The notes beneath the pieces were generated by a model that was given only the letters and a program-made list of their open reading frames with translations, was not told where the DNA came from and did no database searches. Both the position numbers and the translations under genes were made by a program. Below are positions 1-64,000 of a stretch of 64,000 nucleotides of DNA, piece after piece. This DNA comes from Croceivirga sp. (lineage in GTDB: Bacteria; Bacteroidota; Bacteroidia; Flavobacteriales; Flavobacteriaceae), in assembly GCA_028284285.1 (NCBI GenBank), contig JANQSA010000048.1:1-64000 (forward strand), read 5' to 3'. How positions within the stretch are numbered: position 1 is the stretch's first letter; every line of letters begins with the position of its first letter.

Positions 1-1
1 G

Positions 2-523
2 ATACTCGGTCTGTTGCTCGTAGCAAGCAGTTGTAATGACGACGACCCTACCGCCCCGCCCATCACCGCGGAGAACACCTTTTCCTGTAAGATCAACGGT
101 GAACTCTTTGTCCCGGAAGACCATGGGGGGTTTCCTGTGATTCAGGATGGTATACGTGTACTTGTCACCGAAGACAACGCGTGGCGTTTTATTTTTGGTG
201 ATGGTAATAGGGATATATATATATACATAGTTGATGTTACTTCGACGGGAAATTACGAGTTAGCACTTTCCAATGGCGACGCGTTCTTTACACAGGAATC
301 TGAAAACTTAATGGAAGCCGATTTGGAACAAATAACAGGTTCAACACATATCTCAACAACACAATCAGGTGCTTTCGAGGTACTTGAACTGGAAGTGAAC
401 AAACGAGTCATTTTACAATTTGAGGAAATAGTTTTGGAAAGCCTTAACCATCCCGAAGAAACCATTGTACTTACCGAAGGCAAACTGAACATCAACCTCG
501 AAACGTTATTTGAAGAAGAATAG
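2..523 (+). CDS. DUF6252-like lipoprotein, 5' end cut by window edge
   Basis: Frame is open from the window start; ILGLLLVASSC lipobox matches the paralog at 647-1183 (MKLYPLILGLLLVASSC), so the start codon lies upstream of the window. Confidence 0.7.
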   Translation: MLGLLLVASSCNDDDPTAPPITAENTFSCKINGELFVPEDHGGFPVIQDGIRVLVTEDNAWRFIFGDGNRDIYIYIVDVTSTGNYELALSNGDAFFTQESENLMEADLEQITGSTHISTTQSGAFEVLELEVNKRVILQFEEIVLESLNHPEETIVLTEGKLNINLETLFEEE

Positions 524-646
524 AAAATGTTACCCTACGCTGTTCCCCGCCATAACCGCTAAAGCCTTAACCGCTTGGTAATATCGTATTGTGCTATTTT
601 TCTTATCTTAGGGTAAGACGTCAAACGCCCAAACCCTTACACTGCT

Positions 647-1183
647 ATGAAATTATATCCCCTGATACTTGGTCTGTTGCTGGTAGCAAGCAGCTGTAAT
701 GACGACGACCCTAGCGCCCCGCCCATCACGGCAGAAAACACCTTTTCCTGTAAGATCAACGGTGAACTCTTTGTCCCGGAAGACCATGGGGGGTTTCCCA
801 TTATACAAAGAGGAATTCTCGTGTCTCAATTTGATAATAATTGGGAGCTTAAATTTGGCAATGGCCCAATTGATGTTGATATATATATAGTTGATGTAAT
901 TGAAACAGGTGATTATACTTTAGCCAGATCAGATGGGAGGGCTGATTTCTTCAAAAAAACAGAAAACCTTATGGAGGTTGATCTGCAACAGGTCACAGGA
1001 TCAACCCATGTGTCAACTTCCTCCTCAGGTAGTATTGAAGTACTTGAACTGGAAGTGAACAAACGAGTCATTTTACAATTTGAGGAAATAGTTTTGGAAA
1101 ACCTCAGCAATCCCGAAGAAACCATTGTACTTACCGAAGGCAAGCTGAATATCAACCTGGATACCCTTTTTGAAGAAGAATAG
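647..1183 (+). CDS. DUF6252-like lipoprotein, tandem paralog of the upstream gene
   Basis: Signal peptide with lipobox (LVASSC); FSCKINGELFVPED motif; near-identical N- and C-termini to preceding ORF. Confidence 0.75.
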   Translation: MKLYPLILGLLLVASSCNDDDPSAPPITAENTFSCKINGELFVPEDHGGFPIIQRGILVSQFDNNWELKFGNGPIDVDIYIVDVIETGDYTLARSDGRADFFKKTENLMEVDLQQVTGSTHVSTSSSGSIEVLELEVNKRVILQFEEIVLENLSNPEETIVLTEGKLNINLDTLFEEE

Positions 1184-1709
1184 AAACAATAGCATATCCC
1201 TTTAAGAAATCGATAACTACTACAAAAAAGGATAACCTTTTCATAACACTTTTTTATACTACTTTTCTTATCTTCATGTAAGATAATTTGTCCTAAAATC
1301 AAACCTGCTGTTATGGAATTCCCTGCCCTGTTGGTTGGCCCGCCAATGCTTGTGAAGTATACTGTTACCGGTCCTTTTGGCTCACCTGTTACCGCAGAAA
1401 CTACTTTTTCTTTTACCATCTGCAGTCCCTTTTCAGGTTCAGAAAATTGCGGGCTGTGCCCCACAAATTTGGTCAGCCCCTCGGAGGGGCTTTGTAAGGG
1501 CACTCCCCACCCTTCGGGCAGTGGAAATAGAGGCATCCTGCAGCAGTCCACCGTACTCCCCGGTTTTGAACCTGATGTAGCCAAACGGGCTACTTCGAAA
1601 TATAAGGTAGTAGTGCAGCTGTCCCGGAATCCACTTTGTGAATGGCCCCGGAAAACCACCTTAACACACTCCTATAAAAGAAAAATCCCTAAACTCTAAA
1701 TAGCATACC

Positions 1710-4637
1710 ATGAAAAAAATTACCGTACTCCTGCTGGGCCTCCTGCCCTTGTCCTTATTCGCACAATATACGGCCAGCGCCGATGCGAAGTTCCAACCCC
1801 TGAACAAAAGCGCCGTTACTACGGATATCTTATACGATAGGGTGTACCCCATGGCCGAACTCACCGATTTTAACCACAGTGCCGCGGATACCTCACAGGT
1901 GAAGCACTTTTATAATGCCTGGGCCGAACTGCAGACGGCGGATTACACCAACCGCTGGAATACCATTACTACGTTGCGGAACCATGTGGGCACCCAATGG
2001 GCGCAGGACAAGGTGGCCATAGGAATGATCAATGTGGATTTTGAGGTGATTGATGATGCGGCCATTGAGGACAATCTGTTGGCCTTTTCAGGGCCGGACA
2101 GCCTGTTGACAGACGTGCCGGGCAGGCCCCGCAGCCCCTATCTTAAAAGGAATGCCCTGGTGCTAAGCCCTTTACAGCAGAACAGCAACAGCACCACGGT
2201 GACCTTTGTAACGGGCAACAACTTCAGGATGCAGGCAGCCAGTCCTACCATTAGCAGCCTGCAGGCCGATTTTGGCAACGGGCAGGGCTACCAGAGCTTG
2301 TCGTTGAACGGTTCCAAAACCGTTACCTTTCCCAATACGGGCATGTACTACATTAAGTTTAAGGTAAATTTCTCTAATGGCAGCACCCGCTATACCTATG
2401 GGAAGATCCGTATCAACAGCACCCCCTATGTGGCCTCCAAGGCTACGGTGACGGGAAAGGCAAGCAGCTGTACCTGCGCCGGGGGCACCATTTTCTCCTC
2501 CCGCCGGTTCCGGGGCTATGATGAACCCCAGGGCTATGAAGGGTCAGGGGAGTTTACGGTCTTTCAAGGAGGCAGTGCCCTGGACCGGCCTGTGATCGTA
2601 CTGGATGGTTTTGATCCTTTTGAGGGAGAAGCTGATGGTGTAGGTATTCCAGAAATTAACAATTTTCTCATATATTCCGGAGGTAATCTATTAGCTGATT
2701 TAACCAATCAAGATTTTGATGTTATTCCCCTAAACTTTACCAAATACCGTACCGATGATGGCCGCACCATCAACGGGGGTACGGACTATATAGAGCGTAA
2801 TGCCATGGTGCTCATTGACCTGATCACCAAAATGCGGGGCTGTAAAACGGGCAGCAACCCTATCAAGGTCATCGGCTTTAGCATGGGCGGGCTGGTGGCC
2901 CGCTATGCGTTGCGCTATATGGAGCAAAACGGCATACCCCATGATACCGACCTGTTTGTATCGGTAGATGCGCCCCATAACGGGGCTACCGTACCTGTGG
3001 GCATACAAGAGATTGCCGCTTTCCTGGATGACCTTTTGCCGCTTGGTGTCATTGACGATGATATTGATACCGGGGTAATATCATTGACCAGCCCCGCGGC
3101 CAAACAAATGTTGGCGCACCACTATCTGGCGAACTCAAAGACCACCAAGGGCGCACCCAATTTTCATGACCGTTTTTATAACACCTTGAACAGCATGGGG
3201 TTTCCACAGCAGACCCGAAACATTTCGGTAGTGGACGGGGTAGCCACGGGCGTGCCCATCAATGTGCCCGGCCAAAAATATTTGGATTTTGAAATGCGAA
3301 CAGGGTTGTTGTTTTTAATTGGTGGAAGGACCAAGGCAAAATTGAACTACGCTCCCAACCGGGGGTTGACCCGTGATGTGATGAACTTTAAGGTGCAGTT
3401 GAAATTGTTGCTCATACGCATAACGCTCTACAAACGCATCAAGCAGGTGGCCACATCTTCAGTTACGGGCAGCTATGAAAACTCACCAGGGGGATTTTAC
3501 CCTGCTGAAGAATTGATATTTGAATTTTTGGATGGCGAAGATGAGTTTAACCTGACCAGCGATGATTTTCTTGAAGCTGTACTTGGTGACATTGAATTAA
3601 AGCTTACTAACTCCAATTTTTCTTTTATTCCCGTAAAAAGCGGATTGGCTTTTTCCGGCAGTAATCAAGATTTGTATGAAGATTTTTCTGAAAGGGACTT
3701 GGTTTGCACGGGCGAAACCCCATTTGACACCTATTTTACCGCTACAACCAATGCACAACACATCCAATTGAACAGTAACAGTGCCAATTTTATAGAGCAA
3801 GAGATACGAGGTGTGCCCCAACCACCCAATGTCACTATTGCCAATAACAACATCATTAATGGTCCTGAATTGATCTGCAATGGGAATACGGTATACTCCC
3901 TGACCAATTGTTCAGCGCCCGGTATAACCTGGTCAGCAAGTGCAAACCTGACCATTGTAGGATCCACAGCCACAACTGTTACTGTTAGGCCGGCTACTAC
4001 CGGTACAAGTGGGAACGCTACCATTTCCGGTTCCTTCGCGGGCCAAACGGTTGAAAAAGAGATCTATGTGGGTAAGCCCGAAGACCTTAGTTTTGATGGT
4101 ATACAGGGCAATTCTTTTGTTTCGTCTAATTCAACAGAGCAGTATTATGTGCCGGTAGATAAAATAATAGATCAGGGCTATACCAATTATTATTGGTCCG
4201 TATCCCCTGCAAGTACACTGAGAATGGTTAGCAGCCATATGAATAGAAATGATGTTTTTGTTCAGATTTTGGGTACTGGTATGGCAGAGGTAAATTTTCA
4301 TGCTACCAATCCCTGCGGTTCTACGACATCTACATTGTTTATTACCATTTTTGATGGCGGGGGTTTATTTTTTAGCGCTTATCCGAATCCTGCCGGTACA
4401 ACCCTGACTATAGAAAAACTGGAAAATGTTGCACTACAAACCCCCGAAACTTTGGGAAGAAGTTTTAAAACATCTTCTGACAGTTTTGAACTCTATAATT
4501 TCAATTCGGAACTTGTGATGTCCGGTGAATTAAAAGAGATAACAAATATTGATGTTTCTGCCTTAAAGAAAGGAACCTATATTTTGAGGATACGTACCAA
4601 TGATCATGTAGAAGCGCAAAAGATAATAATTCAGTAA
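1710..4637 (+). CDS. Secreted alpha/beta-hydrolase (lipase-like) protein with C-terminal T9SS sorting domain
   Basis: Signal peptide MKKITVLLLGLLPLSLFAQ; nucleophile elbow VIGFSMGGLVARYALRY; C-term YPNPAGTTLTIEKLEN...KGTYILRIRTNDHVEAQKIIIQ typical of type A T9SS domain. Confidence 0.85.
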   Translation: MKKITVLLLGLLPLSLFAQYTASADAKFQPLNKSAVTTDILYDRVYPMAELTDFNHSAADTSQVKHFYNAWAELQTADYTNRWNTITTLRNHVGTQWAQDKVAIGMINVDFEVIDDAAIEDNLLAFSGPDSLLTDVPGRPRSPYLKRNALVLSPLQQNSNSTTVTFVTGNNFRMQAASPTISSLQADFGNGQGYQSLSLNGSKTVTFPNTGMYYIKFKVNFSNGSTRYTYGKIRINSTPYVASKATVTGKASSCTCAGGTIFSSRRFRGYDEPQGYEGSGEFTVFQGGSALDRPVIVLDGFDPFEGEADGVGIPEINNFLIYSGGNLLADLTNQDFDVIPLNFTKYRTDDGRTINGGTDYIERNAMVLIDLITKMRGCKTGSNPIKVIGFSMGGLVARYALRYMEQNGIPHDTDLFVSVDAPHNGATVPVGIQEIAAFLDDLLPLGVIDDDIDTGVISLTSPAAKQMLAHHYLANSKTTKGAPNFHDRFYNTLNSMGFPQQTRNISVVDGVATGVPINVPGQKYLDFEMRTGLLFLIGGRTKAKLNYAPNRGLTRDVMNFKVQLKLLLIRITLYKRIKQVATSSVTGSYENSPGGFYPAEELIFEFLDGEDEFNLTSDDFLEAVLGDIELKLTNSNFSFIPVKSGLAFSGSNQDLYEDFSERDLVCTGETPFDTYFTATTNAQHIQLNSNSANFIEQEIRGVPQPPNVTIANNNIINGPELICNGNTVYSLTNCSAPGITWSASANLTIVGSTATTVTVRPATTGTSGNATISGSFAGQTVEKEIYVGKPEDLSFDGIQGNSFVSSNSTEQYYVPVDKIIDQGYTNYYWSVSPASTLRMVSSHMNRNDVFVQILGTGMAEVNFHATNPCGSTTSTLFITIFDGGGLFFSAYPNPAGTTLTIEKLENVALQTPETLGRSFKTSSDSFELYNFNSELVMSGELKEITNIDVSALKKGTYILRIRTNDHVEAQKIIIQ

Positions 4638-5055
4638 TCGAACTATAAAAAGTGTTTTTTAATAGCATTGCGCCTTACTGCGGGATGTAGTGAAGAGGGA
4701 TATATCCGTTACCGCCCATAGCCGTACCACCCAAGCTACTGCCCGCAGTAGTCCGGATTTAAACGTAATGAATACCCGGGGAAGAAATACTACGCTACCG
4801 ATCCATTTTTGTGATCTTTTGAGGGTACATAGTTAGAGGTCATGGTATAGTTTACGTTTTAAACGGAAAAGGTCCTATTGGTTCCTTTTGTTAAGCTATT
4901 TTTTATACGCTTTAAGGGAAACTTCATGCTAATCTTCACCAACCTAAATGCCTTTCAACGAATTGTAGGAAATTTACTTGTTTAACAAGAGTAGTATTCT
5001 TAGTTTTCCCCACAACAACATGAACCTAATCTTCCTCCCATATTCAATAGCAAAG

Positions 5056-5150
5056 CAGCCTGCCAGCCCCGTAACCGGAAAAATCAATTCTAAATGGAAT
5101 GAATTCATTCATAAGTTCCCCGGGTTAGCTGTCGGGGGCAGGCTGTCTTT
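5056..5150 (+). ncRNA. Candidate structured transcript end: long imperfect hairpin followed by a T-tract
   Basis: CAGCCTGCC (5056-5064) pairs with GGCAGGCTG (5137-5145); further pairing CCC/GGG and TAACCGG/CCGGGTTA; internal palindrome GAATGAATTCATTC; followed by TCTTTTT. Confidence 0.4.
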
Positions 5151-5480
5151 TTAGCTAATAAATACCCATTGGCGGATAGCGGTCTTTCAGATGCTGACTT
5201 TTGTGTAATGGTGTTACCCCTTTTACCCAACCAGGATTTTGCATTGCTTTCTTTCGTACAACATTTCATCACTATCGATGAGTTTTACGCACCAACAAAT
5301 TCTTATACATCAAAAAGGTGTATCAATAATTCGGGAAAACGAAGTTAAAGCCCATTTGTTTTTATGGTATTTACTGATTAAACGGGGATTCACCCTATTT
5401 TAGCCTTCATAATTGTAAAGAATGAATTGATACGGGTAGCACTACCCTAAAACCAACAACACTACGAACAAAATGCTGAT

Positions 5481-6140
5481 ATGCCTGTAAAAGGAGTTGT
5501 TTTTGACTTTAACGGAACCTTGTTCTTCGATACCCATTTGCACAATGCAGCTTGGGATACTTTTCTGGAAAGACATGGTATGGTCCTCAACACCGAGGAA
5601 AAAAATCTAAAAATCCATGGTAAGAACAATTCAGAGATACTCAAGGGCCTTTTTGAGCAGGATCTTAGCAAAAGCGACATTCAGGTTTTGAGCATTGAAA
5701 AGGAAGACATTTATCAGGAATTCTGTTTAGGAGGGTCAATGGAATTGGCCCCGGGGGCTGTAGAATTTCTCAGTTTCCTGACAAGAGAAAAGATCCCTTT
5801 TACTATTGCGACAGCTTCCGACCTGTATAATCTTGAATTTTATTTTGACCAACTAAAACTGAGCCGGTATTTTGACATCTCCACTATTGTGTATAGCGAT
5901 GGTACCGTGAAGAGCAAACCCGATCCGGATATTTTCCTGAAGGCCATCAATCTGCTGGATATTGAAGCAGGGCATACCCTGGTTTTTGAAGACTCTTTGT
6001 CCGGCATTCGGGCAGCGGAAAGGGCCGGCGTTGGAAAAATCATCATTGTAGCCTCTTCCAATCATGATTACAATGAATGGTCACATCAAAGGATCCAGGA
6101 TTTTTCTCAGGTGGACAGGTCAATTTTTAAGCCTGTTTAA
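5481..6140 (+). CDS. HAD family hydrolase (beta-phosphoglucomutase-like)
   Basis: FDFNGTLFFDT motif I, TIATAS motif II, KPDPDIFLKA and VFEDSLSGIRAA motifs. Confidence 0.85.
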   Translation: MPVKGVVFDFNGTLFFDTHLHNAAWDTFLERHGMVLNTEEKNLKIHGKNNSEILKGLFEQDLSKSDIQVLSIEKEDIYQEFCLGGSMELAPGAVEFLSFLTREKIPFTIATASDLYNLEFYFDQLKLSRYFDISTIVYSDGTVKSKPDPDIFLKAINLLDIEAGHTLVFEDSLSGIRAAERAGVGKIIIVASSNHDYNEWSHQRIQDFSQVDRSIFKPV

Positions 6141-6229
6141 CTTACTTTCCGCTATCCTGAAAACCTTTAGTTCTCCTAATCAAAGGAATCCCTTTGTTTA
6201 TACCAATAAGCGATTGCTTTAAGGTCGTC

Positions 6230-6937
6230 TTACTCATTTAAATATACCAAACGCTCCAGCCTCGCCAACTCTTTATCATCCACATACTTGCCAATTTCCT
6301 TTCTGAATTTCGCCATGTTGGTATACGGCCGGTATTCTTCAAATTCATGTGCCATGCGGTTCCCAACACCAGGTAAGGCCTTTATGTCCTCTTCTGAAGC
6401 CGTGTTTAATTCAACGGGGACAAAAACATAATTTTCATAGCGTGCTACTTCTTGGGCATCCACATATTTTCCAATCTCTCGTCTAAATTGCTTTATGCTG
6501 GTATACGGTCTGTATTCTTCAAACTCATGCGCCATGCGTTCCCCAACACCGGGGATCATTTTAAAATCCGCTTCAGCCGTGGTGTTTAAATTAAAGGGTA
6601 CAAAAATCTTTTGGTACAATGCCTCTTTATTTTCCACATTACCGACCAATGCATCAAAATCGTTCATGCTTAAGAACGGTCTTTTCTCCAAAATCTGAGC
6701 CACTATTTCCGAAGGAAGCCCCATTCCTTCCAATTCTTCTTCCGGAACCAGATTGGCATTTACCACGGTTGGGGATGCGGCTTTTTCTAACGCTTCAGTA
6801 GCATCGCCTTCAGTACCCGATGCAGTTTGTTCGGTATTGGCTTCTTTGTCTTTTTCGCCATCTTTCGATTCTTTACACGCTATAATCACTATACTCAATA
6901 AGGCAGCGCTAAATACCAATTTTGCTAATTTTCTCAT
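6230..6937 (-). CDS. Helix-hairpin-helix (ComEA-like) lipoprotein with duplicated HhH modules
   Basis: Lipobox IVIIAC; two copies of PGVGxRMAHEFEEYRPYT..FRxEIGKYVD. Confidence 0.7.
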   Translation of the reverse strand: MRKLAKLVFSAALLSIVIIACKESKDGEKDKEANTEQTASGTEGDATEALEKAASPTVVNANLVPEEELEGMGLPSEIVAQILEKRPFLSMNDFDALVGNVENKEALYQKIFVPFNLNTTAEADFKMIPGVGERMAHEFEEYRPYTSIKQFRREIGKYVDAQEVARYENYVFVPVELNTASEEDIKALPGVGNRMAHEFEEYRPYTNMAKFRKEIGKYVDDKELARLERLVYLNE

Positions 6938-7371
6938 AGTTTGTGTTTTATAAGTAATACATAGGAATAACCCAATAATGCTAATACAATCATACTGCCC
7001 GGGGCAAGCGTGGGCAGTGCGCCTGATAAGCTTTCCAAAAACAAATTCCAGCCGTTTGCGGTAGGTTGTATCTCTTGTTCAAATTCATAATTAGCACGTA
7101 AATGCAAAAAAGTACCATACACACCGCTTAGGGCCGTTAGGCCCATTACCCCTTTAAATACATTCATCATAAAGTGGGTTCTTCGAAAAAAGAGAATGCC
7201 TGCGAAAAGAATAGCCAACCCAATGCAAAACATGGGGATCAACTGCTGTACTCCTTCATAGTGTTTCAACAGATACAATTCCAAGGAAGTCCCGATCATC
7301 ATAAAAAACAAGGCCACAAGAATGATGCGTTTTAAATTCAACCGTTCATTTGTATTCCGTTGTCTTTCCAT
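6934..7371 (-). CDS. Integral membrane protein, unknown function
   Basis: Likely start is the internal Met MERQRNTNERLNLKRI at 7371; four hydrophobic segments. Confidence 0.6.
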   Translation of the reverse strand: MERQRNTNERLNLKRIILVALFFMMIGTSLELYLLKHYEGVQQLIPMFCIGLAILFAGILFFRRTHFMMNVFKGVMGLTALSGVYGTFLHLRANYEFEQEIQPTANGWNLFLESLSGALPTLAPGSMIVLALLGYSYVLLIKHKL

Positions 7372-7685
7372 TAACGGTATAAAAATAAGCAGGGAAGATG
7401 GGTTGTGAAAATTACCCAGACCTATTCTAAATAAAAATAACAAAAGCTTGATGTGCACTAATCCGCACATAAAATACAATAAATCCCAACTGAAGAAATG
7501 ATGGATACATCTATAGATGGAAAGATCAAGGCATAGAATACACCGGACAAATGCATGAGCCACCACAAATCCTCCCCGTTGGTAGCAAGGCAAAGAATTC
7601 TTAACAGAATGGCATTTGGGCAAGAAATTCCTAACTTATAATTCCCTTAAACTCCTGTTCACTATTTTTTGGAGTTCGTCTACGT

Positions 7686-8741
7686 ATGGAATTTGAAAAT
7701 CAGATCTTGTTTTTCTTTAGTGCCATCGGCGCATTTAACGGACTTTTTTTAAGTGCCTATTTCGCTTTTTTTATAAAAAACAAGAATAGGGCTACCTACT
7801 TTTTATCAGCACTATTGCTTGTAGTCAGTATAAGGGTGGCGAAATCCGTTTTTTTAACCTTTTACCACGATATTTCCAACGGTTTTATCCAGTTGGGCCT
7901 ATCCGCCTGTCTGCTCATCGGCCCTTTTTTGTACTTGTACGTTTCGGAGGCCATAAGTGAAAAAAAACAACATGGCCGTACATGGTTATGGCATATTGTA
8001 CCGGTTGTTTTGGGAATGGTGCTAATCGGCTATTACTTCCCCTACAAAGAATACCGTTATTTATGGCAACGTTCCAGCAATGGCTACCTGTGTTGGCTAT
8101 TGTTCGGTCAATGGTTGGTGTACATCCTGTTATCCATACGATTGTTAAAAGAGCCCCTTCGCAAACTGTTTTCCCGTACTGCAAAATTGAGTACTAAGGA
8201 GATTTGGCTGACCACTATTGTTACCAGTATTTTACTGATTTGGTTGGCCTATTTTACCGCTACCTATACCTCCTACATTGTTGGTGCGCTTTCCTTTTCC
8301 TTTGTTTTGTATTTGTCCCTGTTGTTATGGGTACTAAGAAGAAGAGACGCGAGGCCTTTTTTTGAAACTCCTAAAAAATATGGCAATAAGACCATTAGTG
8401 ATTTGGAGGCCAAAACACTCCTGACCCGGTTGGATGAGCTTATGCACGATAAGGCTTTGTACAAAAGTCCGGATATAAAACTTAGGGATTTGGCTGATGA
8501 GCTGAGCGTTTCCACACACCGGCTATCCCAATTATTGAATGATAATCTGGGGAAGTCTTTTACGCAGTACCTTAATGAGTTGAGAACGGAAGAAGCCAAA
8601 AAGCTTATTCAAACACATCACCAGTTCACCCTTGAGGCCATAGGTCGGGAAGCGGGGTTCAGCTCAAGATCTACCTTTTACACCGCCTTTAAAAAAATGA
8701 CAGGAAAAACTCCGGCACAGTTTAAAAGATCGCTTCCCTAG
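7686..8741 (+). CDS. AraC family transcriptional regulator with N-terminal multi-TM domain
   Basis: Seven-TM-like N-terminus; C-terminal AraC HTH (LSVSTHRLSQLLNDNLGKSFTQYLNELRTEEAKKLI...FSSRSTFYTAFKKMTGKTPAQFK). Confidence 0.9.
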   Translation: MEFENQILFFFSAIGAFNGLFLSAYFAFFIKNKNRATYFLSALLLVVSIRVAKSVFLTFYHDISNGFIQLGLSACLLIGPFLYLYVSEAISEKKQHGRTWLWHIVPVVLGMVLIGYYFPYKEYRYLWQRSSNGYLCWLLFGQWLVYILLSIRLLKEPLRKLFSRTAKLSTKEIWLTTIVTSILLIWLAYFTATYTSYIVGALSFSFVLYLSLLLWVLRRRDARPFFETPKKYGNKTISDLEAKTLLTRLDELMHDKALYKSPDIKLRDLADELSVSTHRLSQLLNDNLGKSFTQYLNELRTEEAKKLIQTHHQFTLEAIGREAGFSSRSTFYTAFKKMTGKTPAQFKRSLP

Positions 8742-8844
8742 TCCTATTCTTATCTCAAATTATAATCCCGGACATTTTGATGTAGCAGCGATAGTGGATT
8801 TCACCTCCATTTTGAGAGATTTACTATACATCAAAAACAAGGTC

Positions 8845-9276
8845 ATGAAAAAATACATGCTTCTTACAGCAGTGATCTGCTGTTGCATAAATACCACACT
8901 TGCCCAATCCGGAAACGATACCACTGCCATCGCCCAAATAACAAAAACCCTTACGGACTATATTGAAGGATCTACTAACGGTCAGCCTAATAGGTTGAAG
9001 ACCGCATTTCATCCTGATCTAAAACTGTATTACGTAAAAGACGGAGCATTAAAAATTTGGAGCGGCAAGGAGTATATTGAAGATACCAAAGAAGGCCAAC
9101 CCACCGGGGAAACAGGGAAAATCATCGCAATAGACTATGAGAACGATATTGCCGTAGCCAAAGTTCAAATTTCGAATCCAAAGAATACCATTCCTTATGT
9201 GGATTATTTTATGTTGATGAAACTGAAGAACCAATGGACCATTATCCACAAAATGTTTACGAAAAGAGTGAATTGA
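8845..9276 (+). CDS. Nuclear transport factor 2 family / putative lumazine-binding domain protein, secreted
   Basis: Signal peptide MKKYMLLTAVICCCINTTLAQ; NTF2-like domain ending NQWTIIHKMFTKRVN; the ORF track start (8794) looks too far upstream. Confidence 0.7.
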   Translation: MKKYMLLTAVICCCINTTLAQSGNDTTAIAQITKTLTDYIEGSTNGQPNRLKTAFHPDLKLYYVKDGALKIWSGKEYIEDTKEGQPTGETGKIIAIDYENDIAVAKVQISNPKNTIPYVDYFMLMKLKNQWTIIHKMFTKRVN

Positions 9277-9395
9277 ATCCCTATGTGATCATGCGCTCAA
9301 AAAAGACACCGCTCATTTTTTCGTTGTTCGCCACCATTTTGTGTAGCTGTACTGAAAAGCTTTTGATCGGGGATAATAAAAACAAACATTTTCAA

Positions 9396-10481
9396 ATGAA
9401 GTACATTTTTAGAGTTTCATTAGTAGTAGTGGCTATCGCTACGATCAGCTGTAACGATAAGAATACTCATAACAACAGCAAACGAATAGCGTTAGTTGAC
9501 GACTATTCGGAAAGGATTGACAGTTTAATTGCAGCTACGCAACCTCATTTTTTTAATGGTGTTATCCTGATCACCAAAGATCAGGACATTGTATACAAAA
9601 GAGCATACGGGTACTCCGATTTTGACCACAAAAAGCGCATTGCTTTGGAGGATAAATTCAGAATATTCTCGAACAGTAAGCAAATTACTGCCGTGCTCAT
9701 CCTAAAAGAGGTTGAAAATGGCACTATTGATTTACACCAACCTATTCGCGATTATCTGCCCGATTTCAAACCCGCCTGGGCGGACGCAGTAACCGTTCAT
9801 CAGCTACTGAACATGTCATCCGGGGTTACCGCCCTTGAGGAGCCTTTGGCCTTCGCTCCCGGAACAGGTTTTCATTACAGCAACCCTGCATATGGGGTGT
9901 TGGGAAAAATCATAGAAAATGTAACGGGCGAAAAATACGCAGACGTTGCCAATGCCCTCTTTGTGGAATTAGGAATGAAAAACACCTATGCCTATGAATT
10001 TGGGATATCTGATGCCGGTCTTATCTCCGGCCATTGGATTTCGGATGATGATCTTAGAAGGGCAACTTTTGAGGAATATAACTTCACAGAAGGATCCTGG
10101 GAAGAATTCCTTCCGGGAGGCGGGATCATTTCAAATGCTTACGATCTCAACCTTTGGGACAAGGCATTGCACAATGGAGGTATTCTGAAAGCCGAGACAT
10201 ATCGTCTTATGATTACTTCCAATGTTATGGATACTACCGACATCGACAAAGGCTTGAAGTACGGTTATGGTGTGAATATCAATGAAAATGGGCCCATTAA
10301 ATACATAGGCCATCGCGGGAGAGGAATGGGATTCGTGAACATTAAATTCTATGTCCCCCACAAAAAATTAGATGTCATTGTATTGGAAAATGTATATCGC
10401 GACCATGAGGACCCCAGGGTAGTGTACCATTTTGAAACAAAGATCCGAGACATCATTTTGAGTAGCCACCTGGTGAAATAA
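9396..10481 (+). CDS. Serine hydrolase (beta-lactamase/transpeptidase-like) lipoprotein
   Basis: Likely start MKYIFRVSLVVVAIATISC; SxxK motif SNSK, YSN motif YSNPAYG, HRG near C-term. Confidence 0.85.
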   Translation: MKYIFRVSLVVVAIATISCNDKNTHNNSKRIALVDDYSERIDSLIAATQPHFFNGVILITKDQDIVYKRAYGYSDFDHKKRIALEDKFRIFSNSKQITAVLILKEVENGTIDLHQPIRDYLPDFKPAWADAVTVHQLLNMSSGVTALEEPLAFAPGTGFHYSNPAYGVLGKIIENVTGEKYADVANALFVELGMKNTYAYEFGISDAGLISGHWISDDDLRRATFEEYNFTEGSWEEFLPGGGIISNAYDLNLWDKALHNGGILKAETYRLMITSNVMDTTDIDKGLKYGYGVNINENGPIKYIGHRGRGMGFVNIKFYVPHKKLDVIVLENVYRDHEDPRVVYHFETKIRDIILSSHLVK

Positions 10482-10586
10482 TACCTCCCGCCAACAACAT
10501 ATCCATGGACTCCTCCCGGAAGTACAACAGTTTGACTTCGAAAAACCGAAAGAATTACCCCTATCAAAAAGGAAAAAAACGGTTTG

Positions 10587-11288
10587 CTATTTCCCGCTCA
10601 ACAATTGATTCACCCTACTGCGATACGTCGGGCCAATAGGGATCGTGTGATTTTCCAGGAAGATTTGATTTCCCTGAACACGCTTAATCCTATTGGTGGC
10701 CACCAGAAAGGATTTATGTATACGAAGGAATTCATCTTGTGGCAGTAGATTTTCCAGGGTGGATATTTTTTCATGACTGATCAGCATTTCCTTGTCAAAA
10801 AACACTTTTACATAATTCCCGTAGGCTTCAATGAACAGAATATCTATTATATGAATTTGATGATGCTGTTTGTCCCCTTTTAAAAAAAAGTGATTGCTTT
10901 GTGGACTGTCCTTGTAACCCTGGATTGCGGGTTCTTGCTTTTGATCAGTTATCTTATTAACTGCCTGTAGGAACCGGGAAAACGAAAAAGGCTTGAGCAA
11001 ATAGTCCATGACATCCAATTCGTATCCCTCCAGGGCATACTCTTTGTAGGCCGTTGTCACAATGATTTTGGGAGGATTCGTTACCGTTTTCAACCATTCA
11101 AAGCCGGTCATTCTGGGCATGTTGATGTCTAAAAAAATCAAATCCACCCTTTTTCCGGTCAAAATTGTTGAAGCCTCAAAAGCGTTGTAAGCGTTACCTG
11201 CTTTTTGTAAATGGGGTAATTCTGCACAATAGCCCTCAATGATACGGTGCGCAATAGGTTCATCATCAATGATGGCGTACGTAATCAT
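10587..11288 (-). CDS. LytTR family response regulator
   Basis: REC domain (IIDDEPIAHRII, DINMPRMTG, TTAYKEYALEGYELDVMDYLLKPF) plus LytTR domain (DILFIEAYGNYVKVFF...FLRIHKSFLVA). Confidence 0.93.
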   Translation of the reverse strand: MITYAIIDDEPIAHRIIEGYCAELPHLQKAGNAYNAFEASTILTGKRVDLIFLDINMPRMTGFEWLKTVTNPPKIIVTTAYKEYALEGYELDVMDYLLKPFSFSRFLQAVNKITDQKQEPAIQGYKDSPQSNHFFLKGDKQHHQIHIIDILFIEAYGNYVKVFFDKEMLISHEKISTLENLLPQDEFLRIHKSFLVATNRIKRVQGNQIFLENHTIPIGPTYRSRVNQLLSGK

Positions 11289-12247
11289 TTACCGGTAGAT
11301 GAATTCAACAATAAGTTCAAATGTACGGTATATACCGTATCCGTTTTTTCAATGGTGAGTTGATGTCGATCGGGATAGCTATGCGCTAAGCGTTTCTTCA
11401 AATTCTCCAGTCCAATCCCTGCTTTTGGACGGGAAGCATTGGGCTCATAATTGTTCTCGATAGTGAAAAGGATCTGATTTCCCTGCGTTTTTAAGCTTAA
11501 ATGGATATAGGCGTTTTCCGTTAATGCCTCAACACCATGCTTAAAGGCATTTTCCAATACAATAATGAAAAGTAGAGGGGCTACCTGAACCGCTTCATCC
11601 ACTTCATGCTTAAATTGGATATCCACTTTTTTCTGATAGCGGATTTTATGTAATTCAATATAGGTTTCCATATAGCGGACCTCATCCATTAGGCTCACAG
11701 ATTCTTCCTTGCCCTCATAAATCGTGTAACGCATCATATCCGACAATTTTAGCACTACTTCAGGCGCTTTTTCTGATTTTTCCACCACCAGGCCATATAA
11801 ATTGTTCAGGGTATTAAAGAAAAAATGAGGATTCACCTGGCTCTTCAATAAGGCTAATTCCGCTTTTCCTTTATCTGCTTGCAATGTCCTTAGCCAACGC
11901 CATTGTTCGTACACCCACAAAGCAGCAAAAACCGGGATCGGAATAAACATGAAATTCGCCAGATACAGGCGATGATTTTCTGTGGGATCAGGTACCATAT
12001 TGAAAAGGAAAAAATTATACGCTATAACCAATCCGTACACAGAAAAAATGGCTACCCTGTACTTTTTGAAAAATTCAGGTAAAACCAGATACGCCACTCC
12101 CAACCAGAATAGGATCAAAAGCGGAATGGTAACAGGACTATCCCAAATACCGGTATAATGGGGAATAACCAGCAGTACAGCCAGGAAAATGGTAATGACC
12201 CCTCCTTTGATGAAAGCCGTATGATATTTTTGAAAAAAACCATTCAT
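11285..12247 (-). CDS. LytS/YehU-type sensor histidine kinase
   Basis: LLKSQVNPHFFFNTLNNLYGL H-box; PLLFIIVLENAFKHGVE N-box; 4 nt overlap with the LytTR regulator. Confidence 0.92.
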   Translation of the reverse strand: MNGFFQKYHTAFIKGGVITIFLAVLLVIPHYTGIWDSPVTIPLLILFWLGVAYLVLPEFFKKYRVAIFSVYGLVIAYNFFLFNMVPDPTENHRLYLANFMFIPIPVFAALWVYEQWRWLRTLQADKGKAELALLKSQVNPHFFFNTLNNLYGLVVEKSEKAPEVVLKLSDMMRYTIYEGKEESVSLMDEVRYMETYIELHKIRYQKKVDIQFKHEVDEAVQVAPLLFIIVLENAFKHGVEALTENAYIHLSLKTQGNQILFTIENNYEPNASRPKAGIGLENLKKRLAHSYPDRHQLTIEKTDTVYTVHLNLLLNSSTGK

Positions 12248-12455
12248 CGCTCAAAAATAGGAATCCCTATAGCCACGCACCATCTTTTTTGACCAACGCC
12301 ATAGGTTTCGCGTCAAACCCTACATTTTTTGTATTGAATGCCATTGGTCTGTTTCACGTATCTCTATGTTTCGTTTTCCCTTGAGTTCATCAAAAGAATT
12401 TCAAGGTATTTCCAGGTGAATTTATGTTTGGATAGCATTACCTAAATACCGCATT

Positions 12456-13463
12456 ATGATACGCAAGATCTTAAAGATTTTAAAGTGGATTGGATTATCG
12501 ATTACTTCACTACTACTGCTAATCCTTTTGGTAGGATTAGGCTTTCGATTGTTTAGAGATGAACCCGTACCCCCAGGGAAACTTGTGGATATTGGAGGAT
12601 TCAAACTCCACATTAATAGCACGGGAAAAAGAAACAGTAAACCTACTTTGGTCATTGAAGCAGGAGCAGGAGGACATAGTGAATATTACTATTGGCTGGC
12701 GAAAGGCCTTCAGGATAGCCTACGGGTTGTACGTTATGACCGTGCCGGTATAGGCTATAGTGAACAAAGTGATACACCACGAGACCCGGAAACCATAGCG
12801 CGTGAACTGCATACCTTATTGAAAAAGACAGGCGAATCACCACCCTATATATTGGCCGGGCACTCCCATGGAGGACATTATATTCGGATATTCAAAAAAC
12901 TTTATCCTAAGGAAGTGGCCGCCTTGGTTTTCCTGGATTCCGGGCATCCGGATGAACGTGAACGACTACCCTGGCCGCCTTCTCCCAGTTGGTTAAACTC
13001 AGTGGTTTACGCCGGGGCCGTTTTAGGGGATTTAGGTATCCTGGATCTATATGTGACCCTATTTGGGAATACTATCATGCGGGCGCCAGGGCTGCCGAAA
13101 GAAATTACCGATCGTTACCACGACTACTTTTTAGACGGAAAATATCTTTGGGGTGTTTTGGAAGAGCATAAATGGCATAAGTGCCTGGAAGAAATGTCCA
13201 AAAAAGTAATGGAAAAAGACACCTTGCCCATTAGGGTTTTTGCCGGAACACATCTTAATAAACCAGCGCTTCGGAAAATGGGTATGAACCCGGAAAAGAT
13301 GTCAACCAATCGGCGAAAAATGCAAGAAGAAATGGCTTCTTTTTCTAAAAACGGCAAGGTATTCTTCATGGATGGAGGTCATTTTACAATTTTTATCAAA
13401 AAGGAAAATGCGGATATCATTTGCGAAGAAATACTTCAGCTTTTGGGTGAACTAAGGCACTGA
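12456..13463 (+). CDS. Alpha/beta hydrolase
   Basis: LVIEAGAGGHSEYY, VRYDRAGIGYSE, LAGHSHGGHYIRIF nucleophile elbow, DGGHFTIF catalytic His. Confidence 0.88.
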   Translation: MIRKILKILKWIGLSITSLLLLILLVGLGFRLFRDEPVPPGKLVDIGGFKLHINSTGKRNSKPTLVIEAGAGGHSEYYYWLAKGLQDSLRVVRYDRAGIGYSEQSDTPRDPETIARELHTLLKKTGESPPYILAGHSHGGHYIRIFKKLYPKEVAALVFLDSGHPDERERLPWPPSPSWLNSVVYAGAVLGDLGILDLYVTLFGNTIMRAPGLPKEITDRYHDYFLDGKYLWGVLEEHKWHKCLEEMSKKVMEKDTLPIRVFAGTHLNKPALRKMGMNPEKMSTNRRKMQEEMASFSKNGKVFFMDGGHFTIFIKKENADIICEEILQLLGELRH

Positions 13464-13726
13464 TTTGAAGACTTTTAAGGGTAACTACAGGCTAATGTTG
13501 GGAGTTTCCTATTTTACCTTAAAAGGGATGTTTTCTGACTAAAAATCATGTTTCCGGTATGAGCCGTAATCAAGGTTTGTGGAAAGGAATATTAGGAAAG
13601 CAGAGAAGCTGTTTTTTGAATTAAATGTTACCCAATGATTAATTTCTTTTATATCTACCTGTAATGGTGTAGTAAAAAAGCGTGCCTTCCCGCTACTGAG
13701 TCCACTAAAGCTGCTGATGAAAACCA

Positions 13727-14509
13727 CTACTCTTTACTTTTTGATGGATTTTTATTGACCAATTTCAAATACTCTTTTGCAAATCTTTGACCTAATTCAA
13801 TTGTCGACGTTCTATCAAAATGGTGATCATCTTGATTTTTTAGATTTAGAGAGCTGATCAAATACATGTTTTGCGCTATTTCAGGGATTTTTTTCATTTC
13901 CGCTCTGATTCCATTGTACTCCTCATTCCATTGTCCCAGTTCGCCGCATAGGAAAGGAAGATGCGGTCGATTCAAATCCTTTCTGATATTTTCAACAAGT
14001 AGCCGTAGTTTTTCCAGGTATTCTTCCGGGTTGTTTCTATTGGATTCTCCCTGGTGAAAAAATATGGCTTTTAATTCTGAATCCGGATATTTCTGTAAAC
14101 AGTTGATAATCCTATTGACAGTGGCTTCATAATATCCCCAGTCACCTCCCTTTTGAAATTTCTCGATGGCAGTACCCCCTCTTGCTTGCACAATAATGCG
14201 AATACCATCTTTTTTTGTATTGCTTAAATAGTACTTGCAAAACGAATACGCAGGACTTAGGCGTTGTAGCCCTTTTTTTTCTTTTCGTATGGTACTGTGT
14301 AAGTTCAACGGATTTTTTGCAGGAACAAATTCCCCCTCAGCATTCAGCAGATACGCCTTCCTTATAACAGTGGTATCACTTCCCATAGTTGCCCTGCCCG
14401 CCATATTGGATTGGCCAATAAATACAAACAAGTCTTTCTTTTGGGATCGCAAAGTGTCGCTTACGATGAGGCACAAAATGAAAAGGCTTATTACCTGGTG
14501 TCTGGCCAT
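13727..14509 (-). CDS. Sialate O-acetylesterase-like (SASA / SGNH) esterase
   Basis: FVFIGQSNMAGRA, FHQGESN, DDHHFDR motifs. Confidence 0.85.
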   Translation of the reverse strand: MARHQVISLFILCLIVSDTLRSQKKDLFVFIGQSNMAGRATMGSDTTVIRKAYLLNAEGEFVPAKNPLNLHSTIRKEKKGLQRLSPAYSFCKYYLSNTKKDGIRIIVQARGGTAIEKFQKGGDWGYYEATVNRIINCLQKYPDSELKAIFFHQGESNRNNPEEYLEKLRLLVENIRKDLNRPHLPFLCGELGQWNEEYNGIRAEMKKIPEIAQNMYLISSLNLKNQDDHHFDRTSTIELGQRFAKEYLKLVNKNPSKSKE

Positions 14510-14730
14510 TTTTACTATTTTCCAATTGCTAAAAGTAGTCGCTCATTAGCTGAGGCCTATCCGTATCAAAGACCGAAACGCTTTTTTCCCAAGGCCATCC
14601 CTAAGTGGTAAAGATACAATTTCATCAGGGGTTTTAAGCTTGCCTGAGATACCCCCGTTCTCAATAGTCACCTTAATTTTTCAAACAACGTTTTTTGATG
14701 CGCGTGGTCAAGGTAGTATTTCCTGATCTC

Positions 14731-15552
14731 CTACCCCAACCCAACATCCAGGGTCATCATGATAATGAATCCGCCGATAAAACCCATAGTGGCGATATCG
14801 GTATATTTATCCCGTTGGGTTTCCGGGATCACCTCTTCCACTACCACAAAGATCATGGCTCCTGCGGCAAAAGCAAGGGCGTACGGCAAAATAGGTTCAA
14901 AGGTCAATACCGCCCAGGCGCCCAGCACTCCGGCAATAGGTTCTACAATGGCAGAGGCCTGCCCATACATCCAGCTTTTTCGTCGGCTTAGACCCTGTCT
15001 TCGCATGGGGACAGCGACAGCAAAGCCTTCCGGGAAGTTTTGTAAGCCAATCCCCAGAGCTAGCGCAACAGCACCGCCAATAGTGGCCCCGTCAAAACCG
15101 GAAGCGACGCCTCCAAAAAGCACCCCTACCGCCAAGCCTTCCGGAATATTGTGTAAGGTAATGGCCAGTACCAGCAAGGTAGTACGGTGCCAGGGGGTTT
15201 TCACCCCTTCCGCTTCACTGGTTTTAAAATTGATATGTACATGGGGCAGCACCTTATCCAGGCCATAGATAAAAAGTGCCCCCAGTAAAAAACCCACAGC
15301 GGCGGGAATCACTTTCACAAAGCCCTCTCCCTCGCTCATCGCTATTCCCGGAGCCAACAAACTCCAAAAACTGGCGGCTACCATTACCCCTCCGGTAAAC
15401 CCCAACATTCCATCCATCCAGGAGCGCTTGGGATTCTTAAACAAAAAAACAAGCCCGGCACCGGCAGCAGTCAACCCCCAGGTAAATAAAGTGGCGTACA
15501 GGGCTGCTAAAATAGGGTCTATACTTTCAAAATAATCGATTACGGCTTCCAT
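14731..15552 (-). CDS. ZIP family metal transporter (ZupT-like)
   Basis: HNIPEGLAVGVLFGG and QNFPEGFAVAVPMR metal-binding TM motifs; EEVIPETQRDK. Confidence 0.9.
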   Translation of the reverse strand: MEAVIDYFESIDPILAALYATLFTWGLTAAGAGLVFLFKNPKRSWMDGMLGFTGGVMVAASFWSLLAPGIAMSEGEGFVKVIPAAVGFLLGALFIYGLDKVLPHVHINFKTSEAEGVKTPWHRTTLLVLAITLHNIPEGLAVGVLFGGVASGFDGATIGGAVALALGIGLQNFPEGFAVAVPMRRQGLSRRKSWMYGQASAIVEPIAGVLGAWAVLTFEPILPYALAFAAGAMIFVVVEEVIPETQRDKYTDIATMGFIGGFIIMMTLDVGLG

Positions 15553-15555
15553 GGT

Positions 15556-16209
15556 CTATTCTTTTTTTACGTAAAGATTGGTTGCGATCTGGTTGGAAAT
15601 CTGCAATTCGCGACCGTCGATTTGAATACGAAGCGAATCATCAAAGTCCTCCTTGTCCAATATGGTGATGGTATGCCCCAGAGCAATCTTATTTTTATCT
15701 AAAAACCGCAAAAAGGCGGAAGAGGTATCTTTTACCCCTACACACACCCCTTTGGCATGTACAGGCAATTCGCTTAATAATTGCTTGTCACGTTCCTTGA
15801 ACTCCCCGGTCTTGGACGGAATAGGATCCCCATGCGGATCGTATTTCGGAAAATCGAGCAAGGCATCCAATTGATCAATCAACTTTTCACTTTTAATATG
15901 CTCCAGTTGTTCGGCTACCTCGTGTACCTCATCCCAGGTAAAATCCAGTTTTTTTACTAAAAACACCTCCCAAAGCCGATGTTTCCGAATGATGGCAAGC
16001 GCTGTTTTAACCCCCTTTACCGTGAGGGAAACGCCCTGGTACTTCACATAGTTCACCAATTCCTTATCCGCTAATCTTTTGGCCATATCAGTCACAGAAG
16101 AGGGTTTGGTCTCCATTTCCTCTGCGATGGCATTGGTAGAAATGAGCTGGGAGGTTGCACCTCCCAGATGAAAAATCGTCTTGATATAATTCTCTTCGGC
16201 CCGGGTCAA
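15556..16209 (-). CDS. DtxR/MntR-family metal-dependent transcriptional regulator
   Basis: MTRAEENYIKTIF...TNAIAEEMETKPSSVTDMAKRLADKELVNYVKYQGVSLT; HRLWEVFLV; FeoA-like C-terminal domain; TTG start. Confidence 0.9.
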   Translation of the reverse strand: MTRAEENYIKTIFHLGGATSQLISTNAIAEEMETKPSSVTDMAKRLADKELVNYVKYQGVSLTVKGVKTALAIIRKHRLWEVFLVKKLDFTWDEVHEVAEQLEHIKSEKLIDQLDALLDFPKYDPHGDPIPSKTGEFKERDKQLLSELPVHAKGVCVGVKDTSSAFLRFLDKNKIALGHTITILDKEDFDDSLRIQIDGRELQISNQIATNLYVKKE

Positions 16210-16252
16210 AAGAAGTGTTTTTTAAAAATACATTTTATTTATCAAAAAGTAT

Positions 16253-16290
16253 TTTTAGATTTGTCTAAAATTTTAATTTGTCTAGACAAA
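16253..16290. promoter_or_regulatory. Two candidate DtxR/MntR-type operator palindromes in the divergent promoter region
   Basis: TTTTAGAtttgTCTAAAA (16253-16270) and TTTGTCTAGACAAA (16277-16290), between the divergent DtxR gene and TonB receptor. Confidence 0.6.
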
Positions 16291-16361
16291 ATTATTAAAA
16301 ATCTCTTTGTGTATTCCACATTTGATTTATTTTTGTTTAGACTTATTATAAATTGATATAT

Positions 16362-18722
16362 ATGAGAAATCTATGCTCCCTTCTTTTCTTCCTACCTGTC
16401 TTTTTTGGCAATTTCCTTTTGGCACAAACCGCTTCTGTTTCAGGCAAGGTCACGAGCAATGGGGAAGCCATCCCCTTTGCCAGTATCTACATCAAGGAGG
16501 GTACCGTGGGTACCAGCGCCGATAAAGAGGGTAATTATGAATTAACGGCACCTCCCGGCACTATCACCCTGGTGGCACAGGCCCAGGGCTACCGCACCCA
16601 AAATAAGGAAGTGACCCTGGTGGAAGGGACCGCACAGAAGGTTGATTTTTCACTTTTGGAAGATATATTAGGGCTTGAAGAAGTAGTGGTAAGCGCTACC
16701 CGGAACCGTGTGGAACGAAGGAGTGCGCCTGTGGTGGTATCTTCGTTAAAACCCAGATTGTTAACGGCCACACAATCCATTACGGTCGCGGAAGGCCTCA
16801 ACTTTGCCCCGGGGGTACGCGTAGAAACCAACTGCCAGAACTGTGGGTTCACGCAAGTGCGATTAAATGGCCTGGACGGTGCATATACCCAAATACTCCT
16901 TAACAGCCGACCCATATTTACATCACTGCTGGGAGTGTATGGGCTGGAACAGATCCCCACCAACATTATTGAGCGTGTGGAAGTAGTGCGTAGCGGAGGT
17001 TCGGCCTTGTATGGTTCCAATGCCATCGCCGGCACCGTTAACATCATCACCAAGGACCCCGTTTTGAACACCTGGGAAATTGGAAGCAACCTGTCCATCA
17101 TTGATGGAGATGCCGTGGACCGTATTGTTAATTTCAATAGCTCTATAGTGGCAGATGACCTTAAAAGCGGGATTACCCTTTTTGGTACGTATCGTAACCG
17201 GGAAGCCTATGACGCTAACGATGATGGGTTTACGGAATTGGTAGAACTCCGCAACACAACGGTAGGCGCTAAAGCTTTTTTCAGACCTACGGATAGAAGT
17301 CGGGTTTCGGTAAATCTGAATGCCATACGGGAATACCGTCGCGGTGGTGACCGTTTGGATCTGGCGCCCCAATTCACCGATATTACCGAAGAGCTGGACC
17401 ACGATACCTTTATTGGCGGAGCGGATTATGAAGTGGACAGTAAAGACAACTCCCAAAAAATTCAAATATACACTTCGGCTTCCTATACCAACAGGGACAG
17501 TTACTATGGTGGCTTGGGGGGCGCACGTACCCGGCAGGACAGCCTGTTGGCCAACAATGCCTTTGGAACCACTGAAGACCTGGCCTGGGTTAATGGTATG
17601 CAGTTCACCAAAGTATTCAAAAACAAGGATGTGTTAACGGCAGGTGCCGAATACAACTTTAGCACTACCGAAGATCAGATTCCAGGCTATAACCGACTTG
17701 TTGACCAAAGCATTAATACCCTAGGGGGGTATGCCCAATACGAATGGAAGCCTTCGGATAGATTTACTGCATTACTGGGAACACGATTGGATAATGTTAC
17801 TGTAGATGGAGACTATACCATTGGTGGTATTGCCAGGGCATTGGATTTGAGCCAAACGGCACTTTCTCCGCGACTTACCCTGTCCTATCAAATTTCTGAA
17901 GAACTTCGTCTGAGAGGAGGCTATGCCCGTGGATTCAGGGCACCGCAGACCTTTAATGAAGACCTGCATATTTCGAGCGTTGGCGGCGAACCCCAGTTTG
18001 TGATCTTGTCCGATGATCTGGATACGGAATTCTCCAATGCATTTACAGCTTCTCTAAACTATTCCAAAACGATAGATCTTGTACAGATGGATTTTTTGGT
18101 GGAAGGCTTCTACACCATTTTGGAAGACCCCTTTACCTTAGTAAGCACCGGAGCTGTTTTAGAGAATGGTTCTATCCTGGAAGAAGTACGAAACGGGGTA
18201 GGCGCACGAGTGTTTGGTTCCAACTTTGAGTTTGGAGTTTCCCCAAATCCCGAATGGCGCTTTCAACTGGGTGGCACCTTGCAACAAACCGAATGGGACG
18301 AACCGCAACTCCTTTTTGAAAGCGATGGCACACCCGGGGAAAGCGATATTGTGATCGATGAATTTGTGCGTGTTCCTAACTTCTATGGGTACCTGAACAC
18401 TACCTGGATTCCAAGCAACGCCTTTAATGTAGACATAACAGGCACGTACACGGGAAGCATGACCGTCCCCCGGGTAATAAGTGACACCGGATTTTTAGAA
18501 TTGAATGAGGTGAATTCCTTTTTTGACCTCAACATCAAACTGGAAACACATTTCGACTTTAGTGACTCCTTTATGGTTACGGTTTTCGGAGGGGTTACCA
18601 ACCTGTTTAATAGCTTCCAGGACGATTTTGAAGTAGGCCCCACCAGGGATTCCGACTATATCTATGGCCCGGATGCGCCCAGAGCTTTCTTTTTCGGATT
18701 AAAATTTGGCAAACTTCACTAA
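16362..18722 (+). CDS. TonB-dependent receptor with CarboxypepD_reg-like N-terminal domain
   Basis: Signal peptide; SGKVTSNGEAIPFASIYIKEGTVGTSADKEGNYEL; plug motif VVVSATR..., VEVVRSGGSALYGSNAIAGTVNIITK; C-terminal beta strand FFFGLKFGKLH; ATG at 16362 preferred over TTG at 16353. Confidence 0.93.
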   Translation: MRNLCSLLFFLPVFFGNFLLAQTASVSGKVTSNGEAIPFASIYIKEGTVGTSADKEGNYELTAPPGTITLVAQAQGYRTQNKEVTLVEGTAQKVDFSLLEDILGLEEVVVSATRNRVERRSAPVVVSSLKPRLLTATQSITVAEGLNFAPGVRVETNCQNCGFTQVRLNGLDGAYTQILLNSRPIFTSLLGVYGLEQIPTNIIERVEVVRSGGSALYGSNAIAGTVNIITKDPVLNTWEIGSNLSIIDGDAVDRIVNFNSSIVADDLKSGITLFGTYRNREAYDANDDGFTELVELRNTTVGAKAFFRPTDRSRVSVNLNAIREYRRGGDRLDLAPQFTDITEELDHDTFIGGADYEVDSKDNSQKIQIYTSASYTNRDSYYGGLGGARTRQDSLLANNAFGTTEDLAWVNGMQFTKVFKNKDVLTAGAEYNFSTTEDQIPGYNRLVDQSINTLGGYAQYEWKPSDRFTALLGTRLDNVTVDGDYTIGGIARALDLSQTALSPRLTLSYQISEELRLRGGYARGFRAPQTFNEDLHISSVGGEPQFVILSDDLDTEFSNAFTASLNYSKTIDLVQMDFLVEGFYTILEDPFTLVSTGAVLENGSILEEVRNGVGARVFGSNFEFGVSPNPEWRFQLGGTLQQTEWDEPQLLFESDGTPGESDIVIDEFVRVPNFYGYLNTTWIPSNAFNVDITGTYTGSMTVPRVISDTGFLELNEVNSFFDLNIKLETHFDFSDSFMVTVFGGVTNLFNSFQDDFEVGPTRDSDYIYGPDAPRAFFFGLKFGKLH

Positions 18723-18831
18723 GAAGCTGACTAAATGTAATGGTTGGTAGCCATAGACTTAAGTGAAGTTCAAAAAACATAAAGTGACTATCTCCCTAAC
18801 CTTAAAGGTATAATTTATTGTAATAGAACGT

Positions 18832-19416
18832 ATGGAGACACTACTTTTAAAAATTGGGTATGCTATAGTGTTGATAGGAACGTTTATTATTCGCTATCCC
18901 CATGAAAAGCGAAATAGATCCAATACCATTAGAGTTGACAAGAAGCATACTTTGGAAAAGATACTCTTAGGCCTGGTATTTCTGGGAATGATGATAATTC
19001 CGCTTATTTATATTTTCACATCCTGGTTATCCTTTGCTGATTACGTACTTCCAAATTCACTCCATATATTAGGGCTATTGTTAATTATTCCGACGCTATG
19101 GCTCTTTTATAGGTCCCACAAAGATTTAGGAACAAATTGGTCTGTATCACTGGAAATTAAAGATGGACACCAAATTGTTGAAACAGGAGTCTATAAATAT
19201 GTGCGGCATCCAATGTATACTGCAATTTGGCTTTGGTGCTTTGTCCAGATTTTGCTTTTGAACAACTATATTGCAGGACTCTCGGGTTTGCTTTGTTTTG
19301 GCCTCCTCTATTTGCTCCGCGTTAAAAAAGAAGAAAGTATGATGCTTCAAGAGTTTGGACAAGAATATGAGGACTATATGAAAAGAACCAGGCGAATTAT
19401 CCCGTTTGTACTTTGA
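18832..19416 (+). CDS. Isoprenylcysteine carboxylmethyltransferase-like / phospholipid methyltransferase family membrane protein
   Basis: VETGVYKYVRHPMYTAIWLW and EEXMMLQEFGQEYEDYMKRTRRIIPF motifs. Confidence 0.88.
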   Translation: METLLLKIGYAIVLIGTFIIRYPHEKRNRSNTIRVDKKHTLEKILLGLVFLGMMIIPLIYIFTSWLSFADYVLPNSLHILGLLLIIPTLWLFYRSHKDLGTNWSVSLEIKDGHQIVETGVYKYVRHPMYTAIWLWCFVQILLLNNYIAGLSGLLCFGLLYLLRVKKEESMMLQEFGQEYEDYMKRTRRIIPFVL

Positions 19417-19536
19417 ATAGAACCTAGATAAATACCATAAGTTGAAATATTCACCCGTGAAAATCTCAAAACAAAAAAACAAAACTCATTTAAACCGAAA
19501 GGGTTGTACTTAAAACCCGACACTATTCCATATAGG

Positions 19537-20025
19537 ATGGACATGAGGTATAACAGATGTATTGTTTTAGTTTGCTTTGTAACCCTATTTTTTGCTTTCA
19601 ATACAACGGCACAGGACAATCATATCAACTGGCTCAGTTTTGAGCAGTTGGAAGACTCGCTTGCTATAAAACCAAAAAAGGTGTTTATCGATTTTTATGC
19701 CGACTGGTGCGTCTACTGTAAAAAGATGGACCAGGCCGCTTTCAGGGATGCCAGGGTGATTTCAAAGTTGACTACCGAGTATTACGCGGTAAAGCTGAAT
19801 GCCGAGACTACCGATACGATCACATTTAGCGGAGCAACTTTTGTTAATAAGCAATTGGGGAAGAAAAGAAATCCCACCCATGAAATTCCGCTGCTTCTGG
19901 CTTCCCGGGAGAACTATCCTTTTTCCCTGCCGGCCATGGTGGTCCTTAATGAAAAGTTTGAGGTCACCGATAGATATTTCGAATACCTTTCCCCAAAGCA
20001 ACTTTACCATGCGCTGGAAGATTAA
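19537..20025 (+). CDS. Thioredoxin family protein, secreted
   Basis: Signal peptide ending TTAQ; VFIDFYADWCVYCKKMDQAAF CxxC motif; likely start MDMRYNR. Confidence 0.85.
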   Translation: MDMRYNRCIVLVCFVTLFFAFNTTAQDNHINWLSFEQLEDSLAIKPKKVFIDFYADWCVYCKKMDQAAFRDARVISKLTTEYYAVKLNAETTDTITFSGATFVNKQLGKKRNPTHEIPLLLASRENYPFSLPAMVVLNEKFEVTDRYFEYLSPKQLYHALED

Positions 20026-20202
20026 AGACAAAAAGCTCAAAACACCCCAGGACAGGAGTTTACCACTTGTTTTAAAATAACGTGTATAGTTTTTGTATCT
20101 GTAATTACCCTTCTTAATAGCTCTGGTGAGATCTCTATAAATGATCGCTCCACTCCTATCACAATAGTGGAATGCCCTCTGCGAAATGATTACCTTTGAC
20201 TA

Positions 20203-21348
20203 ATGTCCAACTACGACTATATCATCATAGGTGCCGGGGCATCCGGTTTACTTTTGGCGCATTCCCTGGGTAAAGATGCTTTTTTTAAGGACAGGAAAAT
20301 TCTACTGCTAGACAAAAGCGACAAACAAAAAAACGATCGTACCTGGTGCTTTTGGGAAAAGGGTGAGGGCCCATTTGATCATGTGCTCTATAAAACCTGG
20401 CCTAAAATTCATTTTGCCGGGCAACACCTTAACATTACCCCCAATATTGCTCCCTATAGTTATAAAATGATTAGGGGGATTGATTTTTACAATCACTATT
20501 TACAACAACTGCAACACTTTGGCAATATTGATTTTATCCGAGACAGTGTGTCTTCTGTACGGGAAGTGGAACAGGGAAAAATTGCAGTGCAAGGGGAAAA
20601 AGCCATTTATACCGGCCAACAGCTCTTCGACAGCCGATTCGACTACAAACTTTTAAAAACCCAGTCACAATATCCGGTATTGCAGCAGCATTTCCTGGGA
20701 TGGTTTGTAAAGACAGACCAGTCTGTTTTTGATGATACTTCAGCCACTTTTATGGATTTCTCCATCCCCCAAAAAGGGAATACCCGATTTATGTATGTAT
20801 TGCCTTTTTCCAAATCGGAAGCCCTTGTAGAGTATACGCTTTTCTCCGAGCAACCGTTGGAAAAATCGGAATATGAAAATGCGATCCGGGATTACCTTTC
20901 CAATACGTTAGGCGCAAAGGAGTATCAAATTATAGACCGGGAACAGGGTAATATCCCAATGACCTGCTATGATTTTGCAAAAAACAATACGGATCAACAC
21001 CTTCATATCGGTATAGCCGGAGGATGGGCCAAGGCAAGCACCGGATACACCTTCTACAGCTCTGCAAAAAAAGTCCTGCAGCTGGTAACCCATTTAAAAA
21101 AAGGGAAACCGTTAAAAACGTTTGATCCCAAAACGCGGTTTTGGTTCTACGATCTGTTATTGTTAGATATTCTGCATAAAAACAATCACTTAGGCGGTGG
21201 AATTTTTGAATCCCTGTTTAAACGCAGAAAACCACAGCTTATCTTTAAATTCCTGGATGAAGAAACTACCTTTTCAGAAGATCTGTATATCATGGCGGCC
21301 CCTAAACCCTGGCCCTTTATCAAAGCGTTGCTTCAACGGTTGTTCTAA
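20203..21348 (+). CDS. crtY: Lycopene beta-cyclase
   Basis: YDYIIIGAGASGLLLAHSLG dinucleotide-binding site; DRTWCFWEKGEGPFD; IPMTCYDFA; GIAGGWAKASTGYTF. Confidence 0.9.
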   Translation: MSNYDYIIIGAGASGLLLAHSLGKDAFFKDRKILLLDKSDKQKNDRTWCFWEKGEGPFDHVLYKTWPKIHFAGQHLNITPNIAPYSYKMIRGIDFYNHYLQQLQHFGNIDFIRDSVSSVREVEQGKIAVQGEKAIYTGQQLFDSRFDYKLLKTQSQYPVLQQHFLGWFVKTDQSVFDDTSATFMDFSIPQKGNTRFMYVLPFSKSEALVEYTLFSEQPLEKSEYENAIRDYLSNTLGAKEYQIIDREQGNIPMTCYDFAKNNTDQHLHIGIAGGWAKASTGYTFYSSAKKVLQLVTHLKKGKPLKTFDPKTRFWFYDLLLLDILHKNNHLGGGIFESLFKRRKPQLIFKFLDEETTFSEDLYIMAAPKPWPFIKALLQRLF

Positions 21349-21463
21349 CATAACATCCAATAGTCAAAGAAGTGAGGTGCCAAGACGATAGAGAAAAGGT
21401 TCCCTAACCTCTAACTTCCCCCGCTACACCCCATTTTTTGTACACCTTATTTCTTCACGCATT

Positions 21464-21985
21464 TCAACGATTAGTCCGATTACTCCCTCCATTATTGCTC
21501 CGATTATTCCGACCTCTTCTGTTGTTATCGTTATTATCATCCCTCCTAATTGGCCGAGGCGGAGGCGGCACAACTCTTGCCGGAAGAATAACTTTGTATG
21601 TGGCCGTCGTGGTCCCTCCCGGGTAGTAACCCCATACTTCAATTTCACCGATTTCGAGTGGCCGGGACTGCGAGTATTCTCTTGCCAAAACCCTCCGTGT
21701 CCCGCTACCGGTATTGACAAATCTATAAACATCTACTCGTAGGGATTTCCTTGGACCCAAGTTAACGCCATTAACTATTACGTCCGGCCCATCTATTGAA
21801 ACGATTTCCATTTCTGCCCTTCCCTGATAATTATTCTTTTTTTCAATTGCTCCTAATCCAATTCCCCCTTTACCCGCATCCAGCAATAACTGCGTCACGT
21901 TGTACTCAACACCATCTATTACTTCACGACCTTGGGAAACAACCCCTTGAGAGACCAATAACAATAAAACAAACCAATATCGCAT
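21464..21985 (-). CDS. Hypothetical secreted protein with Asn/Arg-rich low-complexity C-terminus
   Basis: Signal peptide-like N-terminus; tail RRDDNNDNNRRGRNNRSNNGGSNRTNR. Confidence 0.5.
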   Translation of the reverse strand: MRYWFVLLLLVSQGVVSQGREVIDGVEYNVTQLLLDAGKGGIGLGAIEKKNNYQGRAEMEIVSIDGPDVIVNGVNLGPRKSLRVDVYRFVNTGSGTRRVLAREYSQSRPLEIGEIEVWGYYPGGTTTATYKVILPARVVPPPPRPIRRDDNNDNNRRGRNNRSNNGGSNRTNR

Positions 21986-21987
21986 GA

Positions 21988-22347
21988 CTACAACTTTCTA
22001 TTAAAGGTTAACTTGAATTTTTTGCTCCTGTTCCAATAGCCATGATTTGCTGTGGACACCTTATATTCCTTTTTGAAGACTATAGTATTCTCAATGATTT
22101 CAGGAGTAAAATCTACAAATTGTATATCATCAAATTGAAATCTGGTTTTTGCATCGAATTGCTGTTCACATGGATAAATACATTCCATTTCAATTTTCAC
22201 CAACTCCAGATCCTCATCAAACGTAAAGGTCTGTTCACTGGTAGAATAATCCACGGAAATGATTTCCGTCTCCATAGCGTCTGCTGAAGAGTCTTCCCCA
22301 CAGGAAAACAATGCTAAAACTGCAATCAATAAAACTATTTTTTTCAT
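21988..22347 (-). CDS. Hypothetical lipoprotein
   Basis: Lipobox ALFSCGEDSS; 2 nt from the preceding ORF, same strand. Confidence 0.6.
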   Translation of the reverse strand: MKKIVLLIAVLALFSCGEDSSADAMETEIISVDYSTSEQTFTFDEDLELVKIEMECIYPCEQQFDAKTRFQFDDIQFVDFTPEIIENTIVFKKEYKVSTANHGYWNRSKKFKLTFNRKL

Positions 22348-22640
22348 TAGTTGTAAGTTTATTTTTATACTTAAAGTAAGTTAATATTTTTTATAAGATC
22401 AAGTAAAAGTTTACGTTTACTTAATCTAAATTTTTAACACCCTTAAAATCTCATAAATAAAGAACAGTACTCCTATTCAAAAAGTAGCATTACAAATAGT
22501 GCAAAAAAATGGGCATGGGCAATCAGGAAGAGTGTACCCACCTCTTTTTTTTGAACCCGGAATGGGGTTTTGGAACATCGTTGTAATATAGTGACACTTA
22601 AGCTGTCGCCCTTAACCAAAGTGTTATTCTACAGTTCTCT

Positions 22641-23615
22641 TTAAACGGTGCGTTTCATCAGATTTTCCCCAAAGGCAATAAGCCCTTGCTTACGTACGGC
22701 ATCAACTTCTGTTTTATCCAAAGCGGCAAAGGCTTTTAAAGTATACCCTTCAATAGCTTTTGAAGTTTCTGTAACCGCTGCTGTGCAGTTAAATAGCTCT
22801 TTAACAGCCTTGATTTTATCTCCTCTATCTCTTGGTTGAACGGAAAAAAGGTCCAACAACTGTTTTTGTTCCGCCTTTGTACCGTTTTCCAAAGCTTTTA
22901 AATACAGGTAGGTCTTCTTGTTCTCAATAATGTCCCCACCAATTTGTTTCCCGAAGGTTTCCGGATCACCAAAAGCATCCAGGTAATCGTCTTGAAGTTG
23001 AAAGGCAATTCCCAGATTTCGTCCAAATTCATAAATCAGGTCCTGATTTTTAGGACCTGTTTTAGCAATAATGCCCCCCATCTTAAGCGCCGCCGCAATT
23101 AAAATAGACGTCTTCAATTCTATCATCTGCAAGTACTCTGCAACCTGGACATCCTTACGGGTTTCAAAATCCATATCCAATTGCTGTCCTTCGCAAACGC
23201 CTATAGCCGTTGTATTGAACAACTGAAATAGCTGATGTAACACTGCACTTTCATAAGACTCCAAAAATTGATAGGAAGCTATGAGCATGGCGTCGCCGGA
23301 AAGGATACCGGTGTTTACATCCCATTTTTCATGGACGGTGGGCTTGCCCCGCCGCAAAGGGGCAGCATCCATAATATCATCATGCACCAGGGAAAAATTA
23401 TGGAATACTTCAATAGCCATGGCGGCATCCAGTGCTTTTTTGTAATCGGTTCCAAAAAGCTCGGTGCTCATCAAGACCAGTACCGGCCGCAGTCGTTTCC
23501 CGCCAAGGTTTAAGATATAGGAAATAGGATCATACAAATTACGGGGTTCCCGCTGCCCTTTATTCATTTCCAGATACTTCAAGAACTCCTCACGATAAAA
23601 TTCCAGGGATTGCAT
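22641..23615 (-). CDS. Polyprenyl diphosphate synthase family (GGPP/octaprenyl type)
   Basis: GGKRLRPVLVLMS; first Asp-rich motif VHDDIMDAAPLRRGKPTVH; second motif QLQDDYLDAFGDPETFGKQIGGDI. Confidence 0.92.
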   Translation of the reverse strand: MQSLEFYREEFLKYLEMNKGQREPRNLYDPISYILNLGGKRLRPVLVLMSTELFGTDYKKALDAAMAIEVFHNFSLVHDDIMDAAPLRRGKPTVHEKWDVNTGILSGDAMLIASYQFLESYESAVLHQLFQLFNTTAIGVCEGQQLDMDFETRKDVQVAEYLQMIELKTSILIAAALKMGGIIAKTGPKNQDLIYEFGRNLGIAFQLQDDYLDAFGDPETFGKQIGGDIIENKKTYLYLKALENGTKAEQKQLLDLFSVQPRDRGDKIKAVKELFNCTAAVTETSKAIEGYTLKAFAALDKTEVDAVRKQGLIAFGENLMKRTV

Positions 23616-23754
23616 AGCTCAATTTTGGTTAAAAATACATCCATTGTTACAAACCATCCCCTCTTACGTCAAATGAGCAGTCTTTTTTTGAGAAAAATGC
23701 AATAGGTTAAAAAACTTTCGTCTCTATAAATGAAACCCGGCTTAAAAAAATGAA

Positions 23755-24285
23755 ATGACCACAGGTAGGGAAAACGATAAGCAACTAACGGATTTTTTTA
23801 CCGAAGAGTACCAAAACCTGCAGGGGTACGTACGGTCAAGAATAGAAAGTCCTGTGGAAGGTGATGCGGAAGATATTGTACAGGAGGTGGCCTTGAAACT
23901 GTTTTCCAGGAAAAACGCCTCCCCAATAGATGATATCGCGGCTTTTGTATATCGCTCCCTTAGGAATAAAATAATTGACGTGATGCGCACAAAAAAAACC
24001 AGGAAATATGATGCCGCTGAAATAGAAGACATATGGTCCGAATTTACAGAAAGGGTTTACGGTCCATCCGGTTATTACTATCCGGATCAGCTTAAAAATA
24101 AATTAAAAGGGGCCATTGCAACACTTAAGCCCATGTATCGCGATATCATCATGGCGGTGGACTTTGAGGGATATACCTACCGGGAAATCTCGGAGCAGAC
24201 CGGGATTGCCTCAGGCACATTAATGTCCAGAAGGCACAGGGCCTTATCCGTATTAGCTAAAAAATTGGAAGTGAATAACGTTTAA
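23755..24285 (+). CDS. RNA polymerase sigma-70 family (ECF-type) sigma factor
   Basis: DAEDIVQEVALKLF region 2; YREISEQTGIASGTLMSRRHRALSVLAKKL region 4. Confidence 0.88.
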   Translation: MTTGRENDKQLTDFFTEEYQNLQGYVRSRIESPVEGDAEDIVQEVALKLFSRKNASPIDDIAAFVYRSLRNKIIDVMRTKKTRKYDAAEIEDIWSEFTERVYGPSGYYYPDQLKNKLKGAIATLKPMYRDIIMAVDFEGYTYREISEQTGIASGTLMSRRHRALSVLAKKLEVNNV

Positions 24286-24295
24286 AACAAAAATT

Positions 24296-24727
24296 ATGGA
24301 ACCAGAAGCAACTATTAAAAGAAAGGTAGCACGCAACGTAGAATATTACATTAAATCGGCATTTAAGGTTTTCTTTTTTATCCTGTTCATCATTTTGGTT
24401 ACCCTGTTGGTAGGCTACATCGTTATGTGGCTATGGAATTGGCTCATGCCAGAATTGTTCGGTTTAAAAACCCTTACCTACTGGCAGGCTGTGGGGTTAC
24501 TTTTTCTGGCCAAAATATTTTTCGGTTTCGGAAGCGGCGGGCCTGGAAAGGGCAATGGAAAACGAAAATTCAGAAAAAAGTTCTCCAAAGAAAAATGCGG
24601 GGGATTGCGCAGGGATTTCGACGACTGGAAACTATATGACCGGTTCTGGAAAGAAGAAGGAGAAAATGCTTTTAAGAACTATGTACATAAAATTAAAGGG
24701 GATGAAGAAGACGAAAAAACAAGCTGA
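24296..24727 (+). CDS. Hypothetical membrane protein downstream of sigma factor
   Basis: ORF 10 nt after the sigma factor stop; one or two TM segments followed by a charged C-terminus. Confidence 0.55.
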   Translation: MEPEATIKRKVARNVEYYIKSAFKVFFFILFIILVTLLVGYIVMWLWNWLMPELFGLKTLTYWQAVGLLFLAKIFFGFGSGGPGKGNGKRKFRKKFSKEKCGGLRRDFDDWKLYDRFWKEEGENAFKNYVHKIKGDEEDEKTS

Positions 24728-24925
24728 TCTTCGAAAAAATCGGCATCAATTCAGTGGCTTTTACACCATTTCAGGTAAAAAATCCACAACTCGGTCCAAT
24801 TATATCCTGTTCTTTCGTCATTTCATTGAAAATTTGGAGGAAAATTATGAGTTGGTTAAAAAAATGTAAAACTCTGGAAACTTTTTTGGTTTTTTGCGTT
24901 TCCTGTATACATTTGCCGCTTAATT

Positions 24926-25531
24926 ATGAAAGATCAAATTCTCCACAAAGCTACGGATATGTTCCTGGAACTGGGATTCAAGAGCGTTACCATGGATGAC
25001 CTGGCACAGGAAATGGGTATTTCCAAAAAAACAATTTATTCCCATTTTCCAAATAAAGCTCAATTAGTTGAAGAAAGCACTTTACACTTTTTTGAGCATG
25101 TCTCCAAGGGTATCAATCAAATCATTGCTCTGAAAAGAAACCCGATAGAAGAGCTTTACGAGATTAAGAAATTAGTGATGTCCCACCTCAAGGATGAGAA
25201 GAGTTCAACACAATACCAATTACAGAAGTACTACCCAAGGATTTTTGACACCTTGAGAAAAAAAGAATTTGAAGTGATGCATGACAGCATGCTGGAAAAT
25301 ATAGAACGTGGTATAGCTACGGGTATTTACAGGGAAAACCTGAACATACAATTTGTGGCCCGTATTTACTTTTCGGGAGTTCTAAGCTTATGTGATCATT
25401 ACCTTTTTCCAGTGAAGATGTTCACCAGGCCTGTTCTGGAAGACTACTTCCTGGAATACCACCTGAGAGGTATTGTGACACCAAAGGGACGAAAAATATT
25501 AAACGAAATCATCAATTCAAACCAAGAATAA
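24926..25531 (+). CDS. TetR/AcrR family transcriptional regulator
   Basis: ILHKATDMFLELGFKSVTMDDLAQEMGISKKTIYSHFPNKAQLV HTH. Confidence 0.93.
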   Translation: MKDQILHKATDMFLELGFKSVTMDDLAQEMGISKKTIYSHFPNKAQLVEESTLHFFEHVSKGINQIIALKRNPIEELYEIKKLVMSHLKDEKSSTQYQLQKYYPRIFDTLRKKEFEVMHDSMLENIERGIATGIYRENLNIQFVARIYFSGVLSLCDHYLFPVKMFTRPVLEDYFLEYHLRGIVTPKGRKILNEIINSNQE

Positions 25532-26890
25532 ATGCGAATAATCATTCTAAGCTTAGCATGTTGTATACCTTTTCTGTTAGGTGCGCAGGAACAAAAAAAC
25601 AGTTTTAGCCTGGATGAGGCTATTGCGTATGCTCTGGAGCACAACTATCAATCTATAAATGCAAGCAGGGACCTGGTAGATGCGCAAAAACAAAAGTGGG
25701 AAACCATTGCTACCGGACTTCCCCAGATAAGTGGTACGGTGAGCTATCAGAATCAAATTATCCAACCGATCAATCAGTTTCCGTCAATTTTGGTTCCGGA
25801 GGATTTCTTGCCGCCTGGTGTGATTCAGGATCCTGATACCTTTATACCGATTATATTTGCTCCTCCACAAACCGCTGTAGCCACGGCCACCCTTACGCAG
25901 CAGATTTTTGATGGCACTTACATCGTTGGGGTACAGGCCACCAAAGCGTTTCTGGATTATAGTAAAAACAACAAAGAAAAGACGGATTTAGAGGTTCGCA
26001 AAGCGATAGTGGAAGCGTATGGCAACGTCCTGCTGGCTCAGGAAAGTGTAGCCATTTTTGAAAAGAACAAGGCCACTTTAGAGAAAAACCTTTTTGAAAC
26101 CAAGAAGGTGTATGAGAATGGTCTGGGGGATGAGGAAAGTGTGGATCAGTTGCAAATAACGCTTTCTTCTGTAGAGAACCAGTTAAAAAACGCCAGACGC
26201 CTGGAAAAAATTACCTTGCAAATGCTCAACCTGATGATGGGAATATCCCTGGATAATCCCACCGTATTGATTGAGAATTTGGATGATCTTACGCAGAGCA
26301 AAATTGATTATGGTCTGCTGGACGCTGAACTGAATATGGCAAACAATGTGGATTACAAACTGGTGTACAATCTCAACGAACAGCGGTATTTTGAGTTGAA
26401 ATTGGCCAAAAGCAGGGCATTACCTACCCTGAATGCATTCATTAATTATGGCGGGAATTCCTTCAGTGATCGTTTCAACTTTTTAAGTCAGGGACAGCAG
26501 TGGTTTGAGTTTTCCACCTTCGGTGTGGACCTGAACATTCCCATTTTTAGTTCTTTAGGGAGAACAGCCACTACTCAAAGGGCAAAGATAGCCTATGAAA
26601 AAGCGAAAACAGAACTGACCGAAGCTGAAGAACAAATTCGGTTGCAACTGGAAAATGCTAAAAGCGATTATACCCTGGCCATTGAGGAATACCAGACCTC
26701 TAAGGATAATCTGGAATTGGCAGAACGTATTGAGAACAAAAACCAGATAAAGTACTCCGAAGGCCTGGCTACCAGCTTTGACCTTAGGCAAGCGCAAACG
26801 CAGTTGTACGCTACCCAACAGGAATACTTACAATCCATGGTAGATGTCATTAACCGAAAAACAGCATTGGAAATTATACTAAATCAATAA
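25532..26890 (+). CDS. TolC family outer membrane efflux protein
   Basis: Signal peptide; two OEP-like repeats; starts directly after the TetR stop. Confidence 0.9.
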   Translation: MRIIILSLACCIPFLLGAQEQKNSFSLDEAIAYALEHNYQSINASRDLVDAQKQKWETIATGLPQISGTVSYQNQIIQPINQFPSILVPEDFLPPGVIQDPDTFIPIIFAPPQTAVATATLTQQIFDGTYIVGVQATKAFLDYSKNNKEKTDLEVRKAIVEAYGNVLLAQESVAIFEKNKATLEKNLFETKKVYENGLGDEESVDQLQITLSSVENQLKNARRLEKITLQMLNLMMGISLDNPTVLIENLDDLTQSKIDYGLLDAELNMANNVDYKLVYNLNEQRYFELKLAKSRALPTLNAFINYGGNSFSDRFNFLSQGQQWFEFSTFGVDLNIPIFSSLGRTATTQRAKIAYEKAKTELTEAEEQIRLQLENAKSDYTLAIEEYQTSKDNLELAERIENKNQIKYSEGLATSFDLRQAQTQLYATQQEYLQSMVDVINRKTALEIILNQ

Positions 26891-26909
26891 TCAAGAAACA
26901 AATCATACA

Positions 26910-28100
26910 ATGAAAAAAATAGTATCACTGCTTTTGTTCGCATTGCTAATCATCTCTTGTGGTGGTGGGGCTTCGGATTCCGTGGAAGCGGTTATCGCGG
27001 GCAATGATCTTGAAAAAATACGGGCTAAACGGGCTGAAATAACAGAAGAGCTAAAAGCCGTTGAGGAACAGGTGCAACTCCTGGACGCCGCCATTGCGTC
27101 ACTGGACAAATCGGCCAATCTTCCCCTGGTCACCACAATGCAAGCCCAATCCGAAAAATTTATGCACTACCTGGAGTTGCAAGGCGATGTTATGACCGAC
27201 CAAAATGTATTGATCTATCCGGAAATATCCGGCACACTTTACAAGGTCTACGTCAAAGAAGGCCAAAAAGTGGCAAGAGGACAGTTATTAGCCTCGATTG
27301 ATGATGGCGGATTATCCAGTCAACTGGCGCAATTGAAGACCCAGACGGCTTTAGCCAAAACCACATTTGAACGGCAGAAAAGACTGTGGGATCAAAATAT
27401 CGGTTCGGAAATCCAGTATTTGCAGGCAAAAGCACAATACGAAGCCCAGGAGGACGCAGTGAGGCAATTGGAAAGCCAGGTGGCTAAGTCAAGCATTCGC
27501 GCCCCTTTTTCCGGCATTATTGATGATGTCATTAAAGACCAGGGTACCGTGGTGAGCCCGGGACCGGGATCTGAGGTTTTCCGAATTGTAAACCTTTCCA
27601 ATATGTATGTGGAGGTAGAAGTACCCGAAGCACATCTTTCCAATGTTACTCCGGGCAAAAGGGTAGAAGTATTTTTTCCCGTACTGGGAACCAGTGTTCA
27701 AACCAAGATCCGGCAAACCGGCAATTTTATTAACCCGGGGAATAGGTCATTCAGTGTAGAAATACCGGTTCCCAACAAGGACGGTTCCATAAAACCCAAC
27801 CTGACGGCGATAGCCAGGATTAATGATTACAGCAATGAAGACGCCATTCTTGTCCCTCAAAGCGTCATATCCGAAAATGCTACCGGAGAACAGTACGTTT
27901 ATTTGATCAAGGAAAACGGTTCGGCAACTGAAGTAGTTTCCAAAAAGACCATCATAGAATTAGGTAAGACCCAGGGGGATTATGTTGAAGTCCTTTCCGG
28001 CTTATCTGAAGGAGATAGTATCATTGTGGAAGGGGCCAGAAGTGTTAGGGACAACCAACAGGTTAAGGTGTTAAATGTTGAAAACACCGCTAAAAATTAA
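26910..28100 (+). CDS. RND efflux periplasmic adaptor (membrane fusion) lipoprotein
   Basis: Lipobox LLIISCGGG; GTLYKVYVKEGQKVARGQLLASID; RAPFSGIIDDVIKDQGTVVSPG. Confidence 0.93.
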   Translation: MKKIVSLLLFALLIISCGGGASDSVEAVIAGNDLEKIRAKRAEITEELKAVEEQVQLLDAAIASLDKSANLPLVTTMQAQSEKFMHYLELQGDVMTDQNVLIYPEISGTLYKVYVKEGQKVARGQLLASIDDGGLSSQLAQLKTQTALAKTTFERQKRLWDQNIGSEIQYLQAKAQYEAQEDAVRQLESQVAKSSIRAPFSGIIDDVIKDQGTVVSPGPGSEVFRIVNLSNMYVEVEVPEAHLSNVTPGKRVEVFFPVLGTSVQTKIRQTGNFINPGNRSFSVEIPVPNKDGSIKPNLTAIARINDYSNEDAILVPQSVISENATGEQYVYLIKENGSATEVVSKKTIIELGKTQGDYVEVLSGLSEGDSIIVEGARSVRDNQQVKVLNVENTAKN

Positions 28101-28103
28101 ACT

Positions 28104-31100
28104 ATGGAAAAAGCTAAAAAGAACGCCAACAAAGAATTCCGGCTCTCCTCCTGGGCGATACGCAATCCTTCGGTCATTTACGTAATGATCGGTATTTTCC
28201 TTTTCATAGGGATTTCGTCTTATTTCTCTATGCCCAGGGAAGAATTCCCGGAAGCCGTTGAGACCAAAATATATGTGAGTACCATTTATCCCGGGAATAC
28301 CGCGGAAGACATGGAGCGTCTGATCACCGATCCTTTGGAGGAAAGCTTAAAGAACGTGAGCAATTTTGTTGAGATGACCTCTATTTCTCAGGAAGATTAT
28401 TCCATGGTGGTAGTGGAATTTGATGAAAACATTACCGTGGAAGCGGCCAAGCAAAATGTTAAAGATGAGGTGGATACCGAAAAAGCGAGCGAAGACTGGC
28501 CGGTATTCAATGGGGCCAAGGTAGAACCCAATGTCTTTGATCTCAATTTGGCGGAGTCATTCCCTATCTTAAACGTCAACATTACAGGGGATTATCCTGT
28601 TGAAAAACTGAAGGAGTACGCGGAATACCTGGAAGATGAGATTGAAAATCTGGATGAAATAAAACAGGTGGACATTCGGGGAGCGCAGGAAAAGGAAGTG
28701 GAGGTTGCCGTGGACATTAACAAAATGATGGCGGCCAGGGTAAATTTTGATGACGTGATACAGGCCATCGCTAATGGTAATATGACCATGTCTGCAGGTA
28801 ATCTGATCACCAGCGGACAGCGGAGGACCATTCGAATTACCGGTGAAATTGAAAAACCTTCTGAACTCTATGATTTCGTGGTAAAGTCAGAGGATGGAAC
28901 AGTTTATCTGAAAGACATTGCTGAGGTCTCATTTAGCGAGGAAGACAAGACCACCTATGCCCGCGAATTGGGAGAAAGTGTAGTGATGTTAGACATCAAA
29001 AAACGTTCCGGTAAAAATGAGGTATTGGCTACCGAAAAGATCAAGGAAATTGTAGCTCAGGCCCAGGAAGACTATCTACCTGAAAACCTGGAAATCAGTT
29101 TTGCCAACGACAGTAGTAGTAGGACCCTGAACCAGGTAGATGATCTGGTCAACAATATTATTTTCGGAATCATCCTGGTGGTTACCGTGTTGATGTTCTT
29201 TTTGGGTTTCCGAAACGCCTTATTTGTCGGGTTTGCCATTCCCATGTCCATGTTCATGTCTTTTATGATCCTTTCTGCTTTGGGTTATACCTTAAACACC
29301 ATGATCCTCTTTGGACTCATCATGGGATTAGGGATGTTGGTGGACAATGGGGTTGTTGTGGTGGAAAACGTTTACCGCCTTATGGAACAAGAGGGGATGT
29401 CCCGAAAGGAAGCGGCTAAAAAGGGTATTGGTGAAATTGCAATTCCCATTATCATTTCTACTGCTACAACGGTAGCTGCTTTTGTACCGTTAGGTATGTG
29501 GCCGGGTATAATGGGAGAATTTATGATTTACTTTCCCATTACACTTTCGGTAGTTCTGGGTTCTTCACTTTTTGTGGCCATTTTTATGAACTCCATGCTG
29601 GTATCCCAATTTATGGAGGTTGGCGAAAAGGAACTCACCCGTAAACAATTAATACGCCTGAGCATCATCCTGGGTGGATTTGGTCTGTTTATCTTAGTAT
29701 TGGGCGGGCCAATACGCGGTTTGGGAACATTAATGATTGTTGTCGCTGGCTTATTCTGGATCTATAAGTACTTCTTAAAGAAATGGGCCTTGTATTTCCA
29801 AAAGAACATTCTCACCCGTTTTGAAGACCTTTATGAAAGGCAACTGAAGGGAGCCCTAAGGGGGAACAATGTGTACTGGTATTTTGGAGGCACTGTTTTT
29901 TTGCTTATTGCGGCATTTGCATCCTTTGGGGCGTCTGTAGAAAGCCAACGCACTAAAATGGAGTTTTTTCCGGATAACACGCCAAAAGAAATTTACGTCT
30001 ACATCGAATATCCGCAAGGAACCGATATTGAGAAAACCAATATCATAACCAAAGACATCGAAGAAAGAATATATGCCATTGTTGAAGAGGATCAGTATTT
30101 TGAGAATGGCGAGAACCTGTTGTTGGATACCGGGGTTTCCCAGGTAGGGAAAGGAGCGGAAAATCCTTTTACCGAAGCAGGTTCAGCAGCAGAAATGCCG
30201 CACCGGGGTAAGATTACCCTTTCCATGCAGGAATTCAAGTTCAGGAAAGGACGGGATAGCGAACAATTACGGTTTCGTATTCAAAATGCCCTGGCAGAAG
30301 TCTATCCCGGAGTGACCCTCTCGGTAGAAAAAGATGCGGTTGGCCCTCCCGCAGGGTATCCCGTAAACATAGAACTTATTGGTCAGAATTACGACACCTT
30401 GATCAATGTGGCAGAACGGATGCGGAATTATATCAATTCAAAAAGCATCGATGGAATGGAGGGTTTAAAAGTGGATGTGAATAAGAGCAATCCAGGGATG
30501 CAGGTAATCGTCGACCGGCAAAAAGCCGGAGAGCTCGGTGTCTCTGTAGGACAGGTAGGCCAACAGCTTAGAAGATCATTGTTTGGCGACAAAGCCGGGG
30601 TGTTCAAGAAAGATGGTGAAGATTATGACATTAACGTCCGATTCAATGAGGATCTCAGGTACAACACCAGTGCCCTGTTTGATCAAAATATCATTTTTAG
30701 GGATCAGGCCACGGGTAAAATCAAAGAAATCCCAATTTCTGCCGTGGCTACACGAAAAAATACCTCCTCATTTAATGCCATAAAGCACATCAACGGAGAA
30801 AGAGTGGTGACGGTGTACTCTGCACTAAAACCAGGAGGGAATGCTAAAATTATAGTTGATCAGATACAAAAGGAAATGGAAAGCTTTAAAGGGCTACCAC
30901 CCGGGGTAAAAATTGATTACACCGGTGAAATTGAAGAGCAGGACAAACAGCAAGCTTTTCTGGGCAGTGCTTTTATGGCAGGTCTTGGATTGATCATGTT
31001 AATTTTAGTGTTTCAGTTTGGCGGAGTATCCAAACCGGCAATTATCATGATGGCCATTTTCTTGAGTTTTATTGGCGTCTTTGGAGGATTGGTTGCCACA

Positions 31101-31604
31101 GGCTGGCCTTTTGTCATCATGATGACCATGATGGGGATCATAGCACTGGCAGGAATTGTAGTAAATAATGGGGTGGTGCTCCTGGATTATACCCAAATAC
31201 TCATCGATCGAAAAAAACTGGAATTGGATATTGGAGATGATGAACTATTAACCATGAAGGAGGTAACGGAGGCGATAATTAAAGGGGGGAAAGCAAGGCT
31301 TCGCCCGGTAATCCTGACAGCCATCACTACGGTATTGGGATTAATTCCTTTGGCTACCGGTCTCAACATCAATTTTGTAACCTTGTTTGGTCGATTTGAT
31401 CCTCAGGTGTATGTTGGTGGTGACAATGTCATCTTCTGGGGGCCTTTAGCCTGGACCGTGATCTTTGGTTTGATTGTGGCCACTTTCCTTACCCTGATTA
31501 TTGTTCCGGTATTGTTCAATATTGTATATCGAATAAAGACCAGGATTAAAGGCAGCCACAAGAAGAAAGAACCGAAAGAGACAAAAATGGACCTCGCTGC
31601 CTAA
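28104..31604 (+). CDS. RND efflux transporter permease (AcrB/HAE1-like)
   Basis: 1166 aa; two sets of TM helices; GMLVDNGVVVVENVYR and ALAGIVVNNGVVLLDY motifs. Confidence 0.95.
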   Translation: MEKAKKNANKEFRLSSWAIRNPSVIYVMIGIFLFIGISSYFSMPREEFPEAVETKIYVSTIYPGNTAEDMERLITDPLEESLKNVSNFVEMTSISQEDYSMVVVEFDENITVEAAKQNVKDEVDTEKASEDWPVFNGAKVEPNVFDLNLAESFPILNVNITGDYPVEKLKEYAEYLEDEIENLDEIKQVDIRGAQEKEVEVAVDINKMMAARVNFDDVIQAIANGNMTMSAGNLITSGQRRTIRITGEIEKPSELYDFVVKSEDGTVYLKDIAEVSFSEEDKTTYARELGESVVMLDIKKRSGKNEVLATEKIKEIVAQAQEDYLPENLEISFANDSSSRTLNQVDDLVNNIIFGIILVVTVLMFFLGFRNALFVGFAIPMSMFMSFMILSALGYTLNTMILFGLIMGLGMLVDNGVVVVENVYRLMEQEGMSRKEAAKKGIGEIAIPIIISTATTVAAFVPLGMWPGIMGEFMIYFPITLSVVLGSSLFVAIFMNSMLVSQFMEVGEKELTRKQLIRLSIILGGFGLFILVLGGPIRGLGTLMIVVAGLFWIYKYFLKKWALYFQKNILTRFEDLYERQLKGALRGNNVYWYFGGTVFLLIAAFASFGASVESQRTKMEFFPDNTPKEIYVYIEYPQGTDIEKTNIITKDIEERIYAIVEEDQYFENGENLLLDTGVSQVGKGAENPFTEAGSAAEMPHRGKITLSMQEFKFRKGRDSEQLRFRIQNALAEVYPGVTLSVEKDAVGPPAGYPVNIELIGQNYDTLINVAERMRNYINSKSIDGMEGLKVDVNKSNPGMQVIVDRQKAGELGVSVGQVGQQLRRSLFGDKAGVFKKDGEDYDINVRFNEDLRYNTSALFDQNIIFRDQATGKIKEIPISAVATRKNTSSFNAIKHINGERVVTVYSALKPGGNAKIIVDQIQKEMESFKGLPPGVKIDYTGEIEEQDKQQAFLGSAFMAGLGLIMLILVFQFGGVSKPAIIMMAIFLSFIGVFGGLVATGWPFVIMMTMMGIIALAGIVVNNGVVLLDYTQILIDRKKLELDIGDDELLTMKEVTEAIIKGGKARLRPVILTAITTVLGLIPLATGLNINFVTLFGRFDPQVYVGGDNVIFWGPLAWTVIFGLIVATFLTLIIVPVLFNIVYRIKTRIKGSHKKKEPKETKMDLAA

Positions 31605-31627
31605 ACCTATAAGACGAGACGATATTG

Positions 31628-31661
31628 AAAAAGCCCTGACATTAACATGTCAGGGCTTTTT
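31628..31661 (+). terminator. Rho-independent terminator after RND operon
   Basis: Perfect 15 bp stem AAAAAGCCCTGACAT-taac-ATGTCAGGGCTTTTT. Confidence 0.85.
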
Positions 31662-31686
31662 GTAAACACTACACTAATAATCTTAG

Positions 31687-32037
31687 CTAAAGCCGTACAG
31701 AAACCATTTCAGATTGGTTCCAGTTTTTTACCGCAACAATTTTGTTATCCTTAAAATCAACTTCTTTTAGAATGTCACCTTCCCAGAAAAACCATTTTCC
31801 TTGTCGGCTACCATCGATATACTTTCCGGAAGCGATTTTCTTTCCATTGACATCATACATAAACCATTGCCCGTGTAATTTTCCCTTAAGCAAATAGCCG
31901 GTTTGTGCTATTTCCCCATTGTCGTGGAAATAAGTAGCCTGGACCATTTTCCCCACTTGTTCAAATGTCGGTTTATTATCTTGTGAAAACATATAAACCG
32001 AAAACATCATCGCCAAAAGTAATATTGCTTTCTTCAT
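31687..32037 (-). CDS. Secreted MORN-repeat (YwqK-like) protein
   Basis: Signal peptide; ATYFHDNGEIAQTGYLLKGKLHGQWFMYDVNGKKIASGKYIDGSRQGKWFFW repeats. Confidence 0.75.
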   Translation of the reverse strand: MKKAILLLAMMFSVYMFSQDNKPTFEQVGKMVQATYFHDNGEIAQTGYLLKGKLHGQWFMYDVNGKKIASGKYIDGSRQGKWFFWEGDILKEVDFKDNKIVAVKNWNQSEMVSVRL

Positions 32038-32215
32038 AATTTATGGGTTTATTGTTATTATATTAACGTTAAGAACACAAATATACGTATTTCTAAACAA
32101 TTTATAAACTAAAAATTTACTATTTATTTACATTAAATTTACATAAACCATATAATTATTTGATTTTCAATATATAAGCATTTGTAAGTTTTTGTCGTCA
32201 ATTTTCAGGAATTGT

Positions 32216-32245
32216 ATGAACGGTAAAAAAAACCGTATGAACGGC
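32216..32245 (-). promoter_or_regulatory. Candidate LytTR-type operator (two direct repeats)
   Basis: On the minus strand GCCGTTCAT-12 nt-ACCGTTCAT; matches consensus [TA][AC][CA]GTTN[AG][TG] (second copy 9/9, first copy 8/9). Confidence 0.5.
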
Positions 32246-32319
32246 CAGGTATCTTTGACTGAATTTAATTGCACTAACCCCTGCGAACATCTTAACTTTG
32301 CCCCCATTAAAACACAATT

Positions 32320-34068
32320 ATGTACAGAAGTCATACCTGTGGAGAGCTCGGGATAAAGGATATCGATAGGGAGGTAACCCTAAGTGGTTGGGTACAGAAA
32401 GTCCGGGACAAAGGTTTTGTAGTGTGGATAGACCTGCGTGACCGCTATGGCCTTACGCAATTGGTCTTTGATGAGGAACGTACTCCAAAACAGCTGTTGG
32501 AGCAGGCCAAAGCTTTAGGGAGGGAAACAGTTGTCCGGGTTTTGGGAACCGTAATTGAACGCGCTTCTAAAAATCCCAATAGGACCACCGGGGAAATTGA
32601 AGTTTTGGTCAAAGAACTTAGCATTCTGAACAAGGCGCTCCTTCCCCCTTTTACCATTGAGGATGAAACCGACGGAGGGGATGACCTCCGGATGAAATAT
32701 CGCTACCTGGATATCAGAAGGACCCCAATTAGGGACAACCTCATCTTCAGGCATACGGTAACCATGGAAGTACGAAACTATCTCTCTGCTCAGGGATTTA
32801 TTGAAGTGGAAACCCCCTATTTGATTAAATCCACTCCTGAGGGTGCCCGAGATTTTCTGGTGCCCAGTCGAATGAATGAGGGACAGTTCTACGCCCTTCC
32901 CCAATCCCCTCAGACCTTCAAACAATTGTTAATGGTAGGGGGCATGGACAAGTATTTCCAAATTGTGAAATGTTTCCGGGATGAAGACCTAAGAGCAGAT
33001 CGCCAACCGGAGTTTACCCAAATCGATTGCGAAATGGCCTTTGTAGAGCAGGAGGATGTCTTGCAAATGTTTGAAGGGCTCACCAGGCACCTTTTAAAAG
33101 CCATCAAAGGAGTGGAAATCGGGCCCTTCCCCAGAATGACCTATGATGAGGCGATGCGACGTTACGGAAATGACAAGCCCGATATCCGCTTTGGGATGGA
33201 GTTTGGAGAATTGAACGCTGTTGCACAACACAAAGACTTTAATGTGTTCAATACCGCTGAACTGGTCGTAGGTATAGCGGTTCCCGGGGCTGCTTCCTAC
33301 ACACGAAAAGAAATCGACAAACTCATTGATTGGGCAAAACGCCCACAGGTAGGTGCCAAAGGAATGGTCTATGTAAAATGTAATGAAGATGGGACCTTTA
33401 AATCCTCCGTGGATAAGTTTTACGATCAGGAGGACCTGGCACAGTGGGCAAAAATAACAGGAGCGAAAACCGGAGATCTGATTTTAATACTTTCCGGGGA
33501 AGCAAATACAACACGTGCACAGCTCAGTACCCTCCGCATGGAGATGGCAGAACGCCTGGGATGGCGAAAACCGGATGAATTTGCTCCTTTGTGGGTGATT
33601 GACTTTCCCCTTTTGGAATTGGATGAAGCTACCGGCCATTACCACGCCATGCACCATCCGTTTACTTCACCAAAGCCGGGGCAACTGGAACTCCTGGATA
33701 CCGATCCGGGGGCCGTTAGGGCCAATGCCTACGATCTGGTGTTGAATGGCAACGAAATTGGCGGAGGTTCCATTCGTATCCATGACAAGGAAACCCAGGC
33801 CATCATGTTCAAACACCTTGGTTTTACCCCGGAAGAAGCCCGGGCCCAGTTTGGGTTTTTAATGGATGCCTTTCAATACGGTGCTCCACCTCATGGCGGC
33901 ATTGCCTTTGGCTTGGACCGATTGGTAGCTATCCTGGGTGGGCAGGAAACCATTCGGGATTTTATCGCTTTTCCCAAAAACAATAGCGGACGGGACGTGA
34001 TGATTGATGCGCCGGCTACTATTGATGAGGAGCAACTGAAGGAATTGCATCTGAAAGTGGATGCGTAA
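32320..34068 (+). CDS. aspS: Aspartyl-tRNA synthetase
   Basis: [11 protein letters not shown]...; [34 protein letters not shown] class II motifs. Confidence 0.97.
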
Positions 34069-34145
34069 ATCTGAGTACAGATCCTTTTATGCCTAGCAAA
34101 ACAAATCGCGGTCAAGCATCTCAAAAATGGGCTACTTTTAGTTAG

Positions 34146-34691
34146 ATGAAGAAGTGGCTGAAAATAGCGTTGTTTATTCTTTTGGGGATCCTTCTTACCC
34201 TAGGCGGGGTCATTGGCTTTGGGTATTACAACTATTGGGGCCGGTTTACTGCCGACAAAGAAGCGTTTCCGCATAACGTGGAATACATCGACCCCAACAA
34301 AGCACTTTATGGCAACGATTTTAAAGCCTGTAATGAAAATAGAATCGCCCAATACTATAATCCTGAACGAGCCAGCTACAGTAAGGGAAAAAATGGGCTA
34401 AGGGATTTTATCTTTTCGAATTACAAAAACAAAAACTATAAGGACTCGGGTTATCTGAATATTCGTTTTGTAATTAATTGTAAGGGAGATGCCGGTAGAT
34501 ACATGATCCATGAAAATACCCTGGACCTTGAACCCACAAAGCTAAACAAAGATATGGTCGAGCAGCTCTTTACATTGACGCGACAATTAAAAAAATGGAA
34601 CCCCGTGCAGTATAAGGAAGAAAAATGGGATGCTTATATGTATATATCATATCGCATAGAAAATGGAGAGATTCGTGAGATATTGCCTTAG
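34146..34691 (+). CDS. Hypothetical membrane-anchored protein
   Basis: N-terminal TM; overlaps start of the next gene by 29 nt. Confidence 0.55.
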   Translation: MKKWLKIALFILLGILLTLGGVIGFGYYNYWGRFTADKEAFPHNVEYIDPNKALYGNDFKACNENRIAQYYNPERASYSKGKNGLRDFIFSNYKNKNYKDSGYLNIRFVINCKGDAGRYMIHENTLDLEPTKLNKDMVEQLFTLTRQLKKWNPVQYKEEKWDAYMYISYRIENGEIREILP

Positions 34692-35493
34692 TGCTCTTGT
34701 CGTGGCTACTATGTTTGCCTGCGGGGAAGAGTATTCAAATCTCAATTCGGAAGAGCGGAGAAGATTATCGGAACAGGTCTTTTCAGCAGGTGCTCATTTG
34801 CCTCAAGGGTCTCCAAAAAGTATGACCCGGATTGCTGAGGCAATTGAAATCGATTCTACCTATGCCGAAGCTTTAAGAGAGCATTCCGTAGCCTATTTAA
34901 AGCGGGGCATGCCGCACAAGTGGAAACCGTGGTTCGACAAAGCGGTATACCATGACCCACAAACCTGGCAACCCTGGCGCGGTTATCTTTACCTCTGGTT
35001 TTACAGGGATTACGAGAAAGCCATTGCAGATTTTAACGCTTCGGACACCCTTACCCCTTACATGGATTATCCCCAGGGGCATAGTGTAGACTATTGGCGG
35101 GGAATAGCCTATTTGGGTTTGAAGGATTACAACAATTCCATTGCGTATTTTGATAAACACATTCTTCGGGAGACTGAAGATACCGGAGAAGATTGGGTAG
35201 AAATTAATGCGTTTTTATACCGTGGCATTGCCTATATGAACACCGGGAAGGACGATAAGGCGCTTGAGAACTTTGATAAGGTGATCCACTATTTTAAAAA
35301 ATCGGCTGATGCCAAATATTGGAAGGCAAAAATCATGAAACGTATGGGAGAAAAAGAGAAAGCCTTAGCCCTTGTGCATCAGGCGGAACAGGACTTCAAA
35401 GAAGGCTATTTCAACAATCGTCCTTATGTGGAAACACTGTATCAGTTGTATCCTGAAAATTTTGTAGGGTTGAAACAGGCCATTAAAGATTAA
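34663..35493 (+). CDS. Tetratricopeptide-repeat lipoprotein
   Basis: Lipobox VATMFACGEE; TPR-like helices (YRDYEKAIADFNASD; YMNTGKDDKALENFDKVI). Confidence 0.7.
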   Translation: MERFVRYCLSALVVATMFACGEEYSNLNSEERRRLSEQVFSAGAHLPQGSPKSMTRIAEAIEIDSTYAEALREHSVAYLKRGMPHKWKPWFDKAVYHDPQTWQPWRGYLYLWFYRDYEKAIADFNASDTLTPYMDYPQGHSVDYWRGIAYLGLKDYNNSIAYFDKHILRETEDTGEDWVEINAFLYRGIAYMNTGKDDKALENFDKVIHYFKKSADAKYWKAKIMKRMGEKEKALALVHQAEQDFKEGYFNNRPYVETLYQLYPENFVGLKQAIKD

Positions 35494-35515
35494 CTTTAGT
35501 ATTGTCTTTACTGCT

Positions 35516-37297
35516 ATGCCTGACACAAAACTGCTTTTAAAAGGATTTCTGAAATGGCGATACAAAAATATCTCTAACAAGACTTTTGTGCATCTCCTGA
35601 GTGTATTGATCGGTTTTTTAGCCGGTCTTGTTGCTGTAACCTTAAAAAACCTTACCTATTTTATCCAAGCGCTGCTGGAAGCAGGAATTGTTTTTTCTGA
35701 AAATCAATTGTATTTCATTTTACCGGTAATCGGGCTTACCCTGGTATACCTCTATGTAAAATATATCCATAAACGTCCCCTGGGTCACGCTATTTCTTCC
35801 ATCATGTTTTCCTTGTCCAAAAACAAGGGGATGTTAAACATCAAAAAGATATATACTCCCTTGATTGCCGCTCCGTTAACCGTGGGTTTTGGAGGTTCGG
35901 TAGGGCTTTTAGGCCCGGCTGTAGAATCGGGCGCAGCGGTGGCTTCCAACCTGAGTAAGTTTTTGCACATGGGTTCAAAGACAAGATCTTTACTTATAGC
36001 ATGTGCCTCTGCAGGTGCCATTGCTTCCATTTTTCAATCTCCCATTGCCGCTATTGTTTTTGCCGTTGAAGTATTTAGCCTGGATTTAACCATGCTCTCC
36101 GTATTACCCTTACTTTTAGCCTCTATTTCCGGAGTACTCACTTCTTATTTTTTCTTAGGCAATGAAAGTTTGTTCAGTTTTTCATTGTCGGAGGGTTTTC
36201 GGTTAAAAGACACCTTCTTTTATGCGTTACTGGGTCTGGGTACCGGCATGGCCTCTGTCTATTTTACTAAAATGTATTTTGGCATACATCGTCTTTTTAA
36301 ACCTTTCAAAAGTCCTAAATACAAATTACTGGTTGGAGGAATTGCCATAGGTATAATGCTCTATTTTATCCCTCCCTTGTATGGAGAGGGTTTTGGTTTT
36401 ATCAATAAACTTTTGGACGGCGACACCACGGCTGCCTTGGGAACAACGCCATTTGATGGTTATCTGGACAATGTATGGGTGGTTATTGCTTTATTATCCG
36501 GAATTACCCTGTTTAAAGCCATTGCCATGACCACCACTTTTGCCGCCGGTGGAGCAGGAGGCGTTTTTATTCCTACCATGGTGATGGGTAGCGCTCTGGG
36601 CAACGTAGTGGCAAAGATTATTAATACCCTGGGCTTCGGGTTTCAGGTGAATGAGAGTAATTTTACTTTGATCGGAATGGCAGGATTAATAGCCGGCGTT
36701 ATCCATGCCCCGTTAACCGCAATTTTCCTTATTGCCGAAATTACCGGAGGCTACCAACTCTTTGTCCCGTTAATGATCACAGCTTCCATCTCCTATCTCA
36801 TTACCAAAAACGTACTGGACTATACGATCTATACCAAGGACTTGGCGGAACAAGGTGCGCTTTTAACCCATAACAAAGACCAGGCAGTGCTTACCTTAAT
36901 GCGAATGGATAATATTATTGAAACCGATTTTAAGCCGGTATACCCCGAAATGTCCCTGAGAGAAATGTTATACCAATCGGTTTCAAAATCGACAAGAAAT
37001 CTTTTCCCGGTACTGGATCAAGAGAAAAAAATGGTCGGTATTATTTTGTTAGATGACATTCGGGAATTTATGTTCGATACCAATCGTTATGATACTATGT
37101 TTGTTCGCGACTTCATGCATGCGCCGCCGGAATATATTTTTCAAGAATCCGATTCCATGCAGCAGGTGATGCGAAAATTCCAGGACAGTGGGGCCTGGAA
37201 TCTTCCCGTCATTAAGGAAGGTAAATATGTTGGTTTTATCTCTAAATCCAAATTGCTCACGGCCTATCGCAGGAAACTTATTGATTATACCCGTTGA
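35516..37297 (+). CDS. ClC family chloride channel with C-terminal CBS domains
   Basis: GSVGLLGPAVESGAAVAS, GGAGGVFIPTMVMGSALG motifs; two CBS-like segments. Confidence 0.92.
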   Translation: MPDTKLLLKGFLKWRYKNISNKTFVHLLSVLIGFLAGLVAVTLKNLTYFIQALLEAGIVFSENQLYFILPVIGLTLVYLYVKYIHKRPLGHAISSIMFSLSKNKGMLNIKKIYTPLIAAPLTVGFGGSVGLLGPAVESGAAVASNLSKFLHMGSKTRSLLIACASAGAIASIFQSPIAAIVFAVEVFSLDLTMLSVLPLLLASISGVLTSYFFLGNESLFSFSLSEGFRLKDTFFYALLGLGTGMASVYFTKMYFGIHRLFKPFKSPKYKLLVGGIAIGIMLYFIPPLYGEGFGFINKLLDGDTTAALGTTPFDGYLDNVWVVIALLSGITLFKAIAMTTTFAAGGAGGVFIPTMVMGSALGNVVAKIINTLGFGFQVNESNFTLIGMAGLIAGVIHAPLTAIFLIAEITGGYQLFVPLMITASISYLITKNVLDYTIYTKDLAEQGALLTHNKDQAVLTLMRMDNIIETDFKPVYPEMSLREMLYQSVSKSTRNLFPVLDQEKKMVGIILLDDIREFMFDTNRYDTMFVRDFMHAPPEYIFQESDSMQQVMRKFQDSGAWNLPVIKEGKYVGFISKSKLLTAYRRKLIDYTR

Positions 37298-37557
37298 CCA
37301 TGAAATTAAAATATATTATTTCCCTTATAGTAGTAGTATCCTTCGTATCCATCATCTATGGCTTTAGCATAAAAACAGACCATGAAGCCCTGGGGCACAG
37401 GTATATTGGCCTGGGTACTGTGGGTCTTTTTTTGGTAGCCATGCCGCTGTTCTTAATCAAGGAAAGTAGAGGAAAAAAAATGAAGGATTATATGTTAACC
37501 AAAGAAAACATTAAGAAAATGCAAGAGAAAGAGCGGAAAAAGACTGAAAATCAATAA
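37294..37557 (+). CDS. Small two-TM hypothetical protein
   Basis: 87 aa; 4 nt overlap with ClC stop. Confidence 0.6.
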   Translation: MTMKLKYIISLIVVVSFVSIIYGFSIKTDHEALGHRYIGLGTVGLFLVAMPLFLIKESRGKKMKDYMLTKENIKKMQEKERKKTENQ

Positions 37558-37639
37558 TTTTTTATAAAAATTAAAGCCTTGCTAACCTTAGCGGCTTCAA
37601 AATGAACTATTTTCGCATTTTAACACTTATTTATTTTTA

Positions 37640-37834
37640 ATGACTGGTACAGTAAAATTTTTCAATGAATCCAAAGGTTACGGCTTTATCACCAATGACG
37701 AAACCGGGAGAGACATTTTTGTTCATGTCACTTCATTGAACGGAATGGAATTAAAAGAAGGGAACAAAGTAGAATATCTGGAAGAAGAAGGACGAAAAGG
37801 AAAGGTTGCCGCACAAGTACGGCTAATTGACTAA
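37640..37834 (+). CDS. Cold-shock domain protein
   Basis: MTGTVKFFNESKGYGFITNDETGRDIFVHVTSL CSD motif. Confidence 0.95.
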   Translation: MTGTVKFFNESKGYGFITNDETGRDIFVHVTSLNGMELKEGNKVEYLEEEGRKGKVAAQVRLID

Positions 37835-37857
37835 ATATATTTTATTTTGAGAGTGTC

Positions 37858-37886
37858 AAAAACCCCGGCGGCAGACCGGGGTTTTT
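37858..37886. terminator. Bidirectional terminator between convergent cold-shock gene and tadA
   Basis: AAAAACCCCGG-cggcaga-CCGGGGTTTTT, 11 bp stem; overlaps the tadA stop codon. Confidence 0.85.
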
Positions 37887-38334
37887 AGTTCAGATTACGT
37901 TTTTGTATAAAAAAGCGTTTAAGCATCTCGGCAGATTCACTTTCCATAACACCTCCTACTACCTCCGTCTTGGGATGTAAGGTGGTCCCCATGACCATAA
38001 AGCCACGCTCCAGATCAGGAGCTCCATACACTAATTTTGAAATTTGACTCCAATACAAGGCCCCTGCACACATTTGGCAGGGTTCCAGGGTAACATATAA
38101 GGTACAGCCGTGTAAATACTTTCCCCCCAGAAAGTTAGATGCTGCAGTGATAGCCTGCATTTCGGCGTGCGCCGTTACATCATGTAACTTTTCAGTAAGA
38201 TTATGTGCCCGCCCTATGATTCGGTTATTTACCACCACTACCGCCCCAACGGGAACTTCTCCCATATCAAATGCAGCTTCGGCTTCCAGCAACGCCTTTT
38301 TCATAAAGTAGTTATCATCAAAAGGATTCACCAT
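37885..38334 (-). CDS. tadA: tRNA-specific adenosine deaminase
   Basis: VTAHAEMQAI and TLEPCQMCAGAL zinc-binding deaminase motifs. Confidence 0.92.
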   Translation of the reverse strand: MVNPFDDNYFMKKALLEAEAAFDMGEVPVGAVVVVNNRIIGRAHNLTEKLHDVTAHAEMQAITAASNFLGGKYLHGCTLYVTLEPCQMCAGALYWSQISKLVYGAPDLERGFMVMGTTLHPKTEVVGGVMESESAEMLKRFFIQKRNLN

Positions 38335-38409
38335 TTAGAACAAATTCATGGGTTCAAAACTACAAATCCATAAGACAAAAAGATATCATATTCGGTATTT
38401 TTACAATTC

Positions 38410-40176
38410 ATGAAATCGTTGCTACAACACATAGGATCTCCAAAAGACCTCAAAACGCTGTCGGAGGAACAACTCCCACAACTTGCCAGGGAGCTTAGGC
38501 AATTCATTATCAATATTGTAGCTACTAAAGAGGGACATTTGGGGGCTAGTTTAGGGGTAGTAGAGCTTACCCTTGCGCTACATTACACTTTTGATTTCCC
38601 AAATGACAAGCTGATCTGGGATGTAGGCCATCAGGCGTATGGACACAAAATATTGACCGGCAGAAAAGATGTTTTTGATTCAAATCGGCAATTAGGAGGA
38701 ATCAGTGGATTCCCAAAGCGCAATGAAAGTCCTTACGACGATTTTGGCACGGGGCATAGCTCTACCTCCATATCGGCCATCCTGGGAATGGCTATTGCTT
38801 CCCATTTAAAAGGGGAAAAGGACCGGGAGCATATTGCGGTTATCGGTGATGCTTCCATAGCCAGTGGAATGGCCTTTGAGGGTTTAAACCACCTCGGGGT
38901 AACGGATACCAACGTCCTCATTGTTTTAAATGACAATGCCATTGGTATTGACCCAAGCGTAGGCGCCCTTAAAAAATACCTCACCAACGTAAAAGAAGGA
39001 AAGACCAAAGCGGAAAATATTTTCGAATGCCTTAACCTGGAGTACTCAGGGCCCGTAGACGGGCATAACCTCTCCGATTTGCTAAAAGCGCTTAACCACC
39101 TTAAAAATAGAAAGGGGCCACGTCTTTTGCATGTCATTACCACCAAGGGAAAAGGATTGCAAAAAGCGGAAGAAAATCAGGTGGTGTATCACGCTCCGGG
39201 CAGATTTGATGCCCAAACCGGAGAACGGTTCAGCAAAACCGCCGGGCAGCAACCCCCCAAGTTCCAGGATGTATTTGGATATACCCTGGTGGAATTGGCC
39301 AGAGAAAATGAACAGATCGTTGGTATTACCCCGGCCATGCCTACCGGAAGTTCATTAAAATATATGATGCACGCCCTACCACAAAGGGCATTTGATGTAG
39401 GTATTGCAGAACAACATGCCGTAACCCTGGCGGCCGGCATGGCCACACAGGGATTAATTCCTTTTTGCACTATCTATTCCACATTTCTGCAGCGCGGGTA
39501 TGACCAAATTATCCATGATGTGGCACTGCAGAACGTACCGGTGATCTTTTGCCTGGATCGTGCCGGTTTAGTAGGCCAGGATGGGCCGACTCACCACGGG
39601 GCTTTTGATCTGGCCTATCTCAGATGTATCCCCAATATGGTAGTGTTTTCCCCAATGAATGAAATGGAGCTTCGCAATATCATGTTCACTGCCCAGCAAG
39701 GATTGGAACACCCGATAGCCATCCGGTATCCACGGGGTAGAGGGGTAACACTGCATTGGGAACAACCCTTTTCCAAAATTTCTATTGGAAAAGGCAGGGA
39801 ACTTAAAAAAGGAACTAGCATTGCCCTCCTCTCCGTAGGGCCTCTTGGAAATGAAGTCATGCCTCTTTTAAAACACCTGGAACACCCTGAGGAGATAGGC
39901 CATTATGATATGCGTTTTGTTAAGCCCCTGGACACTGAACTCCTGCACGAGGTTTTTCAACACTACCAACATGTCATTACCTTGGAAGATGGATGCAAAA
40001 TAGGAGGATTTGGCTCCGCCATTGTGGAATTCGCCAATGCCCATAATTACACTATACCTATCCAACTATTTGCCCTACCCGATGAATTCATTTCTCATGG
40101 AACAGTTGAAGAATTGTACGATATTTGTGGGTTAAACTGGAAACACCTAAAGTCCTACATTGAAAGCATCCGATAA
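38410..40176 (+). CDS. dxs: 1-deoxy-D-xylulose-5-phosphate synthase
   Basis: GHLGASLGVVELTLALHY; DVGHQAYGHKILTGR; IGDASIASGMAFEGLNHLG; DVGIAEQHAVTLAAGMA. Confidence 0.96.
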   Translation: MKSLLQHIGSPKDLKTLSEEQLPQLARELRQFIINIVATKEGHLGASLGVVELTLALHYTFDFPNDKLIWDVGHQAYGHKILTGRKDVFDSNRQLGGISGFPKRNESPYDDFGTGHSSTSISAILGMAIASHLKGEKDREHIAVIGDASIASGMAFEGLNHLGVTDTNVLIVLNDNAIGIDPSVGALKKYLTNVKEGKTKAENIFECLNLEYSGPVDGHNLSDLLKALNHLKNRKGPRLLHVITTKGKGLQKAEENQVVYHAPGRFDAQTGERFSKTAGQQPPKFQDVFGYTLVELARENEQIVGITPAMPTGSSLKYMMHALPQRAFDVGIAEQHAVTLAAGMATQGLIPFCTIYSTFLQRGYDQIIHDVALQNVPVIFCLDRAGLVGQDGPTHHGAFDLAYLRCIPNMVVFSPMNEMELRNIMFTAQQGLEHPIAIRYPRGRGVTLHWEQPFSKISIGKGRELKKGTSIALLSVGPLGNEVMPLLKHLEHPEEIGHYDMRFVKPLDTELLHEVFQHYQHVITLEDGCKIGGFGSAIVEFANAHNYTIPIQLFALPDEFISHGTVEELYDICGLNWKHLKSYIESIR

Positions 40177-41230
40177 ACTTATTGGGTTGATTGTACTTTT
40201 CCAAAGTCTGCTGGCATTGGGACAAGTCCCTTCAGGCAAAACAGACGATATCCCAAGGGATTCGCTTATTGTAGACACTACCGTTATTAGATGGAAACAG
40301 CAAAAAATTAAAATAATTCCCAGAGGGGTACGCAGGATAGTTCCCCAAAGCACCTTAAACAAGGTAAAACCACTTACACAAAAGCCAAGAGGATTTACGC
40401 CTCAGATCTTCTGGAAAAAAGAAAACATTTTTGGCCTTAACATCAACGAAGTTGCTTTTGTGAATTGGAACGCCGGAGGAGATAACTCCGTATCCGCATT
40501 GGCCAATGTTGCCTTTGTCAGGAATTACAAGTTCCGATACCTTTCGTGGGAAAATGAACTACGTCTGCGATACGGGATTAATGCGCAGGAAGGAAGAGCG
40601 CTCAGAAAAACGGAAGATTTGATACGTTTCGCCTCTACTTTTGGGTTTAGAAAGGATACGCTTTCCAATTGGTTTTATTCTGCCAAACTCAAATTTAACA
40701 CACAGTTCTCCAATGGATTTAACTACCCGGACCGGGACACTCCTATTTCGCGGTTTATGGCACCGGGATATTTATTCTTTGGGGCAGGAACTTCCTATAT
40801 TCTTCCGAACAACTCTTTTAACACCTATATTTCGCCCTTAACGTTAAAAGCTACCTATGTTTTGGATGAAGACCTATCCAACCGGGGCGCTTTTGGTGTG
40901 GAGCCCGGTAAAAATGCTTTTACTGAGTTGGGATTTCTCATTACACAGGAATGGAATAAGGAAATATTTAAAAACGTTACGGTGAACCATCGTATTAATT
41001 TGTATACCGATTATTTACGAAGTTTTGGAAATATTGATGTGGATTGGGAACTCAATTTTCTGCTAAAAGTCAACAACTTCATCAGTGCTAATATAGGCAC
41101 ACATATCATCTTTGATGATGACATCAAATTTGATGAAGTTGTGGACTCCGAAGGCGTAGTGATAGATCCCGGTATCCCAAGAATTCAGTTTAAGCAAGTT
41201 TTGGGCATAGGACTGGATTACCGCTTCTAA
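40160..41230 (+). CDS. DUF3078 family outer-membrane-like protein
   Basis: FGLNINEVAFVNWNAGGDNSVSALANVAF signature; beta-rich. Confidence 0.8.
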   Translation: MKASDKLIGLIVLFQSLLALGQVPSGKTDDIPRDSLIVDTTVIRWKQQKIKIIPRGVRRIVPQSTLNKVKPLTQKPRGFTPQIFWKKENIFGLNINEVAFVNWNAGGDNSVSALANVAFVRNYKFRYLSWENELRLRYGINAQEGRALRKTEDLIRFASTFGFRKDTLSNWFYSAKLKFNTQFSNGFNYPDRDTPISRFMAPGYLFFGAGTSYILPNNSFNTYISPLTLKATYVLDEDLSNRGAFGVEPGKNAFTELGFLITQEWNKEIFKNVTVNHRINLYTDYLRSFGNIDVDWELNFLLKVNNFISANIGTHIIFDDDIKFDEVVDSEGVVIDPGIPRIQFKQVLGIGLDYRF

Positions 41231-42582
41231 AATTGTCGCCCCAATATTTTATTACTCAGTTGTACCGCAGCGCTATCGGAAAGGCCGGCCACAAAACAGG
41301 AAGCCCCCAGCAAAATCTCGTAAACCGATCTTTCCGTGTTTTGGAATTGTTCGGGTAAGGTTCCTACCAAAAGGCGGTCGTAGCTGCTGTCTTTCCCCTT
41401 TTTTTGGTTGATTAAAGCTTTGGTATAACTCTCCAGGATATTGGAAATAATCCGGTACCCGGCCAATTCTTTCTCTATCACCTCCGGCGATCGGTAAACC
41501 CGCTCAACACTTATTTTAATAATGTCCTTTATTTGAGGGGTGAAAGCACTTTTATCCAATAGCGATGTTGTAAAACTCCCGGTTTGAATCGCTTCCTCAT
41601 GTTCCATAAAAATATGTGCGGCTTCATTGACCAGAACATTGATGGATAGCGCCCTGAGGTAGGCTAAGCGATCTGAAGTGCTCCCCAGGGCGCGATATTT
41701 TTTGGAGTCCAGGCGGTCCCTCACCAAATTTATGAGGTATTCGAGGGCAAAATCTTCCGGGATCAACCCGAGGTTTATACCATCTTCAAAATCAATAATA
41801 GTGTAACAGATATCATCAGCTGCCTCAACCAAAAATGTCAATGGATGCCTGTGAAAACGAAGATCGTTACTTTCTTTCTCGATAAGTCCAAGTTCCTGAA
41901 CGACTTCCGAAAAGAATTCCCGATCTGCCTGAAAAAAACCATACTTCTTATCCGAGATATGCGTGGAGGGTCGCTTTGGAAGGGATCCTTTGGGATATTT
42001 TATAAACGCCCCCAGAGTGGCATAGCTTAAACGAAGTCCTCCCGGCATACCCTTTTTAGAGGCTGTTAGTAGTTTAAATCCATTGGCATTGCCTTCAAAA
42101 TCTATCAGGTCCTGCCATTCTGCTTCTGTCATATCCTCTTTGTACTGCATCCCCTGGCCATTCCTGAAAAACGTGCCAATAGCCTTTTCCCCGCTATGAC
42201 CAAAAGGAGGATTGCCAATATCATGTGCGAGTGCTGCCGCGGCAACTATGGAGCCAAAATCATTAAACTGATAGGCGTGATCATTACGAAGCCCGGGGTA
42301 TTTTTCCAGTAGCTGCCTCCCTACAATCCTTCCCAAACTCCTACCTACTACGGACACCTCCAAACTATGGGTTAAACGGGTATGCACAAAATTGGGCCTT
42401 GTTCCCATAACAATGGGCAGCGGCATTACTTGTGTTTTGTCCTGCAGGCTGCGGAAGGAGGAGGAAAATATAATGCGGTCGTAATCCACCTCAAATCCGA
42501 GGCGGGTCTCATCTTGGGCGGAACGTAATCGTTTTTTGGTATCTCCATAACGTTTTAAGGACAATAACTGCTGCCAATCCAT
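41227..42582 (-). CDS. dgt: dGTP triphosphohydrolase
   Basis: RTRLTHSLEVSVVGRSLGR-like HD motif (FVHTRLTHSLEV), ALAHDIGNPPFGHSGEKAI. Confidence 0.95.
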   Translation of the reverse strand: MDWQQLLSLKRYGDTKKRLRSAQDETRLGFEVDYDRIIFSSSFRSLQDKTQVMPLPIVMGTRPNFVHTRLTHSLEVSVVGRSLGRIVGRQLLEKYPGLRNDHAYQFNDFGSIVAAAALAHDIGNPPFGHSGEKAIGTFFRNGQGMQYKEDMTEAEWQDLIDFEGNANGFKLLTASKKGMPGGLRLSYATLGAFIKYPKGSLPKRPSTHISDKKYGFFQADREFFSEVVQELGLIEKESNDLRFHRHPLTFLVEAADDICYTIIDFEDGINLGLIPEDFALEYLINLVRDRLDSKKYRALGSTSDRLAYLRALSINVLVNEAAHIFMEHEEAIQTGSFTTSLLDKSAFTPQIKDIIKISVERVYRSPEVIEKELAGYRIISNILESYTKALINQKKGKDSSYDRLLVGTLPEQFQNTERSVYEILLGASCFVAGLSDSAAVQLSNKILGRQF

Positions 42583-42732
42583 TGCACAAATTTATCTGCG
42601 CAAGATACATTTTTAGCAAAGCAATCCGATTGAATTCGAGTCCCTATATCAATATTTGCGCGCCTATCGAATTAACATTAACATAACCATTCCTTAACCT
42701 TACTTTCTTTCCTTTGCAGCTTTAAAGAAACG

Positions 42733-43122
42733 ATGTTTAGAATTGTCTTCTTTTTTGCCCTCGTTTTTGGCCAATTGGCGTTTAGTCAGTCTACGGGCTC
42801 CATCTATGGAAGTATTACAGATGGTAATGACTCCGGGGAACCCTTGCTTTTCGCCAATGTTAGCTTGAAGGACACCAAAATCACAGCGCAGACCAATTTG
42901 CATGGTAATTTTGAGATTACCGGTTTACAACCCGGTGCATATCATCTTGAAATCAATTACTTGGGATATGAACCCAAGAAAGTACGCATTGAAGTGAGAT
43001 CAGACGAGACTGCCTTTGTTGAAGCGTCATTGCAAGTGATGTCAATGAATACTGAAAGTCTGTTATTAGCGGAAGCCAACACCGCAGCAATCAAAACAGT
43101 CGATAAAACGGCAAAAAACTGA
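42733..43122 (+). CDS. Stand-alone CarboxypepD_reg-like (beta-sandwich) secreted protein
   Basis: Signal peptide; GSIYGSITDGNDSGEPLLFANVSLKDTKITAQTNLHGNFEITGLQPGAYHLEINYLGY. Confidence 0.75.
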   Translation: MFRIVFFFALVFGQLAFSQSTGSIYGSITDGNDSGEPLLFANVSLKDTKITAQTNLHGNFEITGLQPGAYHLEINYLGYEPKKVRIEVRSDETAFVEASLQVMSMNTESLLLAEANTAAIKTVDKTAKN

Positions 43123-43192
43123 GGAAGTACTTCTCTTTTGTTTAAGAATTTCATAGGCCCCATTTCTTCTATTGTAAAGTACCTCACTTTTC

Positions 43193-43430
43193 ATAGAACT
43201 CATTTTAAACTTTTTTGATTGAAGCGAAAACCGGTCATTTTTTGTCTGGTTGAAGGTCCGCCTGAATGCCAGCCCGACAGAGCCATTCTGGCGGGGAACG
43301 GACAGGCTTTTTTGAGTTACACCCGCCTGCCGAGCGGGCAGGTAGCAGAGTTACAGAAGGAAAAAAAGACAAAAAGCGGGTGAAAAAGGACGATTTTTTA
43401 GCCAATTGGAAAAAGTTTAAATGAGTTCAT
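43193..43430. repeat. Inverted-repeat-bounded intergenic element with internal REP-like hairpin
   Basis: Left ATAGAACTCATTTTAAACTTTTTT (43193-43216) matches reverse complement of right GGAAAAAGTTTAAATGAGTTCAT (43408-43430); internal GCCTGCCgagcGGGCAGGT hairpin. Confidence 0.6.
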
Positions 43431-43492
43431 AACTTTATTTTAACATCTCAAAAGAATTATAGTAGCATTTTTGCTTACTTTGAAAATTTAAC

Positions 43493-45775
43493 ATGGGGGA
43501 GAACATCTATATTTTTATGGTCATTGCGTTGGGAATACTTGCAGTGACGGATTTGGTAGTGGGTGTAAGTAATGACGCAGTGAACTTTCTGAATTCTGCT
43601 TTGGGTTCCAAAGCCATTTCCTTCCGTACCATAATGATCGTGGCCAGTATAGGCATAGCCTTTGGAGCGATGTCCTCCAGCGGAATGATGGAAGTGGCAC
43701 GTAAGGGAATATTCAACCCCGGGGAATTTGTCTTTGCAGAGATCATCATCATTTTTATGGCGGTGATGATAACGGATGTACTCTTACTTGATTTTTTCAA
43801 TACCCTTGGAATGCCTACATCTACAACGGTATCCATTGTCTTCGAATTACTGGGCGCTGCGGTAGCTATTGCATTAATTAAGGTTGGTGCCAGCGGTGGA
43901 GGCATTGAAGCTTTGGGGGGATACATCAATACGGAGAAAGCTACCGAAATCATCCTTGGGATATTGCTCTCCGTTGCCATTGCTTTTACCATTGGTGCGG
44001 TTGTTCAACTGTTTTCAAGGATTTTGATCTCCTTTAATTTTCGAACACAACCCAAGTGGGTAGGGTCAGTATTCGGTGGTTTAGCCATTAGCGCGATCAT
44101 CTACTTCATTTTGGTAAAGGGTTTAAAGAGCGCTGCCATTTTTAGCGGGGCAATGCTCGAATTTGTTGCGGAGAAACCTGAGCTTTTTATTGCCCTCAAT
44201 TTCATTTTTTGGACTTTGGTTTCCTATATATTGACCTCCGCTTTTAAGATTAACATTTATAAGGTGATCATTACCCTCGGCACCTTTGCGTTAGCCATGG
44301 CCTTTGCAGGAAATGATCTGGTGAATTTTATAGGTGTTCCCATTGCGGCATTACAGTCTTTTCAAGCATGGCAGGAATCCGGAATTGCCGCAGAAGCCTA
44401 CTCCATGCAGGGCTTATCCGCTGCAGTAAGAACCCCAACCTTCTTATTACTGGCTTCCGGTATTATCATGATCCTCACCTTATGGTTCTCTACCAAAGCA
44501 CGTTACGTTACAGAGACGGAGATTAATCTTGCTAGAGAAGGAGAAGGAGAAGAGCGATTTCGACCTAATTTCTTATCCAGGCAGATTGTAAAGTTTTCCG
44601 TTCGCGCCTTTGACAGCATTGGAGAGGTATTTCCAACGGGTTTTAGGAAAAAGATCAACAGCCGTCTTGAGAAACCCATGGTCTATATCCCCAAGGGAAA
44701 ACAACATGAGCAACCCGCATTTGATATGGTCCGTGCTTCTGTAAACCTCATGGTAGCAAGTGTCCTTATTTCTATTGCTACCTCTATGAAATTACCGCTT
44801 TCTACCACCTATGTCACCTTTATGGTGGCAATGGGAACATCTTTGGCCGATAGAGCCTGGGGTGCTGAGAGTGCGGTCTACCGTGTTGCAGGGGTACTAA
44901 ACGTTATTGGAGGTTGGTTTTTCACTGCTATTTGCGCATTTGTTGCTGCGGCTACCATTGCATATTTAATCCATCAATTTGGTCTGGTAGCTATGGTGCT
45001 ACTGCTGGTTGTTGCTGCTGTGTTATTGCTAAGGAACTATATGTCCCACAACCGTAAGAACCGGGAGCATAAAGTTGAGGACATACTTAGAAAAGCCGAG
45101 AGTAGTTCCATACAAGGCGTAATTGAAGAAAGTGCCACCACCATTGCCAAGGTGGTAAAACGAAGTAATACCATTTACACCGGGGCCATTAATGGTTTGG
45201 CCAAGCACAATTTGGATAGCCTTAAGAAGAACACCAAAGGCGTAGATAAGCTATCCAAAGAAATTGAAAATCTAAAAAACAACGTTTTTTATTTTATTAA
45301 AAATTTGGATGAAGCCAGTGTTGGCGGAGCCAGTAACTTTTACATTAATTTGCTAAGTCTGCTGCAGGACCTCGCGCAATCGCTGGAATACATCTCCAAA
45401 CTGAGCCATACGCATGTGATCAATAATCACAAAAAGCTTAAGTACAATCAGATCAAGGAACTAAAGCATCTTGATCAGGAATTGGAACAACTTCTGGGCG
45501 ATACCTCAACCACTTTTGAGGATCGTTCCTTTAACCGTATTGTGGGCATGCTCAATACAAAAGATCACTATTTGGATATCATTTCCCAAAAGATGGAAAA
45601 ACAGGTGGCACGTACCCGTACGGAAGAGTCCAGCCCTAAAAACACCACCCTGTACTTCTCCATTTTGACGGAAACAAAAGATATTGTAAAAGCCATAATG
45701 AAACTGTTGGAATTATATTATATTGAGCATGATAGTTCTATAGAACCTGCAAAAGTTGTAAAGAAAGAGTTTTAG
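43493..45775 (+). CDS. PiT family inorganic phosphate transporter with C-terminal helical extension
   Basis: DLVVGVSNDAVNFLNSALGSKA and second FAGNDLVNFIGVPIAAL signatures; C-terminal ~230 aa helical PhoU/DUF47-like segment. Confidence 0.9.
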   Translation: MGENIYIFMVIALGILAVTDLVVGVSNDAVNFLNSALGSKAISFRTIMIVASIGIAFGAMSSSGMMEVARKGIFNPGEFVFAEIIIIFMAVMITDVLLLDFFNTLGMPTSTTVSIVFELLGAAVAIALIKVGASGGGIEALGGYINTEKATEIILGILLSVAIAFTIGAVVQLFSRILISFNFRTQPKWVGSVFGGLAISAIIYFILVKGLKSAAIFSGAMLEFVAEKPELFIALNFIFWTLVSYILTSAFKINIYKVIITLGTFALAMAFAGNDLVNFIGVPIAALQSFQAWQESGIAAEAYSMQGLSAAVRTPTFLLLASGIIMILTLWFSTKARYVTETEINLAREGEGEERFRPNFLSRQIVKFSVRAFDSIGEVFPTGFRKKINSRLEKPMVYIPKGKQHEQPAFDMVRASVNLMVASVLISIATSMKLPLSTTYVTFMVAMGTSLADRAWGAESAVYRVAGVLNVIGGWFFTAICAFVAAATIAYLIHQFGLVAMVLLLVVAAVLLLRNYMSHNRKNREHKVEDILRKAESSSIQGVIEESATTIAKVVKRSNTIYTGAINGLAKHNLDSLKKNTKGVDKLSKEIENLKNNVFYFIKNLDEASVGGASNFYINLLSLLQDLAQSLEYISKLSHTHVINNHKKLKYNQIKELKHLDQELEQLLGDTSTTFEDRSFNRIVGMLNTKDHYLDIISQKMEKQVARTRTEESSPKNTTLYFSILTETKDIVKAIMKLLELYYIEHDSSIEPAKVVKKEF

Positions 45776-45784
45776 GATTTTTAT

Positions 45785-46510
45785 ATGCTTACCGCCTCTA
45801 AACAGTGTTGGGCCATCCTTTTTGCCTTGTGCTTATCCTTGTCTTACGGACAAGAACTCTCCGGGCCGGAACTATTGCAAAAAGCCATCGCTTTTCATGA
45901 CCCGGAAGGCCAATGGGATAGTTTCCAGGGAAAGCTGGAAGTTATCATGAGATCCCCCAACGCGACTGACAGGATCAGCCGTATTACTATTGACCTACCG
46001 GAAAAGGTGTTTCACCTGGAGATAAGTAAGGATAACGACCGGTATAGTTACCATTTTGAAAAAGATACGTGTTCCACTTCTCTAAATGGAAAAACGCAAT
46101 TGACCGAGGAACAAATCCAACAATTCAGGCTTACCTGTGAGCGGGCTAAGATGATGAAGAATTATTATACCTATTTGTACGGACTTCCCATGAAGCTAAA
46201 AGATCCCGGCACTCGTGTTGATCCAAAGCTTCAAAAAAGAGCGTTTAAGGGTAAAGATTATCTGGTATTAAAAGTGAATTATGACCCGGAAGTGGGCAAT
46301 GACACCTGGTATTTTTACTTTGATCCTGAGACCTATGCCATGGAAGTATATCAATTTTTCCATGACGAAACCAAGAATGATGGCGAATATATCTTGCTAA
46401 AGGATTTGGAAGAGATCAACGGGATAAAAATGCCCAAGATCCGGGAATGGTATTACAACAACAATGACACTTATCTTGCAACGGATATCTTGCAACCATG
46501 GGGATCCTAA
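45785..46510 (+). CDS. DUF6503-like secreted protein
   Basis: Signal peptide; outer-membrane lipoprotein-sorting-like beta pattern (DTWYFYFDPETYAMEVYQFFHDE). Confidence 0.65.
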   Translation: MLTASKQCWAILFALCLSLSYGQELSGPELLQKAIAFHDPEGQWDSFQGKLEVIMRSPNATDRISRITIDLPEKVFHLEISKDNDRYSYHFEKDTCSTSLNGKTQLTEEQIQQFRLTCERAKMMKNYYTYLYGLPMKLKDPGTRVDPKLQKRAFKGKDYLVLKVNYDPEVGNDTWYFYFDPETYAMEVYQFFHDETKNDGEYILLKDLEEINGIKMPKIREWYYNNNDTYLATDILQPWGS

Positions 46511-47613
46511 AAAACCATCTACTATCAGCCTTATTCCTGATTTCCCTTGTCGGGGTGTTTGGACAAAACACGCAAAAAGAATGGATGTTGGGTCCTTTCC
46601 ATAGACCGTCCAATGCACTTCCCATACTTACCAGGGATACTTTAAGTACATTTTTTGATCCTATCCTGAAAAGTTCCGTTCCCTGGGAATCTATGGCCAC
46701 CTTTAACCCTGCGGCTATAGTACGTTCCGATACTATTTTTGTGCTGTACCGGGCTGAGGAGAAGCTTGGGAAAAAAGAAATTGGAGGTCACCGTTCCCGA
46801 ATTGGGATGGCCTTTTCCCTGGATGGGATAAGCTACAAGAAAAAAAAGGCCCCTGTTTTCTACCCAACTCCGGATACGCAGCAAAAATATGAATGGCCCG
46901 GTGGGGTGGAGGATCCCAGATTGGTGGAGACTAAAGAAGGGACCTATGTGCTTACCTATACGCAATGGAATAGAAAGTTACCCCGATTGGCAATAGCCAC
47001 TTCCACCAACTTGACGGATTGGGAAAAGCACGGCCCCATATTTGAACAATATCAAAATGGGAAATATCACCAACAAGAAACAAAATCCGGAGCTATACTC
47101 ACCCAGCTTGACGGCAACAAATTGGTTGCTGCTAAAATAAATGGAAAGTATTGGATGTATTTTGGTGTTCCTCATATTTGGTTGGCCTATTCGGAAGATC
47201 TTATCAACTGGATCCCTGTAGAAACCCATGAAGGAAAGCTAGCTCCTGTTTTAAGTCCCCGACCGGGATATTTTGACTCCTGGCTGGTGGAAGCGGGCCC
47301 TCCTCCTCTACTCACTGAAAATGGCATTGTAGTACTTTACAATGCGGGGAATAGCCAACAAATAGGGGTAAAAGATCTGGGGAATAGGGTATATACCGGG
47401 GGGCAGGCGCTTTTTGATGCCAAAGCACCATGGAAATTAGTGGACCGTTCCCAGCAGCCCTTTATCCGTCCGAAACTGCCCTTTGAAAAATCCGGGCAAT
47501 ACAGTGAAGGGACCACCTTCATTGAAGGCTTAGTATACTTTAAGAGCCACTGGTACTTATATTATGGTACTGCAGACAGCCGGGTTGGCCTGCTTTCCAC
47601 AAAGCAACTTTGA
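46498..47613 (+). CDS. GH130-like glycoside phosphorylase/hydrolase, secreted
   Basis: GGVEDPRLVETKEGTYVLTYT; FNPAAIV...VLYRAEEK; GQYSEGTTFIEGLVYFKSHWYLYYGTADSRVG. Confidence 0.85.
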   Translation: MGILKNHLLSALFLISLVGVFGQNTQKEWMLGPFHRPSNALPILTRDTLSTFFDPILKSSVPWESMATFNPAAIVRSDTIFVLYRAEEKLGKKEIGGHRSRIGMAFSLDGISYKKKKAPVFYPTPDTQQKYEWPGGVEDPRLVETKEGTYVLTYTQWNRKLPRLAIATSTNLTDWEKHGPIFEQYQNGKYHQQETKSGAILTQLDGNKLVAAKINGKYWMYFGVPHIWLAYSEDLINWIPVETHEGKLAPVLSPRPGYFDSWLVEAGPPPLLTENGIVVLYNAGNSQQIGVKDLGNRVYTGGQALFDAKAPWKLVDRSQQPFIRPKLPFEKSGQYSEGTTFIEGLVYFKSHWYLYYGTADSRVGLLSTKQL

Positions 47614-47622
47614 TTTTGGCCC

Positions 47623-48207
47623 TTATCGGTAAAAATTCATCTCGTCCATATACTTCCAAACCGAATCCGGTAACATCGCACGGATGTTTTTTCCCGCCTT
47701 ATGCTGTTTTCGAATAAAAGTGGATGAAATTTCCATGATTGGGGCGGTAACAGGGTGTATTTGGGGATGGTCCTGAAATTGATCCGGGACTACCCCGGAG
47801 GAAACTCTCGGATAACTGTATATCACATAATTGTTCAGAATTGCTTCATAATTTTTCCACTTGTGAAAACTCTTAAGGTTGTCTTCCCCCATAAGTAAGG
47901 CAAACTGAAAATCCTCTCCATATTGCTCCTGTAAATGGAGCAGTGTATTTATAGTATAATTGGGTTGCGGCAAATTGAACTCAATTTTGCTCGCCTTTAA
48001 TCTGGGGTATTCCTGTATCGCTTCAAAAACCATCTGATACCGATGGTGATTGTCTAATAGTGATTGTTTTTGCTTGAATGGGCTTTTAGGGGTAATCACC
48101 AACCAGACTTCATCCAGATCAGAGAACTCTACCATATGGTTAGCAATAATCAGATGGCCCACGTGAATAGGATTAAAAGTGCCAAAATATAATCCTACTT
48201 TCTTCAT
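47623..48207 (-). CDS. nadD: Nicotinate-nucleotide adenylyltransferase
   Basis: GLYFGTFNPIHVGHLIIAN; ISSTFIRKQHKAG. Confidence 0.95.
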   Translation of the reverse strand: MKKVGLYFGTFNPIHVGHLIIANHMVEFSDLDEVWLVITPKSPFKQKQSLLDNHHRYQMVFEAIQEYPRLKASKIEFNLPQPNYTINTLLHLQEQYGEDFQFALLMGEDNLKSFHKWKNYEAILNNYVIYSYPRVSSGVVPDQFQDHPQIHPVTAPIMEISSTFIRKQHKAGKNIRAMLPDSVWKYMDEMNFYR

Positions 48208-48797
48208 TCCTTTTCATCCGTACTTACGCCAACAAAATCTGTCACAAGTTGATGGGCCTGCTTCAAAGCGGTATCCAGATCATAGTTCTTTATCACCTTA
48301 TCAAATTGAGGAGCTGTAGCCAACTCCACAGAGGCTTTAGCAATACGCATATTGATCTTATCATCACTTTCGGTACTGCGTTTTTTCAATCGGATCTTGA
48401 GTTCATCCACGCTAGGCGGTTTTACAAAAACCGCCAGGGTTTCCCTGGGAAATTTTCTTTTGATCCTGAGTCCCCCGGCCACATCAATATCGAAGATTAC
48501 ATTTTTTCCCGCCGCCCAAAGCCGTTCCACCTCGCTCTTCAAAGTTCCGTAAAAACTATCCCTGTATACCTCTTCCCATTCCAGAAAATCACCCTTTTTT
48601 ATATGTTGTTTAAACTCTGAAACGGTCATAAAATAGTAATGTACCCCGTCTTTTTCCTTCTCTCTTTTTGGCCGGGACGTTGCGGAGATAGAAAACGCCA
48701 GGTTAAGTTCGGGCTGTTCCAAAAGATACCGAACAATGGTTGTTTTACCGCTTCCGGATGGCGCCGAAAAAATGATAAGTTTTCCGCCCTTGCTCAT
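48204..48797 (-). CDS. gmk: Guanylate kinase
   Basis: LIIFSAPSGSGKTTIV P-loop; SATSRPKREKEKDGVHYYF. Confidence 0.96.
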   Translation of the reverse strand: MSKGGKLIIFSAPSGSGKTTIVRYLLEQPELNLAFSISATSRPKREKEKDGVHYYFMTVSEFKQHIKKGDFLEWEEVYRDSFYGTLKSEVERLWAAGKNVIFDIDVAGGLRIKRKFPRETLAVFVKPPSVDELKIRLKKRSTESDDKINMRIAKASVELATAPQFDKVIKNYDLDTALKQAHQLVTDFVGVSTDEKE

Positions 48798-49651
48798 AAA
48801 ACATTCAATAGCTGCTCCTTTATCTTTTCCAGTTCATCTTTCATCTGAACTACCAATTGCTGCATGGGAGCGAAGTTGGCCTTAGCCCCAATGGTGTTGA
48901 TCTCACGTCCTATTTCCTGGCAAATGAAGCCCAACTTCTTCCCATTGGAATTTTCCGTTTGCAATGTGCTTTCGAAATAGTCCAGGTGATTCTTCAAACG
49001 TACTTTTTCCTCGGTAATGTCGTATTTTTCAAGATAGTAGATCAATTCTTGCTCAAACCGGTTTTCATCTACTTCTACCTTAACCTCTGCCACTGCCTTA
49101 TCCAGCTTTTCCCGGATGTTTTCCAGGCGTTCGGTATCCAGATCCGTAACCTGCTGCAATAATTCCCGAAGCAATTTCAAACGAAGTTTAAAATCCCGTT
49201 CCAGAACCTCACCTTCCTCCTTTCTGAAAAGTTGCAAGGTCCCGATAGCCTGTTGCAATCCGTTTTTTATCGCCAGGTATTCCGCTTCATCAATGTCGTC
49301 TTTATCCGTTTTAAGCGTATCCGGCATTCGCAAGGCGAGCTCCAATAACTTTACCCGTTCCCCATTCGCAATATTCCCCAATTGCTCCATGTACTTCTCT
49401 ACCAAGCCGGTATTGATCTCCGCCGACACCTCTTCTCCGGTAATCTCCACATATAGCCCCAAATCCACTTTTCCCCGAAGCAGGGCCTCCGCGATGAGCT
49501 TTCGCATTTCCAGTTCTTTTTCCCGATACCCTTGTGGAATCCGGGCGTTAATGTCCAGGTTTTTACTGTTAAGGGATTTTAGCTCAATGGTGATCTTTTT
49601 GGTAGGAAGCTGTATGATTTGCTTCCCGTACCCCGTCATGGATAGAATCAT
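48794..49651 (-). CDS. YicC family endoribonuclease-like protein
   Basis: MILSMTGYGK N-terminal signature; KKLGFICQEIGREINTIGAKAN C-terminal signature. Confidence 0.93.
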   Translation of the reverse strand: MILSMTGYGKQIIQLPTKKITIELKSLNSKNLDINARIPQGYREKELEMRKLIAEALLRGKVDLGLYVEITGEEVSAEINTGLVEKYMEQLGNIANGERVKLLELALRMPDTLKTDKDDIDEAEYLAIKNGLQQAIGTLQLFRKEEGEVLERDFKLRLKLLRELLQQVTDLDTERLENIREKLDKAVAEVKVEVDENRFEQELIYYLEKYDITEEKVRLKNHLDYFESTLQTENSNGKKLGFICQEIGREINTIGAKANFAPMQQLVVQMKDELEKIKEQLLNVL

Positions 49652-49735
49652 AAAAACGATATGCTTTTGGCAAAGGTAGGGAAATCAGGATTCTGGCTTC
49701 TCCCATGAGGAAGTGTCGCGGATTTCTCCTTACGG

Positions 49736-50536
49736 CTAATCCAACTCCCTCACCCAAATGTTGCGATAACTTACCCTGCTGTTATCGTGATGATCCTGCA
49801 ATCGAATAGGGGCTTTCCCATGCGGCTCGTTTTTAGGCCAACCGATATACTCTGTAGTTCCCTGGATCTCGAAATGATCCTGGATCAATACCCCATTATG
49901 TAAAACGCTTATCGTAGCCGATCTTGTTTTTACTCCCGCAGCATCAAATTCAGGAGCATGGTAAATTATATCATACGAATTCCACTCTCCCGAAGGTTTT
50001 GAAGCCATTGCGTAGGGAACGGATTGTTTGTAAATGGCACCAACCTGCCCATTCACATAGGTTTTATTGTCATTGTTGTCCAAAACCTGCACTTCATACC
50101 TACTCTGTAAAAACACACCGCTATTGGCCCTGCTTTGCCCGATACCCTGGATTTCCTTTGGCGAACGCCACTCCAGATGAAGCTGTATATTTCCAAAGTT
50201 CCGTAGCGTTTGAATATCGCCGGTTCTATCCTTCACGGTCATACTGCCATCGGGATTTAGTAGCCATTTTACTTCCGTGCTATCCACAGCACTGATCCAT
50301 TCGTCAAAATTCTTCCCGTTAAAAAGGACTATCGCATCACTGGGGATACCCTCCTCATTGATCACCACTTTGGGAGGTACCGGCGTGTAGATTTCAGTCT
50401 CTTCAGGTTTGGTCGGAGCAGTACTTTGATCAGTTCCAGGCTGTTTCACGTCCTTATCCTGATCATTTCCGGGCATTTTGCAACTACAAAAGATCAATAA
50501 CAACAGTACTACGGTGAAAACTACAAATGCTCTCAT
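49736..50536 (-). CDS. DUF1080 (3-keto-disaccharide hydrolase family) lipoprotein
   Basis: Lipobox LLIFCSC; FNGKNFDEWIS...; LHLEWRSP; SGVFLQSRYEVQVLDN. Confidence 0.9.
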   Translation of the reverse strand: MRAFVVFTVVLLLLIFCSCKMPGNDQDKDVKQPGTDQSTAPTKPEETEIYTPVPPKVVINEEGIPSDAIVLFNGKNFDEWISAVDSTEVKWLLNPDGSMTVKDRTGDIQTLRNFGNIQLHLEWRSPKEIQGIGQSRANSGVFLQSRYEVQVLDNNDNKTYVNGQVGAIYKQSVPYAMASKPSGEWNSYDIIYHAPEFDAAGVKTRSATISVLHNGVLIQDHFEIQGTTEYIGWPKNEPHGKAPIRLQDHHDNSRVSYRNIWVRELD

Positions 50537-51585
50537 AGCCCTAATATTTTTCTTAATTGCACTTTGTCTATTTCCGCCCCGGCAAAGTCGTCAAATGCTT
50601 TTTCAGTAGCTTCTATGATATGGTTTGCAATAAAGGTTGCCCCTTCCCTGGCGCCCTGTTCCGGGCTTTTTATGCAGCATTCCCATTCCATAACAGCCCA
50701 AACATCACAGCCGTATTGTGTTAATTTGGAGAAAATCGTCTTAAAATCGATCTGACCGTCGCCCAGCGATCGATACCTTCCGGCACGATTCCCCCAATCG
50801 TTATAGCCTCCGAAGGCTCCCTTTTTTCCTGTGGGGTTAAATTCGGAGTCCTTAACATGAAAGGATTTAATAAACTCATGGTAATGGTCTATGTAGGTAA
50901 TATAATCCAATTGCTGCAGCACAAAATGACTTGGATCGTACAAAATATTTACCCGTTTGTGATGGCCCGTGGCCTCCAGAAAACGTTCAAAAGTGTCCCC
51001 ATCATGCAAATCCTCGCCAGGGTGTATTTCATAACACACATCCACACCTTCTTCTTCAAAATGATTGAGGATAGGCATCCAACGTTTGGCCAACTCTTCA
51101 AAACCCATTTCTACCAAGCCGGGCGGTCGTTGTGGCCATGGATGTGCCGTATGCCAAAGTAAAGCCCCCGAGAAAGTAGCATGAGCCTTAATTCCCAATC
51201 TCCGGCTGGCGGTTGCCGCTTTCTTTACCGTTTCAATGGCCCAGGCCGTTCTCTCTGCAGGTTTTCCTTTCAGGTGGTCCGGCGCAAAATTGTCAAACAT
51301 AATATCATATGCGGGATGCACTGCTACCAGTTGCCCTTGCAAATGGGTAGATAATTCCGTGATTTCAAGACCGTAGGATTGGATTTTTCCTTTAAGTTCG
51401 TCACAATAGTCCTGGCTTTCAGCAGCCAGGTCCAGGTCGATAAGAAATTTTTCCCAGGTGGGAATTTGAATGCCTTTGTACCCCAACCCGGAGGCCCATT
51501 CACATAACCCTTCCAGAGTGTTAAAAGGTGGTTGGCTATCCACAAACTGTGCTAAAAAGACGGCAGGTCCCTTGATTGTTTTCAT
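50533..51585 (-). CDS. Sugar phosphate isomerase/epimerase family TIM-barrel protein
   Basis: VCYEIHPGEDLHDG, NILYDPSHFVLQ, AVMEWECC metal-binding motifs. Confidence 0.88.
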   Translation of the reverse strand: MKTIKGPAVFLAQFVDSQPPFNTLEGLCEWASGLGYKGIQIPTWEKFLIDLDLAAESQDYCDELKGKIQSYGLEITELSTHLQGQLVAVHPAYDIMFDNFAPDHLKGKPAERTAWAIETVKKAATASRRLGIKAHATFSGALLWHTAHPWPQRPPGLVEMGFEELAKRWMPILNHFEEEGVDVCYEIHPGEDLHDGDTFERFLEATGHHKRVNILYDPSHFVLQQLDYITYIDHYHEFIKSFHVKDSEFNPTGKKGAFGGYNDWGNRAGRYRSLGDGQIDFKTIFSKLTQYGCDVWAVMEWECCIKSPEQGAREGATFIANHIIEATEKAFDDFAGAEIDKVQLRKILGL

Positions 51586-51706
51586 AGGAAAGGATTTGAT
51601 GGGTTTTTCAGATTTAATACATTATATTTAGTACGGCTTGTATCCCCGGGCTATACTCAGGAATACCCTGTAAATATAGCGATTCAGTAAGAATTAATTC
51701 AGCTTT

Positions 51707-53413
51707 ATGGCAAATCCAAATACAGTTTACGATGCTATTGTTGTAGGTACCGGAATAAGTGGAGGCTGGGCAGCGCAGGAACTTTGTAAAAACGGACTAA
51801 AAACACTGGTATTAGACCGTGGACGTAGGGTAGAACACGTGAAGGATTACCCCACAATGCATGATGATCCCTGGGATTATCCTTACAAGGGAGAGTTATC
51901 CCGTGAGGAAAAGAAAAAGTATTCTAAACAGCTTCGCGTAGGATGGGCTCCTCGCGCAGATGTCAAGCATTTTTTTGTCAACGATTTGGAGCACCCGTAC
52001 CAGGAAACCAAACGTTTCGACTGGATACGGGGATATCATGTCGGAGGACGCTCGCTAACCTGGGGAAGGCAGAGTTATCGATGGAGTGATATTGATTTTG
52101 AGGCCAATGTAAAGGACGGGATTGCCGTGGATTGGCCGGTACGATATGCTGATATTGCTCCCTGGTACGATAAAGTAGAACAATATATTGGGGTGAGCGG
52201 AGAGCGTTTGGGATTGCAACAGTTACCAGATGGAATATTCCAACCCCCTATGGAACTAAACTGTGTGGAGTTGGAATTGCAAAAATCGTTGAGGGATCGC
52301 TTTGAGGACAACAGGCTGTTGACTATAGGAAGGGTAGCGCATATTACCGAAAACACCACCGACTTTGAAGGAAGGGGCCCTTGCCAATACCGGAATAGGT
52401 GCTGGAGGGGTTGTCCTTTTGGTGGGTATTTTAGCAGCAACGCTTCTACTTTGCCTGCGGCAGAGCGCACCGGAAATATGACCTTACGCCCTAACTCCAT
52501 CGTTCACGAGGTCATTTATGAGGATACCACCAAAAGAGCTACCGGTGTAAAAGTGATTGATACCGAGACCCATGAAGCGTTAACCTTTCACGGAAAAATG
52601 GTCTTTCTATGTGCTTCTGCTATGGTCTCCGTCGGGATCTTATTACAATCCAGGTCAGATCGCTTTCCCAACGGGATTGGTAATAATCACGATCAACTTG
52701 GACGAAACATTATGGACCACCATTATCAACTAGGTGCCTCCGCTAAGGTGGATGGCCACCTGGATAAATACTATAAAGGGCGTAGGCCTAACGGATTTTA
52801 CATTCCCAGGTTTGTGAATTTGGATGAGAAAACGAAACGAAAAGAATTCATCAGAGGATTCGGCTATCAGGGCGGAGCAAGCCGGAACAATTGGTCCGAA
52901 ATGGTAGCTGAAATGGGATACGGGAAATCACTTAAAGAAGCCATTTTACAACCCGGAGGATGGGAAATTGGAATGACCGGATTCGGAGAAATGTTACCTT
53001 ATGAAGACAACCGGGTAAGGCTTAGTCCGGACAAAAAAGATAAATGGGGTTTACCGCAACTCGACTTTGATGTAGAATTTAAAGAAAATGAATTGCAAAT
53101 GCGTAAAGCCATTAAAGAAGAAGCTGCAAAAATGTTGACCGAAGCAGGGTTTCGGGAGGTAGCGGTTTATGAAAACGATACCGGTCCCGGTTTGGGCATC
53201 CATGAAATGGGAGGGGCGCGAATGGGCCGGAATCCCAGAACCTCCGTGACCAATAAATTTAATCAGGTTCATGACGTTCCTAACATTTATGTTACCGATG
53301 GGGCCTTCATGACCTCGGCCAGCTGCGTTAATCCTTCATTAACCTATATGGCCTTTACCGCCAGAGCTGCCAATCATGCCGTAGAGCAATTTAAACTTGG
53401 TAAAATTTCTTAA
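51707..53413 (+). CDS. GMC family oxidoreductase
   Basis: DAIVVGTGISGGWAAQELCKNGLKTLVLDRG FAD motif; GIHEMGGARMG; C-terminal VTDGAFMTSASCVNPSLTYMAFTARAA. Confidence 0.93.
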   Translation: MANPNTVYDAIVVGTGISGGWAAQELCKNGLKTLVLDRGRRVEHVKDYPTMHDDPWDYPYKGELSREEKKKYSKQLRVGWAPRADVKHFFVNDLEHPYQETKRFDWIRGYHVGGRSLTWGRQSYRWSDIDFEANVKDGIAVDWPVRYADIAPWYDKVEQYIGVSGERLGLQQLPDGIFQPPMELNCVELELQKSLRDRFEDNRLLTIGRVAHITENTTDFEGRGPCQYRNRCWRGCPFGGYFSSNASTLPAAERTGNMTLRPNSIVHEVIYEDTTKRATGVKVIDTETHEALTFHGKMVFLCASAMVSVGILLQSRSDRFPNGIGNNHDQLGRNIMDHHYQLGASAKVDGHLDKYYKGRRPNGFYIPRFVNLDEKTKRKEFIRGFGYQGGASRNNWSEMVAEMGYGKSLKEAILQPGGWEIGMTGFGEMLPYEDNRVRLSPDKKDKWGLPQLDFDVEFKENELQMRKAIKEEAAKMLTEAGFREVAVYENDTGPGLGIHEMGGARMGRNPRTSVTNKFNQVHDVPNIYVTDGAFMTSASCVNPSLTYMAFTARAANHAVEQFKLGKIS

Positions 53414-53425
53414 TATTGTGCCGCT

Positions 53426-53890
53426 ATGGAAAACGCTTCTGCCCGCAATCTCTGGGGTGATTTCTTAGATGCCCATTTGGAATTTGTCAATTCCCCTGCA
53501 CCACAGGTTGTTCATTTTTGCGACAATGAAAAAGATGCCAATCAATGTGCAGAATTGGTATGTAAGGATATTAAAAGAGCTACTTCCCATTCTTTATTGG
53601 GCTTACAACTAAGAGGGGAATCCTTACCCAAAATAGGGGATTTTAAGATAGTAACCAACTGGAAGGGAGAAGCAAAATGTGTGATACGGACCACTGCGGT
53701 AAAAATGCTCCCCTATTTTACCATACACGCGGAACATGCCAGACTGGAAGGGGAAGGCGATAAAAGTCTGGAGTACTGGAAAAAGGTACATTGGGACTAC
53801 TACACCCGGGAATTGGCCCCTTTTGAAAAAACACCCAAAGAGAGTATGATTGTAGTTTTTGAACGTTTCGAAAAACTATATCAAAGATAA
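53426..53890 (+). CDS. ASCH domain protein
   Basis: HSLLGLQLRGESLPKIGDFKIVTNWKGEAKCVIRTTAV...HWDYYTREL. Confidence 0.75.
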   Translation: MENASARNLWGDFLDAHLEFVNSPAPQVVHFCDNEKDANQCAELVCKDIKRATSHSLLGLQLRGESLPKIGDFKIVTNWKGEAKCVIRTTAVKMLPYFTIHAEHARLEGEGDKSLEYWKKVHWDYYTRELAPFEKTPKESMIVVFERFEKLYQR

Positions 53891-53941
53891 CGGCTGTTAA
53901 AAAGAAACCCTTTCGGAGGCAATACCACAACTAAAAACTCC

Positions 53942-55078
53942 TCAATCCAAATCAATCCAGACATTTCCCTGTTGATGAGAGTGCACCGTACTTTCAATGA
54001 AGTGCATCCCTCTGACGCCATCTTCCATAGTAGGGAATTCCCCGGCATCATAGACTTCCCCGCGAATAGCTTTTGCCGCGCCGAGGTAAATGTTGGCCAT
54101 AGCATCAAAAATGCCTTCCGGATGCCCGGGAGGTAGCTTCGTACCGTCCAACGAAAGCTCCGAATTATACGGATGCCCCGGTTTATACACCTGTAAAGGT
54201 TGGCCTTCGGTAAAATAATAGAGGAAATTGGGGTTTTCCTGTTCCCAGACAAAACCTCCTTTTTCACCATAAATGCGTATCGCCAAGCCGTTTTCCTCAC
54301 CAGTCGCTACCTGGCTGGCCCGTATCACGCCCTTAACGTGCTTATCCATCCTAACCAAAACGGTGCCGTCTACATCCATTGGGTTGTCATCATACATATA
54401 GTTAAAATCACAGAGCAGGGATCTTACTTTTAGGCCTGTAGTAAATTCCAGCATATTAAAAGCATGAACACCAATGTCTCCCATACAAGAGCTGATCCCA
54501 GCCTTTTTCGGATCCAACCGCCAGACCGAAGCTCTTTTGGCCTCGTCGTGAATAATAGGGTTGATCCATCCCTGATAATATCGCGCATCCACCTTATGAA
54601 TCCTTCCCAGTTCTCCGTTTTTAATCATCTCACGCATTTGTCGTGCCATAGGATAGCCCGTATAGGTATGGGTAAGAGCAAATACCTTCCCGGACTGCCG
54701 GTGCGCTTCCTGCAGCATTTTGGCTTCTTCATAGGTCATGGTCATAGGCTTTTCACAAATAACGTGAAAGCCGTTCTCCAATAATTTTTTGGCCATTGGA
54801 AAGTGTAAAAAATTGGGGGTTTGTACGGAACACACCTGAATACGTTCCTCCTGAGGAAGCTTTAACTCTTCGGCAATCAACGTTTCAAAATCACTATATA
54901 CTCTGTTGACGGGAAGATCAATTTGTTTGGCAAAATCCAAACTATCCTGATGTAAAGGGCTAAATACCGCAGCAACTATCTCATAGTTATCATTAATGTA
55001 CGCGGCCACACGGTGCAACACCCCTATAAGGGAATCCCCACCACCGCCTAAAATTCCAAGTCGTATTTTTTTTGGCAT
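53942..55078 (-). CDS. Gfo/Idh/MocA family oxidoreductase
   Basis: LGILGGGGDSLIG; VICEKPMTMTYEEAKML; KVDARYYQGWINP. Confidence 0.93.
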   Translation of the reverse strand: MPKKIRLGILGGGGDSLIGVLHRVAAYINDNYEIVAAVFSPLHQDSLDFAKQIDLPVNRVYSDFETLIAEELKLPQEERIQVCSVQTPNFLHFPMAKKLLENGFHVICEKPMTMTYEEAKMLQEAHRQSGKVFALTHTYTGYPMARQMREMIKNGELGRIHKVDARYYQGWINPIIHDEAKRASVWRLDPKKAGISSCMGDIGVHAFNMLEFTTGLKVRSLLCDFNYMYDDNPMDVDGTVLVRMDKHVKGVIRASQVATGEENGLAIRIYGEKGGFVWEQENPNFLYYFTEGQPLQVYKPGHPYNSELSLDGTKLPPGHPEGIFDAMANIYLGAAKAIRGEVYDAGEFPTMEDGVRGMHFIESTVHSHQQGNVWIDLD

Positions 55079-55090
55079 TTTTTGATTGTT

Positions 55091-56317
55091 TTATTCTTTA
55101 TACTCTATTTTTTCATTGGTAAACAAAATACCATACAAAATGGCCACTCCCAACGCAAATAACGCCGGGAAGCGCCAAATCCTGGCCCAATTATGTTCGT
55201 TTTCTACGATCAGGTTGGCGTCCGTTATTGCTCCAGCGATCCAAAACCCAATTAGCATACCCACCCCATAAGTGGCTAACGTAATCAACCCCTGAGCAGC
55301 GCTTTTGTATTTTTCCCCGGCTTTCGTATCGGTATAAATCTGCCCTGATACAAAAAAGAAATCATAGCAGATACCGTGAAGGGCAATACCAATAATCAAT
55401 AAAAAAGCCAATTCTCCCGCATCGCCATAAGCAAATAGCAAATACCGGACTAACCATGCCAGCATCCCCACAAGAATGGTTTTCTTAAAGCCAAATCTCC
55501 TAAAGAAAAAAGGCAGCAATAACATAAATAACACCTCGGAGGCTTGGCCAATGGACATATTTGCGGCAGGATTGGACATTCCTATTTCTCCTAAAAACTG
55601 ACCCGAATGCTGATAGTAGAACGCAAGGGGTATACAAATTAAAACGGAAGCCAAAAAGAAGATCAGATAATTCCTGTCCTTCAAAAGCTTTAAAGCGTCA
55701 AGTCCGATTATATCAGCTATGGATATTCTTTTATTCTTATCCACCCGGGGTGGGGTCTTTGGCAAGGTAAAGCTGAATAACCCCAGTAAGGTTGAGGCAC
55801 CTGCCACCATTAAAAACGTATTTCGCAATTGCCCCTCCTGAACACCTTGCACACTATCCCAGCCGAAAATACTGATGGTCAGTCCGGCCACAATCCATCC
55901 TATTGTTCCAAAAACCCGTACAAAGGCAAATTCCCTGGAAGGGTCTTTCATTTGATTAAAGGAAACGGAGTTTACCAAAGCAAGTGTAGGCATGTAAGCA
56001 ATCATATATCCAAACACATAGGGTACAAATACGGAAATATCCCCGGCATTGGCCATTTTAAACATCAAAAAGGCCCCTATCAAATGTAAAATGCCTAAAA
56101 CCCGTTCTGCATTAAAATAGCGGTCTGCAATTAAACCGATAATAAAGGGTGCTATAATAGCACCCCAGGATTGACTGGAATAGGCGGTGGCAATATCTAC
56201 ACCTGTAGCTTTTAAAGAATTGGGCAAGTACAATCCCATGGTTACAAACCAACCTCCCCAAATGAAGAACTCCAAGAACATCATAAATGACAATTGGATT
56301 TTGGTAGTAATCTTCAT
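55091..56317 (-). CDS. MFS nucleoside/sugar permease (NupG/XapB-like)
   Basis: 12-TM pattern; FFIWGGWFVTMGLYL; GLIADRYFNAERVLGILH. Confidence 0.88.
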   Translation of the reverse strand: MKITTKIQLSFMMFLEFFIWGGWFVTMGLYLPNSLKATGVDIATAYSSQSWGAIIAPFIIGLIADRYFNAERVLGILHLIGAFLMFKMANAGDISVFVPYVFGYMIAYMPTLALVNSVSFNQMKDPSREFAFVRVFGTIGWIVAGLTISIFGWDSVQGVQEGQLRNTFLMVAGASTLLGLFSFTLPKTPPRVDKNKRISIADIIGLDALKLLKDRNYLIFFLASVLICIPLAFYYQHSGQFLGEIGMSNPAANMSIGQASEVLFMLLLPFFFRRFGFKKTILVGMLAWLVRYLLFAYGDAGELAFLLIIGIALHGICYDFFFVSGQIYTDTKAGEKYKSAAQGLITLATYGVGMLIGFWIAGAITDANLIVENEHNWARIWRFPALFALGVAILYGILFTNEKIEYKE

Positions 56318-56331
56318 TAAGTAAGGTTGGT

Positions 56332-56775
56332 TTATCTTTTGTAGAAAATGAAGTCCAAAGCCTGTGGTTCAAAACCGTTTTCCCTAAAATCCATTAAGAT
56401 CTGACCTCTGTGATGGGTAGAGTGATTGATGATATGAAACAGAATATCTTTTAAATCATTTGTAAAAACTCTCCCCGAGGTAGTTTCATACTCTACCCTT
56501 TTATTAAAATTATCGGTGTTCCGAATCACTTCAAAAGTGGCTCTTTGATTTTCGTAATGAATATCCTCCCAGCTTTCAACCTTATGTATTTGCCAAACAT
56601 CGTATTGTCTGTCTTCGCTAATTAAGCGTTTGTTCCAGATATGATGGGTGTTAAGGATGTGTGAGAATAGTTTACAGCTCTTCCGGGGAACGTCTTTCAT
56701 TGCCCTTACCTGTGTAATGAGATTCTTATTGCAGTAAAAATTGTAATCAAACAGTTGGTTAAAGAGTGTATCCAT
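56332..56775 (-). CDS. DinB-like four-helix protein
   Basis: LFNQLFDYNFYCNKNLI; HILNTHHIWNKR; HIINHSTHHRGQIL metal-binding His. Confidence 0.85.
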   Translation of the reverse strand: MDTLFNQLFDYNFYCNKNLITQVRAMKDVPRKSCKLFSHILNTHHIWNKRLISEDRQYDVWQIHKVESWEDIHYENQRATFEVIRNTDNFNKRVEYETTSGRVFTNDLKDILFHIINHSTHHRGQILMDFRENGFEPQALDFIFYKR

Positions 56776-56795
56776 CGATTCCGAACTAGTTTCCC

Positions 56796-57824
56796 CTATA
56801 TTTTTCCGGCTTTTATTAGTAACTCCCGGGTGGCCCTGATCCCTTCTTCTTCGCTAAGTTCCTGCCCTTCATATTCCACACCAATATATCCTGAATATCC
56901 GGCCTTTTGAACAATTTCCAGCATTTTGTAGTAGTCTATCCTGTTTTCATCGCCTTGCTCATCAAAAGCATAGGATTTGGCACTTACCGCTTTCGCATAA
57001 GGCATTAACTCTTCTACTCCCTGGTACTTATCGTATTCCTCTAAACATTTGGATTCATAATACGAACCGTCTGACCTTTTAATGCAGAAATTTCCAAAAT
57101 CGGGCAAGGTGCCACAATTTTCCATCCCTACCTGTTGAATTACATTAGCCAACCATGCCGCGTTTGAGGAGGGCCCACCGTGATTCTCAACAATTACATT
57201 GATATTCTTGTCTTTTGCGTACCCTGCCAACTTGGTGAGGCCATCTATGGAAGCTTCGGTCCATTCCTCCTTTTCCCTACTCCCATTTAGGTTAACGCGA
57301 ATAGAATGGCATCCCATAGCCGCTGCGGCATCCACCCATTTATGATGGTTTTCAACCGCTTCATTCCTTTCGCCTTCATCCTTTGCTGCCAAATCCCCCT
57401 GACCATCCACCATAATCAAAAGATTCTCAAGTCCGTGCTTTTGCGCTTCCGCATTGCACCTACTTACAAAATTTTCCATCGCCTGTTCGGAAAAATTATC
57501 TTTTTCCAATTCCGGATAGTACAACCCGCTAACATATTCCAATCCGGAAAATCCCCAGTTCTTCGCTTTTTCCGCAAAGGTGTAAGGATCTACACCTTCC
57601 TTCCGGATCATTTTGTTCATAGACCATTGCGCCAGGGAAAGTTTAAAAAAGATTTCAGGTTTTGAAGCCTGATCTTGCTGTTCGGTTACCACTTTTTCTT
57701 CTTGTTTCTTGTTTTCTTTACAACTAATTCCCAACAAAAGGGCCAACATAGTACCAACCACTAGAAGTTCATGTATTCTCTTTCTGTTTTTCATGATTTT
57801 ACTGCTGTTTTTAAGGATTAGCAA
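56796..57824 (-). CDS. Sugar isomerase/epimerase (hydroxypyruvate isomerase-like) lipoprotein
   Basis: Lipobox LLGISCKE; NVIVENHGGPSSN, GYIGVEYEG TIM-barrel motifs. Confidence 0.87.
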   Translation of the reverse strand: MLILKNSSKIMKNRKRIHELLVVGTMLALLLGISCKENKKQEEKVVTEQQDQASKPEIFFKLSLAQWSMNKMIRKEGVDPYTFAEKAKNWGFSGLEYVSGLYYPELEKDNFSEQAMENFVSRCNAEAQKHGLENLLIMVDGQGDLAAKDEGERNEAVENHHKWVDAAAAMGCHSIRVNLNGSREKEEWTEASIDGLTKLAGYAKDKNINVIVENHGGPSSNAAWLANVIQQVGMENCGTLPDFGNFCIKRSDGSYYESKCLEEYDKYQGVEELMPYAKAVSAKSYAFDEQGDENRIDYYKMLEIVQKAGYSGYIGVEYEGQELSEEEGIRATRELLIKAGKI

Positions 57825-57937
57825 ATTAGCAGTTACTACAACGTTTTAGTATCAAATTCCCAATTTGCAATGGGACTAAATGTAGAAAATTAATTTAATA
57901 TTTAATACTTTTAGAGATTAAACCATGGGGATTTTAG

Positions 57938-59656
57938 ATGAGTAAATTCTATTACAACGAAGAGCAGGAATCTTATGATGCCATTGTAGTAGGGACAGGT
58001 ATAAGCGGAGGATGGGCCGCCAAAGAATTGTGTGAAAAAGGATTAAAAACTTTGGTCCTTGAACGAGGCAGAATGGTGAAGCATCGCGATGACTACGTAA
58101 CGGCCAACATGGATACCTGGGATTTTCCCCATGCCAAGCAACCCACTCAGGAAGATCTTAAAAAACAGGAAAAGCAGAGCAGGACCGGTTATACTACCCG
58201 GGCGGATTCCAAACATTGGTTTGTAAATGACCTTGAACACCCGTATAATGAAACCAAACGTTTTGATTGGATGCGGGGGTATCACGTAGGAGGTCGGTCT
58301 TTGATGTGGGGGAGGCAGAGTTATCGCTTCAGCGATATGGATTTTGAGGCCAATAAAAAAGAGGGTATTGCAGTAGATTGGCCGGTACGCTATAAGGATA
58401 TAGCACCCTGGTATGCCCATGTAGAACGTTACATTGGCGTTTCCGGAGAATCTCTGGGACTTCCCCAACTTCCCGATAGCGTTTTTGAACCCATGATGGA
58501 GCTTAACTGTCTGGAGCAACATGTTCGGGAAAAAGTAGCGGAACATTTTGACGGACGCGTTATTACCGCCGGCCGTGTGGCCCACATTAACAGCGATAAG
58601 CGTTTTGAGGGTAAAGGAAGAATGCGATGTCAATTTAGGAACAGATGTATACGCGGTTGTCCGTTTGGAGCCTATTTTAGCAGTCTTTCTTCTACGTTAC
58701 CGGCCGCAGAAAGTACCGGTTACATGACGTTGCGGCCGGACGCTATTGTGCATGAGATAATCTATGATCCGGACACCAAAAAAGCCACAGGAGTTAAAGT
58801 AATTGACAGGGTGTCCAAAGAAGAATTTGAGTTTAGAGCCAAAGTGATTTTTTTGTGTGCCTCAGCGATTGCCTCTACCGCTATTTTGATGCAATCCAGG
58901 TCCGACCGTTTCCCCAATGGTTTGGGGAATGATTCTGACCAATTGGGAAGAAACATTATGGACCATCACCTGGGTGTTGGAGCAGCTGGAAAGTACGACG
59001 GATTTGAAGACCGGTACTATAAAGGACGTAAACCTGCTGGAATCTATATCCCTCGCTTCCGAAACCTGGGAGGGAGTTCCGATACGGATAAATTTCTCAG
59101 AGGATATGGTTACCAGGGGGGTGCGGCCCGTAGTAACTGGGAAGACGTCATTGCGGAAATGTCGTATGGCAAGGACCTTAAGGAAGCTGTTCTAAAGCCT
59201 GGAGGCTGGACCTTTGGTATAGGAGGTTTTGGCGAAGTATTGCCATATGAAGACAACCGAATGACCCTGGATTACGATAAGCCAGATCCATGGGGGCTTC
59301 CCACCGTTACTTTTGATGCCGAATTCCATGAAAATGAGTGGAACATGCGGGAGGACATGAAAGAACAGGCTGTTGTCATGTTAACCAAAGCCGGTTTACG
59401 GGATGTGAAGCCGTTTGACGATCCCGGCGCTCTGGGATTGGGGATACATGAAATGGGTACGGCAAGGATGGGACGCGATCCCAAAACCTCCGTTTTAAAC
59501 GCGAACAATCAGGTACATGCCTGTAAAAATGTATATGTGACCGATGGGGCATTTATGACCTCCGCAGCCTGTGTGAACCCTTCGTTAACCTACATGGCAT
59601 TCACCGCAAGAGCCGCGAATCATGCGGCGGAAGAACTTAAAAAAGGAAATATTTAG
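57938..59656 (+). CDS. GMC family oxidoreductase, paralog of 51707-53413
   Basis: DAIVVGTGISGGWAAKELCEKGLKTLVLERG; GIHEMGTARMG; near-identical C-terminal motif. Confidence 0.93.
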   Translation: MSKFYYNEEQESYDAIVVGTGISGGWAAKELCEKGLKTLVLERGRMVKHRDDYVTANMDTWDFPHAKQPTQEDLKKQEKQSRTGYTTRADSKHWFVNDLEHPYNETKRFDWMRGYHVGGRSLMWGRQSYRFSDMDFEANKKEGIAVDWPVRYKDIAPWYAHVERYIGVSGESLGLPQLPDSVFEPMMELNCLEQHVREKVAEHFDGRVITAGRVAHINSDKRFEGKGRMRCQFRNRCIRGCPFGAYFSSLSSTLPAAESTGYMTLRPDAIVHEIIYDPDTKKATGVKVIDRVSKEEFEFRAKVIFLCASAIASTAILMQSRSDRFPNGLGNDSDQLGRNIMDHHLGVGAAGKYDGFEDRYYKGRKPAGIYIPRFRNLGGSSDTDKFLRGYGYQGGAARSNWEDVIAEMSYGKDLKEAVLKPGGWTFGIGGFGEVLPYEDNRMTLDYDKPDPWGLPTVTFDAEFHENEWNMREDMKEQAVVMLTKAGLRDVKPFDDPGALGLGIHEMGTARMGRDPKTSVLNANNQVHACKNVYVTDGAFMTSAACVNPSLTYMAFTARAANHAAEELKKGNI

Positions 59657-59886
59657 AACGCTATGAAACATCCATGACAAAATTTCGCCACCCGTCGGAA
59701 TGATGATATGGATGTTACATGTGACCATTAAAAAACAATAAAAATCAACACATGAAACGAGCATTAATAAATTTTAGACATTTTTTCCCAAAAGGTAATG
59801 TTTAAAATTTTTAATGCGAGAGCGTAGCGTTTGCATACGTTCTCAATTTTATAATTAACATAAAATAATTATAAAGATTTAAACGT

Positions 59887-60543
59887 ATGAAAAGAAGATC
59901 AGCACTTAAAAACATGGGGATGATTTTTGGATATGCGGCCGCTACCCCTGTAGTATTAAGCGTTTTACAGTCGTGCAAGGACAAACCTCCCTATGCGGAA
60001 TGGACACCTTCTTTTTTCGAAAAAGACAAGGGATATGCCCTGGCGCAAATGGTGGATGTTATCCTACCCAAAACGGATACGCCTTCGGCAACAGAAGTCA
60101 ATGTACATGTATTCATAGATGCGTATGCTCATGCGGTACTTCCCGAGGAGCAACAACAATTCACAAAAATGCTCATGGATGCCTTCATGAGCAAAGTATT
60201 GGAAGACTCCGGAAAGGATGATTTGACAGCTCTTGAGGGTGTGGATTTTGAGCCCGCATTGAGCAAATACCTGGCCAAACGAACAGTTGGAGAGGAGGAA
60301 GCACAGGAAAAAGCGATTGGAGAATACATGCAGGCGATCATGGAAGGTGAAGAAGCGGAACTGGATACAGAAACGGCCTGTTATGCTTTTGCCGGAAATA
60401 TCAGGGATATTGCCATTTGGTCCTATAAATCTTCAGAGTACGTGGGAGAAGAAGTACTGGCATATCTCCCTGTACCGGGAGAGTATATTGCCTGTGGGAA
60501 TGTTCAGGAACTAACCCAGGGAAAAGCCTGGTCCTTATATTAG
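59887..60543 (+). CDS. Gluconate 2-dehydrogenase subunit 3 family protein, Tat-like lipoprotein signal
   Basis: MKRRSALKNMGMIFGYAAATPVVLSVLQSC (RR plus lipobox); ALAQMVDVILPKTDTPSATEVNVHVFIDAY signature. Confidence 0.88.
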   Translation: MKRRSALKNMGMIFGYAAATPVVLSVLQSCKDKPPYAEWTPSFFEKDKGYALAQMVDVILPKTDTPSATEVNVHVFIDAYAHAVLPEEQQQFTKMLMDAFMSKVLEDSGKDDLTALEGVDFEPALSKYLAKRTVGEEEAQEKAIGEYMQAIMEGEEAELDTETACYAFAGNIRDIAIWSYKSSEYVGEEVLAYLPVPGEYIACGNVQELTQGKAWSLY

Positions 60544-60549
60544 TAGTAT

Positions 60550-60579
60550 AAAAATAGCCTTGTTTCTAAGGCTATTTTT
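60550..60579 (+). terminator. Rho-independent terminator after the GMC/subunit 3 genes
   Basis: AAAAATAGCCTT-gtttct-AAGGCTATTTTT. Confidence 0.8.
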
Positions 60580-60797
60580 ATTTTGGATATTCAACATAGT
60601 TGAAATCGATACAGACTAATCGTATCACGTTTCTTTTTAATCCAAAAAAGCGTAAACCGCCTTACCGAACAAAAACGCCTGACATATCCGAAAAACAAAA
60701 CACCCCATGAAAACTTCACCAGGGTGCTTTGATCAAATAAACACTATCACTTAAAAGCCGTTTGGTCCATAAAGACCAGCCGTTTTTTTCTAACGGG

Positions 60798-63275
60798 TCA
60801 CGAGCCACACATTATACAATCATCATCAGCCTCTCCTTCCTTGGCACGAGCAATCAATGCTGCCATTTCTGTTTCGGTCATGGGTTGGATGTCCACTTCC
60901 TGTTGACTTACCGGAATGGTTTCCACTTTTAAGCCTTCGCTGGTTTTGGGAGTTGCTGCGGCTACTTCTGCCTCAGCTGCTACCCCTACGGGCACTTCTT
61001 TTTTCTTTGTATTGTCCAGCGTAAATTTAATGGCATCTACCGCCGCCTTTGTTCTGAGATAATACATCCCCGTTTTTAAGCCGCTTTTCCAGGCATAAAA
61101 ATGCATTGATGTCAATTTAGCATAATTGGCATTCTCCATAAACAAGTTCAACGATTGGCTCTGGTCTATAAAGTATCCCCGCTGTCTACTCATATCTATG
61201 ATGTCTTTCATGCTCAATTCCCAAACCGTTTTATACAGCTCACGAATCTCCTGTGGAATACTCTCTATATGTTGTATAGAACCATTGGCTCGCATTAATT
61301 CCTGTTTTAAGTTCTCATTCCATAGCCCCAGACTTACCAAGTCTTCTAACAGATGCTTATTCACCACAATAAATTCCCCGGACAACACCCTACGGGTATA
61401 AATATTGGAGGTATAAGGTTCAAAACATTCATTATTGCCCAGTATCTGGGAGGTAGATGCGGTAGGCATGGGCGCTACCAACAATGAATTGCGTAGTCCA
61501 TGCTTTTGCACATCCTTACGGAGCTTACCCCAATTCCATCTTCCCGATAACTCTTCGTCTTTAACTCCCCAGAGGTTGTGTTGGAATTCCCCGTTAGCCA
61601 TAGGGGAACCTTCAAAAGAGGAATAAGAACCATCTACCTTGGCTTCCTCCATGGAAGCGGTAACCGCTGCAAAGTAAAGGGTCTCAAATATCTCCTGGTT
61701 TAATTGTTTGGCCTCATCACTGGTAAAGGGCAGCCGTAGCATAATAAAGGTGTCTGCTAAACCTTGCACCCCTAAACCGATTGGCCTGTGGCGCATATTG
61801 GAATTTTTAGCCTCAGGGACCGGATAATAATTCCGATCTATTACCCGATTCAGGTTTTTGGTAACCCTTTTGGTTACCTTGAACAACTCCTTATGGTCAA
61901 ATTCCCCATTTTTCACAAACATAGGTAGTGCAATAGAGGCTAAATTACATACTGCCACTTCCTCCGGTGAGGTATATTCCAAAATTTCCGTACAGAGATT
62001 GGAAGACCTAATGGTACCCAGATTTTTCTGGTTGCTTTTCCGGTTAGCCGCATCTTTATACAACATATAAGGTGTTCCGGTCTCGATTTGGGATTCCAAG
62101 ATTTTCTCCCACAATTCCCGCGCTTTAATTGTTTTGCGGCCTTTGCCTGCTTCCTCGTACTTTGAATACAAGGCTTCAAACTCCTCACTGTGGCATGAGA
62201 ACAAACCCGGGCATTCGTTAGGGCACATCAGTGTCCATTCCCCGTCAGCTTCAACACGTTTCATAAAAAGATCTGGGATCCACATCGCATAAAACAAATC
62301 CCTCGCCCGCATTTCTTCTTTTCCATGGTTCTTCTTTAAATCCAGGAACTCAAAGATGTCTGCATGCCAGGGTTCCACGTAAATTGCAAAACTCCCTTTT
62401 CGTTTTCCCCCGCCTTGATCTACATATCTGGCCGTATCATTGAACACCCGCAGCATAGGAACAATTCCATTGGAGGTACCATTTGTTCCCGCAATATATG
62501 ATCCCGTGGCCCTAATGTTGTGAATAGAAAGTCCGATGCCTCCCGCAGATTGTGAGATCTTTGCAGTTTGTTTCAGGGTATCATAAATCCCATCAATACT
62601 GTCTTCCTTCATCGCCAATAAAAAACAAGAGGACATTTGGGGTTTGGGCGTCCCGGAGTTAAAGAGTGTTGGCGTGGCGTGGGTAAAGTATTTTTTAGAC
62701 ATTAATTCGTAGGTCTCTACAGCCGATTCCAGGTCTTCCTGGTGTATTCCTACGGCAACACGCATTAACATATGTTGAGGACGTTCTGCTATCTTCCCAT
62801 TTATTTTTAGGAGGTAGGAACGTTCCAAGGTTTTAAATCCAAAATAATCGTAGCCAAAATCCCGATTGTAAATGATCGTGGAATCCAGGCGTTCAGCGTT
62901 TTCAGAGATCACCTTATACACCTCGGAAGAAAGCATTGGTGCTTTTTTGCCTGTTCTCGGGTTTACGTATTCATACAGATCCTTCATGGTTTCAGAGAAG
63001 GATTTTTTAGTGTTTTTATGTAGGTTGGAGACAGAGATACGTGCGGCCAGTTTTGCGTAATCCGGATGCATAGTGGTCATGGTTGCTGCTATTTCAGCGG
63101 CAAGATTGTCTAATTCTGAGGTGGTTACCCCGTCATAAAGCCCTTCAATAACCCTCATGGCTACTTTTACCGGATCGACCAAATCGTTGAGGCCGTAACA
63201 CAATTTTCGTACTCTGGCCGTGATTTTATCAAACATTACCGGCTCTTTTCTACCATCTCTCTTTACTACATACAT
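60798..63275 (-). CDS. nrdA: Class Ia ribonucleoside-diphosphate reductase large subunit
   Basis: [57 protein letters not shown]-terminal CIMCGS redox pair. Confidence 0.97.
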
Positions 63276-63364
63276 GATTTGAATAAGATTTTTGATTTAC
63301 GAGTTACGATTAGTCCAATCCTTTTCAATCTTGGTCCTTTCGTTTATCGCAATTTGTTATCACT

Positions 63365-63730
63365 TTATTTTCGCGCTTTTATTATTTTCTTTCTTATGGT
63401 ATTGATTGAGGCCACTGTGATTGACAGTAATTCGTTAGCCTCTGACAATAATCTCTTTATTTCTTGGTGCTCTTTAGTGGAAATAATTAAAAATATTTCC
63501 AAGAAATACATGCACTCATCCGCTTCCTCTTCGACAATTTTGAGCTTGTTCAAAAAATCAGCGTCAGATTTGGCTCTACAAGCTGCCCTGTAGTTTGCAC
63601 CGACAGAACCTGAACATCGTATTAGTTGCCTACAATAAGCATCATATTCCCTTGTTGTGGGAAACTTTGAACACAACTGCCAACAATCTATTGCAAACTT
63701 TTGAGTTCTTTTCTTTAGTTCTTCTCTCAA
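63365..63730 (-). CDS. Four helix bundle protein (S23 / 23S rRNA intervening-sequence protein family)
   Basis: FAIDCWQLCSKFPTTREYDAYCRQLIRCSGSVGANYRAACRAKSDADFLNKLKIVEEEADECMYFLEI signature. Confidence 0.92.
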   Translation of the reverse strand: MREELKKRTQKFAIDCWQLCSKFPTTREYDAYCRQLIRCSGSVGANYRAACRAKSDADFLNKLKIVEEEADECMYFLEIFLIISTKEHQEIKRLLSEANELLSITVASINTIRKKIIKARK

Positions 63731-63751
63731 AACTAAAAAACCTCACTTCTA

Positions 63752-63793
63752 AAATCAGAAATCGTAAATCAGAAATCGTAAATTAGAAATCGG
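63752..63793. repeat. Three tandem 14 bp repeats overlapping the nrdB stop codon
   Basis: AAATCAGAAATCGT (63752-63765), AAATCAGAAATCGT (63766-63779), AAATTAGAAATCGG (63780-63793). Confidence 0.9.
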
Positions 63794-64000
63794 CATCAAA
63801 GCTAATTTTTTGTGAGTCTTTATCTTTTTCCTTATTCAAAACACCGGCTTTCTGGTACTCCGAAACCCGTTTTTCAAAAAAGTTGGTTTTTCCTTGTAAG
63901 GAAATCATATCCATAAAATCAAAAGGATTGGTGGAATTGTACACTTTGCTACAACCTAATTCCACTAACAACCTATCGGTAACGAACTCAAGATATTGGG
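63783..64000 (-). CDS. nrdB: Ribonucleoside-diphosphate reductase small subunit, C-terminal part (runs off window)
   Basis: [49 protein letters not shown]-terminal NrdB pattern; adjacent to nrdA. Confidence 0.9.

Follow-up and report, generated by a model that had tools for sequence, protein, structure and literature searches.

A predicted LytTR-type operator between a secreted MORN-repeat gene and aspS in Croceivirga, and a candidate cognate response regulator

Results

An exact direct repeat between two divergent genes

Within the 64,000-nucleotide stretch of Croceivirga sp. DNA analysed here (the window), a YwqK-like gene on the minus strand (31687-32037) and aspS on the plus strand (32320-34068) are divergently arranged. 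The former encodes a secreted MORN-repeat protein of 116 aa with an N-terminal signal-like stretch; its ORF is found in orthologs, and the ortholog in G402, a genome of another genus, is 60% identical and matches Pfam MORN_2. The latter encodes aspartyl-tRNA synthetase, with the Pfam tRNA-synt_2, GAD and anticodon-binding domains. The YwqK-like gene has a –7 box, TATATTTG, at 32078-32085 on the minus strand, and aspS has one, TAACTTTG, at 32293-32300 on the plus strand. Between these promoters, at 32214-32244, the minus strand reads CCGTTCATAC-GGTTTTTTTTA-CCGTTCATAC, that is, two identical 10-mers (plus-strand form GTATGAACGG) separated by an 11-nt spacer, with starts 21 bp apart. The distance from the site is 75 nt to the aspS ATG (32320) and 176 nt to that of the YwqK-like gene (32037).

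A sequence-only reading of this DNA had proposed a LytTR binding site here, 75 nt upstream of aspS and pointing toward the secreted MORN-repeat gene. Its account of the letters, strand and spacing is correct, with the core better set at 32214-32244; the distance to aspS is confirmed and the reading direction of the repeat agrees with the proposed orientation. The ground on which that proposal was made, a near-match to the published LytTR consensus, proved to be weak: allowing one mismatch, this degenerate consensus finds one match in the window where ∼1.07 are expected by chance, and we have rejected such a match as evidence. The exact 21-bp-period repeat has one perfect copy in the 4.8-Mb genome, with a chance expectation of ∼1e-4 (a base-count estimate that, like the other expectations and E-values here, assumes a simple background), and its 10-nt half-sites and 11-nt spacer fall within the repeat length and spacing (9-11 nt, 11-13 nt apart) that define LytTR-type operators.

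The site is conserved amid diverged DNA

The site is found at the same place in five of 11 Croceivirga genomes (G000, G001, G002, G004 and G008) and, likewise between ywqK and aspS, in G402. A sixth Croceivirga genome, G006, carries a decayed copy whose flank is 83% identical to that of G001, which looks like a recent loss; the remaining five have no site between ywqK and aspS. Intact copies, spacer included, are 87-100% identical in all pairs, while the adjoining 70 bp are only 41-54% identical in diverged pairs, rising to 83-86% within the close trio G002, G004 and G008 and between G001 and G006. Absence from orthologous promoters, which the sequence-only reading had put forward as a reason to abandon the site, was checked; the site is present there, an outcome that favours that reading.

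The same operator class precedes a LytTR regulator just outside the window

When 400 Flavobacteriaceae genomes were scanned with a pattern taken from the site, 16 matches were obtained, against two for the reversed pattern. Twelve of the 16 lie directly upstream of orthologs (78-84% identical) of one LytTR response regulator, for which the binomial probability by chance is negligible, and two lie between ywqK and aspS. This regulator, which we call regulator X, combines a receiver with a LytTR domain; it is encoded 1.6 kb past the window (contig C3:65623-66354) and is followed by a TPR-containing histidine kinase (C3:66367-68331). A scan of the genus gave 17 matches, made up of ten regulator X promoters, five ywqK-aspS sites and two sites upstream of a secreted OmpA-family protein. 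A spacer-containing pattern yielded three weaker matches in the family, one of which (L188) is another regulator X promoter; the other two (L187 and L189) adjoin neither ywqK nor aspS.

We examined 22 regulator X orthologs, with identities as low as 63%. Upstream of every one the best-scoring 21-bp repeat has 0-4 mismatches, and in 20 of them a –7-like box follows 30-31 bp beyond the repeat, toward a divergent small gene. The half-sites CCGTTTATAC and CCGTTCATAC are shared by regulator X promoters of other genera (L157, L158, L164 and L165). A matrix built from 32 regulator X-upstream sites, with all aspS sites left out, gives the ywqK-aspS site the highest score in the window, 26.0 bits, the next site scoring 10.9 and no site in 30 shuffles exceeding 17.4. 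Regulator X is present wherever the site is conserved, since every one of the 11 Croceivirga genomes encodes it, as does G402 (81%); given that it is also found in genus genomes without a ywqK-aspS site, presence and absence alone do not single it out.

More distant regulators carry related sequences. A Profundicola LytTR gene is preceded by three tandem copies of the repeat; its product shares 45% identity with regulator X, and 50% over the DNA-binding domain. A Draconibacterium LytTR only ∼33% identical to regulator X has the same half-site upstream. The sequence class of the site is thus found upstream of LytTR regulator genes, in the 12 family matches as in these two genera. The prediction that the site is a real LytTR-type operator, as the sequence-only reading had it, is well supported, mainly by recurrence and conservation.

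The small gene divergent from regulator X recurs across Flavobacteriaceae and encodes 35-68 aa, consisting of M[KR]KC, one hydrophobic helix and a variable tail; its –7 box and the operator are 30-31 bp apart. The protein has no Pfam match. In the pairs compared, dN is well below dS, so the ORF is probably a real gene. In the genome under study it is the unannotated ORF MKKCVILFIVLLVMLVFAAILEKAEASEQKEVVVWNSKP (G000:C3:65209-65328, minus strand; locus L102:1209-1328).

The same operator is found upstream of secreted proteins in the genus members G007 and G010 and in G023; that of G007 has an OmpA domain and the other two look, by sequence, to be of the same family. Three loci (L146, L150 and L156) have the operator upstream of mutually similar secreted proteins sharing an AERTVER... 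region, with the OmpA domain confirmed in L146, and a similar OmpA-domain protein adjoins the Profundicola LytTR gene (L092). At least five contigs of one uncultured Aquimarina genome (L071, L086, L087, L090 and L091) carry the repeat, which is often followed by additional copies at the same 21-bp spacing. The genes downstream encode short or secreted proteins, of which one has a GG-type peptide leader (MKKLLELKGVKKISRNQQKEIKGG); this reads as a larger LytTR regulon.

Spacing favours the YwqK-like gene as the target

On the ywqK side, the distance from the operator is exactly 128 bp to the –7 box and exactly 70 bp to a direct repeat TGTAAA-N5-TGTAAA (32127-32143, minus strand), which resembles OmpR-family boxes. 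Both distances are invariant in seven genomes, even though the intervening DNA is 41-54% identical in diverged pairs. TGTAAA-N5-TGTAAA, with its OmpR-family or WalR-like spacing, is the best match of its kind in the whole genome, and relatives that lack the LytTR site have similar repeats. On the aspS side the gap from operator to –7 box varies between 47 and 50 bp. Given the invariant spacing on the one side, the drift on the other and the reading direction of the repeat, the YwqK-like gene appears the likelier target, which would make the operator an unusually distal one.

The alternative is that regulator X binds the site but serves aspS, activating or tuning it against the reading direction. 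Proximity speaks for this possibility, since the site is close to the aspS ATG, at a fairly constant distance of 74-77 nt, and within 50 bp of a strong and conserved –7 box. Nevertheless, indels have accumulated in the aspS-side spacing and none in the ywqK-side spacing, the repeat points the other way, and the same aspS core promoter is found in family members without the site, so that we consider aspS an unlikely target. Between the site and aspS, G002, G004 and G008 (L004, L005 and L006) have a GCTGGG-N10-CCCAGC-type hairpin; on the minus strand a T-rich run comes after it, and it could be a terminator.

The distal position is also the chief difficulty for the YwqK-like gene. A gap of about 30 bp from operator to –7 box is typical in Bacteroidota, and is usual, although not universal, in the LytTR family; it is 30-31 bp at the regulator X promoters and 31 bp at a second LytTR operon in the window (10587-12247). 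The present site departs from it in both directions: in the reading direction, a strong and conserved –7 box is first met 128 bp away, and in the reverse orientation the aspS box is 47-50 bp away. On the ywqK side no –7 box is conserved at a distance of 30 bp, and on the aspS side a TATCTTTG found 5 bp from the site in the window is not maintained as a complete –7 box. Given the precedent of AlgR, which acts from far sites, the missing 30-bp spacing lowers the probability of ordinary proximal activation, not that of the operator itself.

Other candidate binders

Two further points weigh against regulator X as the binder. Its upstream sites within Croceivirga have the half-sites CCATTTGTAC and CCAATTATAC, not the CCGTTCATAC of the ywqK-aspS site, and LytTR half-sites resemble one another, as the Draconibacterium case illustrates. 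Another LytTR paralog of similar specificity might therefore bind, and the genome, with 36 LytTR domains in total, offers many candidates. We regard this as quite unlikely, given that neither the genome nor the genus has further sites of this class other than those at regulator X promoters and, in two species, at the OmpA-family gene. Two paralogs are close to the Draconibacterium regulator. One of these, L069, was rejected: it has no site, and it is missing from the best matches listed for G002, G004 and G008, all of which have the ywqK-aspS site. The gene of the other, L047, is located behind its kinase gene.

A different kind of explanation is that a non-LytTR protein recognises an inverted repeat embedded in the site, ACCGTATRAACGG (ACGGT-N7-ACCGT). 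The spacer and this imperfect palindrome are indeed conserved at the site, more so than are the spacers at regulator X promoters. Since the palindrome is present in only one of the two copies, and regulator X promoters have the 21-bp direct repeat without it, we find such a protein very unlikely to account for the site.

The sequence-only reading had linked the site to the LytTR response regulator encoded at 10587-11288 (minus strand), some 21 kb away, and the half-site does fit the generic LytTR consensus. The link did not hold up. With 36 LytTR domains in the genome, the proximity of a regulator gene is no argument. The promoter of this regulator's own kinase-regulator operon has a distinct 21-bp repeat, GTTTGAC-N14-GTTGGTC (12291-12318, minus strand), which is kept in all six orthologs together with the 31-bp gap to the –7 box, and the ywqK-aspS site does not share that sequence. 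Furthermore, G001, whose ywqK-aspS site is perfect, lacks an ortholog of the regulator (best match 39%, in an assembly that is 92% complete). We have accordingly rejected it, its binding to the site being highly improbable. Its conserved repeat and gap suggest a second operator class and a promoter geometry that may be general among Bacteroidota LytTR systems.

Finally, a functionless chance match to the loose consensus, of the sort expected once per window, is already refuted: the site is conserved in two genera although the DNA around it has diverged, and the repeat recurs upstream of regulator X.

Discussion

Our conclusion, to which we assign a probability of roughly 0.8, is that the site is an operator for regulator X and that the YwqK-like promoter is its likeliest target, with the operator serving as a distal input. 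The repeat, its conservation, its sharing with regulator X-upstream sites and the spacings were all obtained directly by computation. From these we infer that regulator X binds the site, that it activates and does not repress, and which gene it targets.

Mechanistically, two copies of regulator X would presumably occupy successive half-sites 21 bp apart on the same face of the DNA. The ancestral target of the regulator is probably the promoter divergent from its own gene, which would drive a small single-helix membrane protein (MKKC...) from an operator 30-31 bp upstream of the –7 box. In part of Croceivirga, and in one further genus at least, a second, stronger copy of the operator lies between the YwqK-like gene and aspS, where it may cooperate, as a distal operator, with the proximal TGTAAA-N5-TGTAAA box at the YwqK-like promoter.

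A broader picture, which we offer tentatively and hold to be doubtful, is that regulator X and its TPR kinase constitute an undescribed envelope-sensing circuit of Flavobacteriaceae with a tiny set of targets: the divergent MKKC small membrane protein, which may feed back on the kinase, and the secreted MORN and OmpA-family proteins. The ywqK-aspS site would be an enhancer-like, phase-locked distal LytTR operator cooperating with the OmpR-type box, and possibly coordinating the tRNA synthetase as well.

Bacteroidota genomes encode dozens of LytTR regulators, and the pairing of regulator with operator in this phylum is now directly testable. What we supply is an operator at the level of sequence, a candidate cognate regulator, X, lying just outside the window, in place of the one first named, and a promoter geometry (a 21-bp repeat, then 30-31 bp to the –7 box) that is shared by a second paralog whose half-site differs. 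Among the openly licensed papers searched for Bacteroidota or Flavobacterium LytTR operators, we found none that characterises a flavobacterial operator.

LytTR-family operators such as those of YpdB (at yhjX), AgrA and VirR consist of two direct (or inverse) repeats of 9-11 nt, 11-13 nt apart (PMC4847170). The present site shares their direct-repeat layout, at 10 + 11 nt and a 21-bp period, and as a predicted operator is one further example of the kind; it differs in the sequence of its half-site and in its unusual distance to the nearest conserved –7 box in the reading direction. The half-site CCGTTCATAC is nearly the same as that of AlgR of Pseudomonas aeruginosa, CCGTTCGTC, and as the AlgR site at rhlI, CCGTTCATC, and AlgR also acts from far-upstream sites, such as those at –394 and –470 of algD (PMC4064291). 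AlgR belongs to a different phylum, the relevant parts of that source describe no 21-bp double repeat for it, and we do not claim regulator X as its ortholog. Closer in arrangement are the LytTR regulatory system operons of Bacteroides thetaiotaomicron and B. ovatus, in whose autoregulatory promoters a TAnnTTTG –7 box (TATCTTTG) is preceded by direct repeats spaced by 11 bp (PMC6193735, Table 3), an arrangement that fits the 30-31 bp seen at regulator X promoters and at the 10587-12247 operon. The Bacteroides regulators lack the phospho-receiver aspartate and are paired with a membrane inhibitor, whereas regulator X contains a receiver domain and is accompanied by a histidine kinase.
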